A stretch of DNA of 34,606 bases from Erysipelotrichaceae bacterium (GTDB lineage Bacteria > Bacillota_I > Bacilli_A > RFN20 > CAG-826): contig JAAYSH010000037.1 in assembly GCA_012518415.1 (NCBI GenBank), positions 1-34,606 on the forward strand, given 5' to 3'. Below the pieces are notes generated by a model that saw only the letters and a program-made list of their open reading frames with translations, did not search any database and was not told the origin of the DNA. This document shows positions 1 to 34,606 of the stretch, piece after piece; position 1 is the stretch's first letter; every line of letters starts with the position of its first letter. The position numbers and the translations under genes are program-made.

Positions 1-64
1 ACTGTTCCCAAGGGTCAGTAAATCCTTTGAACCGAATTGAAGGTTTTAATGCCTTTTTTGCCAT
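1..64 (-). CDS. hsdS: Type I restriction specificity subunit HsdS (5' end only)
   Basis: Only the first 21 codons lie in the window; the gene runs off its left edge. The peptide begins MAKKALKPSIRFKGFTDPWE, and the IRFKGFTDxWE stretch is the typical opening of HsdS proteins, just before the first target-recognition domain. The ATG comes one base after the hsdM stop codon, with an AGAGG ribosome-binding site inside the end of hsdM, so the two should be translationally coupled. HsdS supplies the DNA sequence specificity of the M2S methyltransferase and of the full restriction complex. The recognition domains are not visible here, so nothing can be said about the target. Confidence 0.85.
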   Translation of the reverse strand, partial: MAKKALKPSIRFKGFTDPWEQ

Positions 65-65
65 A

Positions 66-2822
66 TTAATTACCTCTTAGGAGTTTTTTGAACTCCTCGA
101 GCCCTTTCATGTCAAAATCATCGCCTTCGAGTTCATCGAGCATGGCCGCTAATTCAGATTCTGTATCAGCAATTTCATTATAGATATCACTTAAAGTTGC
201 TTCATATTTTAAGGACAGCATTTCAATTTGCTTAGATAATTCATCAACTAAATTATTAGGTAACATATATAGTTCATCGATCAAAGGAGTAATCCACTTT
301 TGTTTTAACAAATATAGGGCTCTTTCATCACTTAAAGATTTGATCATTTCTTGTGTATCTAAATCAATTTGTACAGTTTTTTCCTTAATATCAGCCTTAA
401 TACTCTTTTCATTATCTAACAATTTTTTTGCTTTGATAACATAATAAGGATACGTATTTTCCTCAAACTGATACTCATTAATAATTCGATTTATTTCTCT
501 AGTAACATTAGTTTTGCCAGGGGTTCCGTCACTATTTTTGACTATGTTCTCCCAGTTTTCAATATGATTTTTTTCAACAAACTCAAGTTTTTCTGCTTTT
601 TTTGCACCTGAATCATACAAAATCAAGTAGTTGTTAAGAACATCAAGTTCTGGGGATTCAATTTCTAATTTAAGACAATTTATTTCTTTATTTAACTCAG
701 TTACATTGAACTTAGTATAATCTTCTGAAATAAAACTCTTTTCTCTGTCATCTTCATCAAATTGTTCTATTAAATCAGTAATTTCTGTTCCGACTTCCTT
801 TAGTTCTTCTTCTAAGGCCGCAATTTCATTTACTTGCTCGCTTAACTCTTCTTGCTGAACTAATGTGAAAGGGAGCACTCTACCTTGCCATCCGTCTTGA
901 ACCTCATCGTTATTTTTATAGATCATTTTGGGATCAACTTTTTTGAGCGATTCAAAGCCTTCCTCTTGGATAATTTCTAAATCATTTGCAATCTCATACC
1001 ATCTCTCTGCAAATATTTGAAACGCGTCATATTTATCAATTAAATTAATGTTTTCAAAACGTCTAAATATTTCATCAGAAACTTTTATTTCGGTCCCTGC
1101 AATATTTATACTCATCGCTGAATCGATAAGATTTTCTTCTAAGAACTCGTCAAAATCATCAAAACTTTGTCTATAGTTATCATTGAAGTTGTTGATGTCA
1201 TCATTTTCATTAATTAGACTTTTAATATCTTTGGCTTTTAAAGAAACATAATTTTCATTAATTTCTTCAAATAATGCTCTTTTTAGGCTTGGAAATTCTT
1301 TCCAATATTGTTTAAGTTCGTTTACCTCTTGTTTTGGTATTCCGCCAAACATTAAGGAATAAATATCGTAAGTTTCCTTTTTGGTGCCTGAGTCAATATA
1401 ACGCGAAATATTTAGGTTATATTCATTTTCTCTAATTTTATCCAAAGAAACTAGTCTAGAGAAGTTTTCGATTTCCGCTCGATTTATAACTGTATCTGCG
1501 ATTCTTTTAATATCGCTTTCTCGTAATTTATTCTTATTGCCAGATTTAACAAAGTTTTTCGAAGCATCGATAAAATGAATATGATGTTCATCTTCTTCAA
1601 ATTCACCCTTTTTAAGAATCATAATGATTGTTGGAATGCCTGTCCCAAAGAAAATATTAGCAGGAAGGCCAATAACGGTTCGAATATTTCCGCGTTCTAC
1701 AAGGTTTTTTCTAATTTTTTGTTCTTCGCCACCTCTAAAAAGTACCCCGTGCGGTAAAACAATCGTAACAATTCCATCCGGCTTAATATGATATAAATCA
1801 TGTAATAAGAAAGCGTAGTCTGCCTTCGATTTAGGCGCGATTCCGTATTCAACGAATCGACTGTTGTTTATATTGTTTTTTGGCTCCCATTTAGCTGAAT
1901 AAGGCGGATTTGAAACAACCGCATCAACAAATACTGGCTCATATGTTCCTGCTGGATCTTCCTCATCAAAATATGGCCAATCTTCTGCTAGAGTATCACC
2001 TTGGCGTGCTTCGATGTTACTAACATTTATGCCTCGCATAATAAGGTTCATTCTTGTTAAGTTATATGTATTAGGTTCCAATTCTTGGGCATAATATTTG
2101 ATTTTATCCCGATCCTTCATTTGCCTTGAAACACTTTTACCAATGTTAATTAATAATGATCCTGATCCGCTTGTTGGATCATAAATTTTTATCTCATCTT
2201 TATCACGCAAGTGATGGGCTACTATTTCACTCATTAAAATTGATACTTCATTAGGAGTATAAAATTCTCCTGCTTTTTTTCCAGCATTAGCTGCAAAGTT
2301 ATGGATTAAATATTCATAAATAAATCCGAGCACATCATAATCATTACTACTTGTTGGAATATCTTTAATTAAATGGATTAAATCTCTGATTGCTTTTGAT
2401 TGTGCACTAGAAGTATCGCCTAATTTTGATAAACCAGTTTGAAGTGTTGAAAATATGTTTTTAAATAATTTCACATAGTTTCGATTATAAGTTCGATCGA
2501 ATGCACTTAAAGCATCCCTAACATCTGCTACTTGAAAATCAATTCCTTTATCGATCCATGATGAGAACAAATGTTCGTATGAAATAAAGTAACCGAGATT
2601 TTCCCTAATAAAATTAAATACATCTTTATTACTTTCTTCAACAGTTACAAGTTCTTCATCTTTCATTCCTGCTTTTATAGTTAAAAACTCAACTTCTTTA
2701 TCAGATAGAAATTTATAAAATATAAGTCCTAATATATAGTCCTTATATTCGCTTGCGTCGATCTTCGATCTCATTTTATTAGCAGATTCCCAAATTTTTG
2801 CTGCTAATTGTTGTTTGGTCAT
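66..2822 (-). CDS. hsdM: Type I restriction-modification methyltransferase HsdM, long form
   Basis: The protein (918 aa) is the adenine-N6 methyltransferase subunit of a type I restriction-modification system. The HsdM N-terminal helical domain covers about residues 5-150. Next come the GEFYTP box (185-190), SAM-binding motif I DPTSGSGS (215-222) and the catalytic NPPY (305-308). The methyltransferase core ends near residue 480. The remaining roughly 430 residues are charged, helical and probably coiled-coil, so the protein is much longer than the classical enzymes (EcoKI HsdM is 529 aa). A good Shine-Dalgarno (AGGAGGA) precedes the ATG. hsdS follows at once; hsdR is not in the window. The family call is secure, while the role of the C-terminal extension is not known. 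Confidence 0.95.
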   Translation of the reverse strand: MTKQQLAAKIWESANKMRSKIDASEYKDYILGLIFYKFLSDKEVEFLTIKAGMKDEELVTVEESNKDVFNFIRENLGYFISYEHLFSSWIDKGIDFQVADVRDALSAFDRTYNRNYVKLFKNIFSTLQTGLSKLGDTSSAQSKAIRDLIHLIKDIPTSSNDYDVLGFIYEYLIHNFAANAGKKAGEFYTPNEVSILMSEIVAHHLRDKDEIKIYDPTSGSGSLLINIGKSVSRQMKDRDKIKYYAQELEPNTYNLTRMNLIMRGINVSNIEARQGDTLAEDWPYFDEEDPAGTYEPVFVDAVVSNPPYSAKWEPKNNINNSRFVEYGIAPKSKADYAFLLHDLYHIKPDGIVTIVLPHGVLFRGGEEQKIRKNLVERGNIRTVIGLPANIFFGTGIPTIIMILKKGEFEEDEHHIHFIDASKNFVKSGNKNKLRESDIKRIADTVINRAEIENFSRLVSLDKIRENEYNLNISRYIDSGTKKETYDIYSLMFGGIPKQEVNELKQYWKEFPSLKRALFEEINENYVSLKAKDIKSLINENDDINNFNDNYRQSFDDFDEFLEENLIDSAMSINIAGTEIKVSDEIFRRFENINLIDKYDAFQIFAERWYEIANDLEIIQEEGFESLKKVDPKMIYKNNDEVQDGWQGRVLPFTLVQQEELSEQVNEIAALEEELKEVGTEITDLIEQFDEDDREKSFISEDYTKFNVTELNKEINCLKLEIESPELDVLNNYLILYDSGAKKAEKLEFVEKNHIENWENIVKNSDGTPGKTNVTREINRIINEYQFEENTYPYYVIKAKKLLDNEKSIKADIKEKTVQIDLDTQEMIKSLSDERALYLLKQKWITPLIDELYMLPNNLVDELSKQIEMLSLKYEATLSDIYNEIADTESELAAMLDELEGDDFDMKGLEEFKKLLRGN

Positions 2823-2872
2823 TATTTTTCCTCCTAATAAACCTTATTTTGTTTATCTTACTTAATACTTAG

Positions 2873-2881
2873 ATTATATCA
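2873..2881 (-). promoter_or_regulatory. Extended -10 promoter for hsdM
   Basis: On the minus strand the sequence reads TGATATAAT, a perfect TATAAT hexamer preceded by the TGn extension, about 50 bases before the hsdM start. No good -35 hexamer is seen 16-18 bases upstream, which is usual for extended -10 promoters. It lies in the 153-base gap after glgA. No hairpin terminator was found in that gap, so read-through from the glg operon is also possible. Confidence 0.55.
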
Positions 2882-2975
2882 TTTTATTTGTTATTTATTG
2901 CTAAAAACCACTTAAAAGAGTAAGACATTACAAAAAATTATGGTTATCGTTAAAATTATATATACAATTATATTT

Positions 2976-4409
2976 TTAAACAATGCTTTTATATAACTTT
3001 AAATAAGACTGCGCAGAGCGACTCCAAGTAAAGTCGCTTTTCATTGCATTTAATTGAAGCTTCTGCAAAAGTGGCTTGTTTTCATATGTATCTAGCGCTA
3101 AATCAGTTTGTTTTTCGATTTCGCTAACATCATAGTCAAAGAAACCAAACCCATTCGCCTTCTTAACATTACTACCATCATAGCCAATAATTGTATCTTT
3201 TAAACCTCCAGTATAGCGAACAATTGGTAACGTCCCATATCTACAGGCGATCATTTGACCAATACCACAGGGCTCAAATAAAGATGGCATAAAGAAGAAA
3301 TCCGCTCCTGCGTAAATTAAATGAGCGAGTTCATTCGAATAACCGATATATATACCAACTTGGCCGGGGAATTCGTTAATTAAATTATTAAGCATTTGTT
3401 CAACTTCATACTCCCCGCTACCTAGAGCAATAAAATAACCGCCTCTTCTAAGTGCCTTTCTTGCCCCAGCAATAATTAAATCAACTCCTTTTTGCCAAGT
3501 GAGTCTTGTAACAATTGCAAAGATCGGTGCATCACTAATGGGTAGATTAAACCGCTTTAATAGCGCATCATGGTTTTCGACCTTATTTTGTTTAAAGTCA
3601 GTTTTGCTGTAGTTTTTTGCGATTAATGGGTCTTTGCTTGGGTCAAACTCTTCATAATCAATCCCGTTAAGAATGCCGCTAAAATCATCTTTTCTTGAAA
3701 GAATGACATGTTCTAGTCCCTTTGCACCTTCTTTAGTTTGTAGTTCTAAAGCATGTGTCGGGGAGACAGTTGTTAGTTTATCCGCTGCATAAATGCCTGC
3801 TTTTAAACTACTAACCGAATCATAAAACTTAAAATGATAGTTATCTAATAGTTCGTAGGTTAAATGATAAAATTCCTGCGCTCTAAATACATCAAGCACT
3901 CCTTGAAAGGCGGGGTTATGAATTGTAAGTACCGTTTTCGTATTTTTATAAAAATCAACGTATTCACCATTATGTTTAATAAGTAACGGAAGCATGCCAA
4001 CTTGCCAATCATGAAGATGAATTAGATCAAGTTTGATATTTAGTTGCTTAAATAATTCAACACTTGCTCTTGTAAAAAAGGCGAAGCGTTCATCATCATC
4101 ACCATATGAATATAAACTTTCCCGGCCAAAATAAAACTCATTATCAATAAAATAAAAGGTAATTCCTTCGTGGTTAAGTTTATAAACATCAGCGTCTTGA
4201 TAGCGCCAGCCAAGGCGAAGTGAAATTTTGCGAACAAACTCAACCTTTAAATTAGGATGTTTTATTTTAATAAGTCGGTAGTAAGGAAGAACGATATATA
4301 CTTCTTCTTTCATTTTGACTAGTTCACGGCTTAGCGCATAAACAACGTCAGCAAGTCCACCTGTTTTTGCAAATGGATTTGATTCGCTAGTAATCATGGC
4401 AATTTTCAT
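2976..4409 (-). CDS. glgA: Glycogen synthase GlgA (ADP-glucose dependent, GT5)
   Basis: This 477-aa protein has the length and layout of bacterial GT5 glycogen synthase, which adds glucose from ADP-glucose to the growing alpha-1,4-glucan in the cytoplasm. The N-terminal domain opens with the ADP-glucose-binding loop KTGGLADV (K15-V22). The C-terminal GT-B domain contains FEPCGIGQ and the RYTGGLKDT segment, both typical of GlgA. It is the last gene of glgC-glgD-glgA: its ATG overlaps the glgD stop by four bases (ATGA), which points to coupled translation and equal expression with the enzyme that makes its substrate. No branching enzyme or phosphorylase gene lies nearby in the window. Confidence 0.97.
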   Translation of the reverse strand: MKIAMITSESNPFAKTGGLADVVYALSRELVKMKEEVYIVLPYYRLIKIKHPNLKVEFVRKISLRLGWRYQDADVYKLNHEGITFYFIDNEFYFGRESLYSYGDDDERFAFFTRASVELFKQLNIKLDLIHLHDWQVGMLPLLIKHNGEYVDFYKNTKTVLTIHNPAFQGVLDVFRAQEFYHLTYELLDNYHFKFYDSVSSLKAGIYAADKLTTVSPTHALELQTKEGAKGLEHVILSRKDDFSGILNGIDYEEFDPSKDPLIAKNYSKTDFKQNKVENHDALLKRFNLPISDAPIFAIVTRLTWQKGVDLIIAGARKALRRGGYFIALGSGEYEVEQMLNNLINEFPGQVGIYIGYSNELAHLIYAGADFFFMPSLFEPCGIGQMIACRYGTLPIVRYTGGLKDTIIGYDGSNVKKANGFGFFDYDVSEIEKQTDLALDTYENKPLLQKLQLNAMKSDFTWSRSAQSYLKLYKSIV

Positions 4410-5527
4410 ACTTCATCTCCTTGATCAATGTAAATTGGTGTTTTTTCATTAGACACAAGTTTTTTTGTATGAATGACTTTCGCCCGTTTATCAACGATTA
4501 CATTATTTAAATGCACATCAGGACCAATATATGAGTTTGAAAAGATAATTGAATTTTCAATAACTGCGCCTTTTTCGACCGTAACGTTACGAGAAATAAC
4601 CGAGCCTCTTACTTTACCAGCGATATATGCCCCATTAGCAACAAACGCATTTTGAACATCGGCGCTTTCTTCATATTGAGCGGGCGGAGTATCATGAGTT
4701 ACTGTATAAATTGGCCAGTCACTTTGAAATAATTGTTTTCTTGTCCGATAATTTAGCATCTCTAGTGAGGCCGCCTTGAAGTTTTCCATTGTATCGATAT
4801 AGCGAATAAAGCCTTTATACTCATATGTATGAATTACTTCATCTTTACCAACACTATAAAGTAAGTAATCATGAAGTCCAAACAGTGATGAAATTGCTTG
4901 TGACTTATCCATAATTTCTATTAACTTTGTTCGATTAATAATAAATGATTGGAGTGAAATATTCGCCTTATTAGACGTACCTTTATTTTCGATTAGTTCG
5001 ACTACTTCATTTTTATCGTTCAACTTAACAATTGAAGAGCCAATAAATGAGGTTTTTGCATTATCAACTTCTGAATAAATAAGAGTAATTTCCGCCTCAT
5101 TGGCGATATGTTCCTTTAAAACATCACGGTAATCAATTCGGGTAATAAAATGAGCGGGTGCAAATACGATATAATCGGCACTGCTGCGGTCAAGGACATA
5201 CATATTCGCGCGAATATTCGCAAAATCTGTATTATAGCGCTCACTACCACCAGAAGCAGCTTCATTAAACATTACCGTTTCATAACCAATCTTTGTATTT
5301 ACATTAAATGTATTACGTGAGCCTAAGTGTTTATTAACTGAGCGTTGATGCTTTTTAACTAAAATACCAATTTGATCGATGCCTGAGTTAACAAAATTTG
5401 ATAAAGGAAAGTCCATTAGGGCATAGCGACCTAAAAATGACAGTGTCGCCATTGGGCGCTCTTTCGTTAATGGTCCAATTTCAGGTGAATAGTGTAAATT
5501 TAAAAATCCAAATAATTTCTTATTCAT
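4406..5527 (-). CDS. glgD: GlgD, non-catalytic/regulatory partner of ADP-glucose pyrophosphorylase
   Basis: The product (373 aa from the chosen start) belongs to the GlgD family, paralogues of GlgC that form hetero-tetramers with it in Firmicutes and raise or modulate its activity. The nucleotidyltransferase fold is recognisable (GRYALMDFPLSN near the N terminus, left-handed beta-helix repeats at the C terminus). The GGxGxRL nucleotide loop of GlgC is missing, as expected for GlgD. A start two codons further upstream exists at 5533, but it abuts the AGGAGG site. The ATG at 5527 sits six bases after that site and is preferred. glgC ends 11 bases upstream and glgA overlaps downstream, so this is one operon. 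Confidence 0.92.
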   Translation of the reverse strand: MNKKLFGFLNLHYSPEIGPLTKERPMATLSFLGRYALMDFPLSNFVNSGIDQIGILVKKHQRSVNKHLGSRNTFNVNTKIGYETVMFNEAASGGSERYNTDFANIRANMYVLDRSSADYIVFAPAHFITRIDYRDVLKEHIANEAEITLIYSEVDNAKTSFIGSSIVKLNDKNEVVELIENKGTSNKANISLQSFIINRTKLIEIMDKSQAISSLFGLHDYLLYSVGKDEVIHTYEYKGFIRYIDTMENFKAASLEMLNYRTRKQLFQSDWPIYTVTHDTPPAQYEESADVQNAFVANGAYIAGKVRGSVISRNVTVEKGAVIENSIIFSNSYIGPDVHLNNVIVDKRAKVIHTKKLVSNEKTPIYIDQGDEV

Positions 5528-5538
5528 AATCATCCTCC

Positions 5539-6660
5539 TTAAATAGCAACAAGTTTAATATCATCGGGGGTACCGATAATTTTTGTTCCTTCTTTAATAA
5601 CTTGTTCCGGTCCAACAACGGCATAAGCAATTTCACAGTTTTTCTCAATAATAACATTGGGCATAATAACCGAATGCGTAACATGAGAATCTCCGTGGAC
5701 TTCTACTTCATTAAAGATAATTGAGTTACTAACTTCGCCTAAAATTATCGCGCCCTGGTTTGTAACGCTGTCTTTAATTCGTGCTTCTTTACCAATGTAC
5801 TGCGGTAAAGAGTTTGTATCTTCAGTATAAATTGGTTTACCTAAAATACCTTTTTCTTTTTTAACGGAGCCAATTTCATCAACGATATCCATGGAAGCGC
5901 GCCAATACGATGAGATTGTTCCAACATCTTTCCAATACCCATCAAATACATAAGCATAAATTTTGTCATTAGCTTTTAGTAAGGAAGGAATAATATTTTT
6001 ACCAAAGTCATGACTACTATTAGGATCGCGTGCATCTTCCATTAACGCTTCGCGAAGTCGCTTATAATTGAAAATATATATTCCCATTGAAGCAAGTGTT
6101 GACTTCGGTTTTGCAGGTTTTTCTTCAAAATCAATTACATAACCGTCTTCATTTGTAATCATAATTCCAAATCTTGATGCCTCTTCAAGTGAAACATCTA
6201 AGACGGCGATTGTTAGAGCGGCATCATTTTCAATATGGGCATTAAGCATTAGTTCATAGTCCATATGGTAAATATGGTCGCCTGATAAGATTAAGACATA
6301 CGCTGGGTCTTTTTCATCTAACCATTCTAAGTTTTGATAAATCGCATCCGCGGTTCCGGCATACCACGCTTGACCTTGGTCGGTTTGTCTTGGTGTTAGA
6401 GTTGCAGTTAGCGACCTAACTCCGTTTAACCCCCACTTTTCACCGTTACCGATATACGTATTTAAAAACGTTGATTCATATTGGGTTAAGACGCCAACGA
6501 TGTTAACGTTCGAGTTCGCACAGTTTGATAAGGTGTAATCGATAATTCGATATTTACCTCCAAACGAAATACCTGGTTTCGCATTTTTATGCGTTAAAGC
6601 AAGTAACCGCGACCCCTTACCGCCTGCAAGAATCATGCCAACTATTTTAGTTTTTGCCAT
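5539..6660 (-). CDS. glgC: Glucose-1-phosphate adenylyltransferase GlgC
   Basis: This 373-aa enzyme makes ADP-glucose from ATP and glucose 1-phosphate, the committed step of bacterial glycogen synthesis. The pyrophosphorylase loop LAGGKGSRL (residues 11-19) is intact. It is followed by KPGISFGGKYRIIDYTLSN and the YAGTADAIYQN segment that is diagnostic of ADP-glucose pyrophosphorylase. Left-handed beta-helix repeats follow at the C terminus. The Shine-Dalgarno GGGAGGAG lies close to the ATG. It is first in the glgC-glgD-glgA operon. The 421 bases upstream separate it from the end of jetC and hold its likely promoter. Confidence 0.97.
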   Translation of the reverse strand: MAKTKIVGMILAGGKGSRLLALTHKNAKPGISFGGKYRIIDYTLSNCANSNVNIVGVLTQYESTFLNTYIGNGEKWGLNGVRSLTATLTPRQTDQGQAWYAGTADAIYQNLEWLDEKDPAYVLILSGDHIYHMDYELMLNAHIENDAALTIAVLDVSLEEASRFGIMITNEDGYVIDFEEKPAKPKSTLASMGIYIFNYKRLREALMEDARDPNSSHDFGKNIIPSLLKANDKIYAYVFDGYWKDVGTISSYWRASMDIVDEIGSVKKEKGILGKPIYTEDTNSLPQYIGKEARIKDSVTNQGAIILGEVSNSIIFNEVEVHGDSHVTHSVIMPNVIIEKNCEIAYAVVGPEQVIKEGTKIIGTPDDIKLVAI

Positions 6661-6676
6661 AATACTCCTCCCTTGA

Positions 6677-6682
6677 ATTATA
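6677..6682 (-). promoter_or_regulatory. Candidate -10 element of glgC, very short leader
   Basis: A minus-strand TATAAT ends 16 bases before the glgC ATG, with GGGAGGAG in between. A start site 6-8 bases downstream would put the 5' end of the mRNA at the ribosome-binding site itself. No convincing -35 is seen. A second TATAAT further upstream (near 6753-6758) is an alternative that would give a normal leader. The same 16-17 base arrangement recurs at two other genes in the window, which supports the closer site. Confidence 0.4.
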
Positions 6683-7081
6683 TTATTATGTTGTCATCTA
6701 TTGCTTACAATTATTTAAAATATTATTTCATCGGCTAAATTGCTCTTAGTCATTATAATCATCACTTTTTGAAAGGAGATTTTTTTAGCTTTGCAATATT
6801 TACTAGCAACTTTCGCAAAAGTTAATATTTTCACTTTCCAAACAAATTATTAGTGCTTTTACTTCTACTATTAGTTTACTACGTAATCAGCTAAATTTAA
6901 TGTCATTAACCTTCAAATCACTTAACTTTTTTTTAAAACATAAAATAACTGCGTTTTTTTCTAACAGTGTTTGAAAAACTTAATTTTTTATCCTGACTTA
7001 GAAGATAAATTATTCAAATACAGCAATAAAACTAAAAATATTCACTAAATCTCACGGTAACAACATGTGATGCTCATAATT
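6683..7081. other. Gene-free spacer between jetC and glgC
   Basis: About 400 bases with no supported gene on either strand. It is the longest non-coding stretch in the window. It is strongly AT-rich, contains possible -10 hexamers for glgC, and shows no clear hairpin terminator after jetC. No tRNA-like, riboswitch-like or repeat structure was recognised. A stray AAGGAG near 6771-6780 on the plus strand is not followed by a usable start codon. Confidence 0.6.
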
Positions 7082-10000
7082 TTAATTTAAAACAAGCTTA
7101 TCTTCTTCTGCATATAAGCGAACATGGGAAGCGTTCCGGCCACGTAAGACAACAAGTGTTTCATCAACGTGTTCACTAATATCAGCGATTTTATCACTTG
7201 GGGCTGATACAATTGCTTGTAAGTTAAACTTTCTTAGTAACTTAATTGATTCACGGATTCGTCCACTGTCCATTTTTGAAAACGCTTCGTCAAAAATAAT
7301 TAAGCGGACCGTGTCCCCAAGTGTTCCTGTTTCATTAACGTGATATAGTTGGGCAAATGAAGCGAGGACGGAGATATAAAATGGTGTTTGCGTTTCTCCA
7401 CCTGATTTTTTCTTAATCATTTTTGATAGACGCTGCGAGCGACCTTCTTTATCTTTAACAACAAGATCAAAGTCTAAATAAGAACGATAATCGGTTAGTC
7501 GTTCAACATTTTTAAGGACTGCTGCACTTGTTTCTTCTTCATTACCAGAAACGATTTGGGCAAATAGTTCTTTCATTAAATTATCGTATTTTTCTAAGAA
7601 TCTTGTATCATCTTCATCAATTTCTAATAATAAATCATCAGTAATCATCTCATAATACGGTAAGTATGTTGATGAGGGTCTCACACTAAATTGGTAAGAG
7701 TCACTACCAAATGTTGAGGCACTTAGTGCATAGTTTAAATCTTCGATTTGATCTTCAACTGTTTCAATCGCTCCCCGAAGTTTAGCGATAAAGTCAGTTC
7801 TAAATTGATGGACAGCTTTAGAGTAAGCGTCATTAATTTTACCTTCATATTCAGGTAGTTTAACTTCGGAAAAGTCACTAAGTTCATCATCATAAATCTC
7901 ATTATCACTCTTATCAATATCGTATGTAAGCCGGTATTCGCGGACATAGTCACGGCGCTCTTTTTGGAGTGTTGAAAAAAGATTATTAACTAAGTACTGC
8001 GAATGCGTAACTTTGACGTTATATTCAGTAATAATTTCTAACGGTGATTTCCCGGCTTCGATTAACTCATTAAATGCTGGTTCAGCGACTTCAGCAATTA
8101 AAAACGGATCATATAGGGAGTTAATTCTTGTTTCGCGCTCATGAATGAGTTTTTCTTCGGCGGGAATTTTTTCTTCACGTAAGTTTGCAACAAGGTTCGT
8201 TAACTTACCTTTTTCTTCAAAGTATGTATTTTGACTTTGCTGCATTGCTGCAATATCTTCATCGATATCATCGATGCGCTTTTGCAGTGAATCTAGCTGC
8301 GCGGTATCATATTTTTCTAACTCTTCTTCTAAATAAGCGATATTTTTCTCAAGACCGCTGATCTTTTTAATATTTTCTAGAGAAACAATTGTTGCCGCGA
8401 TTTCGTTAGAGTTAATAATTTCTAACCGGTTACCTTCATCAATTGGGCGGGAAAGTGCGGTTAATTTATTATTTAGCGAGACGAGATTAGCAATTTCTTT
8501 TTCTTTTGCTTGAAGTTGCTCTTCACCAATTGAACGGCCAATAAAATGTTCAGCATAAAGTCTTGGGTTAAGTTTGCCAAACCCAAAGTTACGGTATAAA
8601 TCACCGTCTTTTGTGATCCCGTTACCGGAATTTCTTGCTGCTTGAATATTACTTGCTTTATGGAGCCGGCCTATGAGGAAGTTCGTGTAGGCTCTTGCAC
8701 CTTCATGGTTAGTAATAATCTCCGTTGCAAGCGAATTATGTTCAGCGACATAACCACGTTCGATAATTCTTGAATCATCGACTAAAGTCGTACCGTAGTA
8801 GTTTTCTTTATCAAGTAAGTTACGAAGTATTTCATAAGCTTCAAGATAATAAGTTGGATCAACGAATAAATTGAATTTTTGATTATGTAAAAATCCTTCA
8901 ATCGCATTCGCCCACTCTTCACTTTTAATATCGACTAAGTCAGCATATATGTCGACTTTAATATCTTTATTATGGCGGCGTGATAGTTCATCTTCAAGCG
9001 CACGCCGAATCGACGTTAATTTCCACTGGTATGATTTGCCGCCTTGTTTCATATCAATTAATTGCTGGCGTAGCAGGGCAAGTTTTTGCGAATTCTCGTT
9101 AATACTTTGACCAAGTGTTAAAGCGAATTTTGCTAGTGAGTCTTTAAATTTAACTAAACTATCGCGCCAGTTATGGAGTGATTCGCTCGAAAGTGAAAAC
9201 AAATCTTTTAACCCCTGGTCACGGAGCGCAAGACTTAAATTTAGGACCTCCGTTGCTTGATCTTGAAGTTCATCAAGTAAAGTAACATTTGCCCGAGAAA
9301 AAATTGAAACATCAACTTTACGTAATTCATCACTTAAAGACTGGGTAACTGCACTAAAAGATGCGATATAACGCGTTAAGTTACTTTGAATTAAGTCAGC
9401 TTCTTTATTAAGTGCATCTAAGTCTTTTTGCGCAGTTTCTTTTTGTTCGAGTAATTCATCGCGGAGCCGATATGTATCTGACATCGCTTTATCTTGAATT
9501 AAGCGCATTTTCTTGCGGTTTAATTCTTGAATATTAGTCTCTGCTTCTTTAACGTCATCATCGATTAAAGCAAGCCGCGCATTCGCTTGTTCAACTTCTT
9601 TTTTATAAGCTTCAAGCCGCTTTAAATCATTCGCATAGCCCGCTTTTTCAACGATATATGAGTTAACTTGCATATTATTATTTTCGCTAACATAGCGGTT
9701 ATGAATATCTTTGATTTTTTCGAGTCTTTCTACACGTTTACGCATATGTTGAGCTTCAACTTCAAGTTTACGGTACTGCATAATATTTTCTTGCATCGGG
9801 GCAATATCAATATTATCTTGCGGATCACAAACATATTCAGTAATAAATGTCGTAATATCAGTAATTGGTGAAAAAGAAACTGATTTCTTTAAAAGTGAGA
9901 AATACTTGTCTTTTAGTCCGCCGAATTGCCGTTTTAAAAATGATTGATACTGACGGTTAGAATCAAAGAAATTAAATTTATTTGGATAATGTTCACCTAA

Positions 10001-10462
10001 GTACTTATTAAGTGTTTTATAATCCATCGGAATATTATTTAAAATAAATTCGTTTTCCGGCATCGTGTCTTCTAAAACAAAGAAGCGATGTTCATGGGAA
10101 CCATCTTCATAAGAGTCAAATACTCCGCCTAAAACAAAATATGTATCATCAAGTGTATTTTTAAATTCAAGGGCAATATAACTTGTAAACCGACCGTTGC
10201 GTAAATAGTGGAAGCCGCCATCAACCGCATCACCTAGTTCACCACGAAGATAACCGCGTAATGTTCGGTTTGATTTATCCATCGCTGCTTTATTAAAGAA
10301 GCGACCACTTGTATCACCAAGCAAAACAACTTGAAGGGCGTCGATTAAAGTCGACTTACCCGAGGCGTTTAATCCAGTCAGGAAGTTTATTTGTTGGAAA
10401 TCAATCGTTTCATTCCAAAAATAATGCCAGTTGATTATTTTCATTTTTGTTAATAGTTTCAT
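7082..10462 (-). CDS. jetC: JetC/MksB-like SMC ATPase of a Wadjet-type condensin
   Basis: The protein (1126 aa) has the architecture of a MukB/JetC-type SMC ATPase. An N-terminal Walker A GLNASGKST lies at about residues 30-38, followed by long coiled-coil arms. Near the C terminus are the ABC signature SGGETQTPFY (from about 1020) and the Walker B IIFDEA (about 1054-1059). The QTPFY form of the signature and the short distance between signature and Walker B are typical of JetC/COG4913-like proteins rather than of canonical Smc. Such ATPases are loop-extruding motors that, with JetA and JetB, act on circular plasmid DNA or organise chromosomes. Its ATG overlaps the jetB stop by four bases. 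No jetD nuclease gene follows, and glgC is the next gene downstream. Confidence 0.88.
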   Translation of the reverse strand: MKLLTKMKIINWHYFWNETIDFQQINFLTGLNASGKSTLIDALQVVLLGDTSGRFFNKAAMDKSNRTLRGYLRGELGDAVDGGFHYLRNGRFTSYIALEFKNTLDDTYFVLGGVFDSYEDGSHEHRFFVLEDTMPENEFILNNIPMDYKTLNKYLGEHYPNKFNFFDSNRQYQSFLKRQFGGLKDKYFSLLKKSVSFSPITDITTFITEYVCDPQDNIDIAPMQENIMQYRKLEVEAQHMRKRVERLEKIKDIHNRYVSENNNMQVNSYIVEKAGYANDLKRLEAYKKEVEQANARLALIDDDVKEAETNIQELNRKKMRLIQDKAMSDTYRLRDELLEQKETAQKDLDALNKEADLIQSNLTRYIASFSAVTQSLSDELRKVDVSIFSRANVTLLDELQDQATEVLNLSLALRDQGLKDLFSLSSESLHNWRDSLVKFKDSLAKFALTLGQSINENSQKLALLRQQLIDMKQGGKSYQWKLTSIRRALEDELSRRHNKDIKVDIYADLVDIKSEEWANAIEGFLHNQKFNLFVDPTYYLEAYEILRNLLDKENYYGTTLVDDSRIIERGYVAEHNSLATEIITNHEGARAYTNFLIGRLHKASNIQAARNSGNGITKDGDLYRNFGFGKLNPRLYAEHFIGRSIGEEQLQAKEKEIANLVSLNNKLTALSRPIDEGNRLEIINSNEIAATIVSLENIKKISGLEKNIAYLEEELEKYDTAQLDSLQKRIDDIDEDIAAMQQSQNTYFEEKGKLTNLVANLREEKIPAEEKLIHERETRINSLYDPFLIAEVAEPAFNELIEAGKSPLEIITEYNVKVTHSQYLVNNLFSTLQKERRDYVREYRLTYDIDKSDNEIYDDELSDFSEVKLPEYEGKINDAYSKAVHQFRTDFIAKLRGAIETVEDQIEDLNYALSASTFGSDSYQFSVRPSSTYLPYYEMITDDLLLEIDEDDTRFLEKYDNLMKELFAQIVSGNEEETSAAVLKNVERLTDYRSYLDFDLVVKDKEGRSQRLSKMIKKKSGGETQTPFYISVLASFAQLYHVNETGTLGDTVRLIIFDEAFSKMDSGRIRESIKLLRKFNLQAIVSAPSDKIADISEHVDETLVVLRGRNASHVRLYAEEDKLVLN

Positions 10463-11091
10463 ACTTGTTCCCTTTCTTCCTCGCGAAGTGCTAGTGCGTC
10501 AAGTGTTTCACCCATTGTGACAATTTGCTCGTTAGATACAGCAAATGTAATTGATGGGAGTAAATAAAAGGCGACGTTACCTTGGTCATAAGAGCCACTA
10601 ACTTTGGCGATAATATTGTAATCAGCAAGTATTCTTAAGGCACGGCCAATTAAGCGGCCACTAAGTCTTCTTCCAGGTAGCGTAATTCCGCGGTCATACA
10701 TTACTTGTAGGACATGCGGAGTCGTTATATATAGTGATTCGCCCGTCTGCGCACTTTCGGAGCGTTCATTTTCATAAATTAAGCGTAAGACAAACGCGAT
10801 TAAACTTGTTTCGCGGTCAAGTTTAACCCGGTTATATTCATAATCATTTGATAAAGAAAATACACCCATAATTAAATCTCGTTCCAATGAGTAACCAATA
10901 AATGATAAGTAATCAGAGACAAGGTCATAGTTTTCCTCTAAGAAACGAAAATCTGGGTTAATTTTAATTGTTTTTGCCCGTGTGTCATATAAATCACGGA
11001 CAATAAACGATGTTGATAATAAGTTGTTTACCGCTTTAGCAAAATTATTTTGATCGCTTTGCGATAATTCAATAAAACGTTCTTCAAACAT
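10459..11091 (-). CDS. jetB: JetB/MksE-like winged-helix subunit
   Basis: The 210-aa product sits between the kleisin-like JetA and the SMC ATPase JetC, as JetB/MukE proteins do. It has the size and the helix-rich, winged-helix-like C terminus expected (a GRLIGRALRILADYNII segment around the predicted recognition helices). In known systems this subunit binds the kleisin and contacts DNA. A frame extending to 11166 exists but overlaps jetA by 74 bases without a ribosome-binding site. The ATG at 11091 follows the jetA stop by one base and has AAAGGAG upstream, although with long spacing (13 bases). The call leans on position as much as on sequence. Confidence 0.75.
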   Translation of the reverse strand: MFEERFIELSQSDQNNFAKAVNNLLSTSFIVRDLYDTRAKTIKINPDFRFLEENYDLVSDYLSFIGYSLERDLIMGVFSLSNDYEYNRVKLDRETSLIAFVLRLIYENERSESAQTGESLYITTPHVLQVMYDRGITLPGRRLSGRLIGRALRILADYNIIAKVSGSYDQGNVAFYLLPSITFAVSNEQIVTMGETLDALALREEEREQV

Positions 11092-11092
11092 A

Positions 11093-12523
11093 TTAGGCTT
11101 CGAGCTCCTTTCGCTTAAAAGTGAAATTTGGGATGCGGTATTTACCATTAACGACATAATCTTCATGGTCTTCTACCGTATAAAATGATGTTTCATCATT
11201 ATTTTTTAACGAGGCTAAAATAAGTAAAATAAAAGCATCGAAATCGACAAGCGGAATTTCTTCAGCTTTTAAAATCGATGAATCGCCAAAGGCTGTTTCC
11301 ATAAAATCATAAACTCTGGCGTCGGTAAAAATATTCCGTGTTTCATCAAGAAATCCTTCCATTAGCATCGTTGAGACATCATCATAATCAACAATTGGGA
11401 GTGGTTCACCGACTTCACGGTATTTCCTCACGATTGGATACATAAGTGAATCACTACCGATATATCCTTGTTTCGTTAAATTAACAGCTTTTTGCATATT
11501 TGTTAAAATCGGACCTAAGTTATCTTCATTAACAACTTTTTCTGCATATGCTTTAAAAATTGTATCTAAATGACCTTTAATTGTTTTATCGGTGTTATTT
11601 AAATATAAAATCTTTGATGACATCGCTTTTGTGTAATCTTGGTGGCGCATGTCAATTTCATCGATCATATTTGAAAGCGTTTCATACATATCGCATATAT
11701 AGTTGATTTTTTCGATCAAATCTCTTTCTGCTTCTTCATCATCAAGCCGACGATTCCAAACTTTCGCCTGCTTAATTAGTGTTTCCCGTGTTTCACGGTC
11801 ATATAGCCAGCGCTGTAAAATTGAAATAATTGGTCGTTTAAATTTTGCAACACTATCAAAAGTCTTTAATGGGTGATAATAGCGGTCACTAACATATTCT
11901 TTATAATTATCAAAATAATCACGGAGAATATTATTTGTTGAAAAGACGCGGCCAAGCCGGTTTTGATAAATGCGAATTGAATGACCGAGTGTGACTAATT
12001 CGGTACGGAGTTTTTTCGTGTTTTCATAGGCACGTAAAAGCGTCGCGTACATGAATTCATCCGGTTCATCATCTTCGAGCCGTAATTCACTGTAAGTCGC
12101 GTGCACTAAGGAAACGTATTTTGCCTCTTCATCACTTGTTAATTTATAAAGTAATTCCATAAAGGCGATTGAGTATGTAGGTAGCGCGATATATTCTTCT
12201 AAAGACCGAGAATCAATTTCAACTTCAAACCAACCTGTCTCTTCAAGCCGGCGGACGATATAAGCAGTTTTAGTTGCAAGTGTTTGCTTACTTTCTAAAT
12301 ACTCATCTTCATCATCTTCATCAAGGTCTTCTTCAACAATATACGCCATGATTTGGTTCGTTGCTTTTTCTCTTAAAGCACGAAGATAATCACTTTTTTT
12401 AATACTCATTTCATCACTTTCAAGTGATTCGTATAAAACTAGGAGGGCATCTACGTATATTTCTCGGTTAGGACTAGCTAAAACGGAGAAAAAGTTTCCT
12501 GGTACCAAATTATAAAGCCGCAT
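11093..12523 (-). CDS. jetA: JetA/MksF-like kleisin subunit
   Basis: This 476-aa protein is the first gene of the jetABC operon and resembles the JetA family of Wadjet systems (formerly a DUF family), the MukF-like kleisin that bridges the two SMC heads. It begins MRLYNLVPGNFFSVLASPNR, has an acidic linker (EEDLDEDDEDEY) near residues 63-74, and is helix-rich after that. No catalytic motif is seen, as expected for a structural subunit. The Shine-Dalgarno GGAGGAG is strong and the next gene upstream is divergent, so transcription of the operon starts here. The family assignment is from recognition of sequence plus operon context. The Wadjet subtype cannot be fixed without a profile search. Confidence 0.8.
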   Translation of the reverse strand: MRLYNLVPGNFFSVLASPNREIYVDALLVLYESLESDEMSIKKSDYLRALREKATNQIMAYIVEEDLDEDDEDEYLESKQTLATKTAYIVRRLEETGWFEVEIDSRSLEEYIALPTYSIAFMELLYKLTSDEEAKYVSLVHATYSELRLEDDEPDEFMYATLLRAYENTKKLRTELVTLGHSIRIYQNRLGRVFSTNNILRDYFDNYKEYVSDRYYHPLKTFDSVAKFKRPIISILQRWLYDRETRETLIKQAKVWNRRLDDEEAERDLIEKINYICDMYETLSNMIDEIDMRHQDYTKAMSSKILYLNNTDKTIKGHLDTIFKAYAEKVVNEDNLGPILTNMQKAVNLTKQGYIGSDSLMYPIVRKYREVGEPLPIVDYDDVSTMLMEGFLDETRNIFTDARVYDFMETAFGDSSILKAEEIPLVDFDAFILLILASLKNNDETSFYTVEDHEDYVVNGKYRIPNFTFKRKELEA

Positions 12524-12550
12524 TTAATCTCCTCCACGTATTCTGGTCTA

Positions 12551-12559
12551 ATTTTAACA
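12551..12559 (-). promoter_or_regulatory. Extended -10 promoter for the jetABC operon
   Basis: The minus strand reads TGTTAAAAT, a TGn-extended TAAAAT hexamer, 27 bases before the jetA start codon. No clear -35 is present. This is the only good candidate in the 233-base gap shared with the divergent membrane-protein gene. Confidence 0.45.
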
Positions 12560-12730
12560 TATTAAAGTGGTTTTTGTAGTACTTTTTTAACAATTTCATC
12601 CTTATTTTTTCGATTATTTTCTCAATGTTTTTTATTATTTAACTTTGTCTTAATTTTTTTTCGTTTTTAGTTGTTTTAAGTGGTTTAAAACTTAAGCGAA
12701 ATTTATCCAAAAAATGTTTATACGAAGTTA

Positions 12731-12739
12731 TGTTATACT
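12731..12739 (+). promoter_or_regulatory. Extended -10 promoter for the small membrane protein gene
   Basis: The plus strand reads TGTTATACT, a TGn-extended TATACT hexamer. Only 17 bases separate it from the ATG at 12757, and these contain the GGAGG ribosome-binding site. The transcript should begin at or just before that site. Confidence 0.5.
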
Positions 12740-12756
12740 AGTTGCGGAGGAAAGTC

Positions 12757-13203
12757 ATGAAATTATACCCAAGTGCAACAAAAACTCTACTTATGCATTT
12801 ACTCGTCGGCGGAGTAACTTCCGTCTTGTTTTTTTTACTATTTGGCTACCCTTATTCACCCTTTGACCCAGCGAAACATATACTTCTACTTGTCATTCCC
12901 CTTGTTATTGCACTTATTATCGCTTTAGTTGCAATAAGGACGACGTCATATGAAATTAACAAGAAGAAAATTATCCACCGTAGGGGTAGAAAAGTTTATG
13001 AATATAAGTTTTCGATGATTGTATATGTTGATGATGAATATACAAGGAAACATAAAATATTAAGATTTTATACGAATAAGGGTGATGAAATCTTTTTACC
13101 ACTTGATAAGAATATGTTACTTTATGAAATTGTTCAAAAAAACGTTGGCTATTTATGGAGTTTTGAACAACTAAAAGAAAAATTCCCAAAAGCAAGCAAA
13201 TAA
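12757..13203 (+). CDS. Small membrane protein with two helices and a PH-like cytoplasmic domain
   Basis: The 148-aa product has two hydrophobic segments (about residues 12-30 and 45-65). A soluble domain of about 80 residues follows, starting TSYEINKKKIIHRRGRK and running through short strands to a C-terminal helix. This layout (a helix pair followed by a YEIxxxxIixrrG-type strand) resembles bacterial PH-like (bPH) membrane proteins, but no function can be given. A TTG codon at 12742 lies in frame upstream but overlaps the ribosome-binding site. The ATG at 12757, six bases after GGAGG, is the better start. The gene stands alone between the divergent jetA and rpmB. Confidence 0.75.
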   Translation: MKLYPSATKTLLMHLLVGGVTSVLFFLLFGYPYSPFDPAKHILLLVIPLVIALIIALVAIRTTSYEINKKKIIHRRGRKVYEYKFSMIVYVDDEYTRKHKILRFYTNKGDEIFLPLDKNMLLYEIVQKNVGYLWSFEQLKEKFPKASK

Positions 13204-13213
13204 AATGTTTATG

Positions 13214-13242
13214 TTTACATTTACATAAGTTAATGGTAGTAT
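13214..13242 (+). promoter_or_regulatory. sigma-A type promoter of rpmB
   Basis: TTTACA at 13214-13219 and TAGTAT at 13237-13242 are separated by exactly 17 bases. The rpmB start codon follows 35 bases later. This is one of the few promoters in the window with both hexamers, as might suit a highly expressed ribosomal gene. Confidence 0.65.
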
Positions 13243-13277
13243 TCTAAACGTTAAGCGAATTACACGGAGGTGAGATT

Positions 13278-13472
13278 ATGAGCAGAAAATGTCCAATTAC
13301 AAATAAAGGTCCACAAACAGGAAATAAACGGTCAAGATCACTACGGGCAACAAGGCGAAGTTGGGGCGTTAATGTCCAACCTTTTAAAGTTGAAGTAAAT
13401 GGCCGGATGAAAACTGTCCATATGAGCGCTAGAGCATATCGTTCTCTCACAAAATCACAACGTGGTCGCTAG
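13278..13472 (+). CDS. rpmB: 50S ribosomal protein L28
   Basis: The 64-aa basic protein is ribosomal protein L28 of the large subunit. It starts MSRKCPITNKGPQTGNKRSR, and the family pattern (basic N terminus, RATRRSWGVNVQ, a short KVEVNGR strand, VHMSARAYRSL helix) is complete. Only one cysteine is present (C5), so this is not the zinc-ribbon form. The strong site GGAGGTGAG precedes the ATG. The gene has its own promoter and terminator and converges on the membrane-protein gene at 13544. It keeps the place it has in Bacillus, at the end of the gmk-rpe block and facing it. Confidence 0.97.
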   Translation: MSRKCPITNKGPQTGNKRSRSLRATRRSWGVNVQPFKVEVNGRMKTVHMSARAYRSLTKSQRGR

Positions 13473-13494
13473 TAATTTATTTGTATATAAAAAT

Positions 13495-13518
13495 AACGCT
13501 CAATCGAGCGTTTTTTTT
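13495..13518 (+). terminator. Rho-independent terminator, shared by convergent genes
   Basis: The stem AACGCTC/GAGCGTT (7 bp, loop AATC) is followed by eight T on the plus strand, just after rpmB. On the minus strand the same hairpin is followed by ATTTTTATA, so it can also end transcripts of the membrane-protein gene at 13544. Confidence 0.85.
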
Positions 13519-13543
13519 ATTGCCTAAATATATTTAAATGAAC

Positions 13544-14233
13544 TTAAAAGTAAACTAAATTAATAATATTTATAATAATAAATAAAGCCGCATTAACTAA
13601 AATAACTAACCATTCCGTATATGCTGGTGCATAATTATTCGGCCTCGTAATATCTAAGACGCCGTCTTGGCGAATGCGTTTATCAACGATTGTATATTTA
13701 TATAAATTTGGATTAACAATAAGTATGATCGTCACAAATGCGGGTATGTAAGTAATGATTGCAGTAAGACCAGAGTAGTGGTTACCGCCAAATAAATTAA
13801 AATAATGTGTACCTAAAAGTGATGATACCCCAATAACAGCAATTACATTAATGCCCATAACAACTAAACGAAGCCGTGGGTATTTAAGTGTTAATACAAA
13901 TAATAAAAACTGCGTACCCCCAATAATAACCCATAAGATTGAACCAATTATTTGGGTGACATTACTTATTTCATTCATTGCTGCGAGTTTATCAAAGTAA
14001 AAGTAGCCAAATGCCATCATACTTAAAGATATCCCGCCAACAAAAATATAATGAAACGGGACAAACCATCTTTTTGCACCTTGGGCAAGTTCAAAGGGAA
14101 ATAAATTTCTAAATGAGTACTTCCGCTTTTGGAGCAAGTTAAACGCATTCGTACCAAAAATTAATTCAAGTGCAAATAAAATGACAAAAAGTCCAAGGAT
14201 AAACGTAAATGTAGATTGACTAGTTGCGCCCAT
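13544..14233 (-). CDS. Integral membrane protein of unknown function
   Basis: The 229-aa protein is strongly hydrophobic with about six predicted membrane helices (near residues 9-26, 60-80, 93-115, 122-142, 153-174 and 208-228). Charged loops include KRWFVPF and DKRIRQDG. No catalytic motif or known family was recognised. The start is supported by GAAAGGA seven bases upstream. It overlaps the 3' end of rpe by 14 bases, so it is translated from the rpe transcript. In Bacillus the matching place after rpe is taken by thiN, which this protein does not resemble. Confidence 0.75.
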   Translation of the reverse strand: MGATSQSTFTFILGLFVILFALELIFGTNAFNLLQKRKYSFRNLFPFELAQGAKRWFVPFHYIFVGGISLSMMAFGYFYFDKLAAMNEISNVTQIIGSILWVIIGGTQFLLFVLTLKYPRLRLVVMGINVIAVIGVSSLLGTHYFNLFGGNHYSGLTAIITYIPAFVTIILIVNPNLYKYTIVDKRIRQDGVLDITRPNNYAPAYTEWLVILVNAALFIIINIINLVYF

Positions 14234-14903
14234 GTTCGAGTCCTTTCAAGTAAGCGACTTTCTTTTCAAAATCTTTTCCTTTAAATAAATAACTACCGGC
14301 GACAAGCAAATCAGCGCCTGCATCAACCGCGATCTTTGCGGTTTCTTCATTAATGCCTCCATCAACTTCAAGGCGGATATTAGCGTCTGATTCATCGATA
14401 ATTTTTCTTAACCTTGCAAGTTTATCGGTCGCAATATCTAAATACTTTTGGCCGCCGAAGCCTGGTTCAACTGACATAACTAAAATTAAATCGATGCTCT
14501 CTAAATAAGGTAATAGCGCAGTTACGGGTGTATTTGGTTTTAAAGATAAACCAACCTTCGCACCTGCTGCTTTAATTGCTTTAATCGTTTTTGTAATCAT
14601 ATTTTGATTACCGTTATAAGTTTCAACATGAAAAGTAACAATATCGGCGCCCGCTTTAGCAAACTGTGGTCCATACATCAGCGGGTCTTCAATCATAATA
14701 TGAACATCCATAATAAGCGGATATTTACCTGCGATTGATTTTAAAACGGGAATTCCAAAAGAAATATTTGGGACAAAATGCCCATCCATAACATCAAAAT
14801 GGAGATATTGTGCCCCACTTGCAACGACCTTATTTATTTCTTTGTCAAGATTAGTAAAATCTGCAGCAAGTATTGAGGGACTTACATCAAGTGGATATGC
14901 CAT
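14220..14903 (-). CDS. rpe: Ribulose-phosphate 3-epimerase
   Basis: This 227-aa TIM-barrel enzyme interconverts ribulose 5-phosphate and xylulose 5-phosphate in the pentose phosphate pathway. The family's signatures are all present: SPSILAADF (8-16), HFDVMDGHFVPNISFG (35-50) with the metal ligands, VHIM, MSVEPGFGGQ, and EVDGGI near the C terminus. The length is normal. It has its own likely promoter after rsgA and a good Shine-Dalgarno (AAAGGAG). It sits downstream of rsgA, as in Bacillus, and is cotranscribed with the overlapping membrane-protein gene. Confidence 0.97.
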   Translation of the reverse strand: MAYPLDVSPSILAADFTNLDKEINKVVASGAQYLHFDVMDGHFVPNISFGIPVLKSIAGKYPLIMDVHIMIEDPLMYGPQFAKAGADIVTFHVETYNGNQNMITKTIKAIKAAGAKVGLSLKPNTPVTALLPYLESIDLILVMSVEPGFGGQKYLDIATDKLARLRKIIDESDANIRLEVDGGINEETAKIAVDAGADLLVAGSYLFKGKDFEKKVAYLKGLEHGRN

Positions 14904-14937
14904 AAGCCGAGTCTCCTTTGTTTGTTTTGTCTATCTT

Positions 14938-14946
14938 ATTTTATCA
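14938..14946 (-). promoter_or_regulatory. Extended -10 promoter for rpe
   Basis: The minus strand reads TGATAAAAT (TGn plus TAAAAT), 34 bases before the rpe start, within the 70-base gap after rsgA. No -35 and no terminator are seen in the gap, so rpe may be read both from here and from the upstream operon. Confidence 0.4.
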
Positions 14947-14973
14947 TATATTTACACGTTTTAAGTTGAGCCT

Positions 14974-15837
14974 TTAATATTGGATCTTTTGTTTTGCAAC
15001 TTCATCATATACTTTTTGGTAATTTTCATATGAAGTTTTTGCAAGTTTCCCTTCATTAACAGCCTCTTTAACTGCGCAGTTATGCTCACTTAAATGCTGA
15101 CAATCATTAAAGAAACATTCACCTAAATACTTATTAATCCCAGGATAATAAAGCGGAAGTTCTTCTTTTTGTAGTGGCAGCGTAAATGAAGAAAATCCTG
15201 GTGTGTCACTTAAAAATGTTTCTTCGCCAATGGGGAATAAAATTACTTCTCTTGTCGTATGTCGGCCGCGTCCGCCGCGAACACTGTATTCACCAGTTCT
15301 CCGATTAAAAGCAGGGTAAAGTGCATTAATAAGTGCAGATTTGCCTACTCCGGTTTGGCCCATCATCGCGGTTGTTTTACCTTTTAATAATCCGCGAATC
15401 GCTTCAACACCTTCACCGCTTAAATTGTTAACTAAATAATATTCAACTGCGAGTTTTTCTAAGATGTTTGTTATTTCTTTAAGTTTATCTTTGCTAACTA
15501 AATCAATTTTACTTATAACGACGAGTGGTTTTACATACTCAATTGAATTAGCGTACGTTAAAAACGTTTCAACTAAGAGTGAAGAAAAATCTGGTTCTTT
15601 CGCACTCATAATAATTAATAATTGATCGATATTAGCAATTTTTGGGCGGATGAGTAAGTTTTTTGCAGGAATTAATTCACTAATAATTAAGTCATCTTGA
15701 TTAAAAGTTACATAATCGCCAACAATAACATTACGGTTAAAATGTCTTAAGTTACCGCTTAAGTTAACATCATAAATTTCACCTTCAAAATATACTTTAA
15801 AGTTTGAGCGAAATGCACTAATAATTCTTGCTTTCAT
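14974..15837 (-). CDS. rsgA: Ribosome small-subunit-dependent GTPase RsgA
   Basis: RsgA is a circularly permuted GTPase that helps the late maturation of the 30S subunit. The 287-aa protein shows the expected order: an OB-fold N terminus, then G4 SKID (109-112), G1 GQTGVGKS (160-167) and G3 DTPG (211-214), then the zinc-binding region with C241, C246, H248 and C254. Its ATG overlaps the stop of the kinase gene by one base (TAATG), and AGAGGAAG provides the ribosome-binding site. It is the last gene of the rsmB-like/rlmN/prpC/prkC/rsgA run, where the kinase is a plausible regulator of ribosome GTPases, as known in Bacillus. Confidence 0.97.
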   Translation of the reverse strand: MKARIISAFRSNFKVYFEGEIYDVNLSGNLRHFNRNVIVGDYVTFNQDDLIISELIPAKNLLIRPKIANIDQLLIIMSAKEPDFSSLLVETFLTYANSIEYVKPLVVISKIDLVSKDKLKEITNILEKLAVEYYLVNNLSGEGVEAIRGLLKGKTTAMMGQTGVGKSALINALYPAFNRRTGEYSVRGGRGRHTTREVILFPIGEETFLSDTPGFSSFTLPLQKEELPLYYPGINKYLGECFFNDCQHLSEHNCAVKEAVNEGKLAKTSYENYQKVYDEVAKQKIQY

Positions 15838-16721
15838 TAATTTTCTTCCTCTGTTGCGAATCCAAAAAAGCGGACAAAAAAATTTACATGTGGCTTTAAT
15901 AATTCCGGGTTTTCTTTAATATTTTCTAAGTCTTTAACGAATAAATCAACACTTTTATAACGGTTTCTTGGCCGTTTTTTACATGCCCGCATAATAATTT
16001 TTTCTAATGCTTTTGGCATATTTGCAATATATTTTTTCGGGCTTGGGAAGCGTTCTTTTATATGCTTAAGCGCAATATCTTCATTAGTTTCACCGTCAAA
16101 AGGGAGTCTGCCGGTCACAAGTTCAAATAAAGTTACACCAAGCGAATATATATCACTTGCGTAAGTCGCTTCTTTGCCTTGGGCGACTTCTGGTGCTAAA
16201 TAGTGAGCTGAACCAACGATAATCCCATCTACTGGAGATAAATTTATTTTCGCGACCCCAAAATCACCTAACTTAATGACCCCATCAGTTGTTAAAAAGA
16301 CGTTTGTAGGTTTAATATCGCAGTGAATAATTTTATTTTGATGAGCGAAACTAACAGCTTTTCCTAATTGAATCATCGCATCAATTGCTTCGATGTAAGT
16401 AAAGCGGCGCCTTGCATCAAGTAACTCCTGGAGTGTTGCCCCAACAATAATTTCATTAATAATATAGGGACGACCAAGATGAGACCCTAAATTAATTACA
16501 TTAACAATATTTGGATGAGATAACTTTGCACTCGCGCTTGCTTCATTACGGAAGCGGTTTTTAAAGTTTTCATCACTAGCTAGTTGCTCATGCATAAGTT
16601 TAACTGCAACTCGCCGCTTATTTATTATATCAAAGCCTTCATATACTTCGGCCATCCCGCCTTCACCTAAAAAGGAAATTACCCGGTACCGTTCATCAAT
16701 TAAATGACCGATTTTAATCAT
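15837..16721 (-). CDS. prkC: PrkC-type Ser/Thr protein kinase, soluble, non-RD
   Basis: The 294-aa protein is a Hanks-type kinase in the position of prkC. Visible elements are the glycine loop LGEGGMAEVYEG (19-29), VAVK with the catalytic lysine K41, E60 of helix C, HCDIKPTN (133-140) with catalytic D135, DFG (153-155) and GSAHYLAPE (170-178). It stops after the catalytic domain, with no membrane helix and no PASTA repeats, whereas Bacillus PrkC is 648 aa and membrane-bound. The usual HRD arginine is Cys134, and the segment between DFG and GSAHY holds one serine and no threonine. It is translationally coupled to the phosphatase gene (ATGA) and to rsgA. Kinase activity is likely but not certain. 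Confidence 0.9.
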   Translation of the reverse strand: MIKIGHLIDERYRVISFLGEGGMAEVYEGFDIINKRRVAVKLMHEQLASDENFKNRFRNEASASAKLSHPNIVNVINLGSHLGRPYIINEIIVGATLQELLDARRRFTYIEAIDAMIQLGKAVSFAHQNKIIHCDIKPTNVFLTTDGVIKLGDFGVAKINLSPVDGIIVGSAHYLAPEVAQGKEATYASDIYSLGVTLFELVTGRLPFDGETNEDIALKHIKERFPSPKKYIANMPKALEKIIMRACKKRPRNRYKSVDLFVKDLENIKENPELLKPHVNFFVRFFGFATEEEN

Positions 16722-17464
16722 ACATCCGCCTCCAATAAGGCAACTGCGATATTATCATCACCGCCATTTTCATTAGCTAAAACAACTAGCGTAGCAACTT
16801 TTTGCTCGACTGCATCATTAGTCGAAAGAATGTTACTTATTTGTGAAGTCGTTATGCGGTGATATAATCCGTCACTACATAATAAAATCGTTTCATTTTT
16901 ATACAGATAGTGATTAATTTCGATTGGAGTTTTTGCGTGGAGTCCAAGTGCATTTGTTAATATATGTCTTCTTGAATCACTTGAGCGTTCTTCTTCACTT
17001 ATATGCCCACTTTTAATTAAATAGTCGACATATGTTTGATCTTCACTTAAAAGTGTAAGTCCTTCAGACTTCTCAAATTTATAAGCTCGTGAATCACCGA
17101 CATTAGCAATAATTATACTATTTTTTAAAATTAGCGCACATATAAGTGTTGTCCCCATTCCACCTTTAATATTAGTTTCTTTTGCATGTTTAAATATACG
17201 TGTATTTGCTTTACGGATTGTTTTTCTTAACCATATTTTGGCTGATAAGGTCGTAAAAAACCTTGACTTTGCTCTAAACGTTTCAATAAGTGTATCACAT
17301 GCTAGTTGGGCCGCAATTTCGCCACCATCATGGCCTCCCATCCCGTCTGCAACAACCATTAAAACATCACCACGCGAATTAACGACAATATATCCACGAT
17401 CTTCATTTTTCTCGCGAACTTTACCTTTATCAACTTTTACACTGTAGCGCTTTGGGGTTCTCAT
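16718..17464 (-). CDS. prpC: PP2C-family Ser/Thr protein phosphatase PrpC
   Basis: The product (248 aa from the chosen start) is a PPM/PP2C phosphatase that would remove phosphates placed by the neighbouring kinase. Metal-binding and core motifs are present: EKNED (18-22), VVADGMGGH (37-45), GTT in GGMGTTL, GDSRAY (123-128), CSDGL (196-200) and GGDDNIAV (234-241). A frame extending to 17497 exists, but the ATG at 17464 overlaps the rlmN stop as ATGA and has AAGGAGG eight bases upstream, so it is preferred. The gene pair prpC-prkC after rlmN is the conserved Firmicutes order. Confidence 0.95.
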   Translation of the reverse strand: MRTPKRYSVKVDKGKVREKNEDRGYIVVNSRGDVLMVVADGMGGHDGGEIAAQLACDTLIETFRAKSRFFTTLSAKIWLRKTIRKANTRIFKHAKETNIKGGMGTTLICALILKNSIIIANVGDSRAYKFEKSEGLTLLSEDQTYVDYLIKSGHISEEERSSDSRRHILTNALGLHAKTPIEINHYLYKNETILLCSDGLYHRITTSQISNILSTNDAVEQKVATLVVLANENGGDDNIAVALLEADV

Positions 17465-18501
17465 GAGTTTTCCTCCTTCGCCCGAAGTTGACCACATGCC
17501 GCATCAATATCAGTTCCAAATTCTTTGCGCACGGTTGTTGTAATTCCCCGTTTAATTAAACGGTCTAAAAACGCAGATACGCGATTATTTGGCGTGCGCT
17601 GGTACGGAAGTTCTTCAACTGGATTAAATGGGATTAAGTTTACATATCCGTTTGTTCCGCGGATTAAATCACTTAATTCATCAGCGTCTGCAAGTGAGTC
17701 ATTAACGTCTTTAAGTAAAATATATTCATAAGTAACGCGGCGATTTGTCATTTTTTCGTAGTATTTAATCGCTTCCATTAACGCTTCTAATGGATAAGTC
17801 CGGTTAATTTTCATTAACCTTGAGCGCGTCTTATTATTTGCAGCGTGAAGCGAGATTGCTAAGTTAACTTGTAAGCCTTCATGGGCGAACTTTTTTATTT
17901 TATCTGGGATTCCGCATGTTGAAATTGTTAAGTGACGGGCGCCAATTTCTAGTCCGTATGGGTGATTAATCAAACGAATAAAGTTAAGAACATTATCATA
18001 ATTATCAAACGGTTCTCCTGTCCCCATAACAACAACATGAGTTACTCTTTCACCGTTACCTTCTTCACGGAGTAAATCATTCATGATAAGTACTTGAATA
18101 AGCATTTCACCAGTTGTAAGGTCACGGCGTTTTCTTAGTAAACCCGAGGCGCAGAAAGTGCAGGCCATATTACAGCCAAGCTGGCTTGTCACACAAACAA
18201 CATTCCCGTAACTATATCGCATTAATACAGCTTCTACGAGCGCGCCATCTTCAAGTTCGATGAGTAATTTAATTGTCCCATCACTACTTACTTGTTTTGT
18301 ATGAACTTTTCGCTGAGGAAAATAAAAATCGCTAAGTAGTTCCTCACGAAATACTTTTGATATATCACTCATTTCACTAAAATCAGTTACTTGTTTTTTA
18401 TATACCCACTTAAAAAGTTGGGTCGCGCGGTAATTACTTTGACCGCGGTTTGCTAGTTCTTCTTGAAGTAATTCGTAAGAAAAATCATAAAAATTAAGCA
18501 T
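17461..18501 (-). CDS. rlmN: 23S rRNA/tRNA adenine-C2 methyltransferase RlmN
   Basis: RlmN is a radical SAM enzyme that methylates C2 of A2503 in 23S rRNA and of A37 in some tRNAs. In the 346-aa product the iron-sulphur cluster cysteines CNMACTFC are C110, C114 and C117. C103 and C336 match the two mechanistic cysteines. The GTGEPFDN motif is present. An ATG at 18507 lies almost on the AAAGGAAG site; the ATG at 18501, eight bases after it, is preferred. The gene overlaps the end of the rsmB-like gene by eight bases and the start of prpC by four, so all are in one transcript. Confidence 0.96.
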   Translation of the reverse strand: MLNFYDFSYELLQEELANRGQSNYRATQLFKWVYKKQVTDFSEMSDISKVFREELLSDFYFPQRKVHTKQVSSDGTIKLLIELEDGALVEAVLMRYSYGNVVCVTSQLGCNMACTFCASGLLRKRRDLTTGEMLIQVLIMNDLLREEGNGERVTHVVVMGTGEPFDNYDNVLNFIRLINHPYGLEIGARHLTISTCGIPDKIKKFAHEGLQVNLAISLHAANNKTRSRLMKINRTYPLEALMEAIKYYEKMTNRRVTYEYILLKDVNDSLADADELSDLIRGTNGYVNLIPFNPVEELPYQRTPNNRVSAFLDRLIKRGITTTVRKEFGTDIDAACGQLRAKEENS

Positions 18502-19747
18502 CTTCATCTTCCTTTCTTTTTAATAGCGCATAATAAAATATCGTGTCATATTTATCAAACGGGAGAAATTGTTTTTCTTTTACTAAGGTAAAGTTCGGAT
18601 TACTTTCTAAGAATTCACTTATAAGGGCGTGTGATTCTTTATTAGAAAATGTATCAACTAAATATAGTAAATGTCCCCCCTTAATTACGTGGCTAGCAGC
18701 CTCATTTAAAGTCGCTTCTTGGTGAGCAATTATTTGATCAAGTTTACTCATATCAAAATGCACAAAGAAGTCTGCCTCTTTTCTAATTTTATCAAAAGAT
18801 GAGGATTTCGGGAAAATAATAACTGCATCTTTTTTACTGCGGATAAATGTAATAAGTAAGTTATGATCGGCTTTATATAAAAACACATTAGATAAATCAT
18901 AGTATTTATCAATTTGTTCAAAATAAAGTTCATCTTGAAGTGAGGGCAAGGCTAGATCAATTTTTAGTTGCTTTGAAAATGTAAGCGATAAGTCCACAAC
19001 ACTATTAGAGCGGTTTTCATCAATAATTAAACATTCATCACCTTTTTTAAGCGGCAAATATTTTAAAGCTTGTTCAAGGGCAAAGTTATGTAAATAAATT
19101 TCATTATTTAAAAACGCTGCATCATTTTCAAGGTCAATTCCGGTGTAAGTAAAAGTATTTGTGACTGGACCTTTTTTGTATGCATAAGGTTTAGTTAAAA
19201 TATTTTCTAGCTTCCCGTCTTTAATATTTAATTTTACTTGTGGAAGTGCATCGTTATTAACTTTTCGCAGCAGCGGCATAAAAATCCGCGGATTAATATT
19301 TTTTCGCCACATCTTTATTAAGCCAGGTGGTAAATTATATAAAAGTCCAAAATACGCGTCACTTTCTTGTTCTTCTTTACTAACTTTTGGTAAGAGGCCA
19401 TTAAACTGAAGTGAGAGATTAAAAAGACTTTGTGCGGCTTCTAAATTAAGTTTATGCTCACTTATATAAAAGTTATTAAGATCACTGACAATTTCTTCTT
19501 TACTTAGTTTATGGCTAAAATGAACATCGGCTAAAATAATTAGCCAAAATAATTTTTCTTCACCTTGTAGTTTTTTTGGTGAGTGTTTATCAAGGAAGGC
19601 AAAAATTCTTAGGTGATACTTAAGCGCGGTATTTAAAATCATTGCTTCACGGTTATGCGTAAATAGTTCGCTTACTTCAGTGACTTTTTTACCTTGTTCA
19701 AAGATTGCGTTTAAACTTGCTAAAATGTTTTTACTTACTAATTTCAT
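18494..19747 (-). CDS. RsmB-like protein without methyltransferase active site (probable pseudoenzyme)
   Basis: The 417-aa protein lies where rsmB, the 16S rRNA m5C967 methyltransferase gene, stands in Firmicutes and follows its plan: a NusB-like N terminus (1-130), a linker with LLRKVNNDALPQVKLN (159-174), and a Rossmann-like C terminus. Landmarks remain at VIKGGHLLY (354-362) and DTIFYYALL (401-409). The active site is gone. SAM motif I (normally DLCAAPGGKT) reads IIDENRSNSV. The PCS box is PKS with K314. The TCS box is VDT, with D365 in place of the catalytic Cys. The only cysteine is C239. The frame is intact and coupled to rlmN, so it is probably expressed. It has no visible ribosome-binding site and may be translated from a leaderless mRNA. 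Confidence 0.8.
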   Translation of the reverse strand: MKLVSKNILASLNAIFEQGKKVTEVSELFTHNREAMILNTALKYHLRIFAFLDKHSPKKLQGEEKLFWLIILADVHFSHKLSKEEIVSDLNNFYISEHKLNLEAAQSLFNLSLQFNGLLPKVSKEEQESDAYFGLLYNLPPGLIKMWRKNINPRIFMPLLRKVNNDALPQVKLNIKDGKLENILTKPYAYKKGPVTNTFTYTGIDLENDAAFLNNEIYLHNFALEQALKYLPLKKGDECLIIDENRSNSVVDLSLTFSKQLKIDLALPSLQDELYFEQIDKYYDLSNVFLYKADHNLLITFIRSKKDAVIIFPKSSSFDKIRKEADFFVHFDMSKLDQIIAHQEATLNEAASHVIKGGHLLYLVDTFSNKESHALISEFLESNPNFTLVKEKQFLPFDKYDTIFYYALLKRKEDEDA

Positions 19748-19755
19748 ACATTAAA

Positions 19756-19764
19756 AGTATACCA
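19756..19764 (-). promoter_or_regulatory. Extended -10 promoter of the rsmB-like operon, leaderless
   Basis: The minus strand reads TGGTATACT (TGn plus TATACT). Only eight bases, TTTAATGT, separate it from the ATG at 19747, and they hold no Shine-Dalgarno. Transcription should begin within two bases of the start codon. Confidence 0.55.
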
Positions 19765-19813
19765 TTATTAAATAAAAAAATAATCTGCGATTGTACAGAT
19801 TATCTTAAATTTG

Positions 19814-19845
19814 CAAACAAAAACGCCGCATTTCGGCGTTGTTTG
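19814..19845 (-). terminator. Rho-independent terminator after the gmk-priA operon
   Basis: The core stem AACGCCG/CGGCGTT (7 bp, loop of five) has an outer CAAAC/GTTTG stem and a small bulge. On the minus strand it runs into TTTTTGTTTG. It lies between the Cys-tailed protein gene and the rsmB-like gene, and therefore separates the two operons. Confidence 0.75.
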
Positions 19846-19866
19846 TTTTATTTGCTACTTTTTTCC

Positions 19867-20430
19867 TTAATCGTTGCAGCTGCAATCTTCATCTTCATCA
19901 CAGTCGCACTCATCATCACAGCATTCATCATCATCGCCTTCGCAACAAGATCCGCGTTTTGAATCTTCTACGTATTTACCTTCTTCAAAATCATATCCTT
20001 CGAAAACATTGCCTAAGTAAAGTGTATTTTCATCGACTTCACTTAGATCATCTTCTTCAAAGTAGTCATCATCATTAAATAAGTTTTGTTCACCAATAAA
20101 GCGAGGGAAGTCACTACTTGCACGCGTATATACTTTACCTTCAACGTATTCAAAATATAAGGCCATATTTAAGACGTAGTCTTTTGTTGCTTCTAAAATA
20201 TAATCGGCGATTTCTTCTTCGTACTTAGCATAATCTTTTGGCATATTAATAATTGTTACCGCGTGCCAGGAAGTTTGTTCAACGCCGTCATGGAAAATGT
20301 ATGAGCGAGGAGCATAGAAAAATACTTCCTCATCTTCATTACCAATTATTTTATTAATTGCTTGTCCGGCTTGCTTTGATAAGCGACCAGTAATATATTC
20401 ATCTAGTCCTAATATTTTAATAAAAATCAT
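19867..20430 (-). CDS. Tautomerase-like (DUF1904-type) protein with a Cys/Asp-rich tail
   Basis: The 187-aa protein has an N-terminal part of about 110 residues that looks like the DUF1904 group of tautomerase-fold proteins (MIFIKILGLDEY start, then SYIFHDGVEQ and a helix rich in E and A). This match is tentative. From about residue 115 the chain becomes acidic, and the last 29 residues carry all eight cysteines of the protein with 15 Asp/Glu, in groups such as SCCEGDDDECC and ECDCDEDEDC. Such a tail suggests metal binding, but no known motif fits. The Shine-Dalgarno AAGGAG lies ten bases before the ATG. It follows priA by 31 bases and ends the gmk-priA operon, where Bacillus has def and fmt. 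Confidence 0.7.
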   Translation of the reverse strand: MIFIKILGLDEYITGRLSKQAGQAINKIIGNEDEEVFFYAPRSYIFHDGVEQTSWHAVTIINMPKDYAKYEEEIADYILEATKDYVLNMALYFEYVEGKVYTRASSDFPRFIGEQNLFNDDDYFEEDDLSEVDENTLYLGNVFEGYDFEEGKYVEDSKRGSCCEGDDDECCDDECDCDEDEDCSCND

Positions 20431-20461
20431 AACGTATTTACTCCTTTTTTATGTAGTTAGA

Positions 20462-22657
20462 TTAAATATCAAGTGTATCGACATCAATATTAATTGTAAC
20501 ACGAGTGTTTTCAATTAGTGGCCTGAACGCTTTAAATAATTCCGGTTTTATCTTAAAGTAATTTTTGTATTTAATAATAATATTTTGGAAGTAGTAACCA
20601 CCAAGATAATCAATGTATGGTAATAGTGGTCCTAGTACTTCAGCGTCATCTTTGAGTTTAACTTGTAAATCACTTGTAAGAATCGCAGCTGTTTTTGCGG
20701 TTAGTGTTTTATCTTTAGAAGAAATACTTACTTTCATTAAATATGAATAAGGCGGATAATTATGCATATTTCTTATGCGCATTTCATAGTTATAAAATGT
20801 TTCATAATCTTGTTTAGCAGCAAGATTAATAACGTAGTGGTTTGGCATATTTGTTTGAATATACGCACTGCCTATTTTATCACTTCGTCCGCTTCTGCCA
20901 ACCGCTTGAGTTATAAGCTGGAAGGTAGTTTCACTTGAGCGATATGAAGGGAAGTTAAGTCCTAAATCAGCAAGAACAACACCAACAAGGGTGACATTAG
21001 GGAAATCATGCCCTTTGGCAATCATTTGTGTCCCAATTAAGATATTTGCTTCTTGATCAGCAAATTGTTTCAACGTTTTTGCAATTTTTGAGCGTACTTT
21101 TGCACTATCACTATCAAGGCGAAGCGTTTTGGCATTCGGGACGAGTTTATTAACTTCTTCTTCAACGCGCTGTGTGCCAAATCCTGTTTTCCAAAGTGTT
21201 TTATTTTGACAGTTTGGACAAGTAGTTGGGAAAAATTCAACATGGTCGCAGTGATGACATTTAAGCATTTTATCAAACTCATGATATGTAAGTGTTGCCT
21301 GGTCATTTGGACATTTAAATACGTGATTACAGCTGCGGCAATTTACATACGTTGCATAACCGCGGCGATTAATAAGTAAAATTGCTTGTTCGCCCTTATT
21401 CACGACTTCTTTTAATTTACCTAGTAGTTGCCTTGAAAATATAACACTTTCTGGAGCGAAATTAGTTGGGTTTTGCATATCAATAATATGCGTGGTTGGT
21501 AAAGCTTGTTCATTAATTCGTTTTGGTAAGCGTAAGTGTTTATAAACCCCTTTAAGGGCTCGAGTTCTTGTTTCAAGTGAGGGGGTTGCTGAACCAAGTA
21601 AAACTTTGGCACCACTTAATTGCGCCCGGAAAAGGGCAACTTCACGAGCATGATAATAAGGATCAGTGCTTTGTTTATAACTTTCAACATGTTCTTCATC
21701 TAAAATAATTAAGCCTAAGTTTTTTACTGGTGCAAAGATTGCACTTCGGACGCCGACAACAATTTGAGCCTTACCACTTGCAATCCGGCGGTATTCATCG
21801 TAGCGCTGAGCGTTAGTTAACTCACTATGCAGGACTGCAACTTCTTCACCGTAGCGCGATAAAAACATCTTGACCATCATCGGAGTAAGGGCGATTTCTG
21901 GGACGAGCATAATAACTCCCTCGCCCTTTTTTACATATGCTTCGGCTATTGCTAAATAAACTTCAGTTTTCCCGCTTCCCGTTACACCTTCTAAAAGGGC
22001 AACACTTTGCGTAGCAACAAAAAACTCTTCAATAACTTTATTTTGATCGGTTGTTAATTTTGGTTTACTTTTGCGGTTAACTTTAGGTAATTCGTAGCGG
22101 CGTTTTTCTTTATATTCGAGCTTAAAATGACCGCTTTCTAGTAGTTTACTTACACGGTAGTCATTACCTGCATGTTTTCTTAGTGTTGGTCCATTACTTT
22201 TAACAAATAAATAAGTCTCCGTTAAAGCGGGGGTTAAGTCACTATCATCATCTTTAGCGATACTTACATACGTATCGTAGGCGATTTTTGGTCCGCTTAG
22301 TGCTCCCCTTGTTGGTCTTAGTGAAACGGGGAGCATTGCTTGTAAGACACTTATATGCGGGGCATAGTAGTAACTAGAAACGATTTCTGAAAGTTGGACT
22401 AATTCGTTTGATAATATCGGTGCCTCATCAAGGACACTAATGATTTTTTCAACAACGAATCCGCGCTTTTTTTCAACTTCTTCGATACTTAAATGAGTTT
22501 GTTCAACTTTTAGCACGTATCCAACGAGTTCTTGTTTATTAAACGGCACATATACGCGCATACCTGGTTCGATGGTTAAATCGCCATCGTAAGCATATAA
22601 AAAGGGGCGATCAAGTGACCGCGCTTTTAGTTCAATTAAGACATCGAGTAAAACCAA
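20462..22657 (-). CDS. priA: Primosomal protein N', replication restart helicase PriA
   Basis: PriA recognises stalled forks and reloads the replication machinery. The 731-aa protein has the N-terminal DNA-binding region, a helicase core with Walker A GVTGSGKTEVY and the DEEH box in LIILDEEHVESYKQ, four paired cysteines (CRSC, CPND, CHHC, CPNC region) that bind zinc, and the late motifs GTQMIAKGHDF and QAVGRSGR. All are typical. The start codon is TTG, seven bases after GAGGTG that overlaps the gmk stop. The frame shows no better alternative. gmk-priA adjacency is the Bacillus order, but rpoZ and coaBC, which lie between them there, are absent here. Confidence 0.96.
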   Translation of the reverse strand: MVLLDVLIELKARSLDRPFLYAYDGDLTIEPGMRVYVPFNKQELVGYVLKVEQTHLSIEEVEKKRGFVVEKIISVLDEAPILSNELVQLSEIVSSYYYAPHISVLQAMLPVSLRPTRGALSGPKIAYDTYVSIAKDDDSDLTPALTETYLFVKSNGPTLRKHAGNDYRVSKLLESGHFKLEYKEKRRYELPKVNRKSKPKLTTDQNKVIEEFFVATQSVALLEGVTGSGKTEVYLAIAEAYVKKGEGVIMLVPEIALTPMMVKMFLSRYGEEVAVLHSELTNAQRYDEYRRIASGKAQIVVGVRSAIFAPVKNLGLIILDEEHVESYKQSTDPYYHAREVALFRAQLSGAKVLLGSATPSLETRTRALKGVYKHLRLPKRINEQALPTTHIIDMQNPTNFAPESVIFSRQLLGKLKEVVNKGEQAILLINRRGYATYVNCRSCNHVFKCPNDQATLTYHEFDKMLKCHHCDHVEFFPTTCPNCQNKTLWKTGFGTQRVEEEVNKLVPNAKTLRLDSDSAKVRSKIAKTLKQFADQEANILIGTQMIAKGHDFPNVTLVGVVLADLGLNFPSYRSSETTFQLITQAVGRSGRSDKIGSAYIQTNMPNHYVINLAAKQDYETFYNYEMRIRNMHNYPPYSYLMKVSISSKDKTLTAKTAAILTSDLQVKLKDDAEVLGPLLPYIDYLGGYYFQNIIIKYKNYFKIKPELFKAFRPLIENTRVTINIDVDTLDI

Positions 22658-22670
22658 ACCAGTTCACCTC

Positions 22671-23258
22671 TTAGCGATTCCGTAGTTTTTTACTAATAAT
22701 ATTAGCAATTTCATCTGCGGCTTGTTCAATTGTTTCATTAATAACTGTATACATATATTTGTTGGTTAATTCCATCTCATTGCGGGCTTTGGTCAGTCTT
22801 TCTTTAATTACATCATCTGCCTCACTGCGGCGGCCACGGATGCGCTCTTCAAGCTTTGCAAATGATGGCGGCATTAAAAAGATTGTTAGAAGCCCCTTGT
22901 CACCTTTACAAGCCTGCATAACTTGATCAGCACCTTCGACTTCAATTTCTAGAATTACATTTTTTCCTGCTTCGCGAAGTTTATCGACATTTTGTTTCGG
23001 GGTTCCGTATTTATGACCGACGAAGGTTGCATGTTCTAAAAAATTTCCAGCTTTAAGACAAGAGTCAAATAATTGTTCAGTAACAAAAAAGTAGTCTTCA
23101 CCTTCGACTTCATGAACTCTAGGTTCTCTTGTTGTCATCGATATTGAGTATACAAGATTTAGTTGTGGGTGCTTTTCCATGAGCGTTTTTCTTACGCTAC
23201 TTTTACCAACTCCGCTTGGGCCAGAAATAATTATTAATAAGCCTTTGAAAGTAACCAC
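22671..23258 (-). CDS. gmk: Guanylate kinase
   Basis: The enzyme phosphorylates GMP to GDP with ATP. The 195-aa sequence has the P-loop SGPSGVGKS (12-20), the GMP-binding TTREPR and GEDYFFV motifs and the RxxGRR-like IRGRRSEADDVIKERL lid region, all standard. The start is GTG, because no ATG or TTG lies in a suitable place. The AGCGAG just before it is a poor ribosome-binding site, so the start is less certain than the identity. It is first in the gmk-priA operon and divergent from rqcH. Confidence 0.96.
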   Translation of the reverse strand: MVTFKGLLIIISGPSGVGKSSVRKTLMEKHPQLNLVYSISMTTREPRVHEVEGEDYFFVTEQLFDSCLKAGNFLEHATFVGHKYGTPKQNVDKLREAGKNVILEIEVEGADQVMQACKGDKGLLTIFLMPPSFAKLEERIRGRRSEADDVIKERLTKARNEMELTNKYMYTVINETIEQAADEIANIISKKLRNR

Positions 23259-23282
23259 CTCGCTTATAAAACTAATATATTA

Positions 23283-23311
23283 ATTATTAGGGATGTAACA
23301 CATAAAGTCAA
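23283..23311 (-). promoter_or_regulatory. sigma-A type promoter of gmk-priA
   Basis: On the minus strand TTGACT (23311-23306) and AATAAT (23288-23283) are 17 bases apart, about 24 bases before the gmk start. It lies back to back with the rqcH promoter in a 93-base gap. Confidence 0.6.
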
Positions 23312-23326
23312 TGTATATCATAAGTA

Positions 23327-23335
23327 TGTTATAAT
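23327..23335 (+). promoter_or_regulatory. Extended -10 promoter of rqcH, very short leader
   Basis: The plus strand reads TGTTATAAT, a perfect extended -10. Sixteen bases separate it from the rqcH ATG, and these hold a GAGG site, so the mRNA should start at or next to its ribosome-binding site. Confidence 0.55.
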
Positions 23336-23351
23336 TTTTTTGAGGTAATTT

Positions 23352-24869
23352 ATGGCTTTATCACACGCTTTTATTAGTACAGTTGTTAACTTAACTAAAG
23401 ATGAGGTTGTTGGTTCAAAACTTGGGCGACCACTTCATTTACTAACTGGACATTTTGCGATTCCCTTATCTTCGAATTGGCAAAATAAGTTTATTATTGC
23501 TCTAAATCATAGTGAACCATATATCGCTATAAGTGATGCCTCACTCCCTTCAAGTGGAGCGTCTTCACAGTTTTTTCAAATTTTACGGCGCGAATTAACA
23601 AATGCTTCCGTTGAAAATTATTTTATTTGGCCAAATGACCGGATTGTTGAGTTAGTTTTAACTAACTACACGCCTGCCTATGAATTAGTAAAAAGGCGGT
23701 TAATTATTGAATTAATCCCGATGCAGCCGAATTTAATTTTACTTGATGAAACAGGAAAAATCATTACGCTTTGGCGAAGATCAAAATCACTTAATGTTAA
23801 CCGGCCTTTAATGGTGAATTTAATGTATGAACCACCTAGTTATGGGGCGGTTAAGTCAATGTTTTCGAAGGCGGAGGCAAAAGAGTTAGAAACATTAAGT
23901 GAAGTTCCTAATACATTTAATCACATATATGTGACAAATAATAATGTATATTCAGTCATTCCCTTAACCCATTTAGGAGAAAGTAAACTTATAACTGTTA
24001 GTGAGTTTTTCTTAACCCGCTACGAGGCCCTACTTGCGCGGAGAAAAAAAGACTTATACGATGATGTTTTTAAAGTAATTCGCAGAAAAAATAAGCAACT
24101 AAAAGTTAAAGTTAAGCGCCAAGAAAATGATTTAACGAAAGCCAAAGAGCGGCTTAATTATAATGATATTGGTAATTTGCTTTTAACATATCAAAATGAA
24201 GTTCCTAAATATGCCAGTCAAGTTAATTTAGAATCGATTGAAATTAAACTTGATAATAAATTAAATGTATTTGAAAATGCGAATAAATATTTTGAAAATC
24301 ACCGCAAGGCCAAAGTCGCTGTTGTTAAAATTGCTGAGCAAATTAATAAAACAAAAGCAGAGTTAGAGTATTTTAACAACTTACAAAGTCAACTACTACG
24401 GGCGAATGAAAGTGATTTAAAAGATATTAAAACTGAATTAAATGAAGGCGGTTATTTAAGTTCAAACAATAAATCACCACGGAAGAAAAAGGTTAAAACA
24501 ATTTATCCATATATTACTACTTATGATGGCTTTGAAATTGGTTACGGTAAAAATAATTTACAAAACGATCATTTAACATTTTCACTTGCTAGAGGAAAAG
24601 ACTACTTCTTCCATGCCCTTAATTACTCTGGTGCGCATGTAATTATTTTTTCAAGTGATCCTTCAAAAGCTGCGATTGAAATGGCGGCATCAATCGCCCT
24701 TTATTTAAGTGGCGTTAGTAGCGGTGAAGTATATATCGCCGATAAAAAAGATGTAAAAAAAGCTCCAGAACGAGGCAAGGTCCATATATTAAAATTTGAA
24801 ACAATATATTTAAATAAATTGCATCCAGATTTAGAAAAAGTTATGCATAACTCAAAACGGATGAGTTAA
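23352..24869 (+). CDS. rqcH: Ribosome quality control protein RqcH (NFACT family)
   Basis: The 505-aa protein is the bacterial Rqc2/NEMF homologue, which binds stalled 50S-peptidyl-tRNA complexes and recruits tRNA-Ala to add C-terminal alanine tails. It shows the NFACT-N domain with the D96-R97 pair in NDRIVELVL, needed in characterised RqcH for tRNA recruitment. A long helical, coiled-coil middle follows (about 225-370), then an NFACT-R domain starting YDGFEIGYGKNNLQND. The NFACT-R segment YFFHALNYSGAHV departs from the usual WLHxxxxPGSHV. The protein is a little shorter than the usual 550-570 aa. It is monocistronic and converges on trmL with only three bases between the stop codons. Confidence 0.92.
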   Translation: MALSHAFISTVVNLTKDEVVGSKLGRPLHLLTGHFAIPLSSNWQNKFIIALNHSEPYIAISDASLPSSGASSQFFQILRRELTNASVENYFIWPNDRIVELVLTNYTPAYELVKRRLIIELIPMQPNLILLDETGKIITLWRRSKSLNVNRPLMVNLMYEPPSYGAVKSMFSKAEAKELETLSEVPNTFNHIYVTNNNVYSVIPLTHLGESKLITVSEFFLTRYEALLARRKKDLYDDVFKVIRRKNKQLKVKVKRQENDLTKAKERLNYNDIGNLLLTYQNEVPKYASQVNLESIEIKLDNKLNVFENANKYFENHRKAKVAVVKIAEQINKTKAELEYFNNLQSQLLRANESDLKDIKTELNEGGYLSSNNKSPRKKKVKTIYPYITTYDGFEIGYGKNNLQNDHLTFSLARGKDYFFHALNYSGAHVIIFSSDPSKAAIEMAASIALYLSGVSSGEVYIADKKDVKKAPERGKVHILKFETIYLNKLHPDLEKVMHNSKRMS

Positions 24870-24872
24870 AGG

Positions 24873-25376
24873 TTATAAAAAGTCATCACCTTTAATTGTT
24901 TCCATTTTGCTGAGCCCTTTAAAGTTTTGCTGCCTTGCTACTTCATAGGCCACGACTGCGACCGCATTAGCAAGATTTAGTGACCGGGTGTTAATTGCCA
25001 TCGGGATTCTTAAAAGGCGGTCGCGGTTATTTCGCAGGATTTCATGAGGTATCCCGCTTGATTCGCTGCCAAACATAAGAAAATAATTATGCCCGACTTT
25101 AGAAAAATCAAAGTCGCTATATGGTTTACTTCCGTAGCGGGTGATGTAGTAAATATCTGCGTGCGGATAAGCTTTATTAAAATCTTCATAAGATTCATAA
25201 TACGTAAACATCGATTTATGAATGTAGTCTAATCCGGTTCGCTTTAAGGAGTCTGTATCGAGTTTAAAAGTTAGCGGGCCGATTACATGAACATGAGCAC
25301 TTAGCGCATTCGCGCTCCTTAATATATTTCCCGTATTTGCAGGTTTTTCTGGCTTATATAAGACAATATGTATCAT
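24873..25376 (-). CDS. trmL: tRNA (cytidine/uridine-34 2'-O)-methyltransferase TrmL
   Basis: This 167-aa SPOUT methyltransferase methylates the ribose of the wobble base in some leucine tRNAs. The family's hallmarks are present: LYKPEKPANTGNILRSA near the N terminus, LMFGSESSGIP, and the knot segment RIPM followed by RSLNLANAVAVVAYE. The length matches TrmL, and there is no N-terminal extension as in larger SpoU proteins. AAGGATGG upstream serves as ribosome-binding site. Its promoter shares a symmetric -10 with the divergent phosphotransferase gene. Confidence 0.94.
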   Translation of the reverse strand: MIHIVLYKPEKPANTGNILRSANALSAHVHVIGPLTFKLDTDSLKRTGLDYIHKSMFTYYESYEDFNKAYPHADIYYITRYGSKPYSDFDFSKVGHNYFLMFGSESSGIPHEILRNNRDRLLRIPMAINTRSLNLANAVAVVAYEVARQQNFKGLSKMETIKGDDFL

Positions 25377-25414
25377 ATGTAATTACCATCCTTTTGGGCT
25401 TATTTACTAAATGT

Positions 25415-25422
25415 ATTATAAT
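25415..25422. promoter_or_regulatory. Symmetric -10 shared by two divergent genes
   Basis: ATTATAAT is its own reverse complement, so TATAAT is read on the plus strand (25417-25422) toward the phosphotransferase gene and on the minus strand (25420-25415) toward trmL. The two start codons are only 53 bases apart. The plus-strand -10 is seven bases before its ATG, which predicts a leaderless mRNA. The minus-strand leader would be about 32 bases. Confidence 0.5.
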
Positions 25423-25429
25423 ATAAAAG

Positions 25430-26278
25430 ATGAATGAAATTGAAGGATTTGTCGCGCATCGAATTGAAGCGACGCTAGGAAGAACACCAAAAAGTATCGA
25501 ATTACTCCCTGAAGGTATTACGCACCGTAATTACTTAGTCGATGGGAAGTATGTTTATAAGCGGAAAAACCCGCTTCGTCAACCCTTTTATAATGCAGAT
25601 GCGGATTTTCATGCGAATACTTTAATGGCCTCTTTAACGCATGGACCAAGAATTTTATATTTTTCAAAAGAAGATAATGAAATAATTTATGAGTTTTTAC
25701 CCGGTACAACAAGGCTTACTCTTCCAGTTGATGATAATGCTTTAAAGGCGGTCGCTGATACTTTATATAAATTACACACGTCAAATATTACATTACCAAA
25801 TACATTCAACTTAGGTGAAATGATTAAATATTATAAGGAAAATCGGGCACCTATTTATCCCGATGAAAGTTTTGAAACAAAGATTATCGCTAAATATGAA
25901 GATTATCATAAACAAGCAACACTCGTCCCTTGTCATAATGATGTCGTCCGCGGGAATTTATTATTCCGTGAATCGCATTTAACTTTAATTGATTATGAAT
26001 ATGCAGGAATGAATGATCCATTATTTGATCATATTTCATTTTTAAGTGAAAACAATCTTGATGATGAAGATACGGTGAAGCGCTACTTCGCCTTTGTTAA
26101 AGATATCCCGCGTCCCCTTGATGAAAACAAAGTTTTAACATATGTTTTAGCGATGGATTTACTTTGGTTTTATTGGGGCGGCTATTTATATGAGTTAACA
26201 AGCGAGCAAATTTTTAAAGATATAAGCGATGAAAAAGCCGCACGGATATCCATGCGGCGTAACAAACTAAATTTATAA
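25430..26278 (+). CDS. Choline/aminoglycoside-kinase-like phosphotransferase
   Basis: The 282-aa protein has the protein-kinase-like fold of small-molecule kinases such as LicA choline kinase and thiamine kinase. The catalytic loop is CHNDVVRGN (168-176, with D171 and N176) and the metal-binding motif IDYEYAGMNDPLFD (187-200). A short nucleotide-binding part at the N terminus contains GITHRNYLV and VYKRK. The EYAGxxDPxFD pattern favours a choline- or ethanolamine-kinase-like role, but the substrate cannot be read from sequence. The ATG is seven bases after a -10 element with no ribosome-binding site, and no downstream start is available. The stop codon lies within the stem of the terminator shared with ppa. 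Confidence 0.85.
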   Translation: MNEIEGFVAHRIEATLGRTPKSIELLPEGITHRNYLVDGKYVYKRKNPLRQPFYNADADFHANTLMASLTHGPRILYFSKEDNEIIYEFLPGTTRLTLPVDDNALKAVADTLYKLHTSNITLPNTFNLGEMIKYYKENRAPIYPDESFETKIIAKYEDYHKQATLVPCHNDVVRGNLLFRESHLTLIDYEYAGMNDPLFDHISFLSENNLDDEDTVKRYFAFVKDIPRPLDENKVLTYVLAMDLLWFYWGGYLYELTSEQIFKDISDEKAARISMRRNKLNL

Positions 26279-26305
26279 TAAGTCGTAGTAATACGGCTTA
26301 TTTTT
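26277..26305 (+). terminator. Terminator hairpin containing both stop codons
   Basis: AATAAGTCGTA and TACGGCTTATT form an 11-bp stem (one G-U pair in RNA) with loop GTAA, followed by TTT on the plus strand. The phosphotransferase stop overlaps its left arm and the ppa stop lies in its right arm. On the minus strand the hairpin is followed by ATAAATTT, so it may work weakly in that direction too. Confidence 0.7.
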
Positions 26306-26840
26306 CTTCTTTGCCAAAAATTCGCTTATAGCGATTAATTGATTGCTGGACGACAGCGATTGCTTCTTCATTACCTTCCATATGATGGACAACTGTCCGT
26401 TTCCCGCCTTCAAGTGCCTTATAAACACCGAAGAAATGTCGGATTTCATCGAATAAATGTGGTTGTAATTGTTCGATACTATATATGTCCATATATGTCG
26501 GATCATGGACAGCGACCGCGATAATTTTTTCATCTTCTTGGCCTTTATCTAACATCGAAAATAACCCAATTGGCCGACATGTAACAATTGTCATTGGATC
26601 AAGTGGTTGAGAGCAAATAATTAAAACATCAAGTGGGTCATCATCGCCAGCATATGTAAGCGGGATAAAACCATAATTATGCGGATAGTGAGTGGAGGTA
26701 AATAAAACACGGTCAAGTTTAATTAACCCGGTTTCTTTATCAAGTTCGTACTTGTTTTGACTACCTTTAGTAATTTCTACAACCGCATCAAATTCATGAG
26801 CATTAACCCGATTTGGATTCATAGCGTGCCAAATATTCAT
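26298..26840 (-). CDS. ppa: Inorganic pyrophosphatase, family I
   Basis: The 180-aa cytoplasmic enzyme hydrolyses pyrophosphate, which pulls biosynthetic reactions such as GlgC forward. The family I signature DDDPLDVLI (66-74) holds metal-binding aspartates. Upstream are EITKGSQNKYE, with the active-site lysine, and HYPHNYGFIP (51-60), both characteristic. Family II (DHH) features are absent. AAGGAG lies ten bases before the ATG. The promoter region carries two identical extended -10 elements. It is convergent with the phosphotransferase and divergent from the lipoprotein gene. Confidence 0.96.
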   Translation of the reverse strand: MNIWHAMNPNRVNAHEFDAVVEITKGSQNKYELDKETGLIKLDRVLFTSTHYPHNYGFIPLTYAGDDDPLDVLIICSQPLDPMTIVTCRPIGLFSMLDKGQEDEKIIAVAVHDPTYMDIYSIEQLQPHLFDEIRHFFGVYKALEGGKRTVVHHMEGNEEAIAVVQQSINRYKRIFGKEEK

Positions 26841-26868
26841 ATGTGATAATCTCCTTCTCTCTTTATGT

Positions 26869-26888
26869 ATTATAACAAAATTATAACA
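26869..26888 (-). promoter_or_regulatory. Tandem extended -10 elements upstream of ppa
   Basis: TGTTATAAT occurs twice on the minus strand (26877-26869 and 26888-26880), exactly 11 bases apart, about one helical turn. Either copy could direct ppa transcription, with the proximal one giving a leader of about 20 bases. No -35 hexamer is evident for either. Confidence 0.5.
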
Positions 26889-26912
26889 TGAAGAAATAAA
26901 TATTAATTAGGG

Positions 26913-26918
26913 TATACT
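26913..26918 (+). promoter_or_regulatory. -10 element of the lipoprotein gene, leaderless
   Basis: TATACT is followed by six bases (ATAAAT) and then the ATG. There is no room for a ribosome-binding site, so the mRNA should begin at the start codon. No -35 is visible. Confidence 0.45.
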
Positions 26919-26924
26919 ATAAAT

Positions 26925-27563
26925 ATGAAACGAAATTTACTTAGTGGGCTTTTACTAATTGCTTTAACAACTGCAAGTTGCGGCAAGCAAACAAGGGTGC
27001 CGCTTATTAGTTATAATGGCGATATTGTAGTAAGTAATGAGCCATCAACAATCAAATTAAGTATCGAATCTTTTGGTTATTTATACAATAACGATCTTGA
27101 TTTTATCTTGTTTTTAAGTAGTAATACTTGTCCAAGTTGTATCGAGTTTATTCCGACTTTAGAAGCGTATTTACTTGAACATCAAACTTTAATTTATGAA
27201 TTTAATGTCTCACTTAATTCATTTGAAGGCTTACTTGCAACTTATCCTGAGGCGATTAATTACTTTTATACGCCGTCAATACATTTATTTAAAGACGGTG
27301 AAGTTAGTTATGTATTTAGTAATCTTGCCTCTTTAAATGTTAAACAATTACATGCTAAGATCCGTGATAATAGCAAAATGATTAATCACTACTTCTTCCA
27401 AAGTGAAGCCTTAATTAATGGGCCTAGATTTAAAGAGAAGTATCCAAATGCTTTAACTTTAGATTTAAGTAATCCTAGTGAAGCGATAGCTTATAAAGAT
27501 TTAGTAACTGAGTCTAGTGACGAGCGAACTTATATTATTAATGAAGCCTTTCTATCAACTTAA
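26925..27563 (+). CDS. Thioredoxin-like membrane lipoprotein
   Basis: The 212-aa protein begins with a short signal peptide (MKRNLLSGLLLIALTTASC) ending in a lipobox-like TASC, so C19 is the likely lipidated residue. Threonine at -3 is unusual, where leucine is common. The mature part has a thioredoxin-like strand-loop-helix FILFLSSNTCPSC with the redox pair C69/C72, then a PSIHLFKDGE strand that matches the cis-Pro region of thioredoxins. It should sit on the outer face of the membrane and act on disulphides, although the partner is unknown. The gene is monocistronic, has its own terminator and apparently a leaderless transcript. Confidence 0.8.
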   Translation: MKRNLLSGLLLIALTTASCGKQTRVPLISYNGDIVVSNEPSTIKLSIESFGYLYNNDLDFILFLSSNTCPSCIEFIPTLEAYLLEHQTLIYEFNVSLNSFEGLLATYPEAINYFYTPSIHLFKDGEVSYVFSNLASLNVKQLHAKIRDNSKMINHYFFQSEALINGPRFKEKYPNALTLDLSNPSEAIAYKDLVTESSDERTYIINEAFLST

Positions 27564-27581
27564 ATATAATTTAGAGTAAAG

Positions 27582-27610
27582 AAAAACCGTCCAAATTATG
27601 GACGGTTTTT
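27582..27610 (+). terminator. Bidirectional Rho-independent terminator
   Basis: A perfect 11-bp stem AAAAACCGTCC/GGACGGTTTTT with a seven-base loop lies between the convergent lipoprotein and mscS genes. The stem ends in T tracts on both strands, so it should serve both genes. Confidence 0.85.
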
Positions 27611-27620
27611 GTTGGTCTAA

Positions 27621-28514
27621 CTATTTTTCAAGAATAACAGAGTGTTTGAAGTATGAGAAGACGTACCCATTTTCTTGTAAGTATTTGGCAATCTTATCAT
27701 TAAATTCAAATTGGACATCCCAGAAGTCGCCAGTAAGAGTCCAATAACGTAACTGTGTATTAATTTGGTTTTCACCAAATCCAGTAACGACAAATTGGAC
27801 GGCTGGTTCATCTAAGACGCGTGAATCAGCGCGAACCATATCTAAGATGACATCGCGAAGTGGTTCGATAACCGTTTCTTCTGGAAATGCGATTTCAATC
27901 CGTGCTTGTCTGGTTGGGTAAAAGCCGTAGTTAATTTTATGGTTATTCATAACGGTTTTGTTAGGAATAATAACTTTTTGGCCAGTTGCACTTTTAAGTG
28001 ATGTTGTCATTAAGTCAACATCGGTAACTGAACCACTTACGCCTGCGATTTCAACCCAATCACCAGTAGCGAATGGTTTTGTTGATAAAATTTGGACGCC
28101 TGCCGCAAAGTTTGCCACTGTATCTTGAAGTGATAAACCGATTGCAAGAATCGCACTTGAGATTACATTAGCAAGTCCTGTTAACGGGATACCTAAGATC
28201 GCAATAACGGCGATTACGAGTAAGAATCGTAAAACAAATGAGACGACGTTAACAATAAAGCGGTTAACACTTGGGTCACGGCGTTTTTTATTAATTTTTA
28301 AGAATCCACCAAGGATACCCAAAATGGCTTTAATTAAAAAGTGGCCAACAATAATAACGATAATGACAATTAAGATGCGAGTAAAAATATTACCCCATAA
28401 GGCACCATCGCTTACTTGAGCCCATAAGTCTCGAAAAAATTGGCTAATTTGTTCACCAAAGCTCTCATTAGCAGGTTCTTGTGCTTGCGTTAATAAATTT
28501 AAAAACTTAAACAT
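27621..28514 (-). CDS. mscS: Small-conductance mechanosensitive channel MscS
   Basis: The 297-aa membrane protein opens under high membrane tension and releases solutes during osmotic down-shock. It has a 45-residue N-terminal part, membrane helices near 44-70 and 90-115, and a pore helix with the family's GLSLQDTVANFAAG pattern (about 126-139). The beta domain begins KPFATGDWVEIAG, and a mixed C-terminal domain of normal size follows. Ribosome-binding site AGGAGGAAGG is strong. It is transcribed alone, divergent from the uridine-kinase-like gene, and shares a bidirectional terminator with the lipoprotein gene. Confidence 0.94.
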   Translation of the reverse strand: MFKFLNLLTQAQEPANESFGEQISQFFRDLWAQVSDGALWGNIFTRILIVIIVIIVGHFLIKAILGILGGFLKINKKRRDPSVNRFIVNVVSFVLRFLLVIAVIAILGIPLTGLANVISSAILAIGLSLQDTVANFAAGVQILSTKPFATGDWVEIAGVSGSVTDVDLMTTSLKSATGQKVIIPNKTVMNNHKINYGFYPTRQARIEIAFPEETVIEPLRDVILDMVRADSRVLDEPAVQFVVTGFGENQINTQLRYWTLTGDFWDVQFEFNDKIAKYLQENGYVFSYFKHSVILEK

Positions 28515-28541
28515 ACCTTCCTCCTTTTATATTGCCCTTAA

Positions 28542-28569
28542 ATTGTAGCAATTATCTTACATTTTGCAA
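28542..28569 (-). promoter_or_regulatory. Promoter of mscS
   Basis: On the minus strand TTGCAA (28569-28564) and TACAAT (28547-28542) are 16 bases apart. The -10 is preceded by TGC, an extended -10. The start codon is 27 bases downstream. Confidence 0.6.
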
Positions 28570-28701
28570 TTGTTAGAATTTTAAGATTGACCAGAAACGA
28601 ATATTATTACTTATTTTTCGATTATTTTTCTTAGTTAATTTTGGGAATACGCTTTAATTGATGCGATTTTTCTTTAATTAGATTAAATCAATTACTTAAT
28701 A

Positions 28702-28725
28702 TTGCAAATTTTGTATTTGCAAATT
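28702..28725 (+). repeat. Direct repeat TTGCAAATT overlapping a -35
   Basis: TTGCAAATT occurs at 28702-28710 and 28717-28725, 15 bases apart. The second copy contains the -35 hexamer of the uridine-kinase-like gene. TTGCAA is palindromic and also forms the -35 of the divergent mscS promoter. It could be an operator, but nothing else shows that. Confidence 0.4.
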
Positions 28726-28745
28726 GTAACTTACTAACATATAAT
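28717..28745 (+). promoter_or_regulatory. sigma-A type promoter of the uridine-kinase-like gene
   Basis: TTGCAA at 28717-28722 and a perfect TATAAT at 28740-28745 are 17 bases apart. The start codon is 33 bases downstream with AAAGG as ribosome-binding site. Confidence 0.7.
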
Positions 28746-28778
28746 TATTATCATTAAGATTTTAGAAAGGTCGAAAAT

Positions 28779-30425
28779 ATGAAAATTACTTTAACTATTA
28801 AAGGGAAACCACGTGTTTTTCACGGCCGCGTCCCGCTTGAATCTTTGCTTCACGATGAAGGCAAAGAAATAATCGCGGCAAAAGTAAATAATCGAGTTCG
28901 TGAGCTTCGTTACGAAGTTTATTTCGATGCGAATATCGATTTTCTTAAATACCATGATAGTGAAGCGGTAAGAATTTATGAAACCTCTTTACGTTATTTA
29001 GTCGCTATGGCGATTGACCGTTTATATCCACAAACTGAAATTCGTTATTCTTATTCAATTTCTCGGGCGATTTCAATGCACATATTAGATGAAAGTATTG
29101 TCGTTGATGATGAGTTTGTCGCAAGGCTTAAAGAGGAAATTGATAGTCTAATTGCAAGGGATATTCCATTTAACCGTAAAATTGTTAGTAATGAAAAAGC
29201 GGCGGAGTTTTATCGCTCAAAACCTGAATTCCATGATAAACTCGCGATTTTAGATTACCGACCAGAAAAGACCGTCCACTTTTATGAGTGTGATGGCTAT
29301 TTAAACTATATGTATGGTTACATGGTTCCATCAACTGGTTACTTACACCGCTACAAAATCCAGCAATACAACGGTCACGTATTAATTCGCTACCCACGTA
29401 ATGAAACAAATGGTGAGATTCCAAAGTTTGAAGCGATGCCTAGTTATGCAAATACACTTAAAGAAGCGCAAGCTTGGGCGCTGAAAATGAATACTGATAC
29501 AGTTGCGGGTATTAATGAATATATTGAAAATGGTCAAGATGTTGAGTTAATTAATATGTCTGAAGCCCGGCATAATGATATGCTCGCAGAAATTGGCAAG
29601 ACAATTGCTGATAATAAAGATATTCGCTTAATTGCGATCGCCGGACCTTCTAGTTCTGGTAAAACAACTTTCTCAAACCGGTTACGGATTGAGTTAATGT
29701 CGCGGGGCTTACGACCAATAAGAATTAGTATCGATGATTACTACTTAAGTGATGAAGATACTCCGCTTGATGAAAATGGTGAGCGCGATTTAGAATCTGT
29801 AAATGCACTTGATTTAGATTTGTTTAATAAAAATATGAGCGATTTAATTGCTGGTAAAGAAGTTACGCTTCCGCGTTTTGACTTTATTAAACGGGAGCGG
29901 ACAAAAGGTCGCACACTTAAAGTTGCTAGTGATGAGCCAATTATTATTGAAGGAATTCATGCACTTAATGAGGTGATGACTGCTTCAATTCCAAAGAAAA
30001 ATAAATATAAAATATATATCGCTCCACAAGCACAGATGAATATTGATAACGATAACCCAATTTCTCTAACTGATCTTCGTTTATTAAGAAGATTAGTTCG
30101 CGATAAAGCATTCCGTAACTCTTCTGCCGAAGAAACAATCGCGATGTGGCCAAGTGTAAGGCGCGGAGAATTTAAGTGGATTTATGCAACTGAGGAAGAC
30201 GCTGATTATGTATTTAATTCCTTCCTCCCGTATGAATTACCCGTAATGCGTAAAGTTGCAATTCCGATGCTCCGTGAAATTGCTTACGAATCAGAATACT
30301 TCCCAACTGCTGAACGCCTTTTAAGGTTATTAAAATATTTCGTCGACTTAGATGAAACAAATATTCCAAACAATTCACTAATCCGTGAGTTTATCGGTGG
30401 TTCGGTGTTTGAGGAAACTAAATAA
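28779..30425 (+). CDS. TGS domain/uridine-kinase-like fusion protein
   Basis: The 548-aa protein joins three parts. Residues 1-65 look like a TGS domain (MKITLTIKGKPRVFHG). Residues 66-250 resemble the second additional (editing-like) domain of threonyl-tRNA synthetase, with YGYMVPSTGYLHRYKI. The rest is a P-loop kinase domain with Walker A AGPSSSGKTT (288-297), ISIDDYY, and LPRFDF as in uridine kinases. Proteins of this architecture are known in Firmicutes and Thermotoga and usually annotated uridine kinase-like. The role of the synthetase-like part is unknown, and uridine as the substrate is not proven. It has a two-hexamer promoter and a strong terminator, so it is monocistronic. Confidence 0.85.
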   Translation: MKITLTIKGKPRVFHGRVPLESLLHDEGKEIIAAKVNNRVRELRYEVYFDANIDFLKYHDSEAVRIYETSLRYLVAMAIDRLYPQTEIRYSYSISRAISMHILDESIVVDDEFVARLKEEIDSLIARDIPFNRKIVSNEKAAEFYRSKPEFHDKLAILDYRPEKTVHFYECDGYLNYMYGYMVPSTGYLHRYKIQQYNGHVLIRYPRNETNGEIPKFEAMPSYANTLKEAQAWALKMNTDTVAGINEYIENGQDVELINMSEARHNDMLAEIGKTIADNKDIRLIAIAGPSSSGKTTFSNRLRIELMSRGLRPIRISIDDYYLSDEDTPLDENGERDLESVNALDLDLFNKNMSDLIAGKEVTLPRFDFIKRERTKGRTLKVASDEPIIIEGIHALNEVMTASIPKKNKYKIYIAPQAQMNIDNDNPISLTDLRLLRRLVRDKAFRNSSAEETIAMWPSVRRGEFKWIYATEEDADYVFNSFLPYELPVMRKVAIPMLREIAYESEYFPTAERLLRLLKYFVDLDETNIPNNSLIREFIGGSVFEETK

Positions 30426-30447
30426 TTTCATACATATTTTTTCATAA

Positions 30448-30482
30448 AAAAAGCACATCATTGACAAGATGATGTGCTTTTT
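30448..30482 (+). terminator. Bidirectional Rho-independent terminator
   Basis: A perfect 14-bp stem AAAAAGCACATCAT/ATGATGTGCTTTTT with a seven-base loop separates the convergent uridine-kinase-like and gdhA genes. T tracts end the stem on both strands. Confidence 0.88.
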
Positions 30483-30502
30483 ACTTTATATATTTTTAAA
30501 AT

Positions 30503-31846
30503 TTAGACACCTTGGCGAATAAGTGCTTCAGCAACTTTAGTAAAACTATAGACGTTTGCACCAAACTCTAAATCATTTTCTTTGCCATATGTTTTAGCAG
30601 TCTCGTAAATATTAGAAAATATGTTTTCCATACTTTGCTTTAAAAAACCATCGACTTCTTCTTTATCATATGGGACAAAGCGGTGATTTTGGGAGATTTC
30701 TAAACCAGATGTTAAAACGCCTCCAGCATTTGCAGCTTTAGAAGGAATAAAAATAACTCCTGCTTCTTTTAAAATAGCAATCGCCTCAGGTTCAGTTGGG
30801 ACATTTGCCCCTTCACCAACGAGTTTAACTCCATTTTTAATAAGCGCCTTAACTCCATCAACTCCTAATTCATTTTGCGTTGCACATGGATGTGCGATAT
30901 CACATGGTAATTCCCAAATTTTAGTAAATTTATCATCAAATGTTGCCTCTTTATCATGTCTAACATAAAATTCTAAGCTATCATTTGGATCTTTTAAGTT
31001 ACTCACAATATAGTTCACATCTAAGCCGTTCGGACTGTAAATGTAGCCTAAAACATTACTTAAAGCGACGACTTTGCCGCCGAGTTCACTAATTTTTAAA
31101 GCAGCCGCGAGCGCGACTTCACCTGAACCTGAGATAACGACTTTTTTGTCTTTATATGAAGTATTTGCAATTTCATTTAATGCAGCATTAGTTATATAAG
31201 CAAGACCGTAACCTGTTGCAGTTGTTCTACCGTCAACACCGCCAAAACTAAGATGTTTGCCAGTAAAAGCGGCATCACTTTGATTAACTAATTTTTTATA
31301 ATAACCATACATATAACCGACTTCTTTAGCACCAACACCTAAATCACCTGCAGGAACATCCTTATTATCACCTATATGGCGGTATAATTCACTTATATAG
31401 GCCTGGCTAAAGCGCATAATATCTGCATCACTTTTACCGACAGGGTCAAAATCTGCTCCACCTTTAGCACCACCCATTAAAATTGGTGTGAGTGCATTTT
31501 TAAATGTTTGTTCAAATGCAAGTGATTTCAATACATCTAAATTAACACTTGGATGAAATCTAATTCCGCCCTTATATAAGCCAAGACTTGAATTATATTG
31601 GACGCGGTACCCTGTATTAACATGGGTTTTGCCAAATTCATCGACAAAACTCACTTTAAATTGGATCGTCCGTTCTGGTTCGAGTAATCTAGCGACGACA
31701 TTATGCTTTTCATATTCTGGGTGTTCATCCATAATTTCATCAACCGTTTTAAGCATTTTTAAAATCGTTTCATGAAACAATTTTTCATGCGGATATTTGT
31801 TTTTAATTATTTCAAATTGGTTTTTCAAATAATTGTTTTTTAACAT
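30503..31846 (-). CDS. gdhA: Glutamate dehydrogenase (hexameric, NADP type)
   Basis: The 447-aa enzyme makes glutamate from 2-oxoglutarate and ammonium with NAD(P)H. It has the size of the small hexameric class. The substrate-binding region reads GLYKGGIRFHPSV and then MGGAKGGADFDPVGKSD, with the lysines of the active site, followed by PAGDLGVGAKEVGYMYGYY. The nucleotide-binding domain starts at KVVISGSGEVALAAA. These features favour the NADP-dependent biosynthetic GdhA, although coenzyme choice is inferred. It follows the PEPCK/HPrK-like gene by 11 bases with TAGGAG as ribosome-binding site, so the two form an operon. Confidence 0.95.
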   Translation of the reverse strand: MLKNNYLKNQFEIIKNKYPHEKLFHETILKMLKTVDEIMDEHPEYEKHNVVARLLEPERTIQFKVSFVDEFGKTHVNTGYRVQYNSSLGLYKGGIRFHPSVNLDVLKSLAFEQTFKNALTPILMGGAKGGADFDPVGKSDADIMRFSQAYISELYRHIGDNKDVPAGDLGVGAKEVGYMYGYYKKLVNQSDAAFTGKHLSFGGVDGRTTATGYGLAYITNAALNEIANTSYKDKKVVISGSGEVALAAALKISELGGKVVALSNVLGYIYSPNGLDVNYIVSNLKDPNDSLEFYVRHDKEATFDDKFTKIWELPCDIAHPCATQNELGVDGVKALIKNGVKLVGEGANVPTEPEAIAILKEAGVIFIPSKAANAGGVLTSGLEISQNHRFVPYDKEEVDGFLKQSMENIFSNIYETAKTYGKENDLEFGANVYSFTKVAEALIRQGV

Positions 31847-31857
31847 AATTATTACTC

Positions 31858-33561
31858 CTATTGTTCTAGTAAATATTGTAAAAGTATTTCACTTGCCCGT
31901 TGCGGTCCACTTGTTTCAAAGCCCGGTAAGGCAAGTTTTGTGTAAAGTTCACCAAGTAACACACCTCTTTGATCAAGGAGGTTAAAGTAATTTTCAAGTA
32001 AAACTTCGGTTTGCTCTTTTCTTTGCAAAGGTCCAAAGGGGTTAGCAAAATAAGATTCAACTAAGCCTTTTTCAGCGGTTGTCCCTTTTGCTCTTCTTCG
32101 GCCAGCTTTAAATACATCAAGTGCTTCATCCACATTATCAAATAATCTGAGCCCTTCTTTATCTTCATAGTTATTTGCGTATAAGACTAAATGAATTGGA
32201 TGTTTCGTTGAGATAAATTCATAACTTGATAGTGGCATAATTAAGCGCGCGTTAGTTTGGTCAGGATTCATAAATATCGCCCGATCAAATTCTTCATATG
32301 CATAGCCAGCATCTAAATCATCAAGACGGACGAATGCTCCAATTTCAGTTCCGCTGCCGGAGACGACTTTATTATTAATCGAAAATACACCCATATCATC
32401 AAATACTACTTCCATTGATTTAATATAGTCCTTTCCGATAACACGGAGTGCTTCAAGCGTTTCTGATTTACCTGCACCACTATCACCGATGATAACGACG
32501 TTTCTGCGTTTATTATTATTTAAATCAATTCTAACCATCGCACCATGAACGGGTAAATTACCGCGGTTAATCATTGCGACATTATGTAACGTTAGAACCA
32601 TTTTCTTTAAGTAACCAAAGTAATCATTTTTGGCTGCTCTTGAAACAAAGCCGATATATACATCATTTTCCTTATCATGATGAAATTTACAGTCAAATTC
32701 ATCTTCTCTAATCCCGTAGAGGAAAATTAAATCAGGTTTAGCGTTTTTACAGTAATCAGGTGATGCGATTTCAAATAAGTTTGTTAGTCCAATTCCTTGA
32801 TGGAGTAAATCGCGGTGAATATAACAAAAGGCGAGTAAATCACCAACTAAAAGCGGGAATATATAATAATGGGTATTATCAATACTTAAGTAATTAATCG
32901 GGTTATGATCAATTTCTTCAAAAACACCTTCACGAATATTACTTTTCGTATAAACGATAAATGGTGGTTGGGTTGCTACTGTTGTTATTAAAGGAATTCG
33001 GTATAAGTTTTCATAACCTTCTTCTAAATTAAGTCGATATGTTGCATATAAAAGTGAAGCATTCGTACCAGCAGGTAATTGACGGTATACCGTATGTGGT
33101 CTGCCTAATATTGTTTCTGTTATTGTCCGGTATAGGGCAATAATGTTTTCAGAAAACACTTCTGTAGCCGCAATCATTTCTGGATATTTCGCACTTTGTG
33201 GATGTGCCATTGATGAACGCATCATCCCAAAACGATTAAGCGCTCGCCAGTGATCATAAAACATATTTGTAAAATGTAGTAGCGGTCTACGCTTTGTGCG
33301 AAACTTGATTAAGTTTGGATCAATTTGAGATGCTTGATCAAAATTATGTGTAATTAACAGACGATAAAACCCGAGTAGTTCCTGAGTTGTTGGATATCCT
33401 AGTTGTTTAAGTATTTCATGGTCTTCCTTTTGCAAACGTGTGTAAAATTGCCGTAAAACATTTTGAAAATGCCATGAATTTATAATGGAAACTTTTGAAT
33501 CAATTTCACTTGAATCAAAGTTCATTAGTACGTATTCATCAGTTAAATGGAATTTTTTCAT
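31858..33561 (-). CDS. PEPCK/HPr-kinase-like P-loop protein of unknown substrate
   Basis: The 567-aa protein has an N-terminal region of about 330 residues with no recognised family. A P-loop domain follows: GDSGAGKSET (359-368, K365), VVFDDMG (385-391), then RRRAKGTTAEKGL and SYFANPFG (488-510). The P-loop form is closest to HPr kinase (GxSGxGKSE), while the AKGTTAEKG...FANPFG part resembles the nucleotide-binding region of ATP-dependent PEP carboxykinase. The two families share a fold. It cannot be named as either. The ATG at 33561 has AGGGGGA six bases upstream; a start eight codons earlier has no ribosome-binding site. It precedes gdhA in the same operon, so a role linked to carbon/nitrogen metabolism is possible. 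Confidence 0.7.
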   Translation of the reverse strand: MKKFHLTDEYVLMNFDSSEIDSKVSIINSWHFQNVLRQFYTRLQKEDHEILKQLGYPTTQELLGFYRLLITHNFDQASQIDPNLIKFRTKRRPLLHFTNMFYDHWRALNRFGMMRSSMAHPQSAKYPEMIAATEVFSENIIALYRTITETILGRPHTVYRQLPAGTNASLLYATYRLNLEEGYENLYRIPLITTVATQPPFIVYTKSNIREGVFEEIDHNPINYLSIDNTHYYIFPLLVGDLLAFCYIHRDLLHQGIGLTNLFEIASPDYCKNAKPDLIFLYGIREDEFDCKFHHDKENDVYIGFVSRAAKNDYFGYLKKMVLTLHNVAMINRGNLPVHGAMVRIDLNNNKRRNVVIIGDSGAGKSETLEALRVIGKDYIKSMEVVFDDMGVFSINNKVVSGSGTEIGAFVRLDDLDAGYAYEEFDRAIFMNPDQTNARLIMPLSSYEFISTKHPIHLVLYANNYEDKEGLRLFDNVDEALDVFKAGRRRAKGTTAEKGLVESYFANPFGPLQRKEQTEVLLENYFNLLDQRGVLLGELYTKLALPGFETSGPQRASEILLQYLLEQ

Positions 33562-33669
33562 CGCTTTTCCCCCTATATAAACCATTATTATTTTAACTTA
33601 TTATGAAAAAATTTCCACCTTGAGTCCTAAAATTTTATGCTTCATTCTCTTAAAGATGTAAAAATATAG

Positions 33670-33675
33670 TACAAT
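33670..33675 (+). promoter_or_regulatory. Candidate -10 of the aminotransferase gene
   Basis: TACAAT lies 37 bases before the ATG in the 151-base gap between this gene and the divergent P-loop protein gene. No good -35 is seen at 16-18 bases, so support is limited. Confidence 0.35.
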
Positions 33676-33712
33676 ATCTACTAGTAATGAATTTAACTGG
33701 AGGAATATAAAA

Positions 33713-34606
33713 ATGGAATTTAGTAAAGAAATTGGTGAATCACTAACATTAAAATTTAGTGAACTAGCAAGAAAATATAAAGATGAAGGTAAAGAAATTA
33801 TTTCCATGGCAGTTGGTGAGCCAAACTTCCATACACCTGATTACATAAAAAAAGCAACCATTGATGCAATTAATAATAACTTAACAAAATACTCTTCTTC
33901 ACGCGGCTTATTTCCGCTTCGTGATGCGGTTGTTAAAGATTTAAACGAACGATTTAAAACTGATTATGGAGCAAGTAATGTTTTAATTACTCCTGGAGTA
34001 AAAAGTTCACTCCATCTAGCTCTTGCATCAGTCTTACTTCCTCAAGATGAGGTGATTGTGTTAAGCCCGTATTATGTTTCTTATCCAGCAATTATTAAAA
34101 TCGCTGAACCAAAAAGCAAAATAACTTATATCCCTAGTTTAGAAAATGGCCGACTTGATTTAGGGCTAATTTCTGGGGCATTTAATAAAAACACAAAAGT
34201 AATTATTGTTAACTCCCCTTCAAATCCAGCAGGAATTGTCTTAAATGAGGAAGAAATTGAAACAATTATTACGCTTGCAAAAAAATATAATACGTACATT
34301 TTAAGTGATGAAATTTATGATAAATTAGTCTTTGACGGTGTCGAATTTAATTCGTTTTTAGGTCGCGGAGTTAAAGACTTACTTATTTATACGAACGGAT
34401 ATTCAAAATCATATGCGATGACCGGGTTTAGAATTGGTTATACAGTCGCATCAAGTGAAGTAATTGAAAAAATGTTAAAGTTGCAGCAAAACATTAATAC
34501 TCATACTGCTACATTTACGCAGTATGGTGCGCTAAGTACATATGAGAATGAACCAACCCATTTAAAACCATACTTAAAAGACTTACAGTACCGTGTAAAT
34601 AAACTC
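33713..34606 (+). CDS. Class I/II PLP-dependent aminotransferase (3' end outside window)
   Basis: The first 298 codons are present and the frame is open at the right edge; the family is usually about 380-400 aa. The fold-type I aminotransferase motifs are in order: VGEPNFHTP (34-42), YSSSRGLFPLR, NSPSNPAG (167-174), SDEIY (198-202) and SKSYAMTGFRIGY (231-243) with PLP-binding lysine K232. The sequence is close to aspartate or aromatic aminotransferases of the PatA/AspC group, but the amino acid used cannot be told from it. GGAGG lies nine bases before the ATG. It is divergent from the P-loop protein-gdhA operon, which supplies glutamate, the usual amino donor. Confidence 0.92.
   Translation, partial: MEFSKEIGESLTLKFSELARKYKDEGKEIISMAVGEPNFHTPDYIKKATIDAINNNLTKYSSSRGLFPLRDAVVKDLNERFKTDYGASNVLITPGVKSSLHLALASVLLPQDEVIVLSPYYVSYPAIIKIAEPKSKITYIPSLENGRLDLGLISGAFNKNTKVIIVNSPSNPAGIVLNEEEIETIITLAKKYNTYILSDEIYDKLVFDGVEFNSFLGRGVKDLLIYTNGYSKSYAMTGFRIGYTVASSEVIEKMLKLQQNINTHTATFTQYGALSTYENEPTHLKPYLKDLQYRVNKL

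Follow-up and report, generated by a model that had tools for sequence, protein, structure and literature searches.

RsmB (Fmu/Sun; E. coli entries 1sqf and 1sqg) is the methyltransferase responsible for m5C967 of 16S rRNA. For rRNA methyltransferases in general, it is an open question whether the methyl mark or the contact of the protein with the precursor particle accounts for their retention. Deletion of rsmB in E. coli causes the 17S precursor to accumulate, RsmB acts ahead of S19 incorporation, and that study suggests that the enzyme speeds assembly or prevents misassembly (PMC7056703). Within the same superfamily, catalytically dead human NOP2/NSUN1 still rescues rRNA processing (PMC9561284), and the assembly role of NSUN4 is separable from methylation (PMC3916286). 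Here we describe an RsmB homologue without a methyltransferase active site, hereafter pseudo-RsmB, encoded on the 34,606-nt contig JAAYSH010000037.1 of an Erysipelotrichaceae bacterium (assembly GCA_012518415.1); this whole stretch is referred to as the window, and all coordinates are window positions (Table 1). On balance, we slightly favor the reading that the gene is an rsmB ortholog whose product no longer binds AdoMet, is without the catalytic cysteine and persists as a non-catalytic helper of 30S assembly.

Table 1 Features of the pseudo-rsmB locus and of the encoded protein, in window coordinates.
Feature	Positions	Strand	Evidence
pseudo-rsmB, 417-aa RsmB homologue without methyltransferase active site	18494..19747	-	intact ORF; profile-profile comparison; AlphaFold2
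NusB-like helical N-terminal domain, residues 1-125	19373..19747	-	AlphaFold2 helices; structural match to full-length Fmu/RsmB; charge comparison
N-x-P...MW linker motif, residues 138-147	19307..19336	-	N138 in 49/50, P140 in 49/50, W147 in 46/50 family rows
Rossmann methyltransferase-like domain, fold kept, residues 216-411	18515..19102	-	AlphaFold2; Foldseek; motif table
AdoMet glycine loop position, residues 243-249, CAAPGxK replaced by DENRSNS	19001..19021	-	G247 and K249 in 26/26 intact; K249 in 0/66 pseudo
Motif IV position, residues 312-319, DAPCSGxG replaced by FPKSSSFD, Ser315 at Cys position	18791..18814	-	alignment; tallies
Motif VI position, residues 363-366, STCT replaced by LVDT, Asp365 at nucleophile position	18650..18661	-	Cys in 26/26 intact, 0/66 pseudo
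rlmN, downstream neighbor	17461..18507	-	ORF; PF04055 and PF21016
PP2C phosphatase - protein kinase - rsgA, remainder of conserved rsmB locus	14974..17497	-	Pfam
priA, upstream anchor of rsmB locus	20462..22657	-	Pfam; order same in relatives

The locus follows the order priA, a small gene, pseudo-rsmB, rlmN, PP2C phosphatase, protein kinase, rsgA and an rpe-like ORF. Pseudo-rsmB occupies the position upstream of rlmN that serves as a lineage marker, and it overlaps rlmN by 14 nt (18494-18507). The reading frame spans 417 codons on the minus strand from ATG to stop, while shuffled versions of the sequence contained 33 stops on average and none was stop-free. The preliminary description, made from the sequence of the window, had claimed an intact 417-codon frame in the conserved rsmB position with coupling to rlmN, and these claims agree with the frame, the overlap and the identical gene order in relatives. 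The small gene between priA and pseudo-rsmB (19867-20430, minus strand) encodes a protein of 187 aa with an acidic, Cys-rich tail and a sub-threshold match to DUF1904, and its place is conserved in relatives, even in those without pseudo-rsmB. Elsewhere on the minus strand, the window carries an HsdM-like type I restriction-modification methyltransferase by the contig edge (66-2822) and a Wadjet type I locus with jetA, jetB and jetC at 7082-12523 (PADLOC E-values of 3e-131, 6e-62 and 0). A glgC-like ORF comes after jetC, and JetD_C (PF09983) was not found in the genome; either jetD is absent from the MAG or the locus encodes an SMC system without JetD.

By sequence alone, the protein falls under every curated RsmB cut-off, with weak RsmB and PF01189 matches (Pfam, 18 bits against a cut-off of 27; NCBIfam RsmB, 36 bits against 319). 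Profile-profile comparison of 24 members of its family (f1) with six intact RsmB proteins of the order aligned 415 columns with an E-value of 5.6e-46 and a probability of 100%, and nine members of two further families, f2 and f3, reached 6.6e-65 against intact RsmB; single f2 and f3 proteins still match the RsmB model along nearly the full length of the model. (The codes f1 to f25 and g1 onwards denote GTDB families and genera, respectively, f1 being the family of the window protein.) AlphaFold2 predicted a complete RsmB fold for the window protein (pLDDT 88, pTM 0.85), for which Foldseek returned E. coli RsmB (1sqf, TM 0.83) as the top PDB match. The model of one f3 protein (pLDDT 90) had E. 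coli RsmB (1sqg, TM 0.82) and the archaeal homologue PH0851 as top matches. According to AlphaFold2, Foldseek and the profiles, the NusB-like domain, linker and Rossmann domain are present in the RsmB order, and the linker motif is among the best conserved parts of the pseudo-family. The elements on which the preliminary description had based an RsmB plan, namely a NusB-like part, GGHLLY and FYYALLKRK, were confirmed, the first in the predicted fold and the latter two at residues 357-362 and 404-412, and C239 is the single cysteine, as it had stated. Locus, profiles and fold show pseudo-rsmB to be a direct descendant (ortholog) of rsmB.

Motif tallies were compiled for 26 intact and 66 dead sequences (50 from f1, nine from f2 and seven from f3). 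The AdoMet-loop Lys, the motif-IV Asp (F312 in the window protein) and the motif-VI Cys were each present in all intact and in none of the dead sequences. The motif-IV Cys was likewise found in 26/26 intact proteins and persists in 8/66 dead ones, all eight among the 50 f1 members (e.g. QCSKFD) and all without the Asp; thus, motifs I and VI are lost throughout the sample, but the motif-IV Cys survives in part of it. Nearly all sequences keep G358, Y362, T366 and E371, which is insufficient for catalysis. The missing SAM glycine loop and the replacement of the catalytic TCS cysteine by Asp365, both claimed in the preliminary description, are borne out by the alignment with intact relatives. Its assignment of Lys314 to the PCS cysteine was one residue off: when read ungapped from the retained RxxPD, D-A-P-C-S-G falls over F312-P313-K314-S315-S316-S317, so that Lys314 occupies the proline and Ser315 the cysteine position. 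This shift leaves the conclusion that the active site is lost unchanged. An alignment or frame artefact is ruled out, since 50 sequences of the family share these losses and align with intact RsmB without difficulty.

The dead form, with AdoMet loop and nucleophile gone, was found in every homologue examined in three families: 50 proteins of f1, 11 of f2 (nine tabulated, plus G158 and G164, which agree on visual inspection) and seven of f3. Intact RsmB is present in f4, f6, f7 and f8 of the same order (eight genomes), at the same locus in f4 and f8, and in 20/20 representatives of other families of the class. At those f5 loci that could be read, no homologue was found upstream of rlmN. Within f1, pseudo-RsmB is kept in 131 of 146 genomes. 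Genera g5 and g8 lack the gene through clean deletion, as does at least one genome of g6; rlmN persists in these lineages, and the role of pseudo-RsmB must therefore be dispensable there. A contig search using the alignment of one genus retrieved 17 loci, 15 of which, from MAGs of uncultured Bacilli, encode relatives of full length, while a contig scan with the window protein alone found nothing. Those contigs of the relatives that could be named are from MAGs, several of them from rumen projects, labelled Erysipelotrichaceae, Bacillales or Bacilli. In an RlmN tree, f2 and f3 each formed one group, and the intact families grouped together with f5, save for G278. The free tree implied two state changes, and holding the families without pseudo-RsmB together cost 0.22 lnL (p-AU 0.49), so that a single loss is compatible with, although not proven by, this single-gene tree. 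Judged from these sequences, the loss is old and is compatible, most simply, with one event in the common ancestor of the three families of the order.

Selection was assessed in close relatives. In pairs more than 80% identical, dN/dS was 0.07-0.13, and 0.06-0.16 for the dead domain alone; further pairs gave 0.067 in f3 and 0.061 in genus g29, compared with 0.147 between two intact RsmB genes of the order. One distant f3 pair reached 0.35, and many distant pairs were saturated. The window genus comprises one other genome, and with pseudo-RsmB only 34% identical to its counterpart there, dN/dS is not measurable along the lineage of the window itself; the differences by codon position from this sister genome (0.53/0.40/0.60) indicate constraint, yet are near saturation. 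Among the other f1 members, 29 alignment columns are conserved to 85% or more, and the window protein matches 24 of them. These data bear on the possibility that the gene is slowly decaying, a relic that survives only by chance or for the sake of rlmN translation. Clean deletion in several lineages would fit such a relic, as would the faster divergence relative to rlmN, whose product is 72% identical in the sister genome and whose dN/dS is lower (0.01-0.05). Decay is nevertheless nearly refuted by the purifying selection in close pairs (dN/dS about 0.06-0.13), which is low in the dead domain too, by stop-free full-length homologues at 24-34% identity, and by the persistence of rlmN where pseudo-rsmB is deleted.

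Conservation is distributed unevenly along the protein, with mean pairwise identities within f1 of 23% for the N-terminal domain, 31% for the linker, 20.5% for the old cofactor half of the Rossmann domain and 40% for its C-terminal half. One might suppose that the former cofactor site now serves a different ligand or reaction in a remodelled domain, for which the well-conserved C-terminal half and a family-specific SSxFD stretch could be cited. A new active site would, however, hardly be expected in the least conserved region, which is where the cofactor pocket lay and where the motif-I positions vary freely, and we regard this explanation as improbable. A function away from the ribosome through the NusB-like domain, e.g. 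in transcription antitermination, has a similarly small probability: this domain is retained in the fold, but is less conserved than both the linker and the C-terminal half.

A substitute for the lost activity was sought among PF01189 proteins. The window genome, a 96% complete MAG, contains one PF01189 gene, which rules out a relocated intact RsmB as far as the assembly goes. An RsmF-type gene was not found in this genome, though most f1 genomes have one, their second PF01189 protein being a strong match. Each of the best 30 intact PF01189 loci of f1 had either an RsmF-type architecture or, in genus g5, the catalytic domain only, and no second RsmB-type enzyme was found there or in the window genome. 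The g5 loci L032, L034 and L038, from genomes without pseudo-RsmB, encode an intact methyltransferase of about 297 aa that resembles RsmB without the NusB domain. A change of the target base as driver of the loss is ruled out by the presence of C967 at 36/36 16S sites found in the order, including that of the window genome, with a search pattern that left this base free and the position placed from the E. coli sequence.

Some two-subunit methyltransferases have inactive subunits, and pseudo-RsmB may by analogy associate with or regulate a second modification enzyme, e.g. RlmN, RsmD or RsmF, without catalytic activity of its own. RsmD modifies G966, the neighbor of C967, and has a strong match in the window genome; together with the overlap of pseudo-rsmB and rlmN, its retention would be in keeping with a partner role. 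The rlmN adjacency is, however, ancestral and common to intact RsmB, which has the same neighbor, and RsmF is ruled out as an obligate partner, since the window genome, G020, G014, G043 and G144, among others, keep pseudo-RsmB without another strong PF01189 match. Overall, we consider a partner function unlikely.

The losses in three families, the low dN/dS in relatives, the retained fold and the lack of a second RsmB-type enzyme in the genomes searched support the proposal of the preliminary description that the protein is a retained pseudoenzyme, and we are highly confident that it is retained and methylation-dead. This suggests that the cells kept pseudo-RsmB for a job other than methylation, which is probably to help build ribosomes; for a non-catalytic role in 30S assembly specifically, by analogy with the studies of RsmB, NOP2/NSUN1 and NSUN4 introduced above, we see an even chance. 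In such a scenario, the rsmB product, deprived of AdoMet binding and of the catalytic cysteine, most simply once in a common ancestor of the three families, would have been kept as a non-catalytic body of NusB-like domain, linker and Rossmann domain. Near 16S helix 31, this folded body may still assist the assembly of early 30S precursors, but would no longer methylate C967. We infer that the protein contacts 16S rRNA or the pre-30S particle. The median net charge of pseudo-RsmB, compared with that of intact RsmB of the order, is -2 versus +5 for the whole protein and -3 versus +4.5 for the N-terminal domain, whereas the linker is more positive (+5.5 versus +1). As the whole protein and its N-terminal domain are less basic, rRNA binding cannot be assumed, and the charge shift indicates that the binding mode has probably changed. 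The broader proposal, that a three-family clade of gut Bacilli converted a conserved bacterial rRNA methyltransferase to a factor devoted to 30S assembly and devoid of enzymatic activity, with C967 kept and the methyl mark dropped, is tentative, and we place it a little below even chance.

With methylation apparently removed and the protein under strong selection in three families, the two roles of RsmB become testable apart, and if pseudo-RsmB is indeed a dedicated assembly factor, it would represent a natural separation-of-function experiment on RsmB. For annotation, an RsmB label assigned from position and homology should not count as evidence of m5C967. In the literature searched, which left most subscription journals outside its coverage, we found no earlier report of an inactive, retained RsmB; within that scope, the pseudoenzyme at the rsmB locus is new, while fold and family were already known.

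Compared with RsmB itself, pseudo-RsmB shares the locus, the domain plan, the whole fold (TM 0.83) and homology over 415 columns, but is devoid of the AdoMet loop, the motif-IV Asp/Cys and the motif-VI nucleophile, and scores under all cut-offs. RsmF (YebU), another 16S rRNA m5C methyltransferase, belongs to the same PF01189 superfamily and is an intact enzyme in most f1 genomes; unlike pseudo-RsmB, it has the methyltransferase domain first, followed by an extra C-terminal part with about 200 aa after TCS, retains the catalytic motifs and is encoded at another locus. The Mollicutes, small-genome bacteria of the same class, include groups that dispense with m5C967, but there rsmB was lost outright in several groups (PMC4014445), whereas the pseudo-RsmB protein was kept without its active site. 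NOP2/NSUN1 and NSUN4, of the same superfamily, have assembly roles independent of methylation (PMC9561284, PMC3916286); these, however, are active enzymes with a second role, while the pseudo-RsmB homologues examined are all without the catalytic residues.
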